The position numbers and the translations under genes were made by a program. Below, piece after piece: positions 1 to 64,000 of a stretch of 64,000 nt of DNA (its first letter is position 1; the number at the start of each line of letters is the position of its first letter). The notes below the pieces were generated by a model. It saw only the letters and a list, made by a program, of their open reading frames with translations, was not told where the DNA came from and did no database searches. Source of the stretch: Candidatus Alistipes merdigallinarum (GTDB lineage Bacteria; Bacteroidota; Bacteroidia; Bacteroidales; Rikenellaceae); the NCBI GenBank assembly GCA_019119305.1, contig DWXH01000021.1, positions 62,001-126,000 of the forward strand, written 5' to 3'.

Positions 1-430
1 CGGTGTACTCTTTACACTTTTTACCTTTCGTACATTTAGCCTCGATACGCAGTTCGAGCGTAGAGAGTTTTGCACGTTCGTCATACGGGAATGATACGGC
101 TTGCGTGAACGATCCTCCGGTCTTGTAAGGAATAACCGTATAATTGTCTTTCACCTTTTCGCCCTGCAGATATTTCGGAGTGCCGACGATTTCGCCACCC
201 TCGAATACCAATACGGGGGTCACCTTCAAAGTGGCTTTTTTGTTGAAATATTTAGCCGGGAAGGTTACCGTAATATCCGTAATGACATTACTACCTTTCA
301 AGGTCAATACTTCGGGATTTGCAGAGATGCTCACCTGATCGACCTTTTTCAGCATCTTTTTGTAGCAGTTACAACCAGCCAGCAGCACTACTACTGATGC
401 AAGCATCATAATTTTTACTAACTTTCTCAT
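1..430 (-). CDS. Lipoprotein, N-terminal part (runs off the left edge)
   Basis: The reading frame starts at the ATG complementary to 428-430 and is open to the left edge, so only about 143 residues are visible. It begins with a lipoprotein signal (MRKLVKIMMLAS, lipobox LLAGC, Cys near residue 20), so the product should be lipidated and placed in the envelope. The visible mature part is beta-rich with the phrases VTFPAKYFNKK and SFPYDERAKLSTLELRIEAK. From memory, Bacteroidales OmpA-family proteins begin this way, with the peptidoglycan-binding domain at the far end, but that end lies outside the window, so OmpA membership is inference. A -7 box lies upstream at 505-512. Confidence 0.75.
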   Translation of the reverse strand, partial: MRKLVKIMMLASVVVLLAGCNCYKKMLKKVDQVSISANPEVLTLKGSNVITDITVTFPAKYFNKKATLKVTPVLVFEGGEIVGTPKYLQGEKVKDNYTVIPYKTGGSFTQAVSFPYDERAKLSTLELRIEAKCTKGKKCKEYT

Positions 431-504
431 AATCAGTGATTTAATTGATTAATTATTGTTTTGTTATGTTAATCGTTTAATTTTCAATCCAATACTTGTA
501 TCCG

Positions 505-512
505 CAAAAATA
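505..512 (-). promoter_or_regulatory. Putative -7 box (TATTTTTG) of the edge lipoprotein gene
   Basis: The minus strand reads TATTTTTG, matching the Bacteroidota TAnnTTTG element, 75 bases before the start codon. A TTTG lies about 22 bases further upstream, suitable for the -33 element. Confidence 0.5.
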
Positions 513-591
513 AGAATATATTTTAAATTCTGTTCAAAAAAACAACTTTTCTCACGTTTTTTTCATGCAGAATACAGTTTTCCCTCTTTCC

Positions 592-2718
592 TTACTTCTT
601 TTTTCCCAACAGGACCTTTCTTGAGAGTTTGAGTTTTCCGTTTTTCGGGTCCAGACCGATCAACTTCACTTCGATCTCATCACCCTCTTTCAAGCCTGTC
701 TCTTCCATATTCTCGAACCGCTTGTTGTCGATCTCCGAGATATGAAGCAAACCGTCTTTACCGGGAAGTATCTCCACAAAAGCTCCGAAAGATACAATCG
801 AGCGAATCTTACCTTTATAGATCTCACCGACCTCAGGGATGGCTACGATTCCTTTGATACGTGCCAAAGCTGCCTCCAAAGCCTCTTTGTTCTCTCCAAA
901 AATATCGACATATCCCTTTTCGTCCTTTTCCGTAATGGTAATCGTCGTTCCGGTGGCTTTTTGTATCTCTTGGATCACTTTCCCTCCCGGACCTATAACG
1001 GCTCCGATAAACTCTTGCGGAATAACAATCTGTTCGATACGCGGCACATGCGGTTTCAATTCGGGTCTCGGGGCAGAGATTGTCTCCAGAATCTTACCCA
1101 ATATATAGAGTCTTCCTTGTCTCGCCTGTTCAAGAGCCTTTGCAAGAACCTCGTAAGAAAGCCCATCTACTTTGATATCCATCTGCGTCGCCGTGATACC
1201 GTCTTTCGTTCCGGTCACTTTAAAATCCATATCGCCGAGATGGTCCTCATCACCCAAGATATCGGAAAGAATGGCATACTTACCGGTAGCCGTATCCGTA
1301 ATCAATCCCATGGCAATACCGGAAACCGGTTTCTTGATCTTGACTCCGGCATCCATCAACGCCAATGTTCCAGCACAAACGGTAGCCATTGAAGAAGAAC
1401 CGTTCGATTCGAGAATATCCGACACCACACGCACGGCATAAGGATTCTCTTCGCCTACCGGAACCATCGGTTTCAGGGCACGCCATGCCAAGTTGCCGTG
1501 TCCGATCTCTCGACGCGACAAACCGCGTGCCGGCCGGGCTTCACCCGTAGAGAACGGCGGGAAATTATAATGCAAAACGAACTGTTCGGTTCCCTGGATC
1601 AATACATCGTCAATCTGTTTTTCATCCAATTTCGTACCGAGCGTAACCGTAGTCAACGACTGAGTCTCCCCCCGCGTAAAGATTGCCGAACCGTGTGCGG
1701 CAGGCAAATAATCCACTTCGCACCAAATCGGACGAATCTCGGTAGTCTTACGACCGTCGAGCCGAACACCTTCATCGAGAATCATGTTCCGCATCGCTTT
1801 TTTCAACACATCATCGTGGAAATAACGCTTGATCAACGGAGCTTTTTCTACCAACTCCTCTTCACTGAAACGAGCCTCGAATTCGGCCTCAAGGGCATCG
1901 AACTTATCCGTACGTTCATGTTTCGAAGTCATCGATTTGGCAATTTCATAAGCCTTATCGTATGTTGCCTCGATCACCTGACGACGCAACTCCTCATCAT
2001 TTTTCTCATGGCAATACGTCCGTTTAACGTCTTTACCCAACTCTTTCGAGAGTTCGATCTGAGCCGCACAATGTTTTTTGATCTCTTCATGGGCAAACTT
2101 GATGGCGTCGAGCATAACGGCCTCCGAAACCTCTTTCATCTCGCCCTCGACCATCAAAATGTTATCGATCGTCGCCCCGACCATGATATCGAGGTCGGCA
2201 TCCACATTTTGCGAGAAGGTCGGATTGATTACGAACTCGCCGTTAATCCGCGACACACGCACTTCTGAAATCGGGCCTCCGAAAGGAATGTCCGAAACAG
2301 CCAATGCAGCAGATGCGGCCAGACCGGCCAATGCATCAGGCATAATGTCCTTATCGGCAGAGATCAAAGTCACCGTAACAAACACTTCGGCATGAAAATC
2401 CGAAGGGAACAACGGTCGCAACGCTCTATCGATCAGTCGGGAAACAAGAATCTCATAATCAGACGGACGTGCTTCGCGTTTCAAAAACCCGCCCGGAAAA
2501 CGGCCGCATGCCGCATATTTCTCTTTATACTCAACCGACAGCGGCATGAAATCGCAATCGTCTTTCGCCTCTTTCGCTGCGGTAACCGTAGCCAGCAGCA
2601 TGGTATTTCCCTGTTTCACCACGACCGAACCGTCGGCCTGTTTGGCTAATTTTCCTGTTTCGATGATAATCTCGCGACCTCCGCTCAATGGAATCATCTT
2701 TTGTGTTGCATTGTACAT
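592..2718 (-). CDS. pnp: Polyribonucleotide nucleotidyltransferase (PNPase)
   Basis: Phosphorolytic 3'-5' exoribonuclease of RNA turnover. The 708-residue product has the full family architecture: two RNase PH domains flanking an alpha-helical domain, then a KH domain ([16 protein letters not shown]) and a C-terminal S1 domain ([18 protein letters not shown]). I start at the ATG at 2718 ([14 protein letters not shown]), where family homology begins; an in-frame ATG at 2775 would add 19 unlikely residues. An AGGAGG sits about 15 bases before the chosen start, a little far for ideal spacing. The gene lies downstream of rpsO as in many bacteria, with an intrinsic terminator between them, so part of its transcription probably comes from readthrough. 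Confidence 0.97.
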
Positions 2719-2796
2719 CTCTATATTTTTTATCCTCCTAAAAATTCCAACCTTTTCAATCTCTCGACGGGTCAATAAATTTCATCCTGTAAAGAG

Positions 2797-2827
2797 AAAA
2801 AAGCTGCCCTTATCTCTAAGGGCAGCT
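2797..2827 (-). terminator. Intrinsic terminator/attenuator between rpsO and pnp
   Basis: On the minus strand an 11-bp perfect stem (AGCTGCCCTTA / TAAGGGCAGCT) with a four-base loop is followed by six T. It lies just after the rpsO stop and before pnp, so it should end most rpsO transcripts and limit readthrough into pnp. Confidence 0.9.
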
Positions 2828-2851
2828 GTCCCCATAGGAAAATCCGGAAAA

Positions 2852-3124
2852 CTATTTCCGGAGTTCCAAAGCCTTCACGATGGCTCTGTATCTTTCGATA
2901 TCAACCTTTTTCAAATAATCCAAGAGCTGACGACGTTTACCGACCAAACGCAACAACGCACGTTGCGTGCCGAAATCCTTCTTGTTCGTCTTCAAATGCT
3001 CCGTGAGGTGGCTGATACGGTAAGAAAACAGAGCTACCTGACTCTCGGGAGAGCCGGTATCGGTATTAGACTTTCCGTAAGTTGCAAAAAGCTCCTGCTT
3101 TTTGTCTGCATCCAAATAACCCAT
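2852..3124 (-). CDS. rpsO: 30S ribosomal protein S15
   Basis: Primary 16S rRNA-binding protein of the small-subunit platform. The 90-residue product has the normal S15 length and the family signature (DTGSPESQVALFSYRISHLTEHL, here split by eye: DTGSPESQVA then LTEHLKTNKKD, and GKRRQLLDYL). A -7 box lies at 3200-3207 and a strong terminator follows the gene. The rpsO-pnp order is conserved across many bacteria. Confidence 0.97.
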   Translation of the reverse strand: MGYLDADKKQELFATYGKSNTDTGSPESQVALFSYRISHLTEHLKTNKKDFGTQRALLRLVGKRRQLLDYLKKVDIERYRAIVKALELRK

Positions 3125-3199
3125 TTGTTTTGAGATTAAAAATTCAACTATCGCCTTGGTTACCCATTTACCTCAAAATGAGTCTTCGCAAAGCGAGTG

Positions 3200-3207
3200 C
3201 AAATTTA
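3200..3207 (-). promoter_or_regulatory. Putative -7 box (TAAATTTG) of rpsO
   Basis: TAAATTTG on the minus strand 76 bases before the rpsO start, with a TTG about 18 bases upstream (complement of 3226-3228), which fits the Bacteroidota two-part promoter. Confidence 0.6.
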
Positions 3208-3306
3208 ACGTTTTTTTTATGAAGCAACCAACTAATAATCAAATTAACTCTATTTTTTTACGATAAGTTCCGTTTTTTACATCACTTTGTCATTTTCCGA
3301 CAGGAT

Positions 3307-4731
3307 TTACGCCCGTTCATCAGACGGTTTACAATAAATCTGCCCGTGTTCCAGACGAGTAACGACTACCGTCGAACCCCGTTCAACGAAAAAACCATCC
3401 TCCGCAACAGCATCATAATACACTCCGTCGAGTAAAATTTTTCCTGATGGACGCAGAACGGTCGTTGCCTCTGCCATCCGGCCGACCAAAAACTCCTCCG
3501 GGAAACGGTGTCCGACACACCCCTCCTGCGGAGTCAGATCGGTAGTCAAGACGATCCGGTTGCGCAAAACGGAATTTCCCGACAAAAAACGTTTACCCAA
3601 CCACAGACCGGCGACGAATGCTGCTGTCATACCGATGATTACAACCCCGAACGGCTGCAACAACCGATGTATCGACAGCTCTCCCGAAAGTACATGACGG
3701 AACACATCCCGGTCCAAAGCGGCAAATACCAAACCTACGACGACCGACACGATTCCCAGTACTCCAGCCACACCGAATCCGGGCAGAACAAAAATTTCGA
3801 CTCCGATCAACAACAAACCCACGACAAACAGGATCAGCTCCCAGTACTGGACCATCCCCTCGAGATACAACGGAGAAAAATAGAGTACGGCACCCAATAC
3901 CGCCACGATCAATGGGAAACCTATACCCGGCGACTGTAACTCGAAATAGATTCCCCCGACAATCAACATGACAAAAAGCCCCTGCGCGAAAGGATTCATC
4001 AGCCAGCCCAAGATTCGATCAAGGAGGGTCGGCTCGTAGCGAATCAGATCGTAATCCTCCATCCCCGCAGAAGACAAAACCTCCTCGACGGAAGAGGCCT
4101 TACCCTCCGCAAAATGTTTTGCAATCGCCTCATCGACGGTCAAAGTCAACACATTCAACGTCGTGCTGTCCCCCGAAGTAACGCCGACCATCGCTTCGGC
4201 AATCTGCGGATCGCGGTGCCAACGCCACACCGTATCCGTACCCTCGATCCGATCGATCACCTTCCCGTGCGCTTCGGCTGTCGCGCGCATCGTAGCCCGC
4301 ATAAAGCTCTGAAACTTGTCGGGCATCGGTTTCCCACTCTGATCTACGACCGAAGCCGCTCCGATATTCCCTCCGGGACGCATATATATGCTGTCGGCTG
4401 CCAGAGCAATCAATGCGCCGGCCGAAGCGGCCTGATTATCGATAAACACCCATACCGGAACTGCTGCATTCAACAACATCGTCCGGATCGAATCGGCCGC
4501 ATTAACCAGGCCTCCGTAAGTATTCATTTGAATCACAACCAGATCTGCTCCGTTTGCAATCGCCTCATCGAGACATTTCGAGGTCAGTCGTTCGGTCGAA
4601 GGCATAATCTCCTCACGGATCGGAAAGGTATACACCTTTTTCCGAAGCGTCGAATCCGCTCCACACACCCCACTCCAGACAAAAAGCCACAGCCACAAAA
4701 CGCTCCAAAAAAGTACCGACCGGCCCACCAT
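3307..4731 (-). CDS. NfeD-like membrane-bound serine protease (ClpP-class)
   Basis: Long-form NfeD protein of 474 residues. An N-terminal signal segment (about 1-24) is followed by a ClpP/crotonase-fold protease domain; the nucleophile motif AASAGALIALAAD places Ser at residue 103, and Lys139 (PMPDKF) is in position for the Ser-Lys dyad described for the archaeal 1510-N protease. About five hydrophobic segments follow (roughly 240-400), then a small OB-fold domain (GKILLDGVYYDA). The family cleaves hydrophobic membrane-protein segments, often with a stomatin partner; no stomatin gene is visible here. It follows corA by 42 bp on the same strand, so co-transcription is likely. Confidence 0.9.
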   Translation of the reverse strand: MVGRSVLFWSVLWLWLFVWSGVCGADSTLRKKVYTFPIREEIMPSTERLTSKCLDEAIANGADLVVIQMNTYGGLVNAADSIRTMLLNAAVPVWVFIDNQAASAGALIALAADSIYMRPGGNIGAASVVDQSGKPMPDKFQSFMRATMRATAEAHGKVIDRIEGTDTVWRWHRDPQIAEAMVGVTSGDSTTLNVLTLTVDEAIAKHFAEGKASSVEEVLSSAGMEDYDLIRYEPTLLDRILGWLMNPFAQGLFVMLIVGGIYFELQSPGIGFPLIVAVLGAVLYFSPLYLEGMVQYWELILFVVGLLLIGVEIFVLPGFGVAGVLGIVSVVVGLVFAALDRDVFRHVLSGELSIHRLLQPFGVVIIGMTAAFVAGLWLGKRFLSGNSVLRNRIVLTTDLTPQEGCVGHRFPEEFLVGRMAEATTVLRPSGKILLDGVYYDAVAEDGFFVERGSTVVVTRLEHGQIYCKPSDERA

Positions 4732-4773
4732 ATCATTAACCCTTTCCGAGAAGAAAAATCTTTTGTCTGAAAA

Positions 4774-5724
4774 TTACAACAATTTTTTCCACTTAAAAAA
4801 CAAATAGGTAAGGACCGAAACCAAAACCATCAGTCCCAATGCGTATGGATAGCCGAACTCCCAATGCAACTCCTGAATGCCATCGAAATTCATTCCGTAG
4901 ATGCTGGCAATCATCGTCGGCGGCATGAAAAACAGTGCGGCTACCGTAAAGATCTTCGTCACATTGCTCTGCTCGATGTTGATCAGACCGAGTGCGGTAT
5001 CCTGCATGTAATCGAGTCGCTCGGAGCTGAAATCAGCATGGTTGATCAACGAATTGACATCCTTGATCATCAGTTGCAACTTGGGATAGATATCATTCGG
5101 GAAACGCTCGCTGCGAAGAATCCCGGAAAGAATCCGTTGCCGATCGAAAATATTCTCCCGTATCAACATGGTATTCTCCTGCATGTGGCTGATTTGCCGC
5201 AGCGTCTCCTTATCGATGTGCTCGCTGCTGTTCATGGTCTTGCTCAGCGTCGTAATATTTTTTGCAAGCACCTCGACCAAATCGGCATCGAAATCGATCC
5301 GCACCTCCAAGATCGAAATCAACAGATGATACCCCGTGGAATAAGCCTTATAGTTCATCTGCAACCGTTTGGCACTCTCCGTAAAGGTCCGGAACTCACT
5401 GTTGCGCACCGAGACCAGAATCCCTTCGGCAATGATAAACGAAACAGGTTCGATCGTAAAGGCATCGGGATTAGGTATGAAAAAATTCGAATTGCATATT
5501 ATCGCATTCTCCGTTTCAGAGTATTTCGAAGAACTTTCGATCTCCTCGACCTGCTGGCGGGTTTGCAGATTGATCTCCATAAAATTCTCGACGGCCTTTT
5601 GCTCCTTAATGGTCGGCGAAAGCAAATCGATCCACAGAATATCGTCATAGCCGAGATCATCGAACAGTTTGACATCGGCATTGCGAACTATTTTATTATA
5701 TTGTTTCAGATAAATCGTGATCAT
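4774..5724 (-). CDS. corA: CorA-type magnesium/divalent cation transporter
   Basis: Homopentameric inner-membrane Mg2+ channel. The 316-residue product has the typical organisation: a large N-terminal cytoplasmic domain, a long helix, then two C-terminal membrane segments. The selectivity motif YGMN is present at about residues 276-279 (SIYGMNFDGI), and the C terminus is short and basic (FFKWKKLL), as usual. It sits 74 bp after mqnA and 42 bp before nfeD on the same strand. No Mg2+-responsive leader is evident in the short upstream gap. Confidence 0.95.
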   Translation of the reverse strand: MITIYLKQYNKIVRNADVKLFDDLGYDDILWIDLLSPTIKEQKAVENFMEINLQTRQQVEEIESSSKYSETENAIICNSNFFIPNPDAFTIEPVSFIIAEGILVSVRNSEFRTFTESAKRLQMNYKAYSTGYHLLISILEVRIDFDADLVEVLAKNITTLSKTMNSSEHIDKETLRQISHMQENTMLIRENIFDRQRILSGILRSERFPNDIYPKLQLMIKDVNSLINHADFSSERLDYMQDTALGLINIEQSNVTKIFTVAALFFMPPTMIASIYGMNFDGIQELHWEFGYPYALGLMVLVSVLTYLFFKWKKLL

Positions 5725-5798
5725 CTCTTCTGTGCTTTAGAGGGTGAAATATTCGGGTCCGTTCCGTCTCCTCCGAGAGCGTCGCATCAGAGGAGCGT

Positions 5799-6569
5799 TC
5801 AGCCGGGGTTGATCGGAGGATCGACCTTCATCTTCTCCGTCCAATAGAGTTTCAGAGCACGATGTTTCTGCTCATCGAAACAGAAATCTATATTTTTCGT
5901 CAAATAATCGTACGCATAAGGTTTGTCGTCATAATGGTAACAAGTTATCGCTTGCGGGATATGTTCAACCCCATACCCCAATGCCGACGAAAGCTCCTCA
6001 ACCGTCCATTCCGGAACGCTTTTCCGAGCCACCCAAGCGGCAAACACGAAAGGCAAACCCGTCATTTCACGCCATTGATCGGCCAAATCGTAATAATAAC
6101 GGAAATTGTTTTCGTGAGTGAATACCTTGTCCCCGATCATCAGATAACCCGTTTGTTCCTGAGGAGCGTCCAATACCGAAAAATCATCCATCGGCCGCCA
6201 CTCCGGTTCAATATGCCACAATCGGGAAGACAAAACACGGACCAATCCGACCGAAGTCAGCGAGTGGCTATCAAGATAGATCGTACGTAATTCGGAAATC
6301 GGTGAATTGGAAGCAAGAACCACCGTACGGACGGAGTTACTGGCTCCAATACAATAGGGGGTCACAATCCGAATATCGGGAATAGTCGGAATGGCCGCAA
6401 CAGGAATCAAGGCAATATCGGCCTCTCCGGCTCGTAGCAAGGCTGCACAGTTTCGGGGCGGTGACAAAACCAGATCGGCATGTAGCTTTACATCCGCATG
6501 CTCAATACCATATATAAAAGGTATTGTATTGAGGTAAGATACCGCAATTATTCGGCTCCGCATCATCAT
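5799..6569 (-). CDS. mqnA: MqnA-type chorismate dehydratase (futalosine pathway)
   Basis: Periplasmic-binding-protein-like fold of the menaquinone biosynthesis family MqnA/MqnD. The opening RIIAVSYLNTIPF, with SYLNT near the N terminus, is typical of MqnA, which removes water from chorismate as first step of the futalosine route to menaquinone. About 256 residues, normal size. Three consecutive ATG codons (6563-6569) are possible starts; a longer frame back to 6722 adds about 51 residues without homology, and I rejected it. No other mqn gene is in the window, so pathway assignment rests on this gene alone. It precedes corA and nfeD on the same strand. Confidence 0.8.
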   Translation of the reverse strand: MMMRSRIIAVSYLNTIPFIYGIEHADVKLHADLVLSPPRNCAALLRAGEADIALIPVAAIPTIPDIRIVTPYCIGASNSVRTVVLASNSPISELRTIYLDSHSLTSVGLVRVLSSRLWHIEPEWRPMDDFSVLDAPQEQTGYLMIGDKVFTHENNFRYYYDLADQWREMTGLPFVFAAWVARKSVPEWTVEELSSALGYGVEHIPQAITCYHYDDKPYAYDYLTKNIDFCFDEQKHRALKLYWTEKMKVDPPINPG

Positions 6570-6918
6570 CCATACAGCATCAAAATTCGTTCGACAATCG
6601 CCGATCACATACAGTACCGGCCTACTAAGCTGTTGGCAGAGTGCTTTTTCCCTATGAATAAAACCACTTTCCCGTGACGCGAAGGTAACGAAAATTCGGC
6701 AAACTGCAACCCCATCCCCCATTTATTTTCATCTGGAAGGACAGCCCCCTCTTTACAGAGCACATCCTGCACAGGAAAAATTTTTCTCATTCGTTTGTTC
6801 TGCCGCGTAACGCTCATCAGAAGAAGACAACTCTCCAACCCAAGTCATGCATACTGCTCTGCCCGTTTTTCATATCACGACTTTCCATCTTCCTGCCATG
6901 TGTTCATTCCTGACTCAT
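6570..6918. other. Intergenic stretch without a supported gene
   Basis: About 350 bases between mqnA and the fba terminator. A 77-codon minus-strand frame (6605-6838) lies here, but I recognise nothing in it and it overlaps the rejected 5' extension of mqnA. No TAnnTTTG element for mqnA was found. Confidence 0.5.
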
Positions 6919-6956
6919 AAAAAAAACGAGGGGCGACCGTTTTACGATCACCCCTC
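6919..6956 (-). terminator. Intrinsic terminator after fba
   Basis: On the minus strand a 12-bp stem (GAGGGGTGATCG pairing with CGGTCGCCCCTC, two G-T pairs) with a short loop is followed by a run of eight T. It begins 26 bases after the fba stop. Confidence 0.88.
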
Positions 6957-6982
6957 ACTATCTTTACAATTAAATCGACAAA

Positions 6983-7987
6983 TTAGCAATCCAATTTACC
7001 GGCAGATCCCAATACATTGATGATCTTGTGTTCGTACAATTTCTTCATGTTGTCACGAGCCGGACCCAGATATTTACGCGGGTCGAATTCGGCCGGTTTT
7101 TCAACGAATACCTTACGTACGGCAGCGGTCATGGCCAAACGGGAATCCGAGTCGATGTTGATCTTGCAGACAGCCGATTTGGCAGCCTTACGCAACTGAT
7201 CTTCCGGAATACCGATCGCAGCCTCCAATTTTCCGCCGTATTTGTTGATCGTATCCACCTCTTCCTGAGGAACCGAAGAAGAACCGTGCAATACGATAGG
7301 GAAGCCCGGCAGCTTTTCCATCACAGCGTCCAATACGGAGAATTCCAGAGGAGGAGGAACCAACCGTCCGGTAGCCGGATCTACATGACATTGTTCCGGT
7401 TTAAACTTGTAAGCTCCGTGTGAGGTTCCGATCGAGATAGCCAATGAGTCGCAACCCGTACGCGTAGCAAAATCGATCACCTCTTCCGGATTCGTATATG
7501 TATGATGTTCTGCGCTGACCTCATCCTCGATACCGGCCAATACACCCAGCTCGCCCTCAACGGTCACATCGTATTTATGAGCATATTCCACCACTTTCTT
7601 GGTCAAAGCGACATTCTCCTCATAAGGCAGGTGCGAACCGTCGATCATCACCGACGAGAAACCCATATCCACGCAATCCTTACACAATTCGAACGAATCG
7701 CCGTGGTCCAGATGCAATACGATCTGAGGATGCGCGCAACCCAACTCTTTTGCATATTCGACAGCTCCCTGAGCCATGTAACGCAACAAGGTTGCATTCG
7801 CATAGTTACGGGCACCTTTGGATACCTGAAGAATTACCGGAGACTTGGTCTCAACCGCTGCCGCGATGATTGCCTGCAGCTGCTCCATGTTGTTGAAGTT
7901 GAATGCCGGAATGGCATAACCTCCTTTGATGGCCTTTTTGAACATCTCTCTCGTGTTGACAAGGCCCAGATCTTTGTAATTAACCAT
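6983..7987 (-). CDS. fba: Class II fructose-bisphosphate aldolase
   Basis: Zinc-dependent aldolase interconverting fructose 1,6-bisphosphate with dihydroxyacetone phosphate and glyceraldehyde 3-phosphate. The 334-residue product shows the class II features: PAFNFNNMEQLQAI near the N terminus, the metal-site segment LHLDHGDSFE, SVMIDGSHLPYEEN and the phosphate-binding GSSSVPQEE region. Its length fits the longer Bacteroidota-type class II enzymes. It is monocistronic by appearance, with its own -7 box (8025-8032) and terminator (6919-6956). Confidence 0.97.
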   Translation of the reverse strand: MVNYKDLGLVNTREMFKKAIKGGYAIPAFNFNNMEQLQAIIAAAVETKSPVILQVSKGARNYANATLLRYMAQGAVEYAKELGCAHPQIVLHLDHGDSFELCKDCVDMGFSSVMIDGSHLPYEENVALTKKVVEYAHKYDVTVEGELGVLAGIEDEVSAEHHTYTNPEEVIDFATRTGCDSLAISIGTSHGAYKFKPEQCHVDPATGRLVPPPLEFSVLDAVMEKLPGFPIVLHGSSSVPQEEVDTINKYGGKLEAAIGIPEDQLRKAAKSAVCKINIDSDSRLAMTAAVRKVFVEKPAEFDPRKYLGPARDNMKKLYEHKIINVLGSAGKLDC

Positions 7988-8024
7988 GACTTGATCTATG
8001 TTTATGTTAAGAAATTCAATGTCA

Positions 8025-8032
8025 CAAATTTA
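8025..8032 (-). promoter_or_regulatory. Putative -7 box (TAAATTTG) of fba
   Basis: TAAATTTG on the minus strand, 38 bases before the fba start codon. No convincing -33 TTTG is seen. Confidence 0.5.
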
Positions 8033-8165
8033 ATGATTTTCCAGAGTTATTCTTCCGAAATTTCATAAATTTTTTTAAGATTTTTCTCTACTCACTCCAT
8101 CCACGCCGAAATACGACCCTTCAAAGGGTCTATCCGGCAAACGGACAGACTCAACGAGTATCAGA

Positions 8166-9509
8166 TTACAATCTTTTACGCAATTCGTCACCCTGATCTT
8201 CATATCCGGGTTTACCGAGCAGGGCGAACATATTCTTCTTATAAGCCTCCACTCCGGGCTGGTCGAACGGATTGACACCGAGCAGGTACCCGCTGATACC
8301 GCATGCCTTTTCAAAGAAGTAGAGCAATCCGCCCAAATAGTACTCCGTCAACTCAGGAAGCTCGATCCGGATGTTGGGAACCCCGCCGTCGACGTGTGCC
8401 AACAACGTTCCCATCTCGGCCATCAGATTGACCTCGCTCACTCGTTTACCGGCCAGATAGTTCAATCCGTCGAGGTTGGCTGCATCGGAATCTATCTTCA
8501 ATTCATGTTTCGGCTTGTTGATGCTGATCACGGTCTCCATCAGCGTTCTTTCACCCTGTTGGATATATTGTCCCATCGAGTGCAGATCCGCCGTCAGGGT
8601 AACGCTGGCCGGGAAGATACCCTTACCTTCCTTGCCTTCACTCTCGCCGTAGAGTTGTTTCCACCACTCGGCTACATACTGCAATTTCGGATCGTAGCTG
8701 GCCAATATCTCAGTTTTATACCCTTTCCGGTAGAGCGCATTCCGCGCAGCGGCATACAAGGCAGCCGGATTCTCCTCGAACGGCACGTCCGGAGCCGTAG
8801 CCCGAGCCATATCGCGTGCTCCACGTACCAGCTCTTCTACATTGACCCCTGCGGCAGAGAGCGGCAACAATCCGACCGGAGTCAGTACCGAGTAACGGCC
8901 GCCCACATTGTCCGGAATCACGAAAGTTACATACCCTTCTTGTTGAGCCAGAGTCCGCAGCGCACCACGTTTGGCATCGGTCACCGCAACGATCCGGCGA
9001 GCCGCTTCGGTCTTGCCGTAACGTTTTTCGATCTCCTCTTTGATGATCCGGAATGCCACGGCCGGTTCGGTCGTCGTTCCCGATTTCGAGATAACCACAG
9101 CCCCCAATTTGTAGGGTTTTACAGCATCGAGCAATTCATAGAGATAGTCCTCGCTGAGATTCTGTCCGGCAAACAACACGACCGGGGCATCCTGCGTCTT
9201 GTGCAGGAAACGGAAAGAATCGCCCATCGCTTCGAGTACCGCTTTGGCACCCAGATACGACCCTCCGATTCCGATCACCACGATCACTTCAGACAACGAC
9301 GCCATAGAACGGGCGCAAGCCTCGATAGCGGCCAACTGCTCGGGTGTGATTTCGTTCGGGAGATTGACCCAACCCAGAAAATCGTTTCCCTTGCCGCTGC
9401 CATCGTGCAACATCCGATTGGCCTTTTCGGCATCGTTCCTCAAGGCTTTGACTTCATCAAGCGATACACCGCCCTGAATCTTGTCGATAGAAATTTTAAT
9501 CATACTCAT
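8166..9509 (-). CDS. pgi: Glucose-6-phosphate isomerase
   Basis: Interconverts glucose 6-phosphate and fructose 6-phosphate. At 447 residues it belongs to the shorter Bacillus-type form of the family. Visible signatures are [14 protein letters not shown] near residue 80, [15 protein letters not shown] (sugar-phosphate binding SIS domain) and the C-terminal [14 protein letters not shown], close to the standard PGI signature. It follows gpsA by 110 bp on the same strand; this gpsA-pgi pairing is common in Bacteroidales. Confidence 0.97.
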
Positions 9510-9619
9510 AATCCGTTATTTTTATGACTTTTAATATTTGTATACTACAATCATCGCGCTCGTTCCCGATTATAAAGTCCTGCGTCCTCTTTTCTCCTTG
9601 ACAGAAAAGCTCTTCCCCA

Positions 9620-10627
9620 TTAAAACAGTCGTTCTGTCAACGCCCTCATCGAAGCCGACGGCGACGCTCCCCGATAGAGTATCTCGTAAACCATCCCAGC
9701 AATCGGCATATCCACCCCTTTACGCAAATTGATTTTCATGATGCACTCAGCAGCGTAATACCCCTCCGCCACCATACTCATCTCCATCTGGGCCGAATGC
9801 ACCGAATAGCCCTTCCCGATCATCAACCCGAACCGTCGGTTGCGGCTGAACTGGGAATAAGAGGTCACCAGCAGATCACCCAAATAGGCCGAAGCGAAAA
9901 CATTGCGCTTCTCGGGATAGGTCTGTTCCATAAAACGCGCCATCTCCATCGCCCCGTTCGAGATCAGTACCGCCAGGAAATTGTCCCCATAACCCAAGCC
10001 GATCGCCATTCCGACCGCTATCGCATAGATATTTTTGAGTACAGCGGCATATTCTATGCCGTAAATGTCGGTCGAAGGGGTAACCCGAATATAATCGGTT
10101 CGAATCTTACGTCCGAGCGCTTCGGAATTCTCCGGAGTTTTACAAACAGCCGTCAAATATGAAAGGCGTTCGAGAGCCACCTCTTCAGCATGACACGGTC
10201 CGGAAACGATACCGATCTGATCGAACGGGAGCCCATAGGTCTGCTTCATGTATTCAGCCACCGTAACCAACTCTTCAGGAATAATCCCTTTGATGGCCGA
10301 AACGACGAACTTCGACTCGAGCGGAACAGCCAACGAGGACAGTGTTGTCTTCAGATAGATCGACGGAGTAGCCAATACGAGCAGATCGGACCTTTCCACG
10401 ATTTGGTTCAGATCGTTGGAAATCCACAATCGTTCCGTATTGAAACGCACATCCCGTAAATATCGCGGATTGGCTTTGTACCGGCGAATATGCTCCAGCA
10501 CCTCTTCGTTACGGATATACCATCCGACCCGTTGTTCGTTCTCTTGCAATATTTTGACCAATGCCGTCGCCCAACTACCGTGTCCGATAACTGCACACCG
10601 CGCATCAGCCCCGATCTTATATCCCAT
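9620..10627 (-). CDS. gpsA: Glycerol-3-phosphate dehydrogenase [NAD(P)+]
   Basis: Reduces dihydroxyacetone phosphate to sn-glycerol 3-phosphate for phospholipid synthesis in the cytoplasm. The 335-residue product has an N-terminal Rossmann motif (AVIGHGSWATALVKIL), the conserved SAIKGI and GPCHAEEVA segments and the catalytic-lysine region EYAAVLKNIYAIAVGMAIGL. It is transcribed toward pgi and is divergent from purH; its -7 box lies at 10650-10657. Confidence 0.96.
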   Translation of the reverse strand: MGYKIGADARCAVIGHGSWATALVKILQENEQRVGWYIRNEEVLEHIRRYKANPRYLRDVRFNTERLWISNDLNQIVERSDLLVLATPSIYLKTTLSSLAVPLESKFVVSAIKGIIPEELVTVAEYMKQTYGLPFDQIGIVSGPCHAEEVALERLSYLTAVCKTPENSEALGRKIRTDYIRVTPSTDIYGIEYAAVLKNIYAIAVGMAIGLGYGDNFLAVLISNGAMEMARFMEQTYPEKRNVFASAYLGDLLVTSYSQFSRNRRFGLMIGKGYSVHSAQMEMSMVAEGYYAAECIMKINLRKGVDMPIAGMVYEILYRGASPSASMRALTERLF

Positions 10628-10649
10628 AGGCTCATCGCTTTCAAGCCCA

Positions 10650-10657
10650 CAAATTTA
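10650..10657 (-). promoter_or_regulatory. Putative -7 box (TAAATTTG) of gpsA
   Basis: TAAATTTG on the minus strand 23 bases before the gpsA start, leaving a short leader. Confidence 0.5.
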
Positions 10658-10782
10658 CAAATAATTTAAAATAACCGTCTCTTCCCTCCGTTTTATTCGC
10701 AAGGGGTCAAAAAATCGCTTCGAAATATTTCGTTGAAACGGTATATTTTTACGACTTACCACAGGCATCATCTTTTTTTTTG

Positions 10783-10790
10783 TATCTTTG
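10783..10790 (+). promoter_or_regulatory. Putative -7 box (TATCTTTG) of the purH-mre block
   Basis: TATCTTTG matches TAnnTTTG and lies 33 bases before the purH start. The -33 region is mostly a T run and has no clear TTTG at the right distance. Confidence 0.6.
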
Positions 10791-10823
10791 TGGTTCTAAA
10801 ACATATTAAAATAATACAAGACG

Positions 10824-12344
10824 GTGAAAAAGATAAAAAGCGCACTTATTTCGGTCTACTACAAAGACGGACTCGATCGCATCGCCAAAAAATTGGCTGA
10901 AGACGGAGTCACCATATACTCAACCGGTGGGACCCTCTCATTTATCGAAAGTTTGGGGCTGAAAGCCATCTCGGTAGAGAACCTGACGGGTTATCCGTCG
11001 ATTCTCGGCGGACGGGTCAAGACACTGCATCCCAAAGTATTCGGCGGTATTCTGGCCCGTCGCGACAACCCGCAAGATCAGGAGCAGTCCGCCCAGTATG
11101 AAATTCCCGAAATCGACGCGGTGATCGTCGACCTCTATCCGTTCGAACAGACCGTTGCTTCGGGTGCCGAAGAACAGGCCATTATCGAAAAGATCGACAT
11201 CGGAGGCATTTCTCTGATCCGTGCCGCAGCTAAAAATTTCAAAGACGTCATCATCGTTCCCTCGGTCGACCAGTACGACGAATTCTACGACATCATCGAG
11301 AAACAACAATCATCCACGACGATCGAACAACGCCGTCGTTTTGCAGCTTACGCATTTTCGGTCAGTTCACATTACGATACGGCAATATTCAATTACTTCA
11401 ACCGTCAAGAAGGTATCGAAGTATTCAAACGGAGTTTCAATAAAGGCACAGCTTTGCGGTATGGAGAGAACCCGCATCAGTCGGCTGTTTTCTACGGAGA
11501 CCTCGACCGGCTGTTCGAAAAATACCATGGCAAGGAGATCTCATACAACAACATGCTCGACATCGATGCCGCAATCAACCTGATCGAAGAGTTCTCCGAA
11601 CCGACGTTCGTCATCATGAAGCACAACAACGCTTGCGGAGTAGCAAGCCGTCCTACGGTTCTCGAGGCGTGGAAAGATGCACTGGCGGGCGATCCCGTAT
11701 CGGCATTCGGCGGTGTACTGATCTGCAACCGCGAGATAGATGCCGCAGCCGCTGAAGAGATCAACAAGATCTTTTTCGAGGTGATACTGGCTCCCTCCTA
11801 TACCCCCGAGGCCCTTCAGATTCTGGAATGCAAGAAAAACCGCATCATCCTGCGGCTTAAAGATACGACCCGCTGTCCGAAACAGTTCCGTTCGCTGCTG
11901 AACGGAGTGGCTGTACAGGACCGCGACCTGAAGGTAGGCGGCGTCGACGGCGAGTCCCACTATGCAACCCAAAAACAGGCTTCACCCGAACAGCTGAAAG
12001 ACCTGATCTTCGCCAACAAGATTGTCAAACATTCGAAAAGCAACGCCATCGTACTGGCCAAAAACGGCATGCTGATTGCCAGCGGTATCGGCCAGACCTC
12101 GCGCGTCGACGCTTTGAAACAGGCGATCGCCAAGGCCAAGAGTTTCGGGTTCGACCTGCACGGCGCCGTAATGGCTTCGGACGCCTTCTTCCCGTTCGGC
12201 GACTGCGTGGAGATTGCCCACAAAGAGGGTATCGACGCCGTAATCCAACCGGGTGGATCGGTTCGTGACCATGAAAGTATCGACTACTGCAATGCGAACG
12301 GAATGGCCATGCTGTTTACCGGACTGCGCCATTTCAAACATTAG
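10824..12344 (+). CDS. purH: Bifunctional AICAR transformylase / IMP cyclohydrolase
   Basis: Catalyses the last two steps of IMP synthesis. An N-terminal MGS-like cyclohydrolase domain (KSALISVYYKDGLD, STGGTLSF, GRVKTLHPKVFGGIL) is followed by the transformylase domain (RYGENPHQSA, MKHNNACGVA, DAFFPFGDCVE). Length is 506 residues, on the short side of the family but usual for Bacteroidota. The start codon is GTG, as the frame has no ATG near the expected N terminus. mreB follows after 39 bp, so purH may lead the cell-shape operon. Confidence 0.97.
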   Translation: MKKIKSALISVYYKDGLDRIAKKLAEDGVTIYSTGGTLSFIESLGLKAISVENLTGYPSILGGRVKTLHPKVFGGILARRDNPQDQEQSAQYEIPEIDAVIVDLYPFEQTVASGAEEQAIIEKIDIGGISLIRAAAKNFKDVIIVPSVDQYDEFYDIIEKQQSSTTIEQRRRFAAYAFSVSSHYDTAIFNYFNRQEGIEVFKRSFNKGTALRYGENPHQSAVFYGDLDRLFEKYHGKEISYNNMLDIDAAINLIEEFSEPTFVIMKHNNACGVASRPTVLEAWKDALAGDPVSAFGGVLICNREIDAAAAEEINKIFFEVILAPSYTPEALQILECKKNRIILRLKDTTRCPKQFRSLLNGVAVQDRDLKVGGVDGESHYATQKQASPEQLKDLIFANKIVKHSKSNAIVLAKNGMLIASGIGQTSRVDALKQAIAKAKSFGFDLHGAVMASDAFFPFGDCVEIAHKEGIDAVIQPGGSVRDHESIDYCNANGMAMLFTGLRHFKH

Positions 12345-12383
12345 GCTCGATTTTCGAAAAATATTTTAACAAGACACAACGTT

Positions 12384-13403
12384 ATGGGATTGTTCTCATT
12401 GACACAAGAGTTGGCCATCGATCTAGGGACCGCCAATACGATCATTATCAGCAACGGTAAGATCGTAGTGGACGAACCTTCGATCGTTGCGCTCAACCAA
12501 CACACCGGCAAGGTGGAGGCCATTGGCAAGAGAGCTCGCCAAATGCACGGTAAAACCCACCAGAATATCAAGACGATCCGGCCGTTGAAAGACGGAGTGA
12601 TCGCCGACTTCAATGCAGCGGAAGTGATGCTCAGAGGATTGATCAAGATGGTCAAAAACAACGGCCGCCTGTTCAGCCCCTCACTTAAAATGGTCATCTG
12701 TATTCCGTCGGGCTCGACCAACGTGGAGATCCGTGCGGTACGCGACTCGGCCGAACACGCCGGAGGTCGCGAAGTGTACATGATCTATGAGCCGATGGCA
12801 GCCGCCTTGGGGGCAGGGCTCGATGTCGAGGCTCCGGAGGGTAATATGGTCGTCGACATCGGAGGCGGGACCACCGAAATCGCCTGCATCTCGTTGGGCG
12901 GGATCGTTTGCAGCGAGAGCATCAATGTAGCCGGCGACGTTTTTACGGAAGATATACAGACCTACATCCGTCAACAGCACAATATGAGAATCGGGGAGCG
13001 CACGGCCGAAGATATCAAAATTGCCGTCGGGGCCGCACTGTCCGAATTGGATGAGGAGCCGGAAGATTTCGAAGTAACCGGTCCGAATATCCTCACGTCG
13101 CTGCCTTCGGTGCTGAACATCTCATACAACGAGATGGCCTATGCTCTGGAAAAATCGTTGGTCAAGATCGATGCCGCCATCATGAAGGTACTGGAAATGG
13201 TCCCTCCCGAATTGTATGCCGACATCGCCCGGAATGGAATCTACCTGGCGGGGGGCGGAGCTTTATTGAAAGGTCTCGACCGCCGTCTGTCGGAAAAGAC
13301 CAACATCCCGTTCCACATTGCGGATGATCCGTTGCGGGCCGTCGCACGGGGAACCGGAATTGCGTTGAAAAACATCAACCGTTTCTCTTTCCTGATGCGA
13401 TAA
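12384..13403 (+). CDS. mreB: Rod-shape-determining actin homologue MreB
   Basis: Bacterial actin that forms membrane-bound filaments guiding lateral wall synthesis. The 339-residue protein shows the actin-fold nucleotide motifs: ELAIDLGTANTII (phosphate 1), VVDIGGGTTEIACISLGG (phosphate 2) and YLAGGGALLKGLDRRL (adenosine). The N terminus MGLFSLTQE is a plausible amphipathic membrane anchor. It is the first of mreB-mreC-mreD-PBP2-rodA, all on the plus strand with short gaps. Confidence 0.97.
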   Translation: MGLFSLTQELAIDLGTANTIIISNGKIVVDEPSIVALNQHTGKVEAIGKRARQMHGKTHQNIKTIRPLKDGVIADFNAAEVMLRGLIKMVKNNGRLFSPSLKMVICIPSGSTNVEIRAVRDSAEHAGGREVYMIYEPMAAALGAGLDVEAPEGNMVVDIGGGTTEIACISLGGIVCSESINVAGDVFTEDIQTYIRQQHNMRIGERTAEDIKIAVGAALSELDEEPEDFEVTGPNILTSLPSVLNISYNEMAYALEKSLVKIDAAIMKVLEMVPPELYADIARNGIYLAGGGALLKGLDRRLSEKTNIPFHIADDPLRAVARGTGIALKNINRFSFLMR

Positions 13404-13454
13404 TCGGGCAAGGGAGGGTGTGAAAATAGGTTCGGAACAACACGATAAAAGGGA

Positions 13455-14333
13455 ATGTTCAAATTCTTTCTGTTCATAAAGAAGATCCATTTCGTTTTGA
13501 TCTTTATTGTTCTCGAAGGGTTCGCTTTGCACTACTATGCAAACAGCACGAGCTACACCAAAGCGAAATTGATTACCGCCTCGAACTATGTCGTAGGCGG
13601 TATTTATTCGCAGTTATCGGGACTGAACAGCTATTTCCACCTGAAGAAAGAGAATGTTTCACTGACCGAAAAAATCGCCGAACTGGAGAACGAACTGGAA
13701 AGATACCGCCATCCGGTATATACGGCAGGGGCCGATTCTTCCTCCTTGGAAATCATGATTGGAGATACCGTTTCTGCGCCGGAAAACCGACCGCAGTATG
13801 CCTACTCCCAAGCTCGGGTAATCAACAACTCGATCATCCGTCAGGAAAACTACATTACACTGGACAAAGGTGTCGATGCGGGCTTACAACCCGATATGGC
13901 CCTGATATCCGACGGAGGGATCGCCGGATATGTCATCGGGTGTTCGGAACACTTCTCGGTATGTATGTCGATCCTGAACCGGGATTTCAAGACGAGCGGC
14001 AAGATTAAGGGTACCGACTATTTCGGTTCGGTTACGTGGGACGGGACCAGTTACGAATACCTGAAACTGTCGGAGGTGGCGAAATATGCCACGTTGCAAA
14101 AAGGGGATACAATTGTAACGACAAGCCATTCGTCCCGTTTCCCGCCCGAGATCATGATCGGGACCGTCGAAAGTTTCGAGTTGAACAACGCAACCTACTA
14201 CGACGTCCGGGTGAAAATCCACACCGATATGGCAGCCTTGAACAATGTCCTTGTAGTAAAATATTTAGATGCCGAAGAGCGGGAGACACTGGAAAACAGC
14301 ATGACCATAGATACCGAAAGCGATTATAATTAG
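13455..14333 (+). CDS. mreC: Rod-shape-determining protein MreC
   Basis: Bitopic elongasome scaffold that contacts PBP2 in the periplasm. The 292-residue product has one N-terminal membrane segment (about 10-28), a coiled-coil stretch rich in Glu and Leu (KENVSLTEKIAELENELE), and a beta-rich periplasmic domain with ITLDKGVDAGLQPDMALIS and the ILNRDFKTSGKIKG segment. It lies 51 bp after mreB and 75 bp before mreD. Confidence 0.95.
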   Translation: MFKFFLFIKKIHFVLIFIVLEGFALHYYANSTSYTKAKLITASNYVVGGIYSQLSGLNSYFHLKKENVSLTEKIAELENELERYRHPVYTAGADSSSLEIMIGDTVSAPENRPQYAYSQARVINNSIIRQENYITLDKGVDAGLQPDMALISDGGIAGYVIGCSEHFSVCMSILNRDFKTSGKIKGTDYFGSVTWDGTSYEYLKLSEVAKYATLQKGDTIVTTSHSSRFPPEIMIGTVESFELNNATYYDVRVKIHTDMAALNNVLVVKYLDAEERETLENSMTIDTESDYN

Positions 14334-14408
14334 AGATGCGTTTTGATCTGCATGGATGCGCAATCTTGAATGGAAAACAGGGAATTGGAAACTGAGGGAT
14401 AGCGATTT

Positions 14409-14924
14409 ATGTATAGGACCTTACAATATGCGATTTTATTTGTAGTCCTGGTTCTGCTGCAAGTCTTTTTGTTCAGCAGAATCGGAATCAGTATTTATGT
14501 CCACCCGCTGGTCTACATCGCTTTTATCATCCTGCTCCCGATCGAAATCGCACCGTTGAGCGGACTATTGTTGGGTCTGTTGATGGGCATGACGATGGAC
14601 CTCTTTATGGCGACCGCCGGTGTCAATACAATCGCAACGCTTTTCGCAGCCTTCTGCCGTCCTACTCTGCTGCTGTTGACACTCGGGAAAGATGAAGTAA
14701 AGGACGGAGGCGTTCCCAACGTCAATCGTCTGGGTTTAAAAAAGTTCGTTAAATATGCCTATGCTTTGATCCTGTTGCATGCGATCGTGTTTTTCCTGTT
14801 CGAGGCCCTTTCGTGGCACCTGTTTCCCTTCACCCTGCTGCGCATCGTGCTGAGCTCTATCGCCACACTGCTGCTCGTCTACTTCTGTCAACGACTTTTC
14901 TCGATCAACCGACAAAGACAGTGA
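14409..14924 (+). CDS. mreD: Rod-shape-determining membrane protein MreD
   Basis: Small polytopic inner-membrane component of the elongasome. At 171 residues, it has about five hydrophobic segments, with the family-like central stretch GLLLGLLMGMTMDLF. Identification rests on this pattern and on position between mreC and PBP2; MreD sequences are poorly conserved. The stop codon is 5 bp before the PBP2 start, implying translational coupling. Confidence 0.9.
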   Translation: MYRTLQYAILFVVLVLLQVFLFSRIGISIYVHPLVYIAFIILLPIEIAPLSGLLLGLLMGMTMDLFMATAGVNTIATLFAAFCRPTLLLLTLGKDEVKDGGVPNVNRLGLKKFVKYAYALILLHAIVFFLFEALSWHLFPFTLLRIVLSSIATLLLVYFCQRLFSINRQRQ

Positions 14925-14929
14925 GCCTT

Positions 14930-16753
14930 ATGAACCGTTCCGCCCGCATCCGAACCCTGAAAGGCACTGTTTTGCTCATCGCCGCAATCATTCTGTTGCG
15001 GCTGTTCTATATTCAGGTCCTCGACGAAACCTACAAGACGAATGCGGCCAATAACGTATTGAGGTACATGGTCCAGTATCCGCCACGAGGTGAAGTATAC
15101 GACCGCAACGGCGAATTTCTCGTCCAAAGCAAGGAGGCCTACGATCTGATGGTCACTCCGAGAGAGGTACACGATCTGGACACCTTGCTGATGAGCCGTA
15201 TTCTGGAGATTCCCGTCGAACAACTTCGGGAGGAGCTGATCAAGGCCCGCCGATATTCGCCTTACCGGGCTTCAGTCGTCGTCAAACAGCTTCCCAAAGA
15301 GACAAAACTGAAATTGGAGGAGTATTCGTTTCCGGGTTTCTACACCGTCTATCGCACGGTACGTTCCTATCCTACTAAAATGGCCGGAAATCTGTTGGGA
15401 TATGTCGGAGAGGTCAACGAACGCATCATTGAACGCAACCCCTATTACCGCAGCGGGGACTACATCGGGATGAGCGGAATCGAACAGGCCTATGAAGAGG
15501 TGTTGCGGGGTGTGAAGGGGGTCAAAATCGAGATGGTAGACGTACACGGTGTTCCTCAGGGTTCGTACGCCAACGGAATCTACGACACGCTGGCCTCGCC
15601 CGGAGTCGCCATCACCTGTACGATCGACGCCCGCCTGCAAGCACTGGCCGAAGAGCTGATGCAGGGCAAGGTGGGCAGCGTGGTGGCCATAGAACCCGAA
15701 ACCGGTGAGATTTTGGTAATGGCCAGCAGCCCGACCTACGATCCGGACGAACTGGTCGGACGAGAACGGGGCAACAATTACATGAAACTGTTAAACGATC
15801 CGCGAAGACCGCTTTACAACCGAGCAGTGATGTCCCCTTACCCGCCGGGATCGACTTTCAAAGTTTTACAGGGGTTGATCGGGCTACAAGAGGGGGTACT
15901 TGTTCCCGAACAGACCTACCCGTGCCATGGCGGATATCCTTACGGACGGGGGATGAAATGCCACGCCCACAGTTCGCCCCGCGATTTGATGGGAGCCATT
16001 CAGACCTCATGCAACGCCTACTTCTGTTACGTTTTCCGCAACATCATCGAAAACAAAAAATACGAGAACATCGAGGAGGGTTTCGACGTGTGGGCCGATT
16101 ATGTCCGCAGTTTCGGATACGGCCGGAAATTGGGCTCGGATTTCAATGGCGAGCTCAACGGGAATGTCCCCACTTCGGCATTTTACGACAAAGTATATCG
16201 GGGGCGATGGAACGGACTGACGATCATTTCCCTTTCGATCGGACAGGGAGAGATGGGATGTACACCGCTGCAAATGGCCAATATGGTGGCGACAATAGCC
16301 AACCGCGGCTATTACCGGATTCCACATGTCGTCAAGCGCATCCACGATCGTGACTCGATCGACTCCCGCTTTTATGAAAAACATTACACGAAAGTCGACC
16401 CGCGCCATTTCGACCCGATCGTAGAGGGGATGTATATGGCGGTAAACGAGGGAGGGACAGGACATGTAGCCATGGTGCCCGGACTCGATATTTGCGGGAA
16501 AACGGGAACCGCACAGAACCCCCACGGCAGGGACAACAGCACGTTTTTCTGCTTCGCACCGCGCAACAATCCGAAGATCGCCGTATCGGTATATATCGAA
16601 AACGGAGGATTCGGAGCGACAGTCGCCGCTCCGATCGCGAGTCTGCTTACGGAGTACTATCTGACGGATACGATCAAACGACCCGATCTGGTCGAGAGAA
16701 TAAAAACCATGCAAATCGCCTACCCCTACTATGAGAAACAGCGAGGAAAATAG
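14930..16753 (+). CDS. mrdA: Penicillin-binding protein 2 (elongasome transpeptidase)
   Basis: Class B PBP that cross-links peptidoglycan during elongation. The 607-residue product has an N-terminal membrane anchor (about 10-25), a PBP dimerisation domain (PPRGEVYDRNGEFL, NLLGYVGEVNE) and a transpeptidase domain: catalytic Ser308 in SPYPPGSTFKVLQG, the SCN triad in QTSCNAYFCY and KTGTAQ with Lys524. I start at ATG 14930, just after the mreD stop; the frame is open further upstream inside mreD, but that part is antisense-like noise. Its last 23 bases overlap the rodA start. Confidence 0.96.
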   Translation: MNRSARIRTLKGTVLLIAAIILLRLFYIQVLDETYKTNAANNVLRYMVQYPPRGEVYDRNGEFLVQSKEAYDLMVTPREVHDLDTLLMSRILEIPVEQLREELIKARRYSPYRASVVVKQLPKETKLKLEEYSFPGFYTVYRTVRSYPTKMAGNLLGYVGEVNERIIERNPYYRSGDYIGMSGIEQAYEEVLRGVKGVKIEMVDVHGVPQGSYANGIYDTLASPGVAITCTIDARLQALAEELMQGKVGSVVAIEPETGEILVMASSPTYDPDELVGRERGNNYMKLLNDPRRPLYNRAVMSPYPPGSTFKVLQGLIGLQEGVLVPEQTYPCHGGYPYGRGMKCHAHSSPRDLMGAIQTSCNAYFCYVFRNIIENKKYENIEEGFDVWADYVRSFGYGRKLGSDFNGELNGNVPTSAFYDKVYRGRWNGLTIISLSIGQGEMGCTPLQMANMVATIANRGYYRIPHVVKRIHDRDSIDSRFYEKHYTKVDPRHFDPIVEGMYMAVNEGGTGHVAMVPGLDICGKTGTAQNPHGRDNSTFFCFAPRNNPKIAVSVYIENGGFGATVAAPIASLLTEYYLTDTIKRPDLVERIKTMQIAYPYYEKQRGK

Positions 16754-18167
16754 TCTGACCGTCGGCGGTTTGGATTGGGTGACCATTCTGGTCTATACGG
16801 CACTGGTCCTGATGGGATGGATCAATATCTACGCCGCCGTATACGACGAAACCCATTCAAGTATTTTCGACATCAGCCAACGCTACGGCATGCAACTGAT
16901 CTGGATCGGCGTATCGGCATTCATTGCCATCTCTATCCTGCTGATCGACGACAAATACTACCACATATTGGCTTACCCCTTGTATTGGTTCTCCATATTG
17001 GTTCTGATCGGGGTTTTGCTTTTCGGGAAGGAGGTGCATGGCGCCAAATCGTGGCTCTTCGGCATCCAACCGTCGGAATTTGTAAAATTCACCGTAGCCC
17101 TCGCTTTGGCCCGTTACATGAGTTCATACTCTTTCGATATCCATAATCTGAAACATCTGCTGCACGTAGGCATCCTACTCGGCCTGCCGATACTGATCGT
17201 CATGCTGCAAAACGACACCGGATCGGCATTGGTTTTCGGCTCGTTTCTCTTCATGCTCTACCGAGAGGGGTTCAACGGCTGGGTCTACATCGCCCTGATC
17301 ATGATCATTTCGCTCTTCATCTTTTCGTTTCTGCTCGAACCGACCGCCCTGCTGATCGTACTGATCCTGGTCTGCGTCATCGGGGAAGGTATGACCAACG
17401 GCAATTGGAGAAGCAAAGCAATTTATCTGGCCGGACTTGCACTGGGATCCACATTAATCTACGCATTCTGTCAACTGCTGCTGTCGATAGACATCACGTG
17501 GTATCTATCCATCCTGATTGCTGCAACGCTCTCGATCGGTGTCGTCATCATCTATGCCTATCGATACAAGATCAACAATATATTGACCTTCATCCTGCTC
17601 TTTTTCGGCTCTCTGGGTTTCACCTATACGGTAGATTATGTCTTCAACAACGTGTTGCAGATCCACCAACAGAAGCGCATCCTCGATCTGCTCGGACTCG
17701 AATCGGACTTGAGCCATTGGGGATACAACGTCAACCAGTCGAAAATCGCCATCGGATCGGGCGGTTTCTCCGGCAAAGGTTTCCTCGAGGGAACACAAAC
17801 CAAGTTCAATTTCGTACCTGAACAAAGCACCGACTTCATATTCTGTACCGTCGGGGAGGAGTGGGGCTTTATCGGCAGCGCCATCGTAATCATCCTGTTC
17901 GTGATTCTGATTTTGCGTCTGATCCGGATGGGAGAACGCCAACAGGAACCTTTCGGCCGGATTTACTGCTATTGCGTTGCCTCCGTATTCCTGTTTCACG
18001 TTACGATTAACATCGGGATGACGATCGGTATCATGCCGGTCATCGGAATACCGCTTCCGTTTTTCAGTTATGGAGGGTCATCGCTCTTTGCATTTACGAT
18101 CCTGCTGTTCGTCGCCATCAAGTTAGATGCCTCGAAACACAATACGCTACCTTTTGTAAATCAATAA
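16731..18167 (+). CDS. rodA: Peptidoglycan glycosyltransferase RodA (SEDS)
   Basis: SEDS-family polymerase of glycan strands that works with PBP2. The 478-residue, highly hydrophobic product has about ten membrane segments and the family phrases KEVHGAKSWLFGIQPSEFVK, LQNDTGSALVF, FVPEQSTDFIFCTVGEEWGF and PLPFFSYGGSSLFA. The middle is longer than in E. coli RodA, as is usual in Bacteroidota. It overlaps the PBP2 gene by 23 bp and is followed after only 10 bp by a P-type ATPase. Confidence 0.96.
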   Translation: MRNSEENSLTVGGLDWVTILVYTALVLMGWINIYAAVYDETHSSIFDISQRYGMQLIWIGVSAFIAISILLIDDKYYHILAYPLYWFSILVLIGVLLFGKEVHGAKSWLFGIQPSEFVKFTVALALARYMSSYSFDIHNLKHLLHVGILLGLPILIVMLQNDTGSALVFGSFLFMLYREGFNGWVYIALIMIISLFIFSFLLEPTALLIVLILVCVIGEGMTNGNWRSKAIYLAGLALGSTLIYAFCQLLLSIDITWYLSILIAATLSIGVVIIYAYRYKINNILTFILLFFGSLGFTYTVDYVFNNVLQIHQQKRILDLLGLESDLSHWGYNVNQSKIAIGSGGFSGKGFLEGTQTKFNFVPEQSTDFIFCTVGEEWGFIGSAIVIILFVILILRLIRMGERQQEPFGRIYCYCVASVFLFHVTINIGMTIGIMPVIGIPLPFFSYGGSSLFAFTILLFVAIKLDASKHNTLPFVNQ

Positions 18168-18177
18168 AAACAATATC

Positions 18178-20730
18178 ATGTCCACTTCAATGAAAGGATT
18201 AACACAAAAAGAGGTACTGCAAAGCCGTGAAAAACACGGCTGGAATCTGTTGACTCCGCCTGAACGGAAATCGCCTTGGCGGCTTTTTATCGAAAAATTC
18301 AGAGATCCCGTGATCCGAATTCTATTGGTCGCCGCCCTGCTATCGCTCGGAATCGGATTCATCCATAACGAATTCGCTGAAACGATCGGAATCTTCTGTG
18401 CCATATTCTTAGCGACAGGTATCGCTTTCTGGTTCGAATACGACGCCATGAAAAAATTCGATCTGCTCAACAGTACGAACGACGATACCCCCATTAAAGT
18501 GATCCGTGACGGCGAAGTATGCGAAATCCCTAAAAAAGAGGTCGTCGTGGGCGACATTGTACTGCTGGAGAGCGGAGAGGAGATCCCTGCCGACGGACAA
18601 CTGCTCGAAGCGGTATCGTTGAAAATCAACGAATCGACCCTGACCGGAGAGCTCCAGGTCGACAAAACGGTCGATCCGAAACATTTCGATACAGAAGCGA
18701 CCTACCCGTCGAATCATGTCATGCGCGGAACAACGGTGATGGAGGGACACGGTATCATGGAGGTCTTTGCCGTCGGCGATGCTACGGAATTCGGAAAAGT
18801 TGCCGAACAAGCGACGGTCGAAAGCGATGAGGATACCCCGCTCAATCTCCAGCTAAAACGCCTTTCGAAGTGGATCGGGCGAATCGGGATTTCACTTGCC
18901 ATTCTGACTTTCGTTGCACTGGTCGTCAAAGGAATAATTGTCGGCGACCTGTTACAAGCGGATTGGACCGATGTAGCCGCCGAAATTCTACAATACTTCA
19001 TGGTGGCCGTTACGTTGATTGTCGTCGCCGTTCCCGAAGGGCTGCCGATGAGCGTCACGCTGTCGCTGGCGGTCAACATGCGCCGGATGCTGCGAACCAA
19101 CAACCTGGTCCGTAAGATGCACGCCAGCGAAACGATGGGAGCCATCACGGTGATTTGCACCGACAAAACGGGAACCCTCACCCGCAACGAAATGCGTGTA
19201 CACGACACCGTTTTCTACACTGACGATACACAAACCATCGAAGAGGGAATCGCCGCCAACTCCACCGCCTTTCTGGACCGGAACGGGAAACCGATCGGAA
19301 ACCCCACAGAAGGAGCCCTGCTGCTGTGGTTGAAGGAGCGAAACGTGGACTACACGATATTGCGCGAAAAAGCTGTCATCATCGACCAGCTGACCTTCAC
19401 GACCGAGCGTAAATTCATGGCCACGCTAACGGACTCGGCCTCCGGAAAGAGAATTTTATACATCAAGGGAGCCCCCGAAATCGTATTGTCCCGCTGCCCG
19501 GGATTCGAAAAAAAATCGGAGGTCGAAGAACGGTTGCTCGCATTCCAGAACAAAGCGATGCGCACACTCGGATTCGCCTATGCCGCATGTGATGGGTTCG
19601 ACACTTGCAACGAGGCGCTCGAAAAGTGTGAGCTGCATTTCGTGGGAATCGCAGCTATCTCCGATCCGGTTCGGGATGATGTCCCTCAAGCCGTTCAGGA
19701 GTGTCTGAACGCAGGAATCGCAGTGAAAATCGTTACGGGAGACACCCCCGCCACCGCACAGGAGATTGGCCGTCAAATCGGTCTGTGGACCGAACAGGAT
19801 ACCGAACGGAACCGCATCACCGGAGTGGAATTTGCCGCCATGAGCGATGAAGAGTTACTCGATCGGGTACAGGAGATCAAGATCATGTCCCGGGCACGGC
19901 CTCTCGACAAACAACGGTTGGTCCGCCTGCTCCAACAACGCGGTGAGGTTGTCGCTGTAACCGGCGACGGGACCAACGACGCCCCGGCCCTGAACTTCGC
20001 TCAAGTCGGGCTGTCGATGGGGACCGGAACCTCCGTAGCCAAAGAGGCCAGCGACATTACGCTGCTCGACGACTCGTTCAGCAGCATCGCTACGGCAGTC
20101 ATGTGGGGACGTTCGCTCTACCGCAACATCCAACGGTTCGTTCTGTTCCAGCTGACCATCAATTTCGTTGCGATCATCATCGTCCTGTTGGGTTCGATCT
20201 TCGGGAACGAACTTCCGCTTACCGTCACGCAGATGCTTTGGGTCAACCTGATTATGGACACCTTCGCGGCATTGGCACTCGCTTCGCTTCCCCCGAGCCG
20301 CAGCGTCATGAAGGAACGTCCACGCAAAAACAGCGACTTCATCATCTCACGCCCCATGCTGCAGGCAATCATCGGCGTCGGATCGCTGTTCGTCATCACC
20401 CTGCTGGGACTGCTGTTCTGGTATGGATCGGAGATCAGCCGTTATGACCTGTCGGTATTTTTCACCGTTTTCGTAATGCTCCAGTTCTGGAACATGTTCA
20501 ATGCAAAAGGTTTCGGTACCTCCGTTCCCATCTGGAAAGCCACAAAAGGATGTGCCGCATTTTTCGGCGTCTTACTGTTAATTCTGGTCGGCCAGATCCT
20601 GATCGTCTCGTTCGGAGGGGAGGTATTCCGGACTACACCTATCTCGTGGCAAGATTGGTTGATCGTTATCGGATCAACCTCGATCGTCATGTGGGTCGGA
20701 GAGATCTATCGGCTGCTGAAACGGAAGTAA
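18178..20730 (+). CDS. Calcium-translocating P-type ATPase
   Basis: P2-type ATPase of 850 residues in the inner membrane, most like PMCA/SERCA-type Ca2+ pumps. Domains in order: cation ATPase N-terminal domain, two membrane helices, actuator (ESTLTGELQ), the VPEGLPMSVTLSLA helix, phosphorylation motif CTDKTGTLT (Asp329), nucleotide-binding domain (YIKGAPEIVL), hinge (VAVTGDGTNDAPAL) and four to six C-terminal helices with WVNLIMDTFAALALA. PEGLP followed by a cation-site-like MDTFAALALA supports Ca2+, though Mn2+ is not excluded. It directly follows rodA by 10 bp, an uncommon elongasome neighbour. Confidence 0.92.
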   Translation: MSTSMKGLTQKEVLQSREKHGWNLLTPPERKSPWRLFIEKFRDPVIRILLVAALLSLGIGFIHNEFAETIGIFCAIFLATGIAFWFEYDAMKKFDLLNSTNDDTPIKVIRDGEVCEIPKKEVVVGDIVLLESGEEIPADGQLLEAVSLKINESTLTGELQVDKTVDPKHFDTEATYPSNHVMRGTTVMEGHGIMEVFAVGDATEFGKVAEQATVESDEDTPLNLQLKRLSKWIGRIGISLAILTFVALVVKGIIVGDLLQADWTDVAAEILQYFMVAVTLIVVAVPEGLPMSVTLSLAVNMRRMLRTNNLVRKMHASETMGAITVICTDKTGTLTRNEMRVHDTVFYTDDTQTIEEGIAANSTAFLDRNGKPIGNPTEGALLLWLKERNVDYTILREKAVIIDQLTFTTERKFMATLTDSASGKRILYIKGAPEIVLSRCPGFEKKSEVEERLLAFQNKAMRTLGFAYAACDGFDTCNEALEKCELHFVGIAAISDPVRDDVPQAVQECLNAGIAVKIVTGDTPATAQEIGRQIGLWTEQDTERNRITGVEFAAMSDEELLDRVQEIKIMSRARPLDKQRLVRLLQQRGEVVAVTGDGTNDAPALNFAQVGLSMGTGTSVAKEASDITLLDDSFSSIATAVMWGRSLYRNIQRFVLFQLTINFVAIIIVLLGSIFGNELPLTVTQMLWVNLIMDTFAALALASLPPSRSVMKERPRKNSDFIISRPMLQAIIGVGSLFVITLLGLLFWYGSEISRYDLSVFFTVFVMLQFWNMFNAKGFGTSVPIWKATKGCAAFFGVLLLILVGQILIVSFGGEVFRTTPISWQDWLIVIGSTSIVMWVGEIYRLLKRK

Positions 20731-20758
20731 CCCGGTTAGGGACATCAACACAAAATAG

Positions 20759-21295
20759 TCAATCCTTTTTTATCCATCGGGCGAATAGTTGTCGGAACAA
20801 CTGTTTGCCCGATTTCGTCCGAACCATTTTACGGTAATACACATCCGCGTAATCGACCGGATAGTAACCTTCGAACAGGTTGACGATCAGATCGGCTTCA
20901 TACAACACTTCAAAGCCCAACACCTCGGCTTGAACCGCATTATGATGGGCGCCGACCACATCCACGACCCACTGCGCCTCCTGTGTATCGAGCCACGAAG
21001 GATCGGATGCAAACCAATCGGCCGCAATGCACATCCCCTCCTGCTGCTGGTGTATCGGCAGGGAATCGCCGTATTTCCATTTGGCACTGGGACAGCCGAT
21101 ATCGTGCAAAAGTGCCGCAATTTCGAGCAATCCTCTTTTCCGCTCATCATACCTCTCCCGCATAGCAAGCATACGGGTGTATTCATGCACACACAACGTA
21201 TGAGCGATTTGCGTGGAATCACATGCGGCATAATAATCGATCATACGCTTCATCGTTTGTTGTACCCGATATTCCAACTCACTCTGTTCCATCAT
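20759..21295 (-). CDS. HD-domain phosphohydrolase-like protein
   Basis: HD-superfamily protein of 178 residues. The metal motif is present: His37 (VHEYTR), His64-Asp65 (LLHDIGCPSAKW), a downstream VGAHHNA and an Asp in YEADLIVNL, which is the usual H...HD...D pattern. Such proteins hydrolyse phosphate from nucleotides or similar molecules; the substrate cannot be read from sequence. It converges with the ATPase gene (28-bp gap) and diverges from the DoxX-like gene. A second ATG directly follows the first. Confidence 0.8.
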   Translation of the reverse strand: MMEQSELEYRVQQTMKRMIDYYAACDSTQIAHTLCVHEYTRMLAMRERYDERKRGLLEIAALLHDIGCPSAKWKYGDSLPIHQQQEGMCIAADWFASDPSWLDTQEAQWVVDVVGAHHNAVQAEVLGFEVLYEADLIVNLFEGYYPVDYADVYYRKMVRTKSGKQLFRQLFARWIKKD

Positions 21296-21334
21296 GTCCC
21301 AATTTTATGACCCGAATTTTACGTTCTTCTTATA

Positions 21335-21342
21335 CAAATTTA
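21335..21342 (-). promoter_or_regulatory. Putative -7 box (TAAATTTG) of the HD gene
   Basis: TAAATTTG on the minus strand 40 bases before the HD gene start, in the divergent region shared with the DoxX-like gene. Confidence 0.5.
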
Positions 21343-21382
21343 CGAAAAAGCTTCAAAAATTGGATATCCTTACAGAAAAATA

Positions 21383-21390
21383 TAAATTTG
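21383..21390 (+). promoter_or_regulatory. Putative -7 box (TAAATTTG) of the DoxX-like gene
   Basis: TAAATTTG 21 bases before the start codon, with a TTG 20 bases upstream (21360-21362); both parts of the Bacteroidota promoter are present. Confidence 0.6.
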
Positions 21391-21411
21391 CATGAAACTA
21401 ATTAGCCAACA

Positions 21412-22665
21412 ATGAAAAGACATCCCGTTATCCTCTCGCTTTCCCGGTGGATCATTGCGCTGACTTTCATTTTCTCAGGATTCGTAAAAGCCGTCGACCC
21501 TTGGGGTACGGCGATCAAACTGGGTGAATACTTTTCGGCTTTCGGAATGGATTGGCTTTCGGGAACCCGATATTTTATCGGCATCGTACTTCCGATGATC
21601 GAAATGACCCTGGGGCTCTCACTGCTGTTCCGGATCCGGGAACGAACCGCTGCCCGTTGGTCATTCATTTTCATACTCTTTTTCACCCTGTTATCTCTTG
21701 TTCTGGTAATATGGAATCCGGTAGCCGACTGTGGTTGTTTCGGCGATTACATCAAACTGACCAACGGCCAAACTTTTATTAAAAACCTTGTTCTATTATC
21801 GTTTGCCTTTTTACTGTGGCGAATTACGCATAGGGAGTCCCTCAGACAACGCGACAGGCAATTCGACATCGAAGAGTGGAGCATGATCCTCCTTTTCTCA
21901 TTCTTTTCAGCAGGAATAGGCGGTTACAGTCTACGCCACCTTCCGGTTTTCGACTTTCTGCCTTACCATCGGGGGGTCAACATCACCAGACAAATGCCTG
22001 GTGATGAAAGCGAAACGATTACGACATTGATCTATAAGGACCGGACTACGGGGAAAGAACATCAGTTCGCCCTGACCGACACGACATGGTACGATTCGCT
22101 GCGTTGGGAATATGTCGATACCCACATTACGGAGCGGAAACAGGCACAAACCAGAACGACACTCGATTTTGCTCTATTCGACTCGACGGGGAACCGCACC
22201 GCAGAGCTGCTTGCCGAGCGGGATCTTTTTCTCATAACCCTGACCGATACGGAAGAACCGCTTCCCGACGCCTGTCGTAAGCGGCTGGAAGAGGTGGCCA
22301 GTTACGCTGCGAAAAACGAATATAGCATCGTATGCGCTACACCTTCCACATTGCCGGCTGACGGTCGCATAGCTTTCGGAGCCGCACGGATTCCTGCCTA
22401 CAACATTGACGGGACAACCCTCAAAACGCTGATCCGTGCCAAAAACGGACTTGTCCTGCTGCATGAAGGAACCATCCTCAACAAATGGAATTGTCGGGAT
22501 ATTCCCGATTTCGAGGGTAAATACAGCAACCTCTCTCCACTCGAAGTGGTGATCGAACAAAACGACCGATGCCGCAAAAGTTGGGTACTCGGAGTTTTGA
22601 TTGCGGGAGTTCTTCTGGCTGGAGGAGGTTATTCGGTCTACCGCAAGAAAAGCCATTACAGATAA
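21412..22665 (+). CDS. DoxX/MauE-like membrane protein with C-terminal soluble domain (BT_3928-type)
   Basis: A 417-residue protein conserved in Bacteroidota. The first 140 residues form a four-helix DoxX/MauE-like module (WIIALTFIFSGFVKAVDPWG, YFIGIVLPMIEMTLGLSLL) with a Cys pair in ADCGCFGD, as in MauE-type proteins linked to disulfide chemistry. A fifth hydrophobic segment follows near residue 160; the remainder is a soluble domain with a thioredoxin-like feel (RIPAYNIDGTTLKTLIRAKNGLVLL), and a last hydrophobic helix near residue 395. A role in periplasmic redox or quinone handling is only inference. Confidence 0.75.
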   Translation: MKRHPVILSLSRWIIALTFIFSGFVKAVDPWGTAIKLGEYFSAFGMDWLSGTRYFIGIVLPMIEMTLGLSLLFRIRERTAARWSFIFILFFTLLSLVLVIWNPVADCGCFGDYIKLTNGQTFIKNLVLLSFAFLLWRITHRESLRQRDRQFDIEEWSMILLFSFFSAGIGGYSLRHLPVFDFLPYHRGVNITRQMPGDESETITTLIYKDRTTGKEHQFALTDTTWYDSLRWEYVDTHITERKQAQTRTTLDFALFDSTGNRTAELLAERDLFLITLTDTEEPLPDACRKRLEEVASYAAKNEYSIVCATPSTLPADGRIAFGAARIPAYNIDGTTLKTLIRAKNGLVLLHEGTILNKWNCRDIPDFEGKYSNLSPLEVVIEQNDRCRKSWVLGVLIAGVLLAGGGYSVYRKKSHYR

Positions 22666-22759
22666 AATAAAGAGGGAACGGTCCGTCAAGATGCGTTCCT
22701 ACCACCACTTTCCCCGCTGCAAGTCTTTTTCCGTATCCCCTCCCGCCATACGAACGGGA

Positions 22760-24646
22760 TCAGTCCTCTATCTCGCTCAATTCGAACCAGCGGGTGCTTT
22801 TCTGGTCAATCAACGTCAACAGTTCACCGATGCGGGTCGAATGGGCCGTCAGAACATCGACCGAAAGCGTTCCGCTACATAGTTCCTGCTCGAGTTGAGC
22901 CTTTTCCCGCTCCAACGTTTCAATCTCCCGCTCGAGAGCCTCTTTCTCACGGCGTTCGTTAAACGACAACTTGCGTTTCGCCGAATCGGACGACCGCCGC
23001 CGTTCCGATACAGCAGCCGTCGATTCTTTACGTTCGGCCTTGACTTCTCCCGCTTGCTCCTGACTCTCTTTCAACCGTTTCCACTCTAAATATTCGCTGT
23101 AATTTCCGGGAAAATCCTTTATCCGGCCTGCCCCTTCGAAAACCAACAGGTGATCGGCCACTTTGTCCATAAAATAACGGTCGTGCGACACGACGATCAA
23201 ACATCCGCCATATCCCTGCAAATACTCCTCAAGCACCTGCAACGTCATGATATCAAGATCATTGGTCGGTTCGTCGAGCACCAAAAAGTTCGGATTACGC
23301 ATCAACACCGTACACAGGTAGAGCCGCCGGCGCTCTCCCCCACTCAATTTGGCGATATAGTTGTGCTGCGTCTGAGGCGAAAAGAGAAAATACTGCAAAA
23401 ACTGCGACGCGCTCATCCGCCTTCCGTCACTCAACTCCACCGATTCGGCTACGGCCGTCACGGCGTCGATCACCTTCTCTTCCTCATCGAACTCGATACC
23501 CGACTGCGAATAGTACCCGAACTTCACCGTCTCTCCGATATCGATCGTCCCGGAATCGGGAGCCAGCTCTCCGAGTAACATTCGGATAAAGGTAGATTTT
23601 CCCGTACCGTTATCGCCGATAATCCCCATCTTTTCATAACGGGCAAAACGATAGTCGAACCCGTCGAGAATAATCTTGTCTCCAAAACGTTTGGAAAGAG
23701 CTTGTATTTCAAATATTTTTTTACCGATATAAGTTGCCCCAACATCCAACCGCAGTGTCCCCTCCGAACGGCGCTTGCGTAACCGCTCCTCGAGATCGTT
23801 GAACGATTCGATCCGCGAACGGGCTTTGGTCCCCCGCGCCTGCGGCTGACGACGGATCCACTCCAATTCCCGACGATAGAGGTTCACATCACGCTCGCGC
23901 CGGCTCTCCTCCGCCTCGAGGCGCTGCCTGCGCTTCTCCAGATAGAGCGTGTAATTCCCTTCATAGAAATAGCTCTTCTTATCGTCAATTTCGACAATGT
24001 TCGTACATACCCGATCCAGAAAATATCGGTCATGAGTGACCATCAGCAAACTGAACCGCGCATGCGACAGATACTCCTCGAGCCATTCGATCATTTCGAG
24101 ATCAAGGTGGTTGGTAGGTTCGTCGAGAATCAGCAGATCGGGTTCGCAAATCAGCGCATTGGCCAAGGCGATCCGCTTGACCTGCCCTCCGGAGAGTTGA
24201 TCGACCGGCTGATCGAAATGAGTGATCTTCAGCTGCGTAAGAATCTGCTTGATCCGGGATTCGTAGTTCCAGGCATTTTGTGCATCCATTTCATCCGTAG
24301 CGCGATGCAGCATCTCCTCATTACCCGACTCCAAGGCCTGTTCATACACCGCAATCGCCCGAAGAGCCGGAGTATCCCCCCGCAGACAGGCATTCAATAC
24401 GGTCTCGGACGGAAACGTAGGATTCTGTTCCAGATAAGCAACCTTCAGATCGCGTCGGAAAGTGATCCGTCCCGATTCATAATCCTCTCTCCCTGCGATG
24501 ATGTTGAGCAACGTGGTTTTCCCGCTTCCGTTTTTCGCGATCAGTCCGATTCGCTGACCTTCAGCCACACCCAACGAAAGGTGATCAAACAGCACCAAAT
24601 CCCCGAACGACTTGACTAAATCCTCTACCTGAAGATAACTGACCAT
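22760..24646 (-). CDS. ABC-F family ATPase (Uup-like)
   Basis: Soluble twin-ABC ATPase of 628 residues without membrane segments. First cassette: Walker A GLIAKNGSGKTTLL, signature QLSGGQVKRIALANAL, Walker B LLILDEPTNHLD. Second cassette: GIIGDNGTGKSTFIRML, KLSGGERRRLYL, LVLDEPTNDLD. Between them is an Arg/Glu-rich linker (about 235-290), and the C terminus is a predicted coiled coil (FNERREKEALEREIETLERE), which points to the Uup branch. ABC-F proteins act on the ribosome; a resistance role is not indicated. It lies downstream of purA and the OmpA-like gene on the same strand. Confidence 0.92.
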   Translation of the reverse strand: MVSYLQVEDLVKSFGDLVLFDHLSLGVAEGQRIGLIAKNGSGKTTLLNIIAGREDYESGRITFRRDLKVAYLEQNPTFPSETVLNACLRGDTPALRAIAVYEQALESGNEEMLHRATDEMDAQNAWNYESRIKQILTQLKITHFDQPVDQLSGGQVKRIALANALICEPDLLILDEPTNHLDLEMIEWLEEYLSHARFSLLMVTHDRYFLDRVCTNIVEIDDKKSYFYEGNYTLYLEKRRQRLEAEESRRERDVNLYRRELEWIRRQPQARGTKARSRIESFNDLEERLRKRRSEGTLRLDVGATYIGKKIFEIQALSKRFGDKIILDGFDYRFARYEKMGIIGDNGTGKSTFIRMLLGELAPDSGTIDIGETVKFGYYSQSGIEFDEEEKVIDAVTAVAESVELSDGRRMSASQFLQYFLFSPQTQHNYIAKLSGGERRRLYLCTVLMRNPNFLVLDEPTNDLDIMTLQVLEEYLQGYGGCLIVVSHDRYFMDKVADHLLVFEGAGRIKDFPGNYSEYLEWKRLKESQEQAGEVKAERKESTAAVSERRRSSDSAKRKLSFNERREKEALEREIETLEREKAQLEQELCSGTLSVDVLTAHSTRIGELLTLIDQKSTRWFELSEIED

Positions 24647-24766
24647 GTTCTACTCCCCTTTAAACAATTACCACACCCATTAAAAAACGGCCGACAGGTC
24701 AGAAAAAATATCTTTCGATATTCCTTCCCCTCTCGACCGTTCCATTCCGTATCTCTACCAGCTGAA

Positions 24767-25471
24767 CTATTGAGCTGCTGCCTCCTGTTGCGCTTGCTGG
24801 ATCATCGTATCGTTCGCCGTAATCAGAATCTCGACACGCCGGTTCTGTGCCCGTCCCTCTTCAGTCGAGTTATCGGCAACCGGATCATCGTATGCCAATC
24901 CTCGGGTCGTCAGACGCGACGGATCGATCTCCTGTCCGATCAAATAGTTCGCCACGGCCTGAGCCCGCTCTTTAGAAAGTTCCTGATTGATCTTTCGGCT
25001 TCCCGTATTGTCCGTATGGCCATATATAGCCACATTCGTCTCGGGCGATTGAGCCAACGACTGGGCAAATTTTTTCAAAGAGGCCCGCGAAGCACTGCTC
25101 AGCTCGCTCTTCCCGGTTTCGAACAGGATCTTATCGGTAAAGGTTACCTTAATCGCCTGATAGTTGTTCTCGTCGGTCACGGTCTCCACCTGAGCGCCCT
25201 CAATCTTTTCGAGCTCCTCTTTCTGTTTATCCATCCGTTTCCCGATCAATGCTCCTACTCCGGCTCCGACACCCGCACCAACCAACGTACCGATCGCGGC
25301 ACCCTTGCCGCCTCCGGCCAACGCTCCGATTCCGGCTCCGGCCACAGCTCCGCTCGTTCCACCGATCGCGGCCCCCTTTCCGGTCTTACTCATATTTTGG
25401 AATGCGGCACAACCGTTCAACAGCATGGCTGCTGACAACAACGTCACGACCGCCAAATTTACTCTTTTCAT
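24767..25471 (-). CDS. OmpA-family outer-membrane lipoprotein with glycine zipper
   Basis: YiaD/Pal-like lipoprotein of 234 residues. A lipoprotein signal (lipobox MLLNGC, Cys21) is followed by a glycine-zipper segment of alternating Gly/Ala (about 32-77: GAAIGGTSGAVAGAGIGAL and similar), then an OmpA C-terminal peptidoglycan-binding domain (LFETGKSELSSAS, YGHTDNTGS, LSKERAQAVANYL, NRRVEILI). It should tether the outer membrane to the wall. It begins 40 bp after purA on the same strand. Confidence 0.93.
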   Translation of the reverse strand: MKRVNLAVVTLLSAAMLLNGCAAFQNMSKTGKGAAIGGTSGAVAGAGIGALAGGGKGAAIGTLVGAGVGAGVGALIGKRMDKQKEELEKIEGAQVETVTDENNYQAIKVTFTDKILFETGKSELSSASRASLKKFAQSLAQSPETNVAIYGHTDNTGSRKINQELSKERAQAVANYLIGQEIDPSRLTTRGLAYDDPVADNSTEEGRAQNRRVEILITANDTMIQQAQQEAAAQ

Positions 25472-25511
25472 AGGTTTATCCCCTCCCTAATGATTTCTGT
25501 CGATCAAACAA

Positions 25512-26777
25512 TTACCGGATAACCGTCTCTTCACGATCGGGCCCTACCGAAATGATCTTCACCGGAACGCCGGTCTGTTCTTCGATAAATTCAATATAGT
25601 TCTTCAACTCCGTCGGGAAACGATCGTACTGCCGCACCCCATTGATGTTGCAGTTCCACCCTTCAAACTCCTTGTAAACGGGAACGACCTCCTCGTTGAC
25701 CTCATACGGAAAATCGGTTACCTCCTTATCCCCAATCTTATAGGCTACCGCAACCTTCAACTTTTCGAAGTCGTTCAACACGTCGGACTTCATCATAATC
25801 AGCTCGGTCACACCGTTCATCATCACCGAATAGCGCAAAGCGACCATATCGAGCCATCCGCAACGGCGCGGACGTCCCGTAGTGGCACCGTACTCCATGC
25901 CGATCTGACGCATTTTCTCTCCGTCCTCATCGAACAACTCCGTCGGGAACGGACCGCTCCCCACTCGGGTACAATACGCCTTGAATATCCCGTATACTTT
26001 ACCTACCCTCGACGGAGCCACACCCAAACCGGTACATACCCCTGCACATAGCGTATTGGAAGAGGTGACAAACGGATAGGTCCCGAAATCGATGTCGAGC
26101 AGAGAACCCTGCGCACCTTCGGCCAAAATCGCCTTGTCTTCGTTCAACAACCGATTGACCTCGTGTTCGCTCTCGATGCAACGGAAACGTTTCAGGTTTT
26201 CGATACCGTCGAACCACTCCTTTTCGTAGTCTGTAATATCAAACTGAAAATCATATTGTTGCAACATCTGCAAGTGTTTCTCTTTCAGCCGATCGTACAA
26301 TTCTCGGAACGACGGCGAAAGGATATCGCCCACACGCAAACCGTTACGCCCGGTCTTATCCATATAGGTCGGACCGATCCCCTTCAAAGTCGACCCGATT
26401 TTGGTTTTACCTTTAGAGGCTTCCGAAGCCGCATCGAGAATCCGGTGCGTCGGAAGAATCAGATGGGCCTTCTTGGCGATCCACAATTTGTCCACCACAT
26501 CTACGCCATCGTCCTCCAGCTTGGATATCTCATCGGAAAGGATCACTGGATCGATAACCACTCCATTCCCGATAATATTGATAGAGCCCGGACGGAAAAT
26601 CCCGGACGGAATCGTATGCAACACATATTTTTTACCTTCGAAATGCAGCGAGTGTCCGGCGTTCGGACCTCCTTGGAAACGAGCGATAACCTGATAATTC
26701 GGGGTCAGTACGTCGACGACCTTGCCTTTTCCCTCATCACCCCACTGCAAACCTAAAACAACGTCAATTTTTTTCAT
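25512..26777 (-). CDS. purA: Adenylosuccinate synthetase
   Basis: Condenses IMP with aspartate using GTP, the first committed step to AMP. The 421-residue product has the P-loop-like N terminus VVLGLQWGDEGKGKVVD, the GPNAGH and GIGPTYMDKTGRNGLR segments, QGSLLDIDFGTYPFVTSS and TTGRPRRCGWLDMVALRY. Normal length. A -7 box lies at 26918-26925. It heads a minus-strand run with the OmpA-like lipoprotein and the ABC-F gene. Confidence 0.97.
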   Translation of the reverse strand: MKKIDVVLGLQWGDEGKGKVVDVLTPNYQVIARFQGGPNAGHSLHFEGKKYVLHTIPSGIFRPGSINIIGNGVVIDPVILSDEISKLEDDGVDVVDKLWIAKKAHLILPTHRILDAASEASKGKTKIGSTLKGIGPTYMDKTGRNGLRVGDILSPSFRELYDRLKEKHLQMLQQYDFQFDITDYEKEWFDGIENLKRFRCIESEHEVNRLLNEDKAILAEGAQGSLLDIDFGTYPFVTSSNTLCAGVCTGLGVAPSRVGKVYGIFKAYCTRVGSGPFPTELFDEDGEKMRQIGMEYGATTGRPRRCGWLDMVALRYSVMMNGVTELIMMKSDVLNDFEKLKVAVAYKIGDKEVTDFPYEVNEEVVPVYKEFEGWNCNINGVRQYDRFPTELKNYIEFIEEQTGVPVKIISVGPDREETVIR

Positions 26778-26917
26778 CTTGCTCGGTTAAGTATGAATAA
26801 GTCCAACAACAGAAACGGTTTTCCGCATCACGGAGAAAAAACCGACAACAACCGAACGTAATCCGGACCTCTTTCAACTTAACACACACTCGCTCCGGAA
26901 ATACGCGAAATTGCTTT

Positions 26918-26925
26918 CAAAGGTA
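26918..26925 (-). promoter_or_regulatory. Putative -7 box (TACCTTTG) of purA
   Basis: TACCTTTG on the minus strand, 140 bases before the purA start, so the leader would be long. The rest of the 308-base divergent gap to the TPR gene is AT-rich; for the TPR gene I see only a weak TTATTTTAG near 27052. Confidence 0.5.
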
Positions 26926-27085
26926 GCGAACTTTTTTTTAACATAAAAGGGCTCTTCCGATTTTTATTCGGATTCGTTTCGGAGAACAACAAAAACAATA
27001 TGACAAATCGTATAAAAAACGGAAATCATACGGCAAATCGATTTTTTTGCGTTATTTTAGCAGATTCAACAGAAACATCTGTCAG

Positions 27086-29092
27086 ATGCGGAAATTATTG
27101 CTGATTCTGTTTTTAACGGCCTCCATTGGATTGTGGTGGCGGCCTACGGATGCGCAACTCAACAAGGCGTACTTTTTCTATGTGGGCAGAAGTTTTCTGA
27201 TCGACAACAAATATCAGGATGCCATCGAGGTGCTCAACATCCTGCTTCGCGCCGACTCGACGGCCTATGAGGGCTATTTTCTGCGGGGTATCGCCAAATA
27301 CAACCTCGACGACCTTTTAGGAGCTGAACAGGATTTTACTCTGGCCATCCGGCAAAATCCGGTTTTTACAATCGCTCTTCAGTATCGGGCCATCACGCGT
27401 TCCCGTTTAGGCAATTACGACGACGCGCTACGAGATTTTCAAGAGGCTATCGACTTGCGTCCGGACCTTCCGAGCGCCTATTACAGCAGGGGGGTCACCT
27501 ATCTGCTGACCCAGCAATTCGAAAAGGCCATTGAGGATTTCTCGACATACATCCATTACGACAACAAAGTCGCTGACGCTTTCCTGAACCGGGGAACCTG
27601 TTATCTCTACCTGAAAGATACGGTCCGTGCCCTCGCCGATTTCGATCGGGGTATCCGAACAAACTACTTCGATCCGAACGGATACAACCGCAGAGGAGCA
27701 CTCTACATGACTCAAAAAAAATACGATCTTGCCCTGTCGGATTTCAATCAGGCGATCCACTACGATTCAACTTTCATCCCGGCTTACTTCAATCGGGCAT
27801 TGGTCTATTACAGTCAGAAACAACCGGTACAGGCTATCGAGAATTTTTCACGTGTCATCGAGCTCGATTCGACCAGTGCACAAACGCTGTTCAACCGGGC
27901 ATTGCTCCGTACACAAATCGGAGACTACAACAACGCTTTGGAGGATTATAACAAAGTCGTCTTCTACTCTCCGGACAACGTACTGGTCTATTACAATCGG
28001 GCCGGACTCTACACCCAATTAGGGGACTACGAAGCCGCCATTGCCGATTATACCCGGGCTATCGAACTCTATCCCGACTTTGCCAACGCCTACCTCAACC
28101 GTTCCTCCCTGCGTTATATGCTACGGGACCGCGAAGGGTCGATCAACGACAGAAAAATCGCCGAACAGAAAATCGCCGAATATCGTTCAAAGCTGAACGA
28201 CAGCTCATTTTCCATCTATGCCGATACCAGCCGTCAGTTCAACCAGTTGCTTTCGTTCGAAAGTGAATCATCACAGGAGAGATCCCGGAAAATCACCTCG
28301 CGGAATGCCGATATTTCGTTACTTCCCCTGTTCAAGTTCTCGCTGATTACACACGATACGCTTCCCAAACAACCTCCGCATACACCTACCGGATATTTCC
28401 GTTACTATTCGGCCGAAGCCGACTCATTCGAAAAGAATGTAGATCTTCCCTACATGAAATGGACCAATAGCCCCAGCGACATGCCGCCCGACTCTTTGGC
28501 GGCCATCAATACGGCTCTTTCCGACTCACTCCGACAAGGAGACGAATCTTGGCAGATTTATTTCAAACGCGGGGTCGTGTTGTCTCTGATCCGGCAATAC
28601 ACCAGTTCGATCGCCAGCTATACGACCGCAATCGATCACGATCCGACAAACCCGTTCCTTTATATCAACCGCAGTACGACCCAAAGCGAAATGATCGATT
28701 TCGTCTCCTCTTTGGACAACGGGCAACAACGTATTACGATCGACAACGATCCGGTCAACCGGCTGAAAAACCAGTCGAACAGAGTCTACAATTACGATGA
28801 TGCGATCGGCGATCTGAACCGGGCCATCGAATTGCTGCCCGATTTCGCCTACGCCTATTACAACCGGGCCAACCTGTATTGCCTGTCGGGGATGCTCTCG
28901 GAGGCTCTGGAGGATTATACGCATGCCATCGATCTGAATCCGCTGTTCGGTGAAGCCTATTACAACAGGGGCTTGATCCAAATCTACCTGAAAGATACCC
29001 ACAAAGGGTGTCTCGATATGAGCAAGGCCGGCGAGCTGGGCATCAAAGAGGCATATAAAGTTTTAAAGATATACGGCAAGACGGATTATTAA
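27086..29092 (+). CDS. Secreted tetratricopeptide-repeat protein
   Basis: A 668-residue protein with a signal peptide (MRKLLLILFLTASIGLWW, cleavage near TDAQ) and a long TPR array. Roughly nine or ten repeats fill residues 20-330 (recurring AYYNRG, AIEDFS, LPSAYYSRGVTY patterns), then a low-complexity Ser/Asp/Pro-rich linker (about 335-440), and about four further repeats near the C terminus. It should act as a periplasmic or surface scaffold. I start at ATG 27086 because the signal peptide begins there; the frame extends 13 codons upstream. It leads a plus-strand series with gaps of 20-23 bp. Confidence 0.88.
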   Translation: MRKLLLILFLTASIGLWWRPTDAQLNKAYFFYVGRSFLIDNKYQDAIEVLNILLRADSTAYEGYFLRGIAKYNLDDLLGAEQDFTLAIRQNPVFTIALQYRAITRSRLGNYDDALRDFQEAIDLRPDLPSAYYSRGVTYLLTQQFEKAIEDFSTYIHYDNKVADAFLNRGTCYLYLKDTVRALADFDRGIRTNYFDPNGYNRRGALYMTQKKYDLALSDFNQAIHYDSTFIPAYFNRALVYYSQKQPVQAIENFSRVIELDSTSAQTLFNRALLRTQIGDYNNALEDYNKVVFYSPDNVLVYYNRAGLYTQLGDYEAAIADYTRAIELYPDFANAYLNRSSLRYMLRDREGSINDRKIAEQKIAEYRSKLNDSSFSIYADTSRQFNQLLSFESESSQERSRKITSRNADISLLPLFKFSLITHDTLPKQPPHTPTGYFRYYSAEADSFEKNVDLPYMKWTNSPSDMPPDSLAAINTALSDSLRQGDESWQIYFKRGVVLSLIRQYTSSIASYTTAIDHDPTNPFLYINRSTTQSEMIDFVSSLDNGQQRITIDNDPVNRLKNQSNRVYNYDDAIGDLNRAIELLPDFAYAYYNRANLYCLSGMLSEALEDYTHAIDLNPLFGEAYYNRGLIQIYLKDTHKGCLDMSKAGELGIKEAYKVLKIYGKTDY

Positions 29093-29115
29093 CTGTACGT
29101 AAGATCACAACCGAC

Positions 29116-30543
29116 ATGAACCCCGAAGAGACCCGGATTCGAAACACTTATGCCACCCCGTTGCGTCGATGGAGCGTGCTGTGCCTGGTCTCTTTCACGA
29201 TGCTGACCGGATACGTCATGATCGATGCGATGGCCCCGCTCAAGACGCTGTTCGAGCAACAGATGGGTTGGAACAGCACCGATTACGGCATCTTTACGAG
29301 CGGATACGGCTGGTTCAACATATTTTTGCTGATGCTTATTTTCGGCGGCATCATTCTCGACAAGAAAGGCATCCGTTTCACGGGCATTCTCGCAGCCGGA
29401 TTGATGATTGGCGGGGCTTTACTGAAATATTGGGCGATCTCGACGGAATGGAACAATGCCGTCACCTCCCTTTCGATAGGAGGTCACACCCTGTTCTCCA
29501 TAAAATCTCAGATTTTTTATGCAACGCTCGGATTCGCCCTGTTCGGTGTCGGTTGCGAGATGTTCGGCATCACAGCCAACAAGATCGTAATCAAATGGTT
29601 CCAGGGAAAATCCCTTGCATTGGCTTTAGGGCTCAACATTGCAGCCGGCCGAATCGGAACCGCTATCGCCATGTTCGGTTCACTGCCCTTTGCCCGCATG
29701 ACGGGCAACCCTGCTGCTCCGATCGCCCTGTGTACGATTCTTCTGTGTGTAGGGCTTCTCTCCTATCTGGTGTTCTGTGTTATGGATCACAAATTGGACC
29801 GTCTTACAGAGAGGCCCGAAAGCTCCGCCGGTCCGCATGACGATTCCGAAAAATTCAAAGGCTCCGATATCGTACATATCATCCGCATCCGCGCTTTCTG
29901 GTACCTTACAATCCTCTGTCTGCTGTTCTACTCGGGAATCTTCCCCTTTCTGAAATTCGCGACGGAACTGATGATCCAGAAGTTCGACATCTCTCCAGAC
30001 TTCGCTGGGGCGGTTCCCGCCCTGCTCCCCTTCGGCAACATCTTGCTCACTCCGCTGTTCGGATCGATATACGACCACAAAGGATACGGTATCACACTGA
30101 TGTGGATCGGTTCGGGAATACTTACACTGGTCCACCTCATTTTCGCCATTCCGGCTCTGACCGCAAAATGGATCGCCGTCGTACTGGTACTTTTACTCGG
30201 CATCGTCTTTTCCATGGTCCCTGCCGCCATGTGGCCCTCCGTCTCGAAAATCATTCCCTACCGGATGGTCGGGACCTCTTTCTCCCTGATCTTCTGGATT
30301 CAAAACTGGGGGCTGACCTTCGTGCCGCTGCTGATCGGTTTCGTTCTACAAAAATATTGCATCATCGGGACCACCATCGTCGACGGACTCAGTACCACTC
30401 AATACGATTACACCTTACCGATGCTGATCTTCGCTGTTTTCGGCATACTGTCCATCGGATTCGCATTTCTCCTTAAAAAAGAGGATGCACGGAAACAGTA
30501 TGGACTGGAACGAGCCAACTTAACAGACCATTCGAATGTATAA
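29116..30543 (+). CDS. Major facilitator superfamily transporter
   Basis: Polytopic inner-membrane transporter of 475 residues with about twelve hydrophobic segments and a central charged loop (about 230-255). The loop between helices 2 and 3 has an MFS-like pattern (GGIILDKKGIRFTG), and a second copy-like element is FGSIYDHKGYGITL in the C-terminal half, so the superfamily is secure. The substrate is not readable. It lies 23 bp after the TPR gene and 20 bp before two exported metallo-hydrolases, which suggests uptake of a product made by them. Confidence 0.88.
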   Translation: MNPEETRIRNTYATPLRRWSVLCLVSFTMLTGYVMIDAMAPLKTLFEQQMGWNSTDYGIFTSGYGWFNIFLLMLIFGGIILDKKGIRFTGILAAGLMIGGALLKYWAISTEWNNAVTSLSIGGHTLFSIKSQIFYATLGFALFGVGCEMFGITANKIVIKWFQGKSLALALGLNIAAGRIGTAIAMFGSLPFARMTGNPAAPIALCTILLCVGLLSYLVFCVMDHKLDRLTERPESSAGPHDDSEKFKGSDIVHIIRIRAFWYLTILCLLFYSGIFPFLKFATELMIQKFDISPDFAGAVPALLPFGNILLTPLFGSIYDHKGYGITLMWIGSGILTLVHLIFAIPALTAKWIAVVLVLLLGIVFSMVPAAMWPSVSKIIPYRMVGTSFSLIFWIQNWGLTFVPLLIGFVLQKYCIIGTTIVDGLSTTQYDYTLPMLIFAVFGILSIGFAFLLKKEDARKQYGLERANLTDHSNV

Positions 30544-30563
30544 CCATAATAACCTATCGGACG

Positions 30564-31475
30564 ATGAAACGAAGAGACTTTTTACGCATCAGCCTGTTGG
30601 GAGGGGCAGCTGCTACGGTTTTCCCGATCGATCTGTCGGCAAAAGGAGCCGGGAAATCGGGATTTACCCTTTGGCAAATCCCCTCACAGGTCGACACGAT
30701 CGGCAACTCCTACGTCTTCCAGACGGACAGAGGCCGTCTGATCGTCATGGACGGAGGAATGAACGAGGAGGCTCCTTTCTTGAGCGGGTTTCTCTCGGCA
30801 CTGGGGTGTGAAGTGGAGGCATGGTTCATCTCCCATCCGCATAACGACCATATGGGCGCCCTTACCGAAATCCTTAAAAAGCCGGGAGATCTGAAGATCA
30901 AAAAGATCTACCACTCCCGATTTTCCGAATCATTGATCGACCGGGAAGAGCCGTATAATATCTATGCCCGCGAATTTTATGCAGAAATCGACAAGCTCGA
31001 TCCGAACGTTACGGAGGTCATTGATCTGAAAGAACCGGGACTGGAGCTGAAAATCGACGGACTGAACCTCAAGATTCTGGGAGTAACCAACGAAGAGCTG
31101 GCCTATACCAATCCATACAACAACTCGAGCATGATCATCCGCGTGTGGGACAAAGCCAAATCGATCGTCTTTCTCGGAGATGCCGGAATCGAATGCGGCG
31201 ACAAAGTATTAGGTAGCACTTACCGGAATGATCTGGATTGCGACTACCTGCAAGTGGCCCATCACGGACAACGAGGTTGCAGCGAGGAATTTTATAAAAC
31301 CATTAAATTCCGCGCCTGCTTATGGCCGACACCGACATGGGTATGGAACAACGATGCCGGAGGCGGAATCAATACGGCACACCTCAAGACATTCGACACC
31401 CGCCGCTGGATGGATGAAATCGGCATTACCGAACACCACGTCAGTTGTATCGACGGACTTTATCGCATGGACTAA
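30564..31475 (+). CDS. Exported metallo-beta-lactamase-fold hydrolase, copy 1
   Basis: MBL-fold protein of 303 residues. The N terminus MKRRDFLRISLLGG is a twin-arginine signal without a lipobox Cys, with cleavage expected near LSA-KG. Metal ligands are intact: HPHNDH (His91, His93, Asp95, His96), the Asp in VFLGDAGIE and the His pair in VAHHGQRG. Overall it resembles the ComEC-type/competence MBL branch. The substrate is unknown. The next gene, after 21 bp, is a close paralogue of identical length. Confidence 0.88.
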   Translation: MKRRDFLRISLLGGAAATVFPIDLSAKGAGKSGFTLWQIPSQVDTIGNSYVFQTDRGRLIVMDGGMNEEAPFLSGFLSALGCEVEAWFISHPHNDHMGALTEILKKPGDLKIKKIYHSRFSESLIDREEPYNIYAREFYAEIDKLDPNVTEVIDLKEPGLELKIDGLNLKILGVTNEELAYTNPYNNSSMIIRVWDKAKSIVFLGDAGIECGDKVLGSTYRNDLDCDYLQVAHHGQRGCSEEFYKTIKFRACLWPTPTWVWNNDAGGGINTAHLKTFDTRRWMDEIGITEHHVSCIDGLYRMD

Positions 31476-31496
31476 CCGATCTAATACATACGCACT

Positions 31497-32408
31497 ATGA
31501 AAAGAAGAGATTTTTTACGTATCAGCCTGCTCGGAGGGGTCGCTGCCACGCTCCTTCCGGTCGACCTGTCGGCTAAAGGGACGGGAAAATCGGGATTCAC
31601 CCTCTGGCAAATTCCCTCCCAAATCAATACGATCGGCAACTCCTATGTCTTTCTGACCGATAAGGGACGTGTCGTCGTAATGGACGGAGGGGTCAAGGAG
31701 GAGGCCATGTTCTTAAAAGGGTTTCTTGCTGCATTGGGGAACGAGGTCGAAGCATGGTTCATCTCACACCCGCATGACGACCACATGGGAGCCCTCAACG
31801 CCATCCTCGAAAATCCGGGAGAGCTAAAGATCAAGAAAATCTACCACTCCCGTTTTTCCAATGCCCTAAGCCGTAGCGAGCAAGGATCCCATCCGTCAAC
31901 CGAAATTTTCTATGCACAACTGGATGCTCTCGATCCAAATGTTACCGAGGTCATCGACCTGCGAGAACCGGGATTGGAACTGAAAATCGATGGATTGAAT
32001 CTCAAGGTTTTGGGTGTAACCAACGAAGAGTTCGCCCATACGAATCCATACAACAACTCCAGTATCATTTTCCGCGTGTGGGACAAAGCCAAATCGATCG
32101 TCTTTCTCGGGGATGCCGGAATCGAATGTGGTGACAAGGTATTAAATAGTATCTACCGGAACGATCTGGATTGCGACTACCTGCAAATGGCCCACCACGG
32201 ACAACAGGGTTGTAGCGAAAGTTTCTATAAAACGATAAAATTCCGTGCCTGCTTATGGCCGACGCCGACATGGGTATGGAACAACGATCAAGGGCAAGGA
32301 ACCAACACCGGTAATCTAAAAACATTCGAAACGCGCCGGTGGATGGATGAAATCGGTATCACCGAACACCACGTCAGTACCGTTGACGGATTATACCGAT
32401 TGGATTAA
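31497..32408 (+). CDS. Exported metallo-beta-lactamase-fold hydrolase, copy 2
   Basis: Second copy of the tandem pair, also 303 residues. It keeps the twin-arginine signal (MKRRDFLRIS), the metal-binding motif HPHDDH at residues 91-96, VFLGDAGIE and MAHHGQQG. Differences from copy 1 cluster near residues 120-138 (RSEQGSHPSTEIFYAQ here), a place that could line the active-site entrance, so substrate divergence is possible. A palindromic terminator follows 28 bp after the stop. Confidence 0.88.
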   Translation: MKRRDFLRISLLGGVAATLLPVDLSAKGTGKSGFTLWQIPSQINTIGNSYVFLTDKGRVVVMDGGVKEEAMFLKGFLAALGNEVEAWFISHPHDDHMGALNAILENPGELKIKKIYHSRFSNALSRSEQGSHPSTEIFYAQLDALDPNVTEVIDLREPGLELKIDGLNLKVLGVTNEEFAHTNPYNNSSIIFRVWDKAKSIVFLGDAGIECGDKVLNSIYRNDLDCDYLQMAHHGQQGCSESFYKTIKFRACLWPTPTWVWNNDQGQGTNTGNLKTFETRRWMDEIGITEHHVSTVDGLYRLD

Positions 32409-32436
32409 TCCGGATAAATCGTCACCAAACACAAAC

Positions 32437-32473
32437 AAATTGGGCGGGATAAAATTTTATCCCGCCCAATTTT
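32437..32473. terminator. Bidirectional intrinsic terminator
   Basis: A near-perfect palindrome of about 32 bases (ATTGGGCGGGATAAAA and its complement) flanked by A and T runs, placed between the convergent MBL copy 2 and polysaccharide-export genes. It should work on both strands. Confidence 0.9.
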
Positions 32474-32514
32474 ATTTCTTCTGGAAGATCTAAATCTTCA
32501 ACTTAACTCCCCGA

Positions 32515-34869
32515 CTACTTACTCAAATTAATAATCGAAGCAACCATAGCGGCCAAAGAGGCAGACGAGGACATAAAGCCCATAGTATTAACTAATCCAT
32601 TCCCCGTTCTTTCCGGCTTCATCGGCACGACAATCTGACATCCTGCCTCCACCTTCGGATAACGTTTAAAGAAGAATCCGCCCCTTGTTGCAGCAACTTT
32701 CCCGTTCATATAGACCACAAAAGGTCTTCTCCGTGCCTCTTTCTTGTATCCTCCGGCCTGTCTTATATACTCTTTGAATTTCTTCTGATCATAAACTACC
32801 GTATTCTGATACAAAACGGCACCGGAAATACTAACCGTACCGATATATTTCGGGACAAATATTCTGTCGCCTTCACGCAAAATAATATCGTCTGCACATC
32901 CCGGATTCTGAACTGCCTTAGCTACATCAACTCCAACCGGATAATATTCTGGAATAATCACCGATTCGGTTGCTATCGAATCCTTCCCTTTATTGGAACT
33001 AGCGATATCCAATACCGCCTGCACTCTTGCTTTCTGGTCCTCAGTCATACGCCGTTGTACACTCGCCCCCAAAACGTATGCTTCGGGTGTAAATCCTCCT
33101 GCATTACGAATAATATCCGACAAACGACTCCCCGCCGTAGCTAATACATAGGCACCTTCAAACAAAACTTGGCCGGTTACATAAACCTTCTGCTGTTCGG
33201 AATATCCGGGAGAACGGCGTACAATAATTTCATCAAACGGTTCTATAATAAAACGGGCATCCTCCGGAGCAATCTTTAAATCCTCTGTTATGTCAAAGGT
33301 ATACACTTCAGCCGTTTTAGGCGTATATGTTGTAGCCTGAGGATCTTTAACTCTACGGGCTATCTCAATCTTGGCCAACGATGCCGACTCCCGCAAACCT
33401 CCACATAACAAAATGACATCTTCAACAGTCATTCCCTGTCGATAAGCTATTGTATCCGGCGCATTCACCTCTCCTAATACGGTAATAATATAGTCTTCAC
33501 GCAGATCATAAATATTGGGAATATATACCTCATCCAAATTGCACAACGGAATATCTTCCCCATTCATGACTTTCCGTACATCAAATGGAATAACCGTATA
33601 TAAATTAGTAGTCGAATCGTATCTGGAAATTTGACCGCGGGAAGCAAATTCGGAACCTCTCAAACCTTCCGCTTTAGCTATCAATTGAGATAGAGTAGAA
33701 ACATTATCGGAAAACTGATACTGTCCGGGACGCCATACAGCTCCAGATATTGAAATCATATTTCGATAAATCGGTAAAACCTCCCCCACCTGAACCAAAT
33801 CACCATCTTTCATCTCAAATTTTGAGAAATCCGGTCGATCCACCGTAAGAATCTCCAATGCTCGGCCGTTGCTTTTACGGTATACGGTCACATTTTCACT
33901 ATACGCATCTCCTGTAAATCCGCCACTATAGTCTATTAATGTACTTAACGTCTCTCCCTCCTTCAAATCATAAAACATTCCTCTTTTAACCTTACCTTCG
34001 ATCCGTACATGATTATCATAAGGAGGAACAATGATCATATCGTTATCTTCCAACCGAATGTTCGTCTCGTATTTTCCATTGATCAAATAATCATAAACAT
34101 CCAAATCGGCGACCTCTTTGCTGTTACGATAAACTTTCACGTGACGCAAAGACCCGATATTATTGACTCCCCCGGCAGCATACAGAGCATTGAACAACGT
34201 CGCTAAAGAGGGTAATGTATAAGTTCCCGGAACGCGAACTTCTCCCGAAATATTCACTTTGATACTTCTGATTTGCCCTAACGTCACACGAACCTGACCA
34301 TTCATAATCTCGCTAATTTTGCTGGCAATCAACTGCTGCGCTTCTGCGACAGTCAATCCCGCAAGAGATATTGGTCCCACTCCCTGTATATTGATACTTC
34401 CTTCCGGTGAAATTTTTTCCTGATTACGGAATTCCGATTCTCCCCAGACTTCAATTACAACCTCATCACCGGGTCCCAATACGTAATTGGGCGGAGTCGC
34501 AATATTATAGCTCGGAGCAAATGTTAAATTATTTGTCGAAAATATCTCCTGGCCATAAACCATGTTCATTTTCGAACTATCAATAATCGTATCCTGTTTA
34601 ACTATACTGTCATTCCGCGACAAACCATTTTCTGGCAATGCTTCTCTTTGAACCGTTTGATTGCTAATGGATTCTGATCTTATCACATTGGTTTGTGATG
34701 ATTTATTTGCATTGAGTACTGCATTGATCTGTTCGTCCGTAGCACCCATCGATTTTGCTCGCTGGACCATATCGGAAGTAACTGCGACTTGAGCGCATAC
34801 AAATTTTGATCCTCCGATCAGCAAAAAAATCGATGCTAAAACAAGCTTTAATCTAAATGTCGAATTCAT
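32515..34869 (-). CDS. Polysaccharide export outer-membrane protein (Wza-like, multi-SLBB)
   Basis: A 784-residue export protein. After the signal peptide and an N-terminal spacer comes the poly-export domain (YVLGPGDEVVIEVWGESEFR, about residue 130), then several SLBB-type beta-grasp repeats (KVNISGEVRVPGTYTLPS, ISGAVWRPGQYQF, ITVLGEVNAPDTIAYR, VYVTGQVLFEGAYVL, VSISGAVLYQNTVVY), and a hydrophobic C-terminal segment. This is the long Bacteroidota form, about twice E. coli Wza. It overlaps the upstream wecA-like gene by 4 bp, so the two are coupled. The gene reads AT-richer than its neighbours. Confidence 0.9.
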   Translation of the reverse strand: MNSTFRLKLVLASIFLLIGGSKFVCAQVAVTSDMVQRAKSMGATDEQINAVLNANKSSQTNVIRSESISNQTVQREALPENGLSRNDSIVKQDTIIDSSKMNMVYGQEIFSTNNLTFAPSYNIATPPNYVLGPGDEVVIEVWGESEFRNQEKISPEGSINIQGVGPISLAGLTVAEAQQLIASKISEIMNGQVRVTLGQIRSIKVNISGEVRVPGTYTLPSLATLFNALYAAGGVNNIGSLRHVKVYRNSKEVADLDVYDYLINGKYETNIRLEDNDMIIVPPYDNHVRIEGKVKRGMFYDLKEGETLSTLIDYSGGFTGDAYSENVTVYRKSNGRALEILTVDRPDFSKFEMKDGDLVQVGEVLPIYRNMISISGAVWRPGQYQFSDNVSTLSQLIAKAEGLRGSEFASRGQISRYDSTTNLYTVIPFDVRKVMNGEDIPLCNLDEVYIPNIYDLREDYIITVLGEVNAPDTIAYRQGMTVEDVILLCGGLRESASLAKIEIARRVKDPQATTYTPKTAEVYTFDITEDLKIAPEDARFIIEPFDEIIVRRSPGYSEQQKVYVTGQVLFEGAYVLATAGSRLSDIIRNAGGFTPEAYVLGASVQRRMTEDQKARVQAVLDIASSNKGKDSIATESVIIPEYYPVGVDVAKAVQNPGCADDIILREGDRIFVPKYIGTVSISGAVLYQNTVVYDQKKFKEYIRQAGGYKKEARRRPFVVYMNGKVAATRGGFFFKRYPKVEAGCQIVVPMKPERTGNGLVNTMGFMSSSASLAAMVASIINLSK

Positions 34870-35963
34870 AAAAGTTTTTTATTCCGTTTCCCCAAAAAAT
34901 CGATTCCATAAATCATTATAAATCCAAGAATCAGATCCAAGAAAAACAATATATTGATATTTATATCTTTAAGCAGAACATTTAAAACGACAAAGCAGGC
35001 TTGCATAAAAATAATGGTCATCGAACTCTGAAAATGATTTAACCCGAGGCGCAACATTTTATGATGAATGTGCCGTTTATCGGGATAAAAGGGGGATAAT
35101 CCAGCCTTGATTCTTACAAAAAAGACACGGATAGTATCGAATACCGGAATAAATACCATTCCCAAAAAAACTGCAGGGGCCGCAGGAGTATTGAACATAG
35201 CGGTTTCGACATTCATGTTATAAAACTTCAGGCCGAAAAAAGCAATCAGGTATCCCAACGTGAGCGACCCTGTATCTCCCATAAAAATTTTCATCCGTTT
35301 GCTGGAAACATTGTAGAAGAAAAAAACACTTACCACCCCCACAATTCCGGCAACCATAATCCCATACACGTAAAGGTTATTCCACGTAAACCAAATACCC
35401 AAAGCACCGAGTGTCAACAAGGAAAGTCCCGAGCATAATCCATCAATCCCATCGATCAGATTATAGGCATTCATCAACAAAACACATACCAATACGGTAA
35501 GGATTGTTCCGACCGATGTCGGCACAGCATGTATCCCGAATAAACCACCGAGATTCCCGATTCCGCATCCTCCATAGACTAAAAGCAGGGAAACAAGGAT
35601 TTGTACGACAAATTTACTTTTGTATGTCAACCCGGTCAGATCATCGGCCAAACCGGTAAAAAAAACCATCGTCAATCCAGCCAATAAAAACATCCCTTCT
35701 TGGAAAACATCCGTTTCCAAAGACCACGCGCTGATTTCCCACCCTCCAAAATAACGAACCCCCATAATCAGGGCTACTGAGAATATAAATGCAGGCAAAA
35801 AGGCCACACCTCCTAAACGAGGAATATTTCCATGATGCAACTTTCGTTCAGAGATCTCATCAAACAATTTTTTCTTTTTTGAAATGATGATGATTCTCGG
35901 AATAACAACTACACCAACCAAAGCCGAAACCAAAAGAGTTATTATAACAAACAGTGTCAGCAT
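34866..35963 (-). CDS. WecA-like undecaprenyl-phosphate sugar-1-phosphate transferase
   Basis: Polytopic membrane enzyme of the MraY/WecA family (365 residues) that transfers a sugar 1-phosphate to undecaprenyl phosphate to start a surface glycan. Motifs: GLADDLTGLTYKSKF (DD motif), NLIDGIDGLCSGLS, FMGDTGSLTLGY and DKRHIHHKMLRLG, the HIHH motif being typical of WecA-type enzymes. I start at ATG 35963 (MLTLFVIITLL); the frame extends 16 codons upstream, beyond a -7 box, and was not used. It overlaps the export gene by 4 bp. Confidence 0.92.
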   Translation of the reverse strand: MLTLFVIITLLVSALVGVVVIPRIIIISKKKKLFDEISERKLHHGNIPRLGGVAFLPAFIFSVALIMGVRYFGGWEISAWSLETDVFQEGMFLLAGLTMVFFTGLADDLTGLTYKSKFVVQILVSLLLVYGGCGIGNLGGLFGIHAVPTSVGTILTVLVCVLLMNAYNLIDGIDGLCSGLSLLTLGALGIWFTWNNLYVYGIMVAGIVGVVSVFFFYNVSSKRMKIFMGDTGSLTLGYLIAFFGLKFYNMNVETAMFNTPAAPAVFLGMVFIPVFDTIRVFFVRIKAGLSPFYPDKRHIHHKMLRLGLNHFQSSMTIIFMQACFVVLNVLLKDININILFFLDLILGFIMIYGIDFLGKRNKKLL

Positions 35964-36000
35964 TATTTCCTGTTTTTGAAGTGTACGTAGTCTAGCGGTG

Positions 36001-36008
36001 CAAAGGTA
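36001..36008 (-). promoter_or_regulatory. Putative -7 box (TACCTTTG) of the wecA-like/export pair
   Basis: TACCTTTG on the minus strand 38 bases before ATG 35963. It supports that start over the upstream one at 36011, which would lie before the box. Confidence 0.6.
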
Positions 36009-36096
36009 CAAATAATGTTCGAGATTCCAGCCGCATGACCAAAAGAAAAAACGACCTTTTATCCAATCACTTAATGAACGTATAAAAATTAATATT

Positions 36097-36104
36097 TATT
36101 TTTG
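36097..36104 (+). promoter_or_regulatory. Putative -7 box (TATTTTTG) of the UDP-glucose dehydrogenase gene
   Basis: TATTTTTG matches TAnnTTTG and lies 58 bases before the start codon. Confidence 0.5.
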
Positions 36105-36161
36105 TCAGGAGATTCTATAACGGATTTTCGGTAGTTTTACAAACTTAAAAACAAAGAGCCA

Positions 36162-37493
36162 ATGAAAATTGCGATAGTCGGTAGCGGATATGTCGGATTA
36201 GTCTCGGGTGTCTGTTTTTCGGAAATGGGAGTCGAAGTTGTCTGTATTGACAAAGACACGGATAAAATCGAAAAACTACGCAAAGGACTAGTCCCCATCT
36301 ACGAACCCGAGCTCGACACGCTGATCCGCAAAAATATGGCAGCCGGTCGATTGAGTTTCGAAACCAATTTGCCGTCAGTCATAGATACGACCGATATCGT
36401 TTTTATTGCAGTCGGCACACCATCGTCCGGCGACGGAAGTGCCGATTCGAGTGGAGTCCTTGCCGTAGCCCGAACATTCGGGGCTTCGATTTCTCGCTAC
36501 ACCTTATTGGTTACCAAAAGTACCGTACCGGTCGGAACATCCGTCCGGATCAAAGCCGTCGTCAACGAAGAGTTACAACGACGCGGCGTGGCAGTCCCGT
36601 TCGACGTCGCATCGAATCCCGAATTTTTGAAAGAGGGCAATGCCATCAAAGATTTTATGAGTCCCGATCGTGTAGTCGTCGGAACAGAGAGCGAACGGGC
36701 CAAAAAGTTGATGAGCAGACTCTACCGTCCGTTTTTACTGAACAATTTCCGAGTCATTTTCATGGATATCGCTTCGGCTGAAATGACCAAATACGCCGCT
36801 AATTGCATGTTGGCCACACGCATCAGTTTCATGAACGACATCGCGAACCTGTGCGAACGTGTCGGAGCCGATATCAACATGGTCCGGCGGGGTATCGGAA
36901 GCGACCCCCGTATCGGCCGAAAATTTCTCTACCCAGGGTGCGGCTACGGCGGTTCCTGTTTCCCGAAAGATATCAAAGCCCTGATCCATACGGCAAAAGA
37001 GGTAGGATATCCGCTGCAGATACTCCATGCGGTAGAGGAGGTCAATGAACGGCAAAAACGTATTCTTTTCGACAAATTGATGCACCATTTCGGGAACGAC
37101 CTTAAAAGACGTCGCATTGCATTATGGGGCGTCGCATTCAAACCCGAAACGGACGACATCCGCGAAGCCCCTTCGATGACACTGATCGAACTGATTCTCG
37201 AAGCAGGAGGTGAAGTCTCCGTTTATGATCCGGTCGCTATGGAAGAATGCCGACGTAAATGGGGCGACCGGATCCGATACGGATCCGACATGTACGATAC
37301 CGTAACCGATGCCGATGCACTGCTACTGGTCACCGAATGGAAGGAGTTCAGGCTCCCTTCATGGTCGGTTGTAGAACGGCTGATGCGGACACCTGTACTG
37401 TTCGACGGCCGCAATATTTATGACCGGAACGATTTCAAAGAGAGCCGTATCACCTATTATTGTATCGGCAACCGATCCGAAAAACAAGATTAA
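36162..37493 (+). CDS. ugd: UDP-glucose 6-dehydrogenase
   Basis: NAD-dependent enzyme making UDP-glucuronate from UDP-glucose in two oxidations. The 443-residue product has the Rossmann motif VGSGYVGLVSGVCFSEMG, the substrate region NPEFLKEG, the catalytic Cys segment PGCGYGGSCFPKD, and the C-terminal UDP-binding domain (WGVAFKPETDDIREAPS). Normal length. Divergent from the WecA-like and export genes, it probably supplies a glucuronate precursor to the same surface polysaccharide; that link is inferred from position. Confidence 0.95.
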   Translation: MKIAIVGSGYVGLVSGVCFSEMGVEVVCIDKDTDKIEKLRKGLVPIYEPELDTLIRKNMAAGRLSFETNLPSVIDTTDIVFIAVGTPSSGDGSADSSGVLAVARTFGASISRYTLLVTKSTVPVGTSVRIKAVVNEELQRRGVAVPFDVASNPEFLKEGNAIKDFMSPDRVVVGTESERAKKLMSRLYRPFLLNNFRVIFMDIASAEMTKYAANCMLATRISFMNDIANLCERVGADINMVRRGIGSDPRIGRKFLYPGCGYGGSCFPKDIKALIHTAKEVGYPLQILHAVEEVNERQKRILFDKLMHHFGNDLKRRRIALWGVAFKPETDDIREAPSMTLIELILEAGGEVSVYDPVAMEECRRKWGDRIRYGSDMYDTVTDADALLLVTEWKEFRLPSWSVVERLMRTPVLFDGRNIYDRNDFKESRITYYCIGNRSEKQD

Positions 37494-37510
37494 TCTCTAT
37501 ACAGGTAGAT

Positions 37511-37554
37511 AAGAAAATAGGCCGTCCACAAAAATCTGGACGGCCTATTTTCTT
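37511..37554. terminator. Bidirectional intrinsic terminator
   Basis: An 18-bp perfect stem (AAGAAAATAGGCCGTCCA with its complement) and an eight-base loop, with A and T runs at the outer ends, lies between the convergent ugd and barrel-protein genes. Confidence 0.92.
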
Positions 37555-37587
37555 GTACAGGACAGTTCGTTCGATCACGATTATCGA

Positions 37588-38220
37588 TCAAAAGCAAAGA
37601 CCCAAACGAAATCCGAAATTATTCAACTGATCCATTTTATCCTGCATGATCGTCCCCTGATTGGTCGCATAACTGTAATAAAGCGCCGCATGGAATCCGA
37701 GACGAGTCTGAGTAAACGGCCGGATTTGTACCCCCAACTCCGGCGACATGTAAAATCCCCATGTCTGCTCGTATGATTGCAGAATATAAAAATCGGATGA
37801 TATCCGTGCATAGTTCGCCCCGAGTTTCATAGCAACGTAGGGTTCGCACATACTTCCGGTAAGGAAACGATACCGTCCCGTAACCCCAAATGGAACCTGA
37901 TACAGAGAATGTTGCTGATCAGTTGTAACAGCAGAAGAGGCATTAATAAAAATCGTTCGCCGGGAAACATACTCGTTATTGGTATGATAGGCGAGGAACG
38001 CACCTATACCAAAATTACACGGGAAATAGTACCCGCCTTCGAAATTCATCCCCCAGCCACTCGATTTATCGACAAAACTCGCTCCGAGCGGCACATTGTA
38101 CTGCCAGTCTATATTGAGGTACATATCGGGGTTGTTTTGAGCTTGACTCAACGCCGGACAAAACGACAATGCGGCAACAGCAACGCTCCATCCGATCAAT
38201 TTTTTCCTTATATTTTTCAT
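37588..38220 (-). CDS. Small outer-membrane beta-barrel protein
   Basis: A 210-residue protein with a signal peptide (MKNIRKKLIGWSVAVAALSF, cleavage near SQAQ) and alternating hydrophobic/polar strands rich in Tyr, Phe and Gly, ending in GFRLGLCF, a barrel-like terminus. This is the pattern of an eight-strand OmpW/OmpX-type barrel. No function is readable. I chose ATG 38220 over the ATG at 38232, as the signal peptide begins there. It lies 37 bp after the DUF4136-type lipoprotein gene on the same strand. Confidence 0.75.
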   Translation of the reverse strand: MKNIRKKLIGWSVAVAALSFCPALSQAQNNPDMYLNIDWQYNVPLGASFVDKSSGWGMNFEGGYYFPCNFGIGAFLAYHTNNEYVSRRTIFINASSAVTTDQQHSLYQVPFGVTGRYRFLTGSMCEPYVAMKLGANYARISSDFYILQSYEQTWGFYMSPELGVQIRPFTQTRLGFHAALYYSYATNQGTIMQDKMDQLNNFGFRLGLCF

Positions 38221-38257
38221 AGTATCAAACATTTTACATAAATGAATACACCTCGTT

Positions 38258-38905
38258 TTATTCTACATCCCGTATCAAATAAGAGGACTGGACAAAAGAC
38301 TGATCGATGGCCCTGACAGTAAGTGTTGTGTTAAAGGAATTCGATCCGCTGAGCAAACCGCTCAAAAAAGAGTTCCACACGACAGGCAGTTTACGTTCGG
38401 CACCTGAACCAGGATCGGCCGTGAGGTCGACCATATCGGTAAGCAACGATCCTACGCTATATGTATAGACAACCGGATAGGGATAGTACCAATCGGTCCA
38501 ATCCCCCCAATATCCGGGCCACCAATATCCGGGATAGGCGTTCCACCAATAGGGTGAATTGTAATAGCCGACAAAATAGGAGTCGCTCTGAATATAGCTG
38601 ATCTGCAAACCGAGATCGGCTTCCCCTTTATCGACAACTCGAGTATATCCGAAGGCATTCATATTGTCGGCATAGGTCTCCAAAATAACTTCGGCATCGC
38701 TTCCAGTCCAATACTCCGGAGTCTCCTTATCACCAATAATCATGATGCTGTCCGGCATGTAATAAGTGAAGTAATTGTTAAAATCCGCAGTCGTGTCGTA
38801 ATTGGTAAAGACCAAGAAATCGCTACTGAGCTCACCCAAATCGGGATCTCGCCGACAAGCGACCAACGCAAAAGCGGCCATCAAAATGTAGATTGATTTT
38901 TTCAT
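38258..38905 (-). CDS. DUF4136-type lipoprotein
   Basis: A 215-residue lipoprotein: MKKSIYILMAAFALVACRRD has a lipobox (LVAC, Cys17). The mature part has the pattern of DUF4136 proteins (DFLVFTNYDTTADFN, GYTRVVDKGEADLGLQISY) and a very Trp/Tyr/Pro-rich central segment (about 120-145: YWWPGYWGDWTDWYY). Function unknown. The following barrel gene is 37 bp downstream, and together they may form an envelope pair. Confidence 0.8.
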   Translation of the reverse strand: MKKSIYILMAAFALVACRRDPDLGELSSDFLVFTNYDTTADFNNYFTYYMPDSIMIIGDKETPEYWTGSDAEVILETYADNMNAFGYTRVVDKGEADLGLQISYIQSDSYFVGYYNSPYWWNAYPGYWWPGYWGDWTDWYYPYPVVYTYSVGSLLTDMVDLTADPGSGAERKLPVVWNSFLSGLLSGSNSFNTTLTVRAIDQSFVQSSYLIRDVE

Positions 38906-39050
38906 GCTTTTTATGGTTTAATAATTGGTTTTTGAGGCGATCGAACGCAACTCCTCCCGAAGAGATCAAAATTCGTTCCATAAGTATGCGTCGCCTTCCA
39001 CGAGTAGGAAATTCGATAATCAATCGATCCATTTCGGAAAATAAAAGCAC

Positions 39051-39082
39051 AAAAAAAGCGACTTGCAAAGATTGCAAGTCGC
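39051..39082 (-). terminator. Intrinsic terminator after tRNA-Ser
   Basis: On the minus strand an 11-bp perfect stem (GCGACTTGCAA / TTGCAAGTCGC) with a three-base loop is followed by seven T. It begins four bases after the tRNA 3' end, so it should end the tRNA transcript. Confidence 0.92.
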
Positions 39083-39085
39083 TTG

Positions 39086-39174
39086 CGGAAAGTGGGGGAT
39101 TCGAACCCCCGGTACCAGTTACCCAGCACGGCAGTTTAGCAAACTGCTGGTTTCAGCCACTCACCCAACTTTCC
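39086..39174 (-). tRNA. tRNA-Ser (anticodon GCU)
   Basis: An 89-nt class II tRNA. The acceptor stem GGAAAGT pairs with ACTTTCC, followed by discriminator G. The anticodon stem-loop GCAGT-TTGCTAA-ACTGC shows anticodon GCT (complement of 39138-39140). The extra arm is long, as in serine tRNAs, and the T arm reads CGGGGGTTCGAATCCCCC in part. CCA is not encoded. It lies 129 bp downstream of prs on the same strand and has its own terminator. Confidence 0.97.
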
Positions 39175-39303
39175 TTCCTTCGAAAGGAGCGCAGCTCAAA
39201 TCGGCTACAAAACTAAACTATTTTTGCGTAAAAGCAAAATTTTTCCGGATCAATACTCCGCCTTTATGCACTTCGCCGGATTGAAGATCCGCCCTTCTTT
39301 ACT

Positions 39304-40245
39304 CTAAAATATAAATTTCGAGCTGATCTCCTTATAATCATGAACCCGTTCGATCACATCGGCGAAAATATCGGCCACCGACAGTACGGTAAACTTCGAG
39401 GTATCTTCGGTCTTTTTAAGCGGAATCGTATCGGTCACGATAACCTCCGAAAGCGCACTCTTATTGATGCGATCGTAAGCTGGACCCGACAATACGGGAT
39501 GCGTTACGGCAGCCCGGACACTCGCTGCGCCCAACTCCTTGAACATATCTGCTGCCTTCGTTATGGTCCCTGCCGTATCGATCATGTCGTCCATGATGAT
39601 GATGTTCCGATCCTTCACATCACCGATAGCCGTGATTTTCCCCACCACATTAGCCTTTTCACGCTGTTTGTGGCAGATGATCATCGGCGCATTCAAATGC
39701 TGCGAATAGGCATTGGCCCGTTTGGCCCCCCCCATATCGGGTGCTGCAATCGACAGATTTTCGATGTTGAGGTTTTTGATATAAGGTACGAAAATACCGC
39801 TCGCATAAAGATGATCGACCGGAATATCGAAAAATCCCTGAATCTGATCGGCATGAAGGTCCATCGTCATGATCCGGTCGACACCTGCCGCACGCAACAG
39901 ATTGGCAACCAACTTAGCCCCGATCGAGACTCTCGGACGATCTTTCCTGTCCTGTCTTGCCCAACCGAAATAGGGCATTACGGCGATGACACGATGGGCC
40001 GATGCCCGATGAGCTGCATCGATCATCAACAGCAGCTCCATCAAATTATCGGCAGGCGGAAATGTCGACTGAACGATAAATACCGTACATCCGCGGATGC
40101 TTTCGTCGTAAGCGGGTTGGAACTCCCCGTCGCTGAATTCGAGCACTTGAGAATTGCCCAAACTGATTCCAAAATTGGAAGCGATTTTCTCGGCCAGATA
40201 GCGAGAACCCCGACATGAAAAAATCTTAATCTTATGAATTGCCAT
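39304..40245 (-). CDS. prs: Ribose-phosphate pyrophosphokinase
   Basis: Makes PRPP from ribose 5-phosphate and ATP for nucleotide, histidine and tryptophan synthesis. The 313-residue protein has two phosphoribosyltransferase-fold halves with WARQDRKDRPRVSIGAK (ATP/flexible-loop region), TMDLHADQIQGFFDIPVDHL-like segment (divalent cation site) and the PRPP loop IIMDDMIDTAGTI. Normal length. It has a -7 box at 40273-40280 and appears to share a transcript with the downstream tRNA-Ser. Confidence 0.97.
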   Translation of the reverse strand: MAIHKIKIFSCRGSRYLAEKIASNFGISLGNSQVLEFSDGEFQPAYDESIRGCTVFIVQSTFPPADNLMELLLMIDAAHRASAHRVIAVMPYFGWARQDRKDRPRVSIGAKLVANLLRAAGVDRIMTMDLHADQIQGFFDIPVDHLYASGIFVPYIKNLNIENLSIAAPDMGGAKRANAYSQHLNAPMIICHKQREKANVVGKITAIGDVKDRNIIIMDDMIDTAGTITKAADMFKELGAASVRAAVTHPVLSGPAYDRINKSALSEVIVTDTIPLKKTEDTSKFTVLSVADIFADVIERVHDYKEISSKFIF

Positions 40246-40272
40246 GATCTGAAGAGTTGTTCATTCGTGCAC

Positions 40273-40280
40273 AAATGTAC
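40273..40280 (-). promoter_or_regulatory. Putative -7 box (TACATTTG) of prs
   Basis: TACATTTG on the minus strand 28 bases before the prs start. Confidence 0.55.
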
Positions 40281-40369
40281 GCCATTTTCATGAAAAACAT
40301 AGGGAATGTCTGTAACTTTTTCGTAATAAATGATCGAGAAACCTTTTTATTGAGATTTTTCCGATTTCT

Positions 40370-40987
40370 CTATCCGATTTTATGCTCTCTATACCAGATT
40401 TCCAGACACTCCCCGATATAGTCGAGAATCTCCTCCCGCCCCTGACGTTTTTCCGATGAGGTTCTGAACACAGGCGGCAACTCACTCCACGTCTCCCGCA
40501 AAACACGGGCAAAACGTGCGATATTCGACGAGGTTTTGTCTGCCGACTGTTTGTCGCATTTGGTAAAAATCAGACTGAACGGGACACCTTGTTCTCCAAG
40601 CAGTTGAATAAATTCCAAATCGATCTTTTGCGGTTCGAGCCGGGAATCGATCAATACGAACAGCGAAACCATATTTTCCCGCTGCAACACATAATCGGTT
40701 ATCAGACGCGAAAAAGCCCCCCGCTGATCCTTCGATACACGGGCATATCCATATCCGGGGAGGTCAACCAAATACCATGCGCCATCGATCTTGAAGTGAT
40801 TGATCAACCGGGTTTTACCGGGTGTAGCCGATACCTTGGCAAGCCCCGGACGATCGGTCAACAAATTGATCAGAGAGGATTTACCGACATTCGACCTGCC
40901 GATAAATGCAAATTCGGGCAACGAATCTTTCGGACACTGCTCCAACTTCTGGCTGCTGACGGTAAATACGGCAGAACGAATATTCAT
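40370..40987 (-). CDS. engB: Ribosome-biogenesis GTPase EngB (YihA/YsxC)
   Basis: TRAFAC-class GTPase needed for 50S subunit assembly. The 205-residue product has G1 GRSNVGKSSL, the switch-I Thr in ATPGKTRLI, G3 VDLPGYGYA and G4 TKCDK, in the order typical of YihA. I start at ATG 40987 (MNIRSAVFTVSS), where homology begins; an in-frame ATG at 41017 would overlap the upstream antiporter stop. It follows the antiporter by 26 bp on the same strand, so co-transcription is likely. Confidence 0.95.
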   Translation of the reverse strand: MNIRSAVFTVSSQKLEQCPKDSLPEFAFIGRSNVGKSSLINLLTDRPGLAKVSATPGKTRLINHFKIDGAWYLVDLPGYGYARVSKDQRGAFSRLITDYVLQRENMVSLFVLIDSRLEPQKIDLEFIQLLGEQGVPFSLIFTKCDKQSADKTSSNIARFARVLRETWSELPPVFRTSSEKRQGREEILDYIGECLEIWYREHKIG

Positions 40988-41013
40988 GATACAATGTTTA
41001 AGATCGGTTCGAA

Positions 41014-42474
41014 TCATTCATCGACCGACTGGCTATGGGAGATAATCATCAACTTATCATTCAGGAAAATATGCGAACTCCCGTTCGGGATAAAAAACGC
41101 TCCATCCCGTTTGACCGCAACTACCAATTCATCATCTGGCAACGGAAGGTCCATCAGCCGATCCCCCTTGACCAACATATCGGCCGTAACAGGCATTTCG
41201 GAAAAGGTGGATTTGATCTCGGCCGGAAGTTCCTCGAAATGAAATTTTTTCCGTCCCGCTTCGGGATTTTCGTCGACGAGTTTCAGTTTCTGGGCCATGT
41301 AGTTGACCGTCGTCCCCTGCACGAGCAGCGAAACGATCGTAATGAAAAACACCGTATTGAAGATGAACGAGGCATTATCGATTCCCGCGGTCAACGGATA
41401 GGTCGCAAAGATAATCGGGACAGCTCCGCGCAATCCGACCCATGAGACATAGGTTTTCGCCCGATTGCTGATTTTCCGGAAAGGAGCCAGACACAGAAAC
41501 ACCGTAACAGGACGGGAGATCAGGATCATGACCGCTGCGATCAACAATCCGATCCATGTAACAGGCAACAGCTCATTAGGATTGACCAGAAGCCCGAGTG
41601 CCAAGAACATGACCAGTTGAGAGAGCCACGCCGTCGTATCGAAGAAGGATCCGATACTACGGTAATGGGGCATTTTGCTGTTCCCGATAACCAGTCCCGC
41701 AATGTAGACAGCCAAATAACCGTTCCCTTTGATCAAATCGGTGAATGAAAAGACAAAAAAGACACACGCCAACAGCAATACCGAATAGAACGACTTATTG
41801 TCGCTGTTCAACCGATTGATAAACAAGAGGGCCAACCGGCCGAGCAAGTACCCCGAGATCGCACCGATGGATATTTGCATGAACAACGTGAGAATGGATT
41901 GGCCGAAACTCATTCCGCCCACCTGAATCACCTGAATGAAAAGGATTGTGAGGATATTGGCCATCGGGTCGTTGCTCCCGCTCTCGAATTCGAGCATCGG
42001 ACGCAAATTTTCCTTTAATTTAAGCCCTTTTGAACGAAGGATCGAAAACACCGATGCCGAATCGGTAGAGGACATCACAGCTGCGAGCAGCAACGACTCA
42101 TACAACGTCAATGAAAATTGGGGGAAAAGATAGCGTGTGATCAGATATATCGCACCTCCGGTCAGAAAGGTTGTGAGCATGACACCGACCGTAGCCAAAA
42201 CGATACCGGGACCGAGAACCGGACGGATTTTGCTGAACTTGGTATCCATACCGCCCGAAAAAAGGATAACGCTCAGAGCAACCATACCGATAAACTGGGC
42301 GGCAATCGGGCTGTTGAACTGAATGCCGAGTCCGTCACTTCCGAAAAGCATACCGACCCCAAGGAACAGCAACAAAACCGGAACACCGAATTTATGTCCT
42401 GCTTTCCCTGCAAAAATACTCACAAACAACAAAACCGCTCCGACCAACAGGATATTTCCGGCATCCAACACCAT
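41014..42474 (-). CDS. Potassium/proton antiporter (CPA1, NhaP2/CvrA-like)
   Basis: Inner-membrane antiporter of 486 residues. Twelve or so hydrophobic segments (about 1-395) include the ion-site region SSTDSASVFSIL and EFESGSNDPMANIL, which fits CPA1 exchangers. A C-terminal cytoplasmic TrkA-C/RCK_C domain (about 405-486, ending LNDKLMIISHSQSVDE) is typical for NhaP2-type K+/H+ antiporters. Its -7 box is at 42554-42561. Confidence 0.9.
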   Translation of the reverse strand: MVLDAGNILLVGAVLLFVSIFAGKAGHKFGVPVLLLFLGVGMLFGSDGLGIQFNSPIAAQFIGMVALSVILFSGGMDTKFSKIRPVLGPGIVLATVGVMLTTFLTGGAIYLITRYLFPQFSLTLYESLLLAAVMSSTDSASVFSILRSKGLKLKENLRPMLEFESGSNDPMANILTILFIQVIQVGGMSFGQSILTLFMQISIGAISGYLLGRLALLFINRLNSDNKSFYSVLLLACVFFVFSFTDLIKGNGYLAVYIAGLVIGNSKMPHYRSIGSFFDTTAWLSQLVMFLALGLLVNPNELLPVTWIGLLIAAVMILISRPVTVFLCLAPFRKISNRAKTYVSWVGLRGAVPIIFATYPLTAGIDNASFIFNTVFFITIVSLLVQGTTVNYMAQKLKLVDENPEAGRKKFHFEELPAEIKSTFSEMPVTADMLVKGDRLMDLPLPDDELVVAVKRDGAFFIPNGSSHIFLNDKLMIISHSQSVDE

Positions 42475-42553
42475 AGTTTTTCCACAAGATTACGATATAC
42501 GACAATTAATCAGACTCATCCCAAGCGTTTCTAAATGCTCTTTCCGTCTGCTT

Positions 42554-42561
42554 CAAAGGTA
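42554..42561 (-). promoter_or_regulatory. Putative promoter (-7 TACCTTTG) of the antiporter-engB pair
   Basis: TACCTTTG on the minus strand 80 bases before the start, with TTGTTG about 19-22 bases upstream at the -33 position. Confidence 0.6.
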
Positions 42562-42582
42562 CGGATTTTATTTCTTGTTACA

Positions 42583-42620
42583 ACAAATATCCCGAGTGAA
42601 GTTTCACCCGGGATATTTGT
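42583..42620 (-). terminator. Hairpin terminator after lacZ
   Basis: A roughly 18-bp stem (ACAAATATCCCGGGTGAA pairing with TTCACTCGGGATATTTGT, one G-T pair), starting 33 bases after the lacZ stop. The following T run is short and broken, so its strength is uncertain. Confidence 0.7.
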
Positions 42621-42653
42621 TCTATATAGACCATTTCCATTCAGTTTCAACCG

Positions 42654-45779
<3,126 letters not shown>

Positions 45780-45784
45780 TCAGA

Positions 45785-45792
45785 CAAAAATA
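45785..45792 (-). promoter_or_regulatory. Putative -7 box (TATTTTTG) of lacZ
   Basis: TATTTTTG on the minus strand 33 bases before the lacZ start, giving it a promoter separate from the upstream paralogue gene. Confidence 0.5.
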
Positions 45793-46124
45793 GATAAAAT
45801 TCGGTTTATTCCAACGCCTCGACTTCAATGATCGACACAATCAACCTTCACGTCGTCCCCAAACCGAAGATTCCGGTCTTATACGACAGTATCCTTTTGT
45901 CACGGTTCACATAATACAAAACAGGGACAAATCCGAATTGATTTTTTCAGGAATCAGAAATCAATCGCAACTAATCCCACTAATAGACACCGGAATCCAC
46001 ACAAAACCGCTTTGTGCCACACGACAAAGACAACATCTCCTGTTTTCGAATCTTCATTACACCCAAAGCACACGATACACGCTCAACTCAACTCCGACCC
46101 GGAACAAACTTTTTATTTTTACAA
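45793..46124. other. Intergenic stretch upstream of lacZ
   Basis: About 330 bases between the two GH2-family genes. Apart from the lacZ promoter at its edge and a weak 8-bp hairpin near 45937-45964, I see nothing; the short frames here show no recognisable protein. Confidence 0.5.
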
Positions 46125-47987
46125 TCACGGTTTTTTAGGAACGACCAGCGGGAAAGATCGCTCGACAATCCGGGTTCCGTTCGGTGCGACATCCGGTTCG
46201 TCGCGATGAGCGATATAGACCACCAAAGTATATTTTCCCGGTTTGACTCCGTCCAACGGAATATCGACCAGAGCCCGCTCCCCTGCGGGAATATTTGCCG
46301 GGGCACAAACTCCCTCCTTGACAATCCGTTTCGCTCCGGCAATAATCGTATAGCCGATCTCGAAGTTTCGCATATTGGCGATTCCGAATCCATTGACAAT
46401 CTCGACGCGTCCAGCTACCGGCCCCTCCTCGATCGAGGTATTTCCATACCCCGGCGACACTTCGCCCGACGCCTCTGCCTGCGCTGCGAAATTCAACGTA
46501 AAACGCCCGTCGGAATCGTTCCTCTCCTGCGGTTTTCCGACCACCATATCGCTGTTCCATTCGGCCCCTGCCTCCTGGTAGATAACCGGGTGCTCCTTCT
46601 CCACCCCCTTGAGTTTAAGATAGGCCTCATAGGTATTATAACCCTGACCGGCCTTGTCCCCCAACGAAAACATCAGCACAGAAGGGTGGTTCTTCGACAT
46701 ATAATACATATTCATCACCCGGTCGACATAGGCGTTGGTCCATACCGTATCGTTGGCCAGCGTTCCGCCTACCGTCCGTTCATTTCCGCTCGCACGGGTA
46801 TCTATGTTCGCACTGTTGCAAACATAAAGGCCATAGCTGTCCGTCAACTCATAGAACCGATCGTTCTGTGGATAATCCGTAATCCGCAGGCAATTAATCC
46901 CCTGTTTACGGAAAGACTCGAAATCCCGCCGAATCGAAGCCTCCTCTTTCGGACAATCGTAATCGACCGCATACAACGTCACGGGATAGCCGTTGATCCG
47001 GAATCCCTTATCGTCATACTCCACCTTGCGAAATCCGATTTTCACCTTCGTATACTCCGTAAAACGGCCTTCGTGCTGCAACCGCAGCGCTATGGTATAG
47101 AGTTTCGGACTTTCGTGGCTCCACGACTGAATATCGGGCAGGTTGGCAAAGAAACGCACGGTATCCTCCGAACGCAGGTAGAAACGGGCATCACGTTTGC
47201 CGTGCGACAGAACCGTACTGTCGTCAGGTGCAATCAGTTCATAGTGAACAAGCACCTCTTTGGGGTTCAACAGATGCGACTTGACAATCGCACCGAAACT
47301 GAACAACGCATTCCCCGCATCATTAAAACGCGTATCGATCACAAAATCCCGAATACGCACCTTCGGCTGGGCGATCACCCGAACCGCACCTTCAATCTGT
47401 GTCCCTTCGGTTTCGATCTGATTCTCCAAAGCCTCCGAAGCCGGATGTGCATAGGCAATCACGGCTATCGTATTTTTCCCATCGGAGACATAACGCGTGA
47501 TGTCGAAATAGGCCGGGGTCTTGGAATCCTCGTGATAACCGACGGGGTGTCCGTTCGCAAAGACATAATAGGCCCGGCTCACGGCATCCAGACGGACAAA
47601 AATCTGGCGATCGATCCATTTGAAGGGCATCGTGAATTCCCGGCGATAGACCGCCGCCCATACGTCGTTTACCTCCCGTTCGGGAACCGTAACGGTCTGC
47701 CATGCCGACACATCCATACCGGGCTGTGTGAGTGTCGAATCGAGATCCACCTGTCCGCTAAAGGTTTTCATCTGCCATTTCCCGTTCAGGCTGCGGATAT
47801 AGAGCGAGTTGGCATCGTCTTCCTGCAAGGCAAGGTTCCGACTGTCGTAACTCATGATCCGCGTACCGGCAGGCTCCCTGCGGAAACTCACTTCAGTCGG
47901 ATCATCCATCATATTTTGTTGTGCCTGTACAACGAACTGTGCAACCAGTCCGCACAAACAAAGTGCAATACAGCGTCCGTATTTCAT
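46125..47987 (-). CDS. LacZ-like GH2 paralogue lacking the catalytic residues
   Basis: A 620-residue protein with a signal peptide (cleavage near VVQAQ) and LacZ layout: jelly-roll (YRREFTMPF, ANGHPVGYHEDSKTPAYFDI), Ig-like domain (about 205-325), partial TIM barrel (325-480) and a DUF4981-like beta domain (520-620). The acid/base Glu is replaced: SLGNEAG of LacZ reads SLGDKAG, with Lys445. HYPN reads [12 protein letters not shown] reads SANIDTRA, and the barrel stops before the nucleophile strand; the C-terminal LacZ domain is absent. Enzyme activity of the GH2 kind is therefore unlikely. The frame is intact over 620 codons. I start at ATG 47987; the longer frame to 48050 has no signal peptide. 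Confidence 0.85.
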   Translation of the reverse strand: MKYGRCIALCLCGLVAQFVVQAQQNMMDDPTEVSFRREPAGTRIMSYDSRNLALQEDDANSLYIRSLNGKWQMKTFSGQVDLDSTLTQPGMDVSAWQTVTVPEREVNDVWAAVYRREFTMPFKWIDRQIFVRLDAVSRAYYVFANGHPVGYHEDSKTPAYFDITRYVSDGKNTIAVIAYAHPASEALENQIETEGTQIEGAVRVIAQPKVRIRDFVIDTRFNDAGNALFSFGAIVKSHLLNPKEVLVHYELIAPDDSTVLSHGKRDARFYLRSEDTVRFFANLPDIQSWSHESPKLYTIALRLQHEGRFTEYTKVKIGFRKVEYDDKGFRINGYPVTLYAVDYDCPKEEASIRRDFESFRKQGINCLRITDYPQNDRFYELTDSYGLYVCNSANIDTRASGNERTVGGTLANDTVWTNAYVDRVMNMYYMSKNHPSVLMFSLGDKAGQGYNTYEAYLKLKGVEKEHPVIYQEAGAEWNSDMVVGKPQERNDSDGRFTLNFAAQAEASGEVSPGYGNTSIEEGPVAGRVEIVNGFGIANMRNFEIGYTIIAGAKRIVKEGVCAPANIPAGERALVDIPLDGVKPGKYTLVVYIAHRDEPDVAPNGTRIVERSFPLVVPKKP

Positions 47988-48061
47988 CTTTCCCAAATTT
48001 AAAAAAATGCGAAGAAATCCGTCGTCCACAAACCTCCCCGCAAAACACACGCCTCAATCTG

Positions 48062-48069
48062 CAAAGATA
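48062..48069 (-). promoter_or_regulatory. Putative -7 box (TATCTTTG) of the LacZ-like paralogue gene
   Basis: TATCTTTG on the minus strand 75 bases before ATG 47987. It lies immediately after the terminator of the malic enzyme gene. Confidence 0.55.
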
Positions 48070-48070
48070 A

Positions 48071-48108
48071 TAAAATAGCTGCCCGGAGAAAATGCGGACA
48101 GCTATTTT
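48071..48108 (-). terminator. Intrinsic terminator after the malic enzyme gene
   Basis: On the minus strand a stem AAAATAGCTG/CAGCTATTTT extended by CCG/CGG with one mismatch closes about an 11-base loop and runs into a T-rich end. It starts about 27 bases after the stop codon. Confidence 0.78.
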
Positions 48109-48134
48109 CCTGTCTTATTCCGGGTTTCACCGGA

Positions 48135-50414
48135 TTATTTGGTCGGGATCGTCGCAGCAGCGGCAATCACACTCAGATTACGGATCGACCTCGACGAAGC
48201 AACCTCCGGAATCAGATGGACATACGGCCGATGCAACCCCATCAGGATCGGACCGTTGATCTCGGCACCTCCCAAAATCTCCATCATTTTATACGAGATG
48301 TTGGCCGATGACAGATTCGGGAAGATCAGCACATTGATATCGCGATCGCCCAACTTGTTGAACGGATAAAATTCGTTCCGTGCCTTCTTATTCAAAGCAA
48401 TGTCGGCCTTCATCTCTCCCTCCACGAGCAACTCGGGGTATTGGAAATGCAGGATCTCCACCGCTTTGGAGACTTTGGTCGCCAACGGTTCGGTGCTCGT
48501 TCCGAAATTCGAGTGCGACAACATGCCGATTACCGGTTCGATACCGAAGCTCCGCACCGTCCGAGCAGTCATCAAGGCAATGTTGACCAGATCCTCGACC
48601 GTCGGACTCGGATTGACCGCCATGTCGGCAAAAAACATCGGTCCCCGCTTCGTCGTTACAATCTCCATGGCTGCCAACGTCGTGTTGCTGTTCGTCGTAA
48701 AAATCTGACGGACAGGCTTCAGCGACTCGATGTAATGGTGCGTATAACCGAGGATCGAGGTATCGGCGTCCCCTGCAGCCACCATCATCAACGAGAACCA
48801 GTCCCGATGCATCATATACTCGACCGCTTCGTTCATACGTACACCCTTCCGGCTCACCTTGTTATAGAGTTGCTGGGCATAATCCCGACGTCGGCCCTCT
48901 TCTGCATCGCTTCTGAAGTCAACGACATACTTCATGTCGAGGTTCAGGTGATTCTCCTGTAAAATAGCGGCGATCTTCTTCGCGTCGCCCACCAATATAG
49001 GAACAGCCAGATTGTCGTTGATCAAATGGATCGCTGCCTTGATCGTCGTCAGCCGATCGCCCTCGCTGAATACGATCCGACGCGGCTCGGCCGTTTTGAC
49101 CTTCGAACGGATCGCCCGCATCAATTTATCGTCACGCCCCATCCGGCCGTCCAGCTCTTCGGCATAAGCCTTCCAGTCGGTAATCGTTTTCCGGGCGACA
49201 CCCGATTCGATAGCGGCCTTGGCCACCGCCACCGAAATCGTCGAGATCAATCTCGGATCCAGCGCTTTCGGGATCAGATAATCCCGCCCGAAAGATATAT
49301 TGTTGTCGTTATAGGCCGCAGCCACAATATCGGGAACGGGCTCCTTGGTCAATGCCGCAAGGGCTTTCACGGCTGCAATCTTCATCTCTTCGTTGATCGT
49401 AGTCGCCCGCACGTCGAGCGCTCCCCTGAAAATATACGGGAATCCCAACACATTGTTCACCTGATTGGGATAGTCCGAACGCCCCGTCGCAAAGATGATG
49501 TCCTTGCGTGCCGCCATCGCATCGGCATAAGAGATCTCCGGATTGGGATTGGCCAATGCGAATACGATCGGATTCTCGGCCATACTGCGCACCATATCCT
49601 GTGTCAGCACATTGGCCACCGAAAGCCCGAGAAAGACATCCGCCCCTTTCAGCGCCTCGGTCAACGTATCGACCTCGCGAGTCGTCGCAAATTTGCTCTT
49701 GATCGGATTCAGATCTTTCCTACGTACCGATATCACCCCTTTGCTGTCGCACATCACCACATTTTCGGGTTTAACCCCAAGCGACATATACAATTTGGCG
49801 CACGAAACGGCAGCCGCACCGGCCCCGTTCACCACAACGCGAACCTCTTCGATTTTCTTTCCGGCAATTTCCAACGCATTCAACAACGCCGCAGAGGAGA
49901 TGATCGCCGTCCCGTGCTGATCGTCGTGCATCACAGGAATCGACAACTCCTCCTTAAGCCGTTCCTCAATCTCGAAACACTCCGGAGCCTTGATATCCTC
50001 CAGGTTGATTCCTCCGAAGGTCACCGATATGTTTTTCACCGTCTGGATAAACTGCTCCGTATCCTTTGTATTGACCTCTATGTCGAACACGTCGATATCG
50101 GCAAAGGTCTTAAAGAGCAAACCTTTCCCTTCCATCACCGGTTTCCCGGCCATCGCTCCGATATCACCGAGTCCCAACACCGCCGTACCGTTCGAGATTA
50201 CAGCCACCAGGTTTCCCTTGGCCGTATACTTATACGCATCGTCCGGATTCTCCTTAATGGCCAAACATGGTTCGGCCACTCCGGGCGAATAGGCCAACGA
50301 AAGGTCCTTCTGCGTGCTGTACGGTTTGGTCGGAACGACCTCTATTTTTCCGGGCCGCCCCTCCGAATGGTAGAGAAGTGCCTCTTCTTTCTTACTTTTT
50401 GCGTTATTCCCCAT
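48135..50414 (-). CDS. maeB: NADP-dependent malic enzyme with phosphotransacetylase-like domain
   Basis: Oxidative decarboxylation of malate to pyruvate with NADPH. The 759-residue fusion type has an N-terminal malic domain (PYSTQKDLSLAYSPGVAEPC, MHDDQHGTAIISSAALLNAL), an NAD(P)-binding domain (VVNGAGAAAVSCAKL, VFALANPNPEISYADA) and a PTA-like C-terminal half (about 430-759), which in this family is regulatory rather than catalytic. Length is normal. A terminator follows. Confidence 0.96.
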   Translation of the reverse strand: MGNNAKSKKEEALLYHSEGRPGKIEVVPTKPYSTQKDLSLAYSPGVAEPCLAIKENPDDAYKYTAKGNLVAVISNGTAVLGLGDIGAMAGKPVMEGKGLLFKTFADIDVFDIEVNTKDTEQFIQTVKNISVTFGGINLEDIKAPECFEIEERLKEELSIPVMHDDQHGTAIISSAALLNALEIAGKKIEEVRVVVNGAGAAAVSCAKLYMSLGVKPENVVMCDSKGVISVRRKDLNPIKSKFATTREVDTLTEALKGADVFLGLSVANVLTQDMVRSMAENPIVFALANPNPEISYADAMAARKDIIFATGRSDYPNQVNNVLGFPYIFRGALDVRATTINEEMKIAAVKALAALTKEPVPDIVAAAYNDNNISFGRDYLIPKALDPRLISTISVAVAKAAIESGVARKTITDWKAYAEELDGRMGRDDKLMRAIRSKVKTAEPRRIVFSEGDRLTTIKAAIHLINDNLAVPILVGDAKKIAAILQENHLNLDMKYVVDFRSDAEEGRRRDYAQQLYNKVSRKGVRMNEAVEYMMHRDWFSLMMVAAGDADTSILGYTHHYIESLKPVRQIFTTNSNTTLAAMEIVTTKRGPMFFADMAVNPSPTVEDLVNIALMTARTVRSFGIEPVIGMLSHSNFGTSTEPLATKVSKAVEILHFQYPELLVEGEMKADIALNKKARNEFYPFNKLGDRDINVLIFPNLSSANISYKMMEILGGAEINGPILMGLHRPYVHLIPEVASSRSIRNLSVIAAAATIPTK

Positions 50415-50532
50415 AGCTAACTATTCTGTTTTCCTTTATTCCAACATAATCTTATCGAATAACCGCCATATTATACAGAGATTGTCACGACAAAAAAATC
50501 TAACAACCATTTTTTTGTAACCGACTTTTCGC

Positions 50533-50540
50533 TATATTTG
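50533..50540 (+). promoter_or_regulatory. Putative -7 box (TATATTTG) of the HsdR-N-like gene
   Basis: TATATTTG lies 77 bases before the start codon. A TTTG is present upstream but only about 15 bases away, shorter than usual. Confidence 0.45.
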
Positions 50541-50617
50541 TAATATAGTGGTAGATATTTCGCAATCCCTTTTCATCACGAAAAAATCAGGCACAAGGTA
50601 CGCATTTTTATCAACAG

Positions 50618-51085
50618 ATGGATGCATTTTCGCAATTAAATTTTCCTCGATACCCTTTCAGAATCCGGAAACGTGAAACAGAGCCCCAAATTTGGGACAA
50701 CATCCGACAAAAATGGCTCGTCCTAACTCCCGAAGAGTGGGTCCGGCAACATCTGATCCGATTTTTGATCGAAGCACGCGGTGTATTGCCGGCCTCCATA
50801 TCGCAAGAATACCCCATCCCCCTCGGGGGAACACGGCAGCGGGCCGATCTCGTTGTTTTCGACCGGAACGGGCACCCCTGTTTGCTGGCTGAATGCAAAG
50901 CCCCCGACGTCAACCTGACCCAAACAACTCTCGCACAAGCCGTTCGCTACAACAGCATATTAAAAACCCCGTTCGTCTTGCTGACGAACGGGATCAAACA
51001 TATCTGCTATCATTACGACCACTCGGGACATTGGCTCACCATGAGCGACATCCCCGATCTGTCACCATTTTTTCGGATTCAATAA
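50618..51085 (+). CDS. Stand-alone HsdR N-terminal-like (PD-(D/E)XK) domain protein
   Basis: A 155-residue protein that corresponds only to the nuclease-like N-terminal domain of type I restriction HsdR subunits. The PD-(D/E)XK motif is visible: ADLVVFDRNG then LLAECKAP, with a preceding Glu in ISQEYPIPLGGTRQRAD. No helicase, HsdM or HsdS gene is nearby, so this is not a restriction system. Such single-domain proteins occur widely in Bacteroidota with unknown role. Its last 24 bases overlap, tail to tail, the end of the acetyltransferase gene on the opposite strand. Confidence 0.85.
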   Translation: MDAFSQLNFPRYPFRIRKRETEPQIWDNIRQKWLVLTPEEWVRQHLIRFLIEARGVLPASISQEYPIPLGGTRQRADLVVFDRNGHPCLLAECKAPDVNLTQTTLAQAVRYNSILKTPFVLLTNGIKHICYHYDHSGHWLTMSDIPDLSPFFRIQ

Positions 51086-51601
51086 CTGCAGCATATACTC
51101 ATCCTGCCAGTCGGATGTCGTCCGGGTCCACTCCTTTTTCAATCCGCTGACCGTAAATCCTTTGCTTTTGAACAAGGCGAGGCTCCGCAGGTTCTGCGTC
51201 GGAATATTGCAATACAACTGATTGAGCGTCAACACCTGAAAGCAATAACGGATCAACAACGACACGGCATGCGAAGCATACCCTTGCCCCTGATCGTTCT
51301 TGTCGTAGATCAAAATGCCCACACCCGCCCGACAATTATAGGGGTCGAGGTCGAACAAATCGATCGCTCCGACCGGTTTCCCTTCGGCTTTCGACTCGAT
51401 AATCAAACGCAACTGACGGGTTTCATAAATATCCCGCTGCTGTTCGGCGATGAACTTCCGTAAAACATGTTTCGAAAAGGGAGCAATCGTATTGCTCACC
51501 TTCCATGTCTCGGTATCGTTCTCCCACCGGTACAGAATATTCACATCCTCCGGTTCCAAAGCGCGCAACCGGATCAGATCGCTCTCCATCGGATTGCCCA
51601 T
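51062..51601 (-). CDS. GNAT-family N-acetyltransferase (RimJ/RimL-like)
   Basis: Acetyl-CoA-dependent acetyltransferase of 179 residues. It opens with IRLRALEPEDVNILYRWEN, typical of RimJ/RimL-like enzymes, and has the acetyl-CoA loop DKNDQGQGYASHAV and the C-terminal LYCNIPTQNLRSLALFKSKGF segment. The substrate could be a protein N terminus or a small amine; it cannot be read. The start may be 51601 or 51589. It follows the ROK gene by 31 bp and overlaps the HsdR-N-like gene convergently by 24 bp. Confidence 0.88.
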   Translation of the reverse strand: MGNPMESDLIRLRALEPEDVNILYRWENDTETWKVSNTIAPFSKHVLRKFIAEQQRDIYETRQLRLIIESKAEGKPVGAIDLFDLDPYNCRAGVGILIYDKNDQGQGYASHAVSLLIRYCFQVLTLNQLYCNIPTQNLRSLALFKSKGFTVSGLKKEWTRTTSDWQDEYMLQLLNPKKW

Positions 51602-51632
51602 AACAAAAAGGATATGAAATCGATTACTACCT

Positions 51633-52865
51633 TTACAACGAAATGATCTTGTTCCGGATCAACATGGCCGCACCGAGCGCTCCGATATTCTCATCCAGAT
51701 TGGTCGTACGGAACAACGTGTCGTTATAAACCAGACGCAACGAATATTTGTTGACCGCCGATTTGAGCGGCAACATAAGATAATCGCCCGCCGCAGCCAA
51801 ATTTCCTCCGATGATCACCTGTTCCGGATTGAAAATATTGATCAGGAATGCAATACTTTTTCCGATCTTCTCGCCGACCTCTTCGATCAATTCGATCGAC
51901 AGCGTATCGTCGTTTTTGGCCGCCTGAACGATGTCGTTGATATGGATCTTATGCTGCTTCTGGTATTTATCCATCAGGATTGTCGTCCGTCCGTTCTGAA
52001 TCTGAGTCACCATCTTATTCTCGATGGCGATTCCCGAAACCTCCGTCTCCAAACACCCTTTCTTGCCGCAATCGCAGATAATTTCGTTATTAAAAAACGG
52101 AGTGTGGCCGAATTCTCCGGCAAAACCCGATTTCCCGTAATACAGCTTGCCATCGATAATAATACCGATCGCCACACCGCGGGCCAGATTCAAATAGATG
52201 ATGTTCTTCTCCTCACCTGTACATCCCTTCGTGTATTCGGCATAGCATCGAGCACGCGTATCGTTCTCAATCAGCACCCGATGACCGAACCGTTTCTCCA
52301 TAATATCACACAACGACTCCTCTTGAGAGGTAAAGTATTTATAGCTTCTTCCGGTTTTCGGATTGACTCTTCCGGCAATACAAATTCCGATGCCTAGCAA
52401 TTTGGTACGATCGATGTCGCTGCTGTTCAAAAACTTTTCGATCGTCTGACAAATACATTCCAGACATTCATCGGTATCGTCGAGTTGAAAATCGGCATTA
52501 TGTTCCAACTTGATCACATTATTATGCAAATCGGTCAACATCAACACCATCTGGTCTCGACTGATTTCGATCCCCGCAAAATAGATCGAAGAATGGGTCA
52601 ACCCGAAAACATTGGGACGGCGTCCTCCACTGGTTTCTATTTTTCCACGATCCGCAATAATCTTATCGGCCAACAACTCGTCTACCAGTTTCGTAACAGT
52701 CGGAATACTGACATGTAATTCACGAGCCAAATCAGCCAATGTACACTCTCCTTCTATGGCCATATGGGCTATAATGTTACGCTTTAAGATATTGTTTTTC
52801 TGAACAATGCCTTTAGCTTTCCCGTTTTTACCCGGTTGATTGAAAAATTCCTGTAACGTGCTCAT
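51633..52865 (-). CDS. ROK-family transcriptional regulator (NagC/XylR-like)
   Basis: A 410-residue regulator with an N-terminal winged helix-turn-helix (about 28-85, TLADLARELHVSIPTVTKLVDEL) and a C-terminal ROK sugar-kinase-like domain. The zinc motif is present (CDCGKKGCLETEVSG), and a sugar-binding segment follows GFAGEFGHTPF. HTH plus ROK indicates a sugar-responsive repressor of the NagC/XylR type. No sugar operon is adjacent, so its targets are not visible here. The GNAT gene lies 31 bp downstream on the same strand. Confidence 0.92.
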   Translation of the reverse strand: MSTLQEFFNQPGKNGKAKGIVQKNNILKRNIIAHMAIEGECTLADLARELHVSIPTVTKLVDELLADKIIADRGKIETSGGRRPNVFGLTHSSIYFAGIEISRDQMVLMLTDLHNNVIKLEHNADFQLDDTDECLECICQTIEKFLNSSDIDRTKLLGIGICIAGRVNPKTGRSYKYFTSQEESLCDIMEKRFGHRVLIENDTRARCYAEYTKGCTGEEKNIIYLNLARGVAIGIIIDGKLYYGKSGFAGEFGHTPFFNNEIICDCGKKGCLETEVSGIAIENKMVTQIQNGRTTILMDKYQKQHKIHINDIVQAAKNDDTLSIELIEEVGEKIGKSIAFLINIFNPEQVIIGGNLAAAGDYLMLPLKSAVNKYSLRLVYNDTLFRTTNLDENIGALGAAMLIRNKIISL

Positions 52866-53043
52866 GACTGTAATTATTTAATGGGTTATGTTAAGTGGTT
52901 TTTCTTTTCTTATCTTAAAATATAACGACCAATTCTAGTTGAATTGTACAAAGTAAATGAAAAAAAGATTAAAAAGCCACGATCTGTTAAAATATTTTAC
53001 ATTTTTACCCATATTTCTTATTGTTTTCCGAATTTCTAAAATA

Positions 53044-53085
53044 CAAAGAATGAGACAAGCGGTCATCCGCCCATCTCATTCTTTG
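53044..53085 (-). terminator. Hairpin terminator after fabD
   Basis: A 12-bp stem (CAAAGAATGAGA / TCTCATTCTTTG) with an inner GCGG/CCGC helix, starting 17 bases after the fabD stop. The following T run is broken (TTTGTATTTTAG). Confidence 0.75.
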
Positions 53086-53101
53086 CTTATCTATAAAAAT
53101 C

Positions 53102-53986
53102 TTACAACGTTTGTTTCGACTCGCAGACAGCGCTCCGATCCACCTTTTTAATCAAACCCTGCAATACGCTTCCCGGACCGAGTTCCGTAAATTGGGTAGC
53201 CTGATCGGCCAACATATTACGAACGATCTGCGTCCACCGAACAGGAGAGGTCAGCTGTGCGATCAGATTCTTTTGAATCTTTTCGGGATCGGTATAGGGT
53301 TTTGCATCGACATTTTGATAAACCGGACAAATCGGCTGTGCAAAAGGAGCTGCCTTGATCGCCTCTTCCAGCTCGACACGTGCCGGTTCCATCAACGGAG
53401 AGTGAAAAGCACCCCCTACATTCAGTTTCAAAGCCCGTTTTGCCCCGGCTTCAGAAAGTTTGGCACAAGCCTCATCGATCGCTTCGTTGCTACCGGAAAT
53501 CACCAGCTGACCCGGGCAGTTATAGTTAGCCGGAACGACAACCCCCTGTATAGAAGCACAGACCTCCTCGACTTTTTCATCGGGAAGACCAATGATTGCA
53601 GCCATCGTCGAAGGATTCTGTTCACAAGCCTTTTGCATTGCCATTGCCCGCTTTGACACCAATTTCAATCCGTCCTCGAACGAGAGCGCACCAGCTGCAA
53701 CCAAAGCACTGAACTCTCCGAGCGAATGTCCTGCGGTCATATCCGGTTTGAACACGTCTCCCAAAGACTTAGCCAAAATTACCGAATGCAAGAAAATCGC
53801 CGGTTGGGTAACTTTCGTCTGTTTGAGCTGTTCGTCGGTTCCCGCAAACATGATATCCGTGATGGAAAATCCCAAAATTTCATTCGCCTTTTCGAATAAC
53901 TCCTTAGCTAAAGGGACATTGTCATAAAGATCCTTGCCCATTCCCACGAATTGAGCACCTTGTCCCGGAAATACATATGCGTGCAT
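53102..53986 (-). CDS. fabD: Malonyl-CoA:ACP transacylase
   Basis: Loads malonyl groups onto acyl carrier protein for fatty acid synthesis. The 294-residue product begins with the family FPGQGAQFVGMG motif, carries the nucleophile in GHSLGEFSALVAAGAL (Ser88), and has the downstream FHSPLMEPA motif with the catalytic His. Normal length. A -7 box at 54015-54022 and a terminator suggest it is transcribed alone. Confidence 0.97.
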   Translation of the reverse strand: MHAYVFPGQGAQFVGMGKDLYDNVPLAKELFEKANEILGFSITDIMFAGTDEQLKQTKVTQPAIFLHSVILAKSLGDVFKPDMTAGHSLGEFSALVAAGALSFEDGLKLVSKRAMAMQKACEQNPSTMAAIIGLPDEKVEEVCASIQGVVVPANYNCPGQLVISGSNEAIDEACAKLSEAGAKRALKLNVGGAFHSPLMEPARVELEEAIKAAPFAQPICPVYQNVDAKPYTDPEKIQKNLIAQLTSPVRWTQIVRNMLADQATQFTELGPGSVLQGLIKKVDRSAVCESKQTL

Positions 53987-54014
53987 TTTCGTATCTTTTT
54001 TAGTTTACAGCGGA

Positions 54015-54022
54015 CAAAGATA
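54015..54022 (-). promoter_or_regulatory. Putative -7 box (TATCTTTG) of fabD
   Basis: TATCTTTG on the minus strand 29 bases before the fabD start. Confidence 0.55.
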
Positions 54023-54135
54023 CACATTTTTCACAAAACGAACGATTTCTGATTCACAAACCATTAGAAATACGGCCTCTCCTTTTTTGCCCAAAACCAA
54101 CTCCATCCCTATGTTCGTCCTCAAATCATTTTGCG

Positions 54136-54143
54136 TATTTTTG
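54136..54143 (+). promoter_or_regulatory. Putative -7 box (TATTTTTG) of the barrel protein gene
   Basis: TATTTTTG 29 bases before the ATG at 54172. Confidence 0.5.
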
Positions 54144-54171
54144 CCGAACCTATATTTTCTAAAGTCATTTG

Positions 54172-54879
54172 ATGAAAAATTTTTCTTCGCTAACTATCCT
54201 GTTGTGCTTTTTAGCCTCATTGCAAATCTCCACACTCTCCGCCCAACGTAACGCGAAGGCATTCGAACACGGAGTCGTCGCATTGGATATCGGCACTACC
54301 GGCATAGGATTTTCATTCGCCACTCCTCTCCATCCATCGGTAGAGCTTCGTGCGGGAATAGGAGCCCTACCTTTTTCTTTCAAATACACTTATGACCATT
54401 TCGAACCCGTATCGGACCAACCCATGCCGACCAATATATTGTTGAACGCCAAAATAAACATGCTGAACGGGCACCTGCTGTTCGACTATTTTCCCTCACG
54501 CAACTCCTCATTTTTTCTTACGGCCGGACTGTATGCAGGCCAGAACCGAATGATCCTGATCTCGGGACAAAGCACCGAACCGGTCCAAATCGGCAACCTC
54601 ATCATCACCCCCGACGAAATGGGACAAGTCGAAGGCTGGATGAAAATCCATGCTCTGAAACCCTATATCGGCCTCGGATTCGAGCAGACTCTTTCCCACT
54701 CCCGTTTCGGTTTCAAATTCGAACTCGGAGCTATGTTCATTGGAACACCGACCATACAAAGTAACAAACTATCATCGCTGGTTGATATCGGCGAGAAAAT
54801 GAGCGGCATTGACCGTTTCCTGACCCGGTTCAAGGTCTATCCGAAACTCTCTTTCCAGGTGAATTACCGAATTTTTTAA
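54172..54879 (+). CDS. Probable outer-membrane beta-barrel protein
   Basis: A 235-residue protein with a signal peptide (MKNFSSLTILLCFLASLQIS, cleavage near LSAQ). The mature part alternates polar and hydrophobic residues in strands and ends SFQVNYRIF, with the terminal Phe common in outer-membrane barrels. I do not recognise a named family. The ATG at 54172 is preferred; a TTG one codon earlier is possible. It is followed 118 bp later by the PanE-like gene, which has its own -7 box. Confidence 0.7.
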   Translation: MKNFSSLTILLCFLASLQISTLSAQRNAKAFEHGVVALDIGTTGIGFSFATPLHPSVELRAGIGALPFSFKYTYDHFEPVSDQPMPTNILLNAKINMLNGHLLFDYFPSRNSSFFLTAGLYAGQNRMILISGQSTEPVQIGNLIITPDEMGQVEGWMKIHALKPYIGLGFEQTLSHSRFGFKFELGAMFIGTPTIQSNKLSSLVDIGEKMSGIDRFLTRFKVYPKLSFQVNYRIF

Positions 54880-54964
54880 ATTTCATGGAGGGGTATTTCC
54901 GTTTTCTTCCCTTTCGGTTCCCGATATTTACTGATGAATAAAACCAATTCCTCCGGCAAATTCG

Positions 54965-54972
54965 TATCTTTG
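54965..54972 (+). promoter_or_regulatory. Putative -7 box (TATCTTTG) of the panE-like operon
   Basis: TATCTTTG 25 bases before the PanE-like start. As the three genes behind it follow at gaps of 27, 6 and 20 bp, it may drive all four. Confidence 0.6.
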
Positions 54973-54997
54973 TCTGTCGAGTAATAGGACAAAAGAT

Positions 54998-55939
54998 ATG
55001 AAAACAAAAATAGTCATCGTCGGAACAGGCGGAGTCGGCGGTTTTATCGGAGGAAAACTTGCCAAACATTACACGCCAGACTCTTCCGTAAAAGTCTGTT
55101 TCCTGTCTCGAGGCGAGGCATTAAAGAATATCCGACAACAGGGGTTGATTGTGGATGCGCAGCAAGGCAGTTTCACGGCCCACCCTGCCCTCGCAACCGA
55201 TTCGGCCGCCGAGATCGGACCTGCCGACTACATCCTGCTCTGCACGAAAGCCTACGACATCGAACGGGCCGTCGAACAGATCCGGCCGACGGTCACACCA
55301 CAAACGGTGATCCTCCCTTTTCTGAACGGGGTGGACAGTGCTGAACGGATCAAGGCGATCTTACCCGAACAACCCGTGTGGGACGGATGCGTCTACATCG
55401 TAGCCTACATCGTATCGCCCGGGCGGATTGCCGAACGGACCAACGGATACCGGTATATGTTCGGAGCGCAGGACGATCCCGATCCACGGCAGGAGGAGCT
55501 GCAATCCCTCTTTGCCGAAGCAGACCTCCGTGCCATCCACGTACCGGACATCCAAAGACGCGTATGGGACAAATTCGCATTCATATCGACCGTTGCAACA
55601 GCAACCTCCTATACCGATGAGCCTTATGGAGTCGTCCTGAACACCCCATCGTACCGTCAGCAATTCGAATCGTTGCTCGAAGAATTTCAGGCGGTCGCCT
55701 GCAAGAAAGGGATTACGCTCTCCGAAGGGATTGCCCAAAAGGTCATCGACCAGATGGAACGTATCCCGGCCGACACAACCACATCGATGCAACGGGACTT
55801 CCGTGCTGGGAAGAACACCGAACTGGAGTCGCTGACCGGATACATTGTCCGTGAAGGGGAACGTCTCGGAGTTCCGACCCCCGTGTACGACCTGATGTAT
55901 GCAGCCCTTCAAAATCGAATGAAACCTTTATTAGGATAA
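54998..55939 (+). CDS. Ketopantoate reductase-family protein (PanE/ApbA)
   Basis: NADPH-dependent reductase of 313 residues. The N-terminal Rossmann motif IVIVGTGGVGGFIGG, the conserved Lys region LLCTKAYD, the LPFLNGVDSAE motif and a C-terminal helical domain with KFAFISTVATATSY fit PanE, which reduces 2-dehydropantoate in pantothenate synthesis. Because the family also contains relatives with other substrates, I leave out the gene symbol. It lies 27 bp before the transglutaminase lipoprotein gene and probably shares its promoter. Confidence 0.85.
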   Translation: MKTKIVIVGTGGVGGFIGGKLAKHYTPDSSVKVCFLSRGEALKNIRQQGLIVDAQQGSFTAHPALATDSAAEIGPADYILLCTKAYDIERAVEQIRPTVTPQTVILPFLNGVDSAERIKAILPEQPVWDGCVYIVAYIVSPGRIAERTNGYRYMFGAQDDPDPRQEELQSLFAEADLRAIHVPDIQRRVWDKFAFISTVATATSYTDEPYGVVLNTPSYRQQFESLLEEFQAVACKKGITLSEGIAQKVIDQMERIPADTTTSMQRDFRAGKNTELESLTGYIVREGERLGVPTPVYDLMYAALQNRMKPLLG

Positions 55940-55966
55940 AGATAAACAACCCAATATCCTCCGGTC

Positions 55967-57388
55967 ATGAACAAACCCAATCTTTACCGTTATTTCGTCC
56001 CCATCCTTTGTTGCGGCATACTCGCTTGCGCGAAACCACAAAACGATTGGAGCGAAACAGCCTCCATATGGATAGATGAAGGAGCTTTTCAGCGAGCCGA
56101 TTCGTTGCTGAACACTGTCGTAAAGGAACATACCTCGAACGACGAACTCCGCCGGGCCGACTCCCTGCAGGAGATCATGCGCCGATGGCGGATCGAATTT
56201 CCGTACGACTCCGTACAAATCACCGAACAGATCCACGCCCGATTCGGCGATACAATAACTTCCGGACAGATCGCCCGTTGGGAGGATAGCGGACAGCTCG
56301 AGATGCGCCGGATAGACGGAGAAAAGCGTTATTTCAGACGGGCGGTCGGCAACCTGTTCCATCTGGTTCCCGAACTTTCCAGCCGAGCAGTTCAATCGGG
56401 CGACGATCCTCGCATCGCACATCTGCACTCGATCGTCGACTCAACCACCCGTTTCGGAGCCGCCACCCATCCGGTTCGGACCACCGTTCACTACACCCTG
56501 ACCGTACACCCGAACGCCGTACCCGAAGGGGATACGCTCCGTTGCTGGTTGCCCTACCCCCAAGAGATCGCCCCGCGACAAACCGACATCGAACTGCTCG
56601 GCTCGTTTCCCGCGACCCATACCCTTGCACCGGTCGGGACACCCCAACGAAGCATCTACCTCGAGCAGGTTGCACGCAAAGACAGCGCTACCCGCTTCGA
56701 AGTAACCTTCCGGATAATCAACCGGGCCCGCTATTTCAGCCAGGACTCCTTAATAAAAGAGGTGCAACCGTACGATACAACCTCCGAAATTTACCGGACC
56801 TATACGGCCGAACGCCCCTCTCAGATTCTCTTCTCCGACCGGTTAACTGCCAAAGCCCGCGAACTGGCCGGCAACGAGACCAATCCCGTACGGATCGTAT
56901 CGCGCATTTACGACTGGATCGACGAAATTCCGTGGGCGGGATCGATCGAATACAGCGTATTGCCCCACATTCCGGAGTATGTGCTCTCCTCGGGACACGG
57001 TGACTGCGGACAGGTCGGGTTGCTGCTCATTACAATGTTGCGCAGCGTGGGAATCCCGGCCCGATGGGAGAGCGGCTGGACCCTCTTCCCTCTCGCTTCC
57101 AACCTCCACGACTGGGGTTCGGTCTATTATGAAGGCGTAGGCTGGGTTCCCATCGACGTATCCGCCGGACGTCAGGCGAGCGACGATCCCGCAGTACGCA
57201 ACTTTTATAAATCAGGACTCGACAGCTACCGGCTGGTTGTAAACAGCGATTACAGCTATCCGTTCGTCCCCCGGAAAATCCACATGCGGAGTGAGCCGAT
57301 CGATTTTCAACGTGGAGAGGTGGAGACTTCTGAACGAAATCTTTACTTCGATGAATGGGACTATTTTATGGAAATATCATACGAATAA
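55967..57388 (+). CDS. Lipoprotein with transglutaminase-like cysteine peptidase domain
   Basis: A 473-residue envelope lipoprotein (lipobox ILAC, Cys21). Residues 25-160 are helical; about 170-260 form a beta domain; and a transglutaminase-like domain follows (about 290-410) with the full triad: Cys347 in GHGDCGQ, His381 in HDWGSVYYEG and Asp397 in VPIDVS. In bacteria such domains often act as peptidases or amidases on wall peptides or proteins. The next genes encode an NlpC/P60 peptidase and a dipeptide epimerase, 6 and then 20 bp away, which supports a wall-peptide role; that is inference. Confidence 0.85.
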   Translation: MNKPNLYRYFVPILCCGILACAKPQNDWSETASIWIDEGAFQRADSLLNTVVKEHTSNDELRRADSLQEIMRRWRIEFPYDSVQITEQIHARFGDTITSGQIARWEDSGQLEMRRIDGEKRYFRRAVGNLFHLVPELSSRAVQSGDDPRIAHLHSIVDSTTRFGAATHPVRTTVHYTLTVHPNAVPEGDTLRCWLPYPQEIAPRQTDIELLGSFPATHTLAPVGTPQRSIYLEQVARKDSATRFEVTFRIINRARYFSQDSLIKEVQPYDTTSEIYRTYTAERPSQILFSDRLTAKARELAGNETNPVRIVSRIYDWIDEIPWAGSIEYSVLPHIPEYVLSSGHGDCGQVGLLLITMLRSVGIPARWESGWTLFPLASNLHDWGSVYYEGVGWVPIDVSAGRQASDDPAVRNFYKSGLDSYRLVVNSDYSYPFVPRKIHMRSEPIDFQRGEVETSERNLYFDEWDYFMEISYE

Positions 57389-57394
57389 AACGAA

Positions 57395-58576
57395 ATGGAT
57401 ATGAAAATACTAAAAATATTAGGCATTGTCTGGTGCAGCTTGTGGACCCTGTGCGGTACAGCAGCTCCTCCAGCCGCAGAAATTGTGGAACAGATCGGAG
57501 AAAAATTCGCCCCCGATCGGCGTGTCGTGGTTTATGATGTCGAAGCCGATCAGGTCAACGACACCCTTTGTCTGCTTCGGGGAAAATGCGACCGCACCGC
57601 AATCATCGATTCTTTAGAAAAAGCTCTGCGGAAAGAGAATATCCCCTATATGAACTGTATCACCCTATTGCCTGATCGGAGCGTAACGGACTACCCCGAA
57701 GCCCTCGTAACGCTCTCCTCGGTCAATCTTCGGGCACAACCGGCCCACGCTGCTGAGATGGTCAGCCAAGCCCTTATGGGGACTCCGCTTCGGGTCCTCG
57801 AACGGCACGAAGGGTGGTACCACGTACAAAGCCCCGAAGGCTATCTGTCGTGGATCGACGAGAGCGCCATCACTCTGAAGACAAAAGAGGAGATGGACCA
57901 ATGGCGGGAGGCTCAACGTTTCATCTTCACCGATTACATGGGTTTCATTTATGCCGCCCCGGATGAAACGAGTACACATGTATCCGATCTGGTACTCGGA
58001 TCGATTCTGGAACTCGACCCCGATCAGAAATCAAATCGGAAATTTATGGCCGTACAGCTGCCGGATGGCCGGAAAGGGTTTATCAGCCGCCATCAAATCC
58101 GGGAGTTATCGGATTGGGCCGATGATCCGCTCGATCCGGAACAACTCGAAAAAACCGCACGCAGCATGCTCGGCGTACCCTACCTTTGGGGAGGAACCTC
58201 CGTCAAAGGAGTCGACTGCTCGGGAATGGTCAAGACCGCCTACTGGAATTCCGGAATCATCCTTATCCGCGATGCCTCGCAACAGGCTCTGACCGGTGAG
58301 CGATTTGTGGGGGAGGAGTGGCGAAAGTGCCAAAAAGGTGACCTGCTCTTTTTCGGCAATGCCGCAACCGGACGCATCACCCATGTAGGCATGTATCTCG
58401 ACAACGGTCGGTTCATCCACTCTTCGGGCAAGGTCCGCATCAACAGCCTAGACCCCGATGCCGATGATTTCGTCGGATACCCGTGCCTCTCGATCAGCCG
58501 CATCAAAAACCGGATCGGGACTTCAGGCATTACCCGTGTCAGCGAACACCCCTGGTACTTCAACCGTAAACGTTAA
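57395..58576 (+). CDS. Secreted SH3-NlpC/P60 peptidase
   Basis: A 393-residue exported protein with an N-terminal signal segment (start at M1 or M3), two SH3b-like domains (about 105-165 and 175-235) and a C-terminal NlpC/P60 domain. The triad is intact: Cys275 in GVDCSGMVKTAY, His330 in ITHVGMYL and His342 in FIHSSG. This layout matches gamma-D-glutamyl-amino-acid peptidases of the YkfC type, which cut wall-derived peptides to yield L-Ala-D-Glu. It lies 6 bp after the transglutaminase gene and 20 bp before the dipeptide epimerase gene, which uses just that dipeptide. Confidence 0.92.
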   Translation: MDMKILKILGIVWCSLWTLCGTAAPPAAEIVEQIGEKFAPDRRVVVYDVEADQVNDTLCLLRGKCDRTAIIDSLEKALRKENIPYMNCITLLPDRSVTDYPEALVTLSSVNLRAQPAHAAEMVSQALMGTPLRVLERHEGWYHVQSPEGYLSWIDESAITLKTKEEMDQWREAQRFIFTDYMGFIYAAPDETSTHVSDLVLGSILELDPDQKSNRKFMAVQLPDGRKGFISRHQIRELSDWADDPLDPEQLEKTARSMLGVPYLWGGTSVKGVDCSGMVKTAYWNSGIILIRDASQQALTGERFVGEEWRKCQKGDLLFFGNAATGRITHVGMYLDNGRFIHSSGKVRINSLDPDADDFVGYPCLSISRIKNRIGTSGITRVSEHPWYFNRKR

Positions 58577-58596
58577 TTCTCAATACATCGCAACCC

Positions 58597-59739
58597 ATGA
58601 ACAGACGAGATTTCCTAAAAACTGCGGCGCAAGGTATCGTAACGGCCGGTATCGCCGCAACGACCGGCGGATCGCTGCTGACCTCCTGCTCCGCGCCCAA
58701 AACGACAAAGGGTGGCAGCAAACATTTGAAACTGAGTTTCGAACCTTATGAACTAAAACTCAACCATCCGTTCGGCGTGGCCGTCAACACCCGCACACAT
58801 ACCCCAGACGTTCAGGTACAAATCGAATACGAAGGCGTTGTCGGTTACGGCGAAGCCTCCATGCCCCCCTATTTGGGGGAGACCGAAGAGTCGGTGTGCA
58901 AATTCCTCGCTTCGCTCAAGTTAGATCAATTCACCGACCCGTTCCGCATGGACGAAATTCTCGAATACGTCGACTCGGTAGCTCCCGATAACCGGGCAGC
59001 TAAGGCATCGGTCGACATCGCCCTGCACGACCTGACCGGAAAACTGCTCGGACAACCGTGGTACAAAATCTGGGGATTTTCACCCGAAAAAGCCCCCAAC
59101 ACCTCGTTCACCATCGGTATCGATACGGCCGAAGTGGTACGCCAAAAGGTAGAAGAGACTACGCCTTATAAGGTCATCAAAGTGAAACTCGGATCGGATC
59201 ACGACAAGGAGTTGGTAGAGATCATCCGGTCAGCAACCGACAAACCACTTTGTGTCGACGCCAATCAGGGTTGGAAAAATAAGGAAGAGGCCCTCGAGAT
59301 GATCGAATGGCTGAACGAACGGAACACGCTTTTCATCGAACAACCGCTCCCCAAAGAGATGATCGACGAGACGGCATGGATCCGCGAACGCAGTCCGCTG
59401 CCTATTATTGCCGACGAGTTCCTGCAACGTCTGCCGGACGTAAAACGGGCGCAAGGCGTCTACGACGGAATCAACATCAAACTGATGAAGAGTACGGGTC
59501 TGCACGAAGCCTATAAAATGGCGATACTGGCTCGTGCACTCGACATGAAACTGATGGTCGGATGTATGACGGAGACCTCGTGTGCTGTTACGGCTGCTGC
59601 TCAACTGGCTCCGCTGATGGATTGGGCCGATTTGGACGGCAACCTGCTGATTGCAAACGATCGTTTCGACGGTATCAAGATCGTCGACGGTAAGGTGACA
59701 ATTCCGGATCGACCGGGAATCGGTGTCATTCCGCTGTAA
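58597..59739 (+). CDS. Exported L-Ala-D/L-Glu (dipeptide) epimerase, Tat lipoprotein
   Basis: Enolase-superfamily epimerase of 380 residues. Active-site residues are complete: the KVK motif (Lys195/Lys197), metal ligands Asp221 (VDANQGW), Glu248 (FIEQPLP) and Asp273 (IADE), and Lys295 (GINIKLMKST), so it should interconvert L-Ala-D-Glu and L-Ala-L-Glu. Unlike cytoplasmic YcjG/YkfB it begins with a twin-arginine signal (MNRRDFLKTA) and a lipobox (LLTSC, Cys31), so it is predicted to be exported folded and lipid-anchored. With the NlpC/P60 gene upstream it suggests wall-dipeptide processing outside the cytoplasm. A terminator follows. Confidence 0.9.
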   Translation: MNRRDFLKTAAQGIVTAGIAATTGGSLLTSCSAPKTTKGGSKHLKLSFEPYELKLNHPFGVAVNTRTHTPDVQVQIEYEGVVGYGEASMPPYLGETEESVCKFLASLKLDQFTDPFRMDEILEYVDSVAPDNRAAKASVDIALHDLTGKLLGQPWYKIWGFSPEKAPNTSFTIGIDTAEVVRQKVEETTPYKVIKVKLGSDHDKELVEIIRSATDKPLCVDANQGWKNKEEALEMIEWLNERNTLFIEQPLPKEMIDETAWIRERSPLPIIADEFLQRLPDVKRAQGVYDGINIKLMKSTGLHEAYKMAILARALDMKLMVGCMTETSCAVTAAAQLAPLMDWADLDGNLLIANDRFDGIKIVDGKVTIPDRPGIGVIPL

Positions 59740-59767
59740 TCGTCAACTCCTACATAATAAAAGACTT

Positions 59768-59806
59768 CGGGGTCACAGAACGTTTTCTGTAACCCCGATT
59801 TTTTAT
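59768..59806. terminator. Intrinsic terminator, probably bidirectional
   Basis: A stem CGGGGT/ACCCCG continued by ACAGAA/TTCTGT with one mismatch, followed on the plus strand by ATTTTTTATTT. It ends the epimerase operon. On the minus strand the hairpin follows directly after the 47-codon ORF, whose stop codon lies inside the plus-strand T run, and is followed there by a T-rich stretch. Confidence 0.85.
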
Positions 59807-59946
59807 TTCTCACCCGCCGCCGCGGCTCTGAGCCAATAGTCGATCAACAACAGATCGTTATCGTCCTGGATGACCTCCTTGAGAAACATCTCCTCGTCCG
59901 CCGCTTTTTCGAGATCGAAATTGCAATCATTGTATTTATCCTCCAT
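59803..59946 (-). CDS. Small acidic protein of 47 residues behind the ECF sigma gene
   Basis: An ATG-started frame of 48 codons including stop, on the strand of the sigma factor gene and 61 bp behind it. The product begins MEDKYNDCNFDLEKAADEE and contains FLKEVIQDDNDLLLIDYWL; it has 14 acidic and five basic residues and reads as amphipathic helix. It ends directly before a hairpin that can terminate its transcript. I do not recognise a family. Position suggests a link to the sigma factor, for example as a small regulator, but that is speculation; whether it is translated is not known. Confidence 0.6.
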   Translation of the reverse strand: MEDKYNDCNFDLEKAADEEMFLKEVIQDDNDLLLIDYWLRAAAAGEK

Positions 59947-60007
59947 AGGCACAGTATTAATCGACTTGTACCTATATAACGCAGGGTCTTAACAAATATT
60001 GCACACA

Positions 60008-60592
60008 CTAACTTAAGATTAACTGTTTTTCGTCAATCATCTTGCGCATGTTGATCAGTGCATAACGCATTCGGCCCAATGCCGTATTGATACTTACCTG
60101 CGTCTCGTCGGCAATCTCTTTAAAACTCAATCCCATATAATACCGCATTTTAACGACTTCACGCTGTTCGGCGGGCAAGAATTCCACCAGTTTCCGGACA
60201 TCTGCCGCGATCTGATCGGAAACCATACGGTCCTCGACCGAACGATCGGAAAATTTCTGATTGTTCAGCAGATCATACCCTGCTTCTGTTTCGGAAATAT
60301 TATTTTGCTGTTTTTTCTGCCGGAAGTGATCGATCACCTGATTATGTGCAATACGCAAGACCCACGAGATAAATTTCCCGTTTTCCGTATAGCGCCCGTC
60401 TTTCACAAAACGGAACACACGTATCAAAGTTTCCTGAAAAATATCGTCCGCCAAATCCCGATCTTTGACCATCATATTGATATAATCGAAAACTCGCTGA
60501 CGATGGCGATCGACCAATACGGTTAAAGCACACTCATTGCCTGACTGATAAACATTAAGCAACTCATTATCACTTAACTTCTTCAGATTCAT
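60008..60592 (-). CDS. ECF-type RNA polymerase sigma factor
   Basis: Sigma-70 family ECF factor of 194 residues. Region 2 includes DDIFQETLIRVFRFVKDGRY and FISWVLRIAHNQVIDHFRQK; region 4 includes EFLPAEQREVVKMRYYMGLS and the recognition-helix part SINTALGRMRYAL. The start is ATG 60592 (MNLKKLSDNELL), where region 2 begins; a frame open to 60694 adds 34 residues without homology. No anti-sigma factor with a membrane segment is adjacent, only the 47-residue ORF. Lack of an anti-sigma gene suggests control at transcription or by the small protein. Confidence 0.93.
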   Translation of the reverse strand: MNLKKLSDNELLNVYQSGNECALTVLVDRHRQRVFDYINMMVKDRDLADDIFQETLIRVFRFVKDGRYTENGKFISWVLRIAHNQVIDHFRQKKQQNNISETEAGYDLLNNQKFSDRSVEDRMVSDQIAADVRKLVEFLPAEQREVVKMRYYMGLSFKEIADETQVSINTALGRMRYALINMRKMIDEKQLILS

Positions 60593-60902
60593 ATTTACTA
60601 CTCGGTTTTGGTTTAGAGTAGACTTTTCCGATAGGCAATTTCTTTTAATGTTCGACAATCTTTTCGCAATGTACGCACATTTTTTCAAATTCACAAAATC
60701 TTTTGCAATATTTTTCCGTTATTGATCTTTACAAATCATATGCCAAAAAAACAAATCATACAAAAAAAATGCTACTACACACTATTCCGTTATCCGATTA
60801 GAAAAAAATATAGCCTTTTAAACAAACTCTCCCCCGAAATATATAAAAAAGTAGCGAACCTAAATCGGCCCGCTACTCCCCCCTATAACTTGTATCACAT
60901 CT
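60593..60902. other. AT-rich intergenic stretch
   Basis: About 310 bases between the sigma gene and ahcY. Apart from the ahcY terminator (60845-60877) I see no gene; a plus-strand frame across 60722-60985 overlaps ahcY and has no recognisable product. No TAnnTTTG box was found for the sigma gene. Confidence 0.5.
60845..60877 (-). terminator. Intrinsic terminator after ahcY
   Basis: On the minus strand a stem AGTAGCG/CGCTACT extended by GGCC/GGTT (with G-T pairs) closes a six-base loop and is followed by six T. It begins 26 bases after the ahcY stop. Confidence 0.85.
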
Positions 60903-62315
60903 TTAGTATCTATAAAAATCAGCTTTATACGGGCCGTCAACCGGAACACCGATATAATCGGCCTGTTTCTGCGTCAATCGGGTAAGATGCACACCCAGAC
61001 TGTCGAGATGCAGACGAGCCACCTCTTCATCCAAATGTTTCGGCAGACGGTACACATCCACAGCCATCGGTTTGGTCCATAATTCGATCTGTGCCAACGT
61101 CTGATTCGTAAACGAATTACTCATGACGAACGAAGGATGTCCCGTCGCACACCCCAGATTGACCAAACGCCCTTCGGCCAAGATAAAGATCGAATGACCG
61201 TCGGGGAAGGTATATTTATCGACCTGAGGCTTGATCTCTGTCCTTACGATACCGGGGTAGGCATTCAATTTATCCATCTGGATTTCGTTATCGAAGTGCC
61301 CGATGTTGCATACAATCACCTGATCACTCATGCGTTCCATGTGGTCGATCCGAATGATATCGCAGTTACCGGTCGTTGTCACATAGACATTCCCTTCCGG
61401 CAACGCATCCTCGACGGTTTTCACCTCGAAACCCTCCATAGCAGCCTGCAATGCACAGATCGGGTCGATCTCGGTGACGATCACGCGAGCACCATAGGAA
61501 CGCATACTGGTCGCACACCCTTTTCCTACATCTCCATAGCCGCATACGACAACGACCTTTCCGGCGAGCATGACGTCTGTCGCCCGCTTGATTCCGTCTG
61601 CCAGCGACTCGCGGCATCCGTACAGGTTGTCGAACTTGCTCTTGGTCACCGAATCATTCACGTTGATCGCCGGGAAGAGCAGCTCACCCCGACTCTGCAT
61701 CTGATAGAGCCGATGAACACCTGTCGTCGTCTCTTCCGAAACCCCTTTCACCTCTGCCACCGTCCGATGCCACCGTTGCGGATCTTCAGCAAGCAACGCT
61801 TTCAAAGTATTCATAATAACCGCTTCCTCGTGGCAAGAAGCCTCGTGATCCAATACCGAAGGATCATTCTCTGCCGCATATCCCTTATGAATCAACAGAG
61901 TTGCATCACCGCCATCGTCCACGATCAGATTCGGACCCTTCCCATCCGGAAAACTCAAGGCCATAGCCGTACACCACCAATACTCCTCGAGCGACTCGCC
62001 TTTCCATGCAAACACCGGCACACCGGCCTTGGCAATCGCCGCCGCCGCATGGTCCTGCGTCGAAAAGATGTTGCAACTGGCCCAACGCACCTCAGCGCCC
62101 AACTCAACCAGTGTTTCGATCAGAACCGCCGTCTGGATAGTCATGTGCAACGAACCGGTAATCCGGGCTCCCCGCAGCGGCTTCTCTTTGCTGTATTTTT
62201 TGCGGACGGCCATCAATCCAGGCATCTCCTTCTCGGCAATTTCGATCTCTTTACGCCCCCAGTCCGACAAGCCGATATCGGCTACTTTATAGGGCAAGTT
62301 CAAATCCAAATACAT
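60903..62315 (-). CDS. ahcY: Adenosylhomocysteinase (S-adenosylhomocysteine hydrolase)
   Basis: Splits S-adenosylhomocysteine into adenosine and homocysteine in the methyl cycle. The 470-residue product from ATG 62315 ([16 protein letters not shown]) has the substrate domain ([34 protein letters not shown]), the NAD domain ([16 protein letters not shown]) and the C terminus ending [13 protein letters not shown], all typical. This start has a good Shine-Dalgarno sequence (GGAGG, five bases upstream), a strong reason to use it. The frame is nevertheless open upstream into a riboflavin-kinase domain without any stop codon, so a longer fused product is possible. Confidence 0.95.
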
Positions 62316-62735
62316 TTTTCCCTCCGATTTTATATGATTATTCCTTTTGTTTTCATCACAAATCCCGATCCCGAAACAAGCATTCGCCTCGATCCGGTCC
62401 CGCTCGATCTGCCGGTGCAATTCATCGAGCGAGTCGAATTTTTGCTCCTCCCGGAGAAATCGGATCGGCTCCACGGAGATCTCCCGGCCATACAGATCCC
62501 CGCTGAAATCAAGGATATGGGCTTCGAGCGTGCGCTCCGAATCTTTACATACGGTCGGTTTATAACCGATATTGACCAACGCCGCATAACACCGACCGTC
62601 CACATAAACCCGGGCCGCATAAACTCCATCCTGTAACAACACATCCGCCCCGACCGTCAGGTTCGCCGTGGGGAACCCCATACGTCGGCCGATCCGGTTG
62701 CCGGTCACTACTTTTCCTGTAATTCGAAACTCCAT
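60903..62735 (-). CDS. Possible riboflavin kinase-AhcY fusion reading frame
   Basis: In the same frame as ahcY and without a stop codon, residues 1-140 from ATG 62735 form a complete riboflavin kinase domain: [40 protein letters not shown] and [17 protein letters not shown]. The FAD synthetase domain that precedes this in RibF is missing. After [16 protein letters not shown], where such domains end, about 20 linker residues lead into the AhcY start. The frame is either a 610-residue fusion, two nested products, or the result of a sequence error, as TGATGA occurs in another frame near 62350. The frame is open to 62840, but the extra residues are not RibF-like. Confidence 0.65.
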
Positions 62736-62998
62736 ATCGACATGATCTGCATCGTCGTACCGCACATTGCCCGCCACATCCGGACAACTTCCCGCGCCAC
62801 ACGTTTTATGATCGGGCACAAAGGTAGTAAGAATAATCAAGATTTATGCGAAATCCACAAAGATGTGACTCATTACCAAACGCTCCTGATTCAATAAAAA
62901 TTGCCTCGTTTGTTGAAACGGTTTGTTTTTCGTATCTTGTCCTGCACATAGAGAAACTTTTCCGACGAAAAGTTCGAGAAAACAAGAGATAAAACCTC

Positions 62999-63631
62999 AT
63001 GGAACGCAAAAGTCGTAAGATATATTATACGATGGGAGAAGTGTCGGAGATGTTCGATGTCCGGCCTTCGCTGATCCGGTTTTGGGAGCAGAAATTCGAC
63101 ATACTCAAACCCGACAAAAACCGGAAAGGGAACCGATTGTTCACACCGAAAGATGTCGAGAACCTGAAATTGATTTACCATTTAGTCAAAGAGAACGGTA
63201 TGACCCTTGCCGGAGCAGCCAAACGCCTGCGGGAAAACAAAAAAGGGGAAGAACGGGACCTGGAGGTAATCGAAAAATTACAAAACATCCGATCGTTGCT
63301 ACTCGAGGTTCGGGAAGAGCTTAAAACAAAGGGCGAAGAGACGGTCTTCATCGAAGAGCCTTTCCTCGAGGAGGAAGAATCTATTTCCCCCGAAAAAGAG
63401 TCGGAAACCGCATCACGGACCGAGCAACCCGATTTCGAGCCACAGGACGAAGAGGAGATTCCGATCGGCCCGGCCGTTCCGCGCTTTCTGCAACGGGAGA
63501 TCCCGATCCCGCCACAACCGGTCATCGTCCGGCAGCTCCCTGAAGAGAACGATAACGAAGAGCCCTCAAACCCGGAAGAGCAGAAACAAATATCTCCCCG
63601 TCCCATTATTATCGAACAATCCCTTTTTTAG
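62999..63631 (+). CDS. MerR-family transcriptional regulator
   Basis: A 210-residue regulator with an N-terminal MerR winged helix-turn-helix (about 7-75: YYTMGEVSEMFDVRPSLIRF, DRF-like FWEQKFDIL, KGNRLFTPKDVENLKLIYHL). After a helical segment (about 80-115) comes an acidic, Pro/Glu-rich tail (about 120-210) of low complexity, with no Cys cluster for metal sensing. The inducer is unknown. It is divergent from the riboflavin kinase-ahcY frame and is followed after 56 bp by the Nif3-type gene, an order familiar in Bacteroidota. Confidence 0.9.
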   Translation: MERKSRKIYYTMGEVSEMFDVRPSLIRFWEQKFDILKPDKNRKGNRLFTPKDVENLKLIYHLVKENGMTLAGAAKRLRENKKGEERDLEVIEKLQNIRSLLLEVREELKTKGEETVFIEEPFLEEEESISPEKESETASRTEQPDFEPQDEEEIPIGPAVPRFLQREIPIPPQPVIVRQLPEENDNEEPSNPEEQKQISPRPIIIEQSLF

Positions 63632-63687
63632 AGACCGCTTTTATAACTTATAGCCCCTCAACTTTTAATCCCAAAACGATATTTGTT

Positions 63688-64000
63688 ATGAAAGTCCGTG
63701 ATATTACCGCAATTATCGAAACGTTCGCACCTCTGTCCCTTCAAGAGAGTTACGACAACAGTGGACTGAGCGTTGGAAATCCTGAATCCGAAGTCTCCGG
63801 AATCCTGTTGTGTGTCGATGTGACGGAATCCGTCATAGATGAAGCCATTGCTCTCGGAGCGAATTTAATCGTGTCACACCATCCGCTGCTTTTCCACCCT
63901 TTACGTCAAGTCGTCGGAGCCGATGCCTCACAACGGATCGTCGCCCGATGCCTCATTGCGGGCATCTCATTGTACGCGGCCCACACCAATTTGGACAACG
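63688..64000 (+). CDS. Nif3-like dinuclear metal protein, N-terminal part (runs off the right edge)
   Basis: The frame starts at ATG 63688 (MKVRDITAIIETFAPLSLQE) and is open to the window end, giving about 104 residues. The family motif SLQESYDNSGLSVGNP, the metal-ligand segment LIVSHHPLLFHPLR and the YAAHTNLD motif are the hallmarks of the Nif3/DUF34 family (also labelled GTP cyclohydrolase type 2-like). The biological role of this family is not settled. The C-terminal part lies outside the window. Confidence 0.93.
   Translation, partial: MKVRDITAIIETFAPLSLQESYDNSGLSVGNPESEVSGILLCVDVTESVIDEAIALGANLIVSHHPLLFHPLRQVVGADASQRIVARCLIAGISLYAAHTNLDN

Follow-up and report, generated by a model that had tools for sequence, protein, structure and literature searches.

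The fused reading frame

The window (the whole 64,000-nucleotide stretch of Candidatus Alistipes merdigallinarum analysed here, genome G000) carries a single stop-free frame of 610 codons on the minus strand at 60903..62735, with an ATG start and a stop at 60905-60903. Alistipes is a member of the Rikenellaceae, order Bacteroidales. As the first-pass annotation had described, a riboflavin kinase (RFK) domain runs through a linker into adenosylhomocysteinase (AhcY) in one open frame, and both domains score above their Pfam cut-offs. The RFK domain (Flavokinase, PF01687; 138.1 bits, cut-off 19.6) covers residues 2-120 (62376..62732, minus strand) and contains GFPTAN, with the PTAN motif, at residues 20-25 and Glu71 in LEAHILDF. 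It is followed by an A-rich linker of residues 121-140 (62316..62375, minus strand) and by AhcY with 470 aa, residues 141-610 (60906..62315, minus strand). In case of AhcY, AdoHcyase PF05221 was matched at residues 149-609 (504.4 bits, cut-off 25), the NAD-binding domain PF00670 with 275.3 bits, and the equivalog TIGR00936 over model positions 1-416 of 416 (632.8 bits vs the cut-off of 497.6); the active-site motifs are present as well. The RFK domain, with GFPTAN and the Glu of LEAHILDF retained, is a predicted riboflavin kinase and the AhcY part, with its usual motifs, a predicted adenosylhomocysteinase.

The frame is open from TTG 62840 or ATG 62735 to the stop at 60903. Because the stretch back to the TTG holds TACCTTTG (62819..62826, minus strand, 91 nt before the ATG), a candidate Bacteroidota -7 promoter element, the ATG at 62735 is preferred as the start. 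TAnnTTTG, the consensus of this element, occurs within the 220 nt preceding RFK at 42 of the 93 loci described below, with 0.071 expected per locus from shuffling. The computed mass of the fusion is 67.8 kDa, in agreement with the species of roughly 67 kDa that had been forecast; AhcY from its own Met has 52.0 kDa. Searched for riboflavin kinase and with the full-length fusion protein, the 2.34-Mb genome gave this frame alone for both enzymes, and the absence of a second RFK depends on the completeness estimate of 99.48%.

The first structure model of the fusion reached a pLDDT of 49 and the second, a monomer, a mean pLDDT of 61, with mostly 57-83 in RFK and values below 50 for residues 123-150, so that confidence in the linker is low; both models are too weak for a fold search. 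No Rfam match was obtained in 60000-64000 at E ≤1, where a riboswitch near the locus was looked for. Elsewhere in the window, at 30564-32408, two adjoining 303-aa genes of the metallo-beta-lactamase fold share identical domain coordinates, likely due to tandem duplication.

The RFK of bifunctional RibF (FADS type I; chains 1mrz and 2x0k) aligns full-length with that of the fusion (1mrz residues 160-273). RibF, however, carries FAD_syn N-terminal to RFK, whereas the fusion frame lacks an FMN adenylyltransferase domain and AhcY follows RFK. Similarly, the AhcY part is a full-length adenosylhomocysteinase above the curated cut-off (TIGR00936; 6uk3 and others), but it bears a 140-residue RFK extension. 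RibR and the eukaryotic monofunctional riboflavin kinase are RFKs without FAD synthetase and, to our knowledge, are not fused to AhcY; the eukaryotic-type chain 1nb0 aligns distantly with the RFK of the fusion (E 3e-10). None of the best 60 of 63 solved chains spans both RFK and AhcY.

Separation of kinase and FAD synthetase

The FAD synthetase of G000 is encoded by a separate 259-aa gene situated behind rex (L003, 1216-1995, minus strand, G000:C33), and this contig is the only one in the genome with FAD_syn above the cut-off. No Pfam RFK match was found in the 259-aa protein by HMMER at an E limit of 10, at which the filters drop most matches above 0.1, and a kinase match is absent from all 27 family FAD synthetases examined. 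The tail of the G000 protein retains KIIPPEGRY, a remnant of the lost kinase domain; except for G029, all family FAD synthetase tails (26 out of 27) show such a K-x-x-P-x-x-G-x-Y remnant. From these sequences the tail appears to be a decayed kinase part and is predicted to be inactive. Thus an RFK on its own is paired with an FAD synthetase without recognisable RFK part, as in the pair of FADS type II and monofunctional RFK. The same division of labour, with an FAD synthetase lacking a working kinase part, is described in PMC2972280 for Alistipes putredinis, where a table gives it for a single genome out of 1194 bacterial genomes surveyed. There RFK is separate, while in G000 it is fused to AhcY, and neither "adenosylhomocysteinase" nor "homocysteine" occurs in the main text of that paper. 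No report of an RFK-AhcY fusion was found in the literature searched (open-licence PMC papers, including passages of PMC2972280 and PMC2248599). As far as these searches reach, the fusion is new and the RibF split in A. putredinis already known.

In six order-mates that belong to different families (G066, G067, G074, G082, G084, and G098), whole RibF directly precedes ahcY; the six were chosen for one-by-one reading from 40 order-mates drawn. Two FAD synthetase genes were observed in 5 of 24 order-mates, namely G065, G067, G073, G077, and G084. In all five, the second gene is located behind rex, as is the FAD synthetase gene of G000, and in four of the five its product lacks a kinase match at E 1e-4. 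In G077, the gene behind rex (L294, G077:C257) encodes a second RibF with a weak kinase match, in which GFPTAN is replaced by GYRSAN, possibly an intermediate of kinase decay. Both arrangements, RibF before ahcY and a second copy behind rex, occur together in G067 and G084.

In the FAD synthetase tree, 25 of the 27 family rows are grouped with the order-mate G061, and G021 and G024 lie outside. A single clade of all family rows and the rex-linked copies is neither rejected nor shown (p 0.415), and synteny is the stronger evidence for the origin of the split. The only FAD synthetase found in G061 (L306, G061:C15) has 187 aa, lacks the kinase part and forms a long branch among the family rows. 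Judged from gene content and order, the family fits a division of labour with RFK at the ahcY site and FAD synthetase at the rex site.

Recurrence of the fusion in the Rikenellaceae

RFK was found in 257 of 268 family genomes, about 150 of them among the matches listed. Stretches were examined from 158 genomes, 156 of the family, with about 100 further RFK-bearing family genomes lying outside this sample. RFK and AhcY occur on one stretch at 93 loci, 91 from the family and two from the order-mates G074 and G084; in the other 65 genomes RFK occurs without AhcY on its stretch, 8 of which extend less than 1200 nt downstream. A single shared frame was observed for 14 of the 91 family loci: G000, G002, G005, G020, G023 (cut by the contig end), G038, G040, G305, G109, G138, G158, G160, G162, and G252. 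The genes are separate at the remaining 79 of the 93 loci, with the RFK stop located between 1940 nt before and 28 nt past the aligned AhcY start.

In a tree of 97 rows (the 93 loci and four database proteins, RFK and AhcY aligned without the linker), the fused or separate state requires 12 changes, 8 of which are forced by well-supported branches. Without four short rows and under a mixture model, 11 changes are required and 7 forced. Since these trees are quick, with many forks left open, and the changes do not distinguish gain from loss, we give the number of events only as "several". On this sequence evidence the fusion is recurrent, in several separate lineages of the Rikenellaceae.

Two other conserved, tightly spaced gene pairs of G000 served as controls. 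Among 61 family genomes drawn, 7 of 41 neighbouring rfk-ahcY pairs are fused, as opposed to none of 53 rex-FADS and none of 52 PBP2-RodA pairs (Fisher, 0.002 for rfk-ahcY vs each control, the genomes being related to each other). These counts were made by hand among the matches listed. The 41 pairs are from examined stretches, some of which were chosen for a long frame; G033, with a gap of 1.9 kb, was left out, and G024 and G049, each with an AhcY row, stand outside the 41. The rex-FADS set includes G016 from another draw, and rex ends at its own stop in both G052 and G058, where the rex and FADS frames are of equal length. PBP2 and RodA overlap in different frames in G000, which makes a fusion harder there. 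Except for that of G000, no row with both domains was present among the matches listed for a class-wide draw of 395 genomes, nor was one among the matches listed for 40 order-mates.

This contrast could be read as the mark of a functional fusion, in which RFK on the AhcY tetramer was selected, either coupling FMN supply to the methyl cycle or stabilising and clustering RFK. That ribF or rfk adjoins ahcY in several of the order's families is in agreement with this, as is the purifying selection on RFK that is indicated by the comparison of G000 with G002 (dN 0.126, dS 0.796). However, the genes stay separate at 79 of the 93 loci, and the linkers are not conserved. They vary in length and sequence among the fused loci; the linkers of G000 and the database protein P0002 differ by three residues, in frame, and over the 20 codons compared between G000 and G002, dN is 0.24 and dS 0.72. 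The neutral chance that the linkers of G000 and G002 both stay stop-free amounts to 0.19-0.47, too large for these linkers to indicate selection on the open frame. Furthermore, 13 of the 61 family genomes (9 of the 13 among the matches listed) gave a single match without an AhcY row: G009, G016, G018, G021, G028, G035, G037, G039, G044, G047, G048, G055, and G057. Since the E-value of this match fits RFK alone, RFK does without AhcY in these genomes, which include incomplete ones; for G044 and G057, both 99% complete, AhcY seems to be absent with RFK retained. We consider selection for a functional fusion improbable, although it is the strongest of the alternatives to a tolerated fusion. Nothing found here supports the link between flavin synthesis and the methyl cycle that the first-pass annotation had raised.

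The predicted internal start and the probable products of the locus

All 14 fused loci have an in-frame ATG at the AhcY start or at most 6 codons away; in G000 this is the codon of Met141 (62313..62315, minus strand), a predicted internal start. The 20 nt before the AhcY ATG contain 52% A in the fused and 53% in the 79 separate loci, compared to a mean of 23% for the interior ATGs of the same frames (n=176). The stretch from -35 to +20 folds at -2.4 kcal/mol at the fused AhcY starts vs -13.4 kcal/mol at the interior ATGs, every one of which is more strongly folded than the AhcY start of its own genome. The A-rich context could be left over from DNA that was intergenic until recently.

A GGAGG shortly before the ATG had been taken as a hint that AhcY is also made alone. 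The letters confirm this motif (62321..62325, minus strand; CCTCC on the plus strand), but an SD-like motif occurs in just two of the 14 fused loci and five of the 79 separate ones. Shine-Dalgarno pairing is reported to be blocked in Bacteroidia (PMC9976891), ribosomes working without it were shown in Flavobacterium and Prevotella (PMC9976891, PMC3155529), A at -3 and other upstream positions together with low mRNA structure are reported to determine starts in Flavobacterium (PMC6847099), and leaders in Prevotella are reported to be unstructured (PMC3155529). Shine-Dalgarno pairing was rejected on these grounds as the main internal start signal. Because such pairing is reported to be absent and SD-like motifs are rare at these loci, the GGAGG is a doubtful signal and probably of small importance. 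The second product itself keeps its support, from the start codon and its context. A separate ahcY promoter inside RFK was rejected as well: TAnnTTTG is absent between RFK and AhcY in G000 and in all 16 loci listed, G000 included, but 10 of the 93 loci do have one.

As no stop closes the RFK part, translation begun at RFK would, if completed, always give the fusion. Since all 14 loci keep the ATG in an A-rich, weakly folded context, free AhcY is likely made in addition, and the likely output of the locus, as predicted from sequence, is RFK-AhcY fusion plus free AhcY. The fusion may also be the sole product, with the internal ATG now an ordinary methionine codon. Such a reading is in line with the missing RFK stop and with a trimmed AhcY leader and tight join in G020 and G040, but the persistence of the start context at all 14 fused loci and of a Met near the AhcY start in 64 of 64 database fusions tested makes it quite unlikely.

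Of the best 120 of 7999 scored database proteins, 62 are fusions as recognised by length and kinase motif; the query covered residues 100-610, the first 40 of which push fusions up the ranking. Rows of 593 aa account for 50 of the 62, and the few examined resemble near-copies or chimeras of one fusion, so the 62 are not 62 independent events. P0204 carries PF03725 and PF01138, PNPase-like domains, before AhcY and is probably a chimeric assembly.

A one-base sequencing or assembly error that deleted a real stop, formerly put forward as the main alternative on account of a TGATGA standing in another frame within the linker (62358-62353, minus strand, confirmed by the letters), is rejected with near certainty: the junction is also open in two sisters of the same genus, G002 (98% identity to G000 in AhcY, 80% in RFK) and G005 (89% and 58%), the single-contig genomes G005 and G020 are both fused, and database clusters of 55 (P0002, 665 aa), 121 (P0004, 621 aa), and 185 members (P0124, 626 aa) carry the join. 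This was the comparison of the junction in related genomes that had been called for; in the other six genomes of the genus a stop is present.

Returning to the reading with two products, we regard it as fairly probable that the RFK-AhcY frame yields fusion and free AhcY from one mRNA. The upstream ATG would give the 67.8-kDa fusion and the internal ATG the 52.0-kDa AhcY; the riboflavin kinase activity of the species would come from the fusion, and free AhcY would add AhcY subunits that assemble with the fused ones. An ancestor within the order would have had two genes of this kind, a whole RibF in front of ahcY and a RibF-like one behind rex. In the family, the former would have been reduced to RFK and the latter to FAD synthetase, and the in-frame stop in the short gap between rfk and ahcY would later have disappeared on several occasions. 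Rather than a channelling device between pathways, the fusion is most likely a tolerated result of tight spacing.

It is tempting, if rather speculative, to go further: the Rikenellaceae might repeatedly have converted the old adjacency of ribF and ahcY into a gene with two products. The AhcY tetramer would then bear the sole RFK N-terminally, FMN supply would be bound to the methyl cycle both in quantity and in location, and the internal start would set the number of kinase-bearing subunits. We hold this for a long shot.

It is unusual for a cofactor enzyme to occur solely as the leading part of a metabolic enzyme to which it is unrelated. Such a fused kinase is easily missed by name; P0030, an RFK-AhcY fusion, bears in its source record only the name adenosylhomocysteinase. 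A graded series is found across the family and its order, from whole RibF by ahcY and RFK alone by ahcY to the fused frame with the internal start kept. This series is a natural test of whether the fusion of genes depends on selection for coupling or simply results from tight spacing, and also of how SD-independent starts operate within a coding frame.
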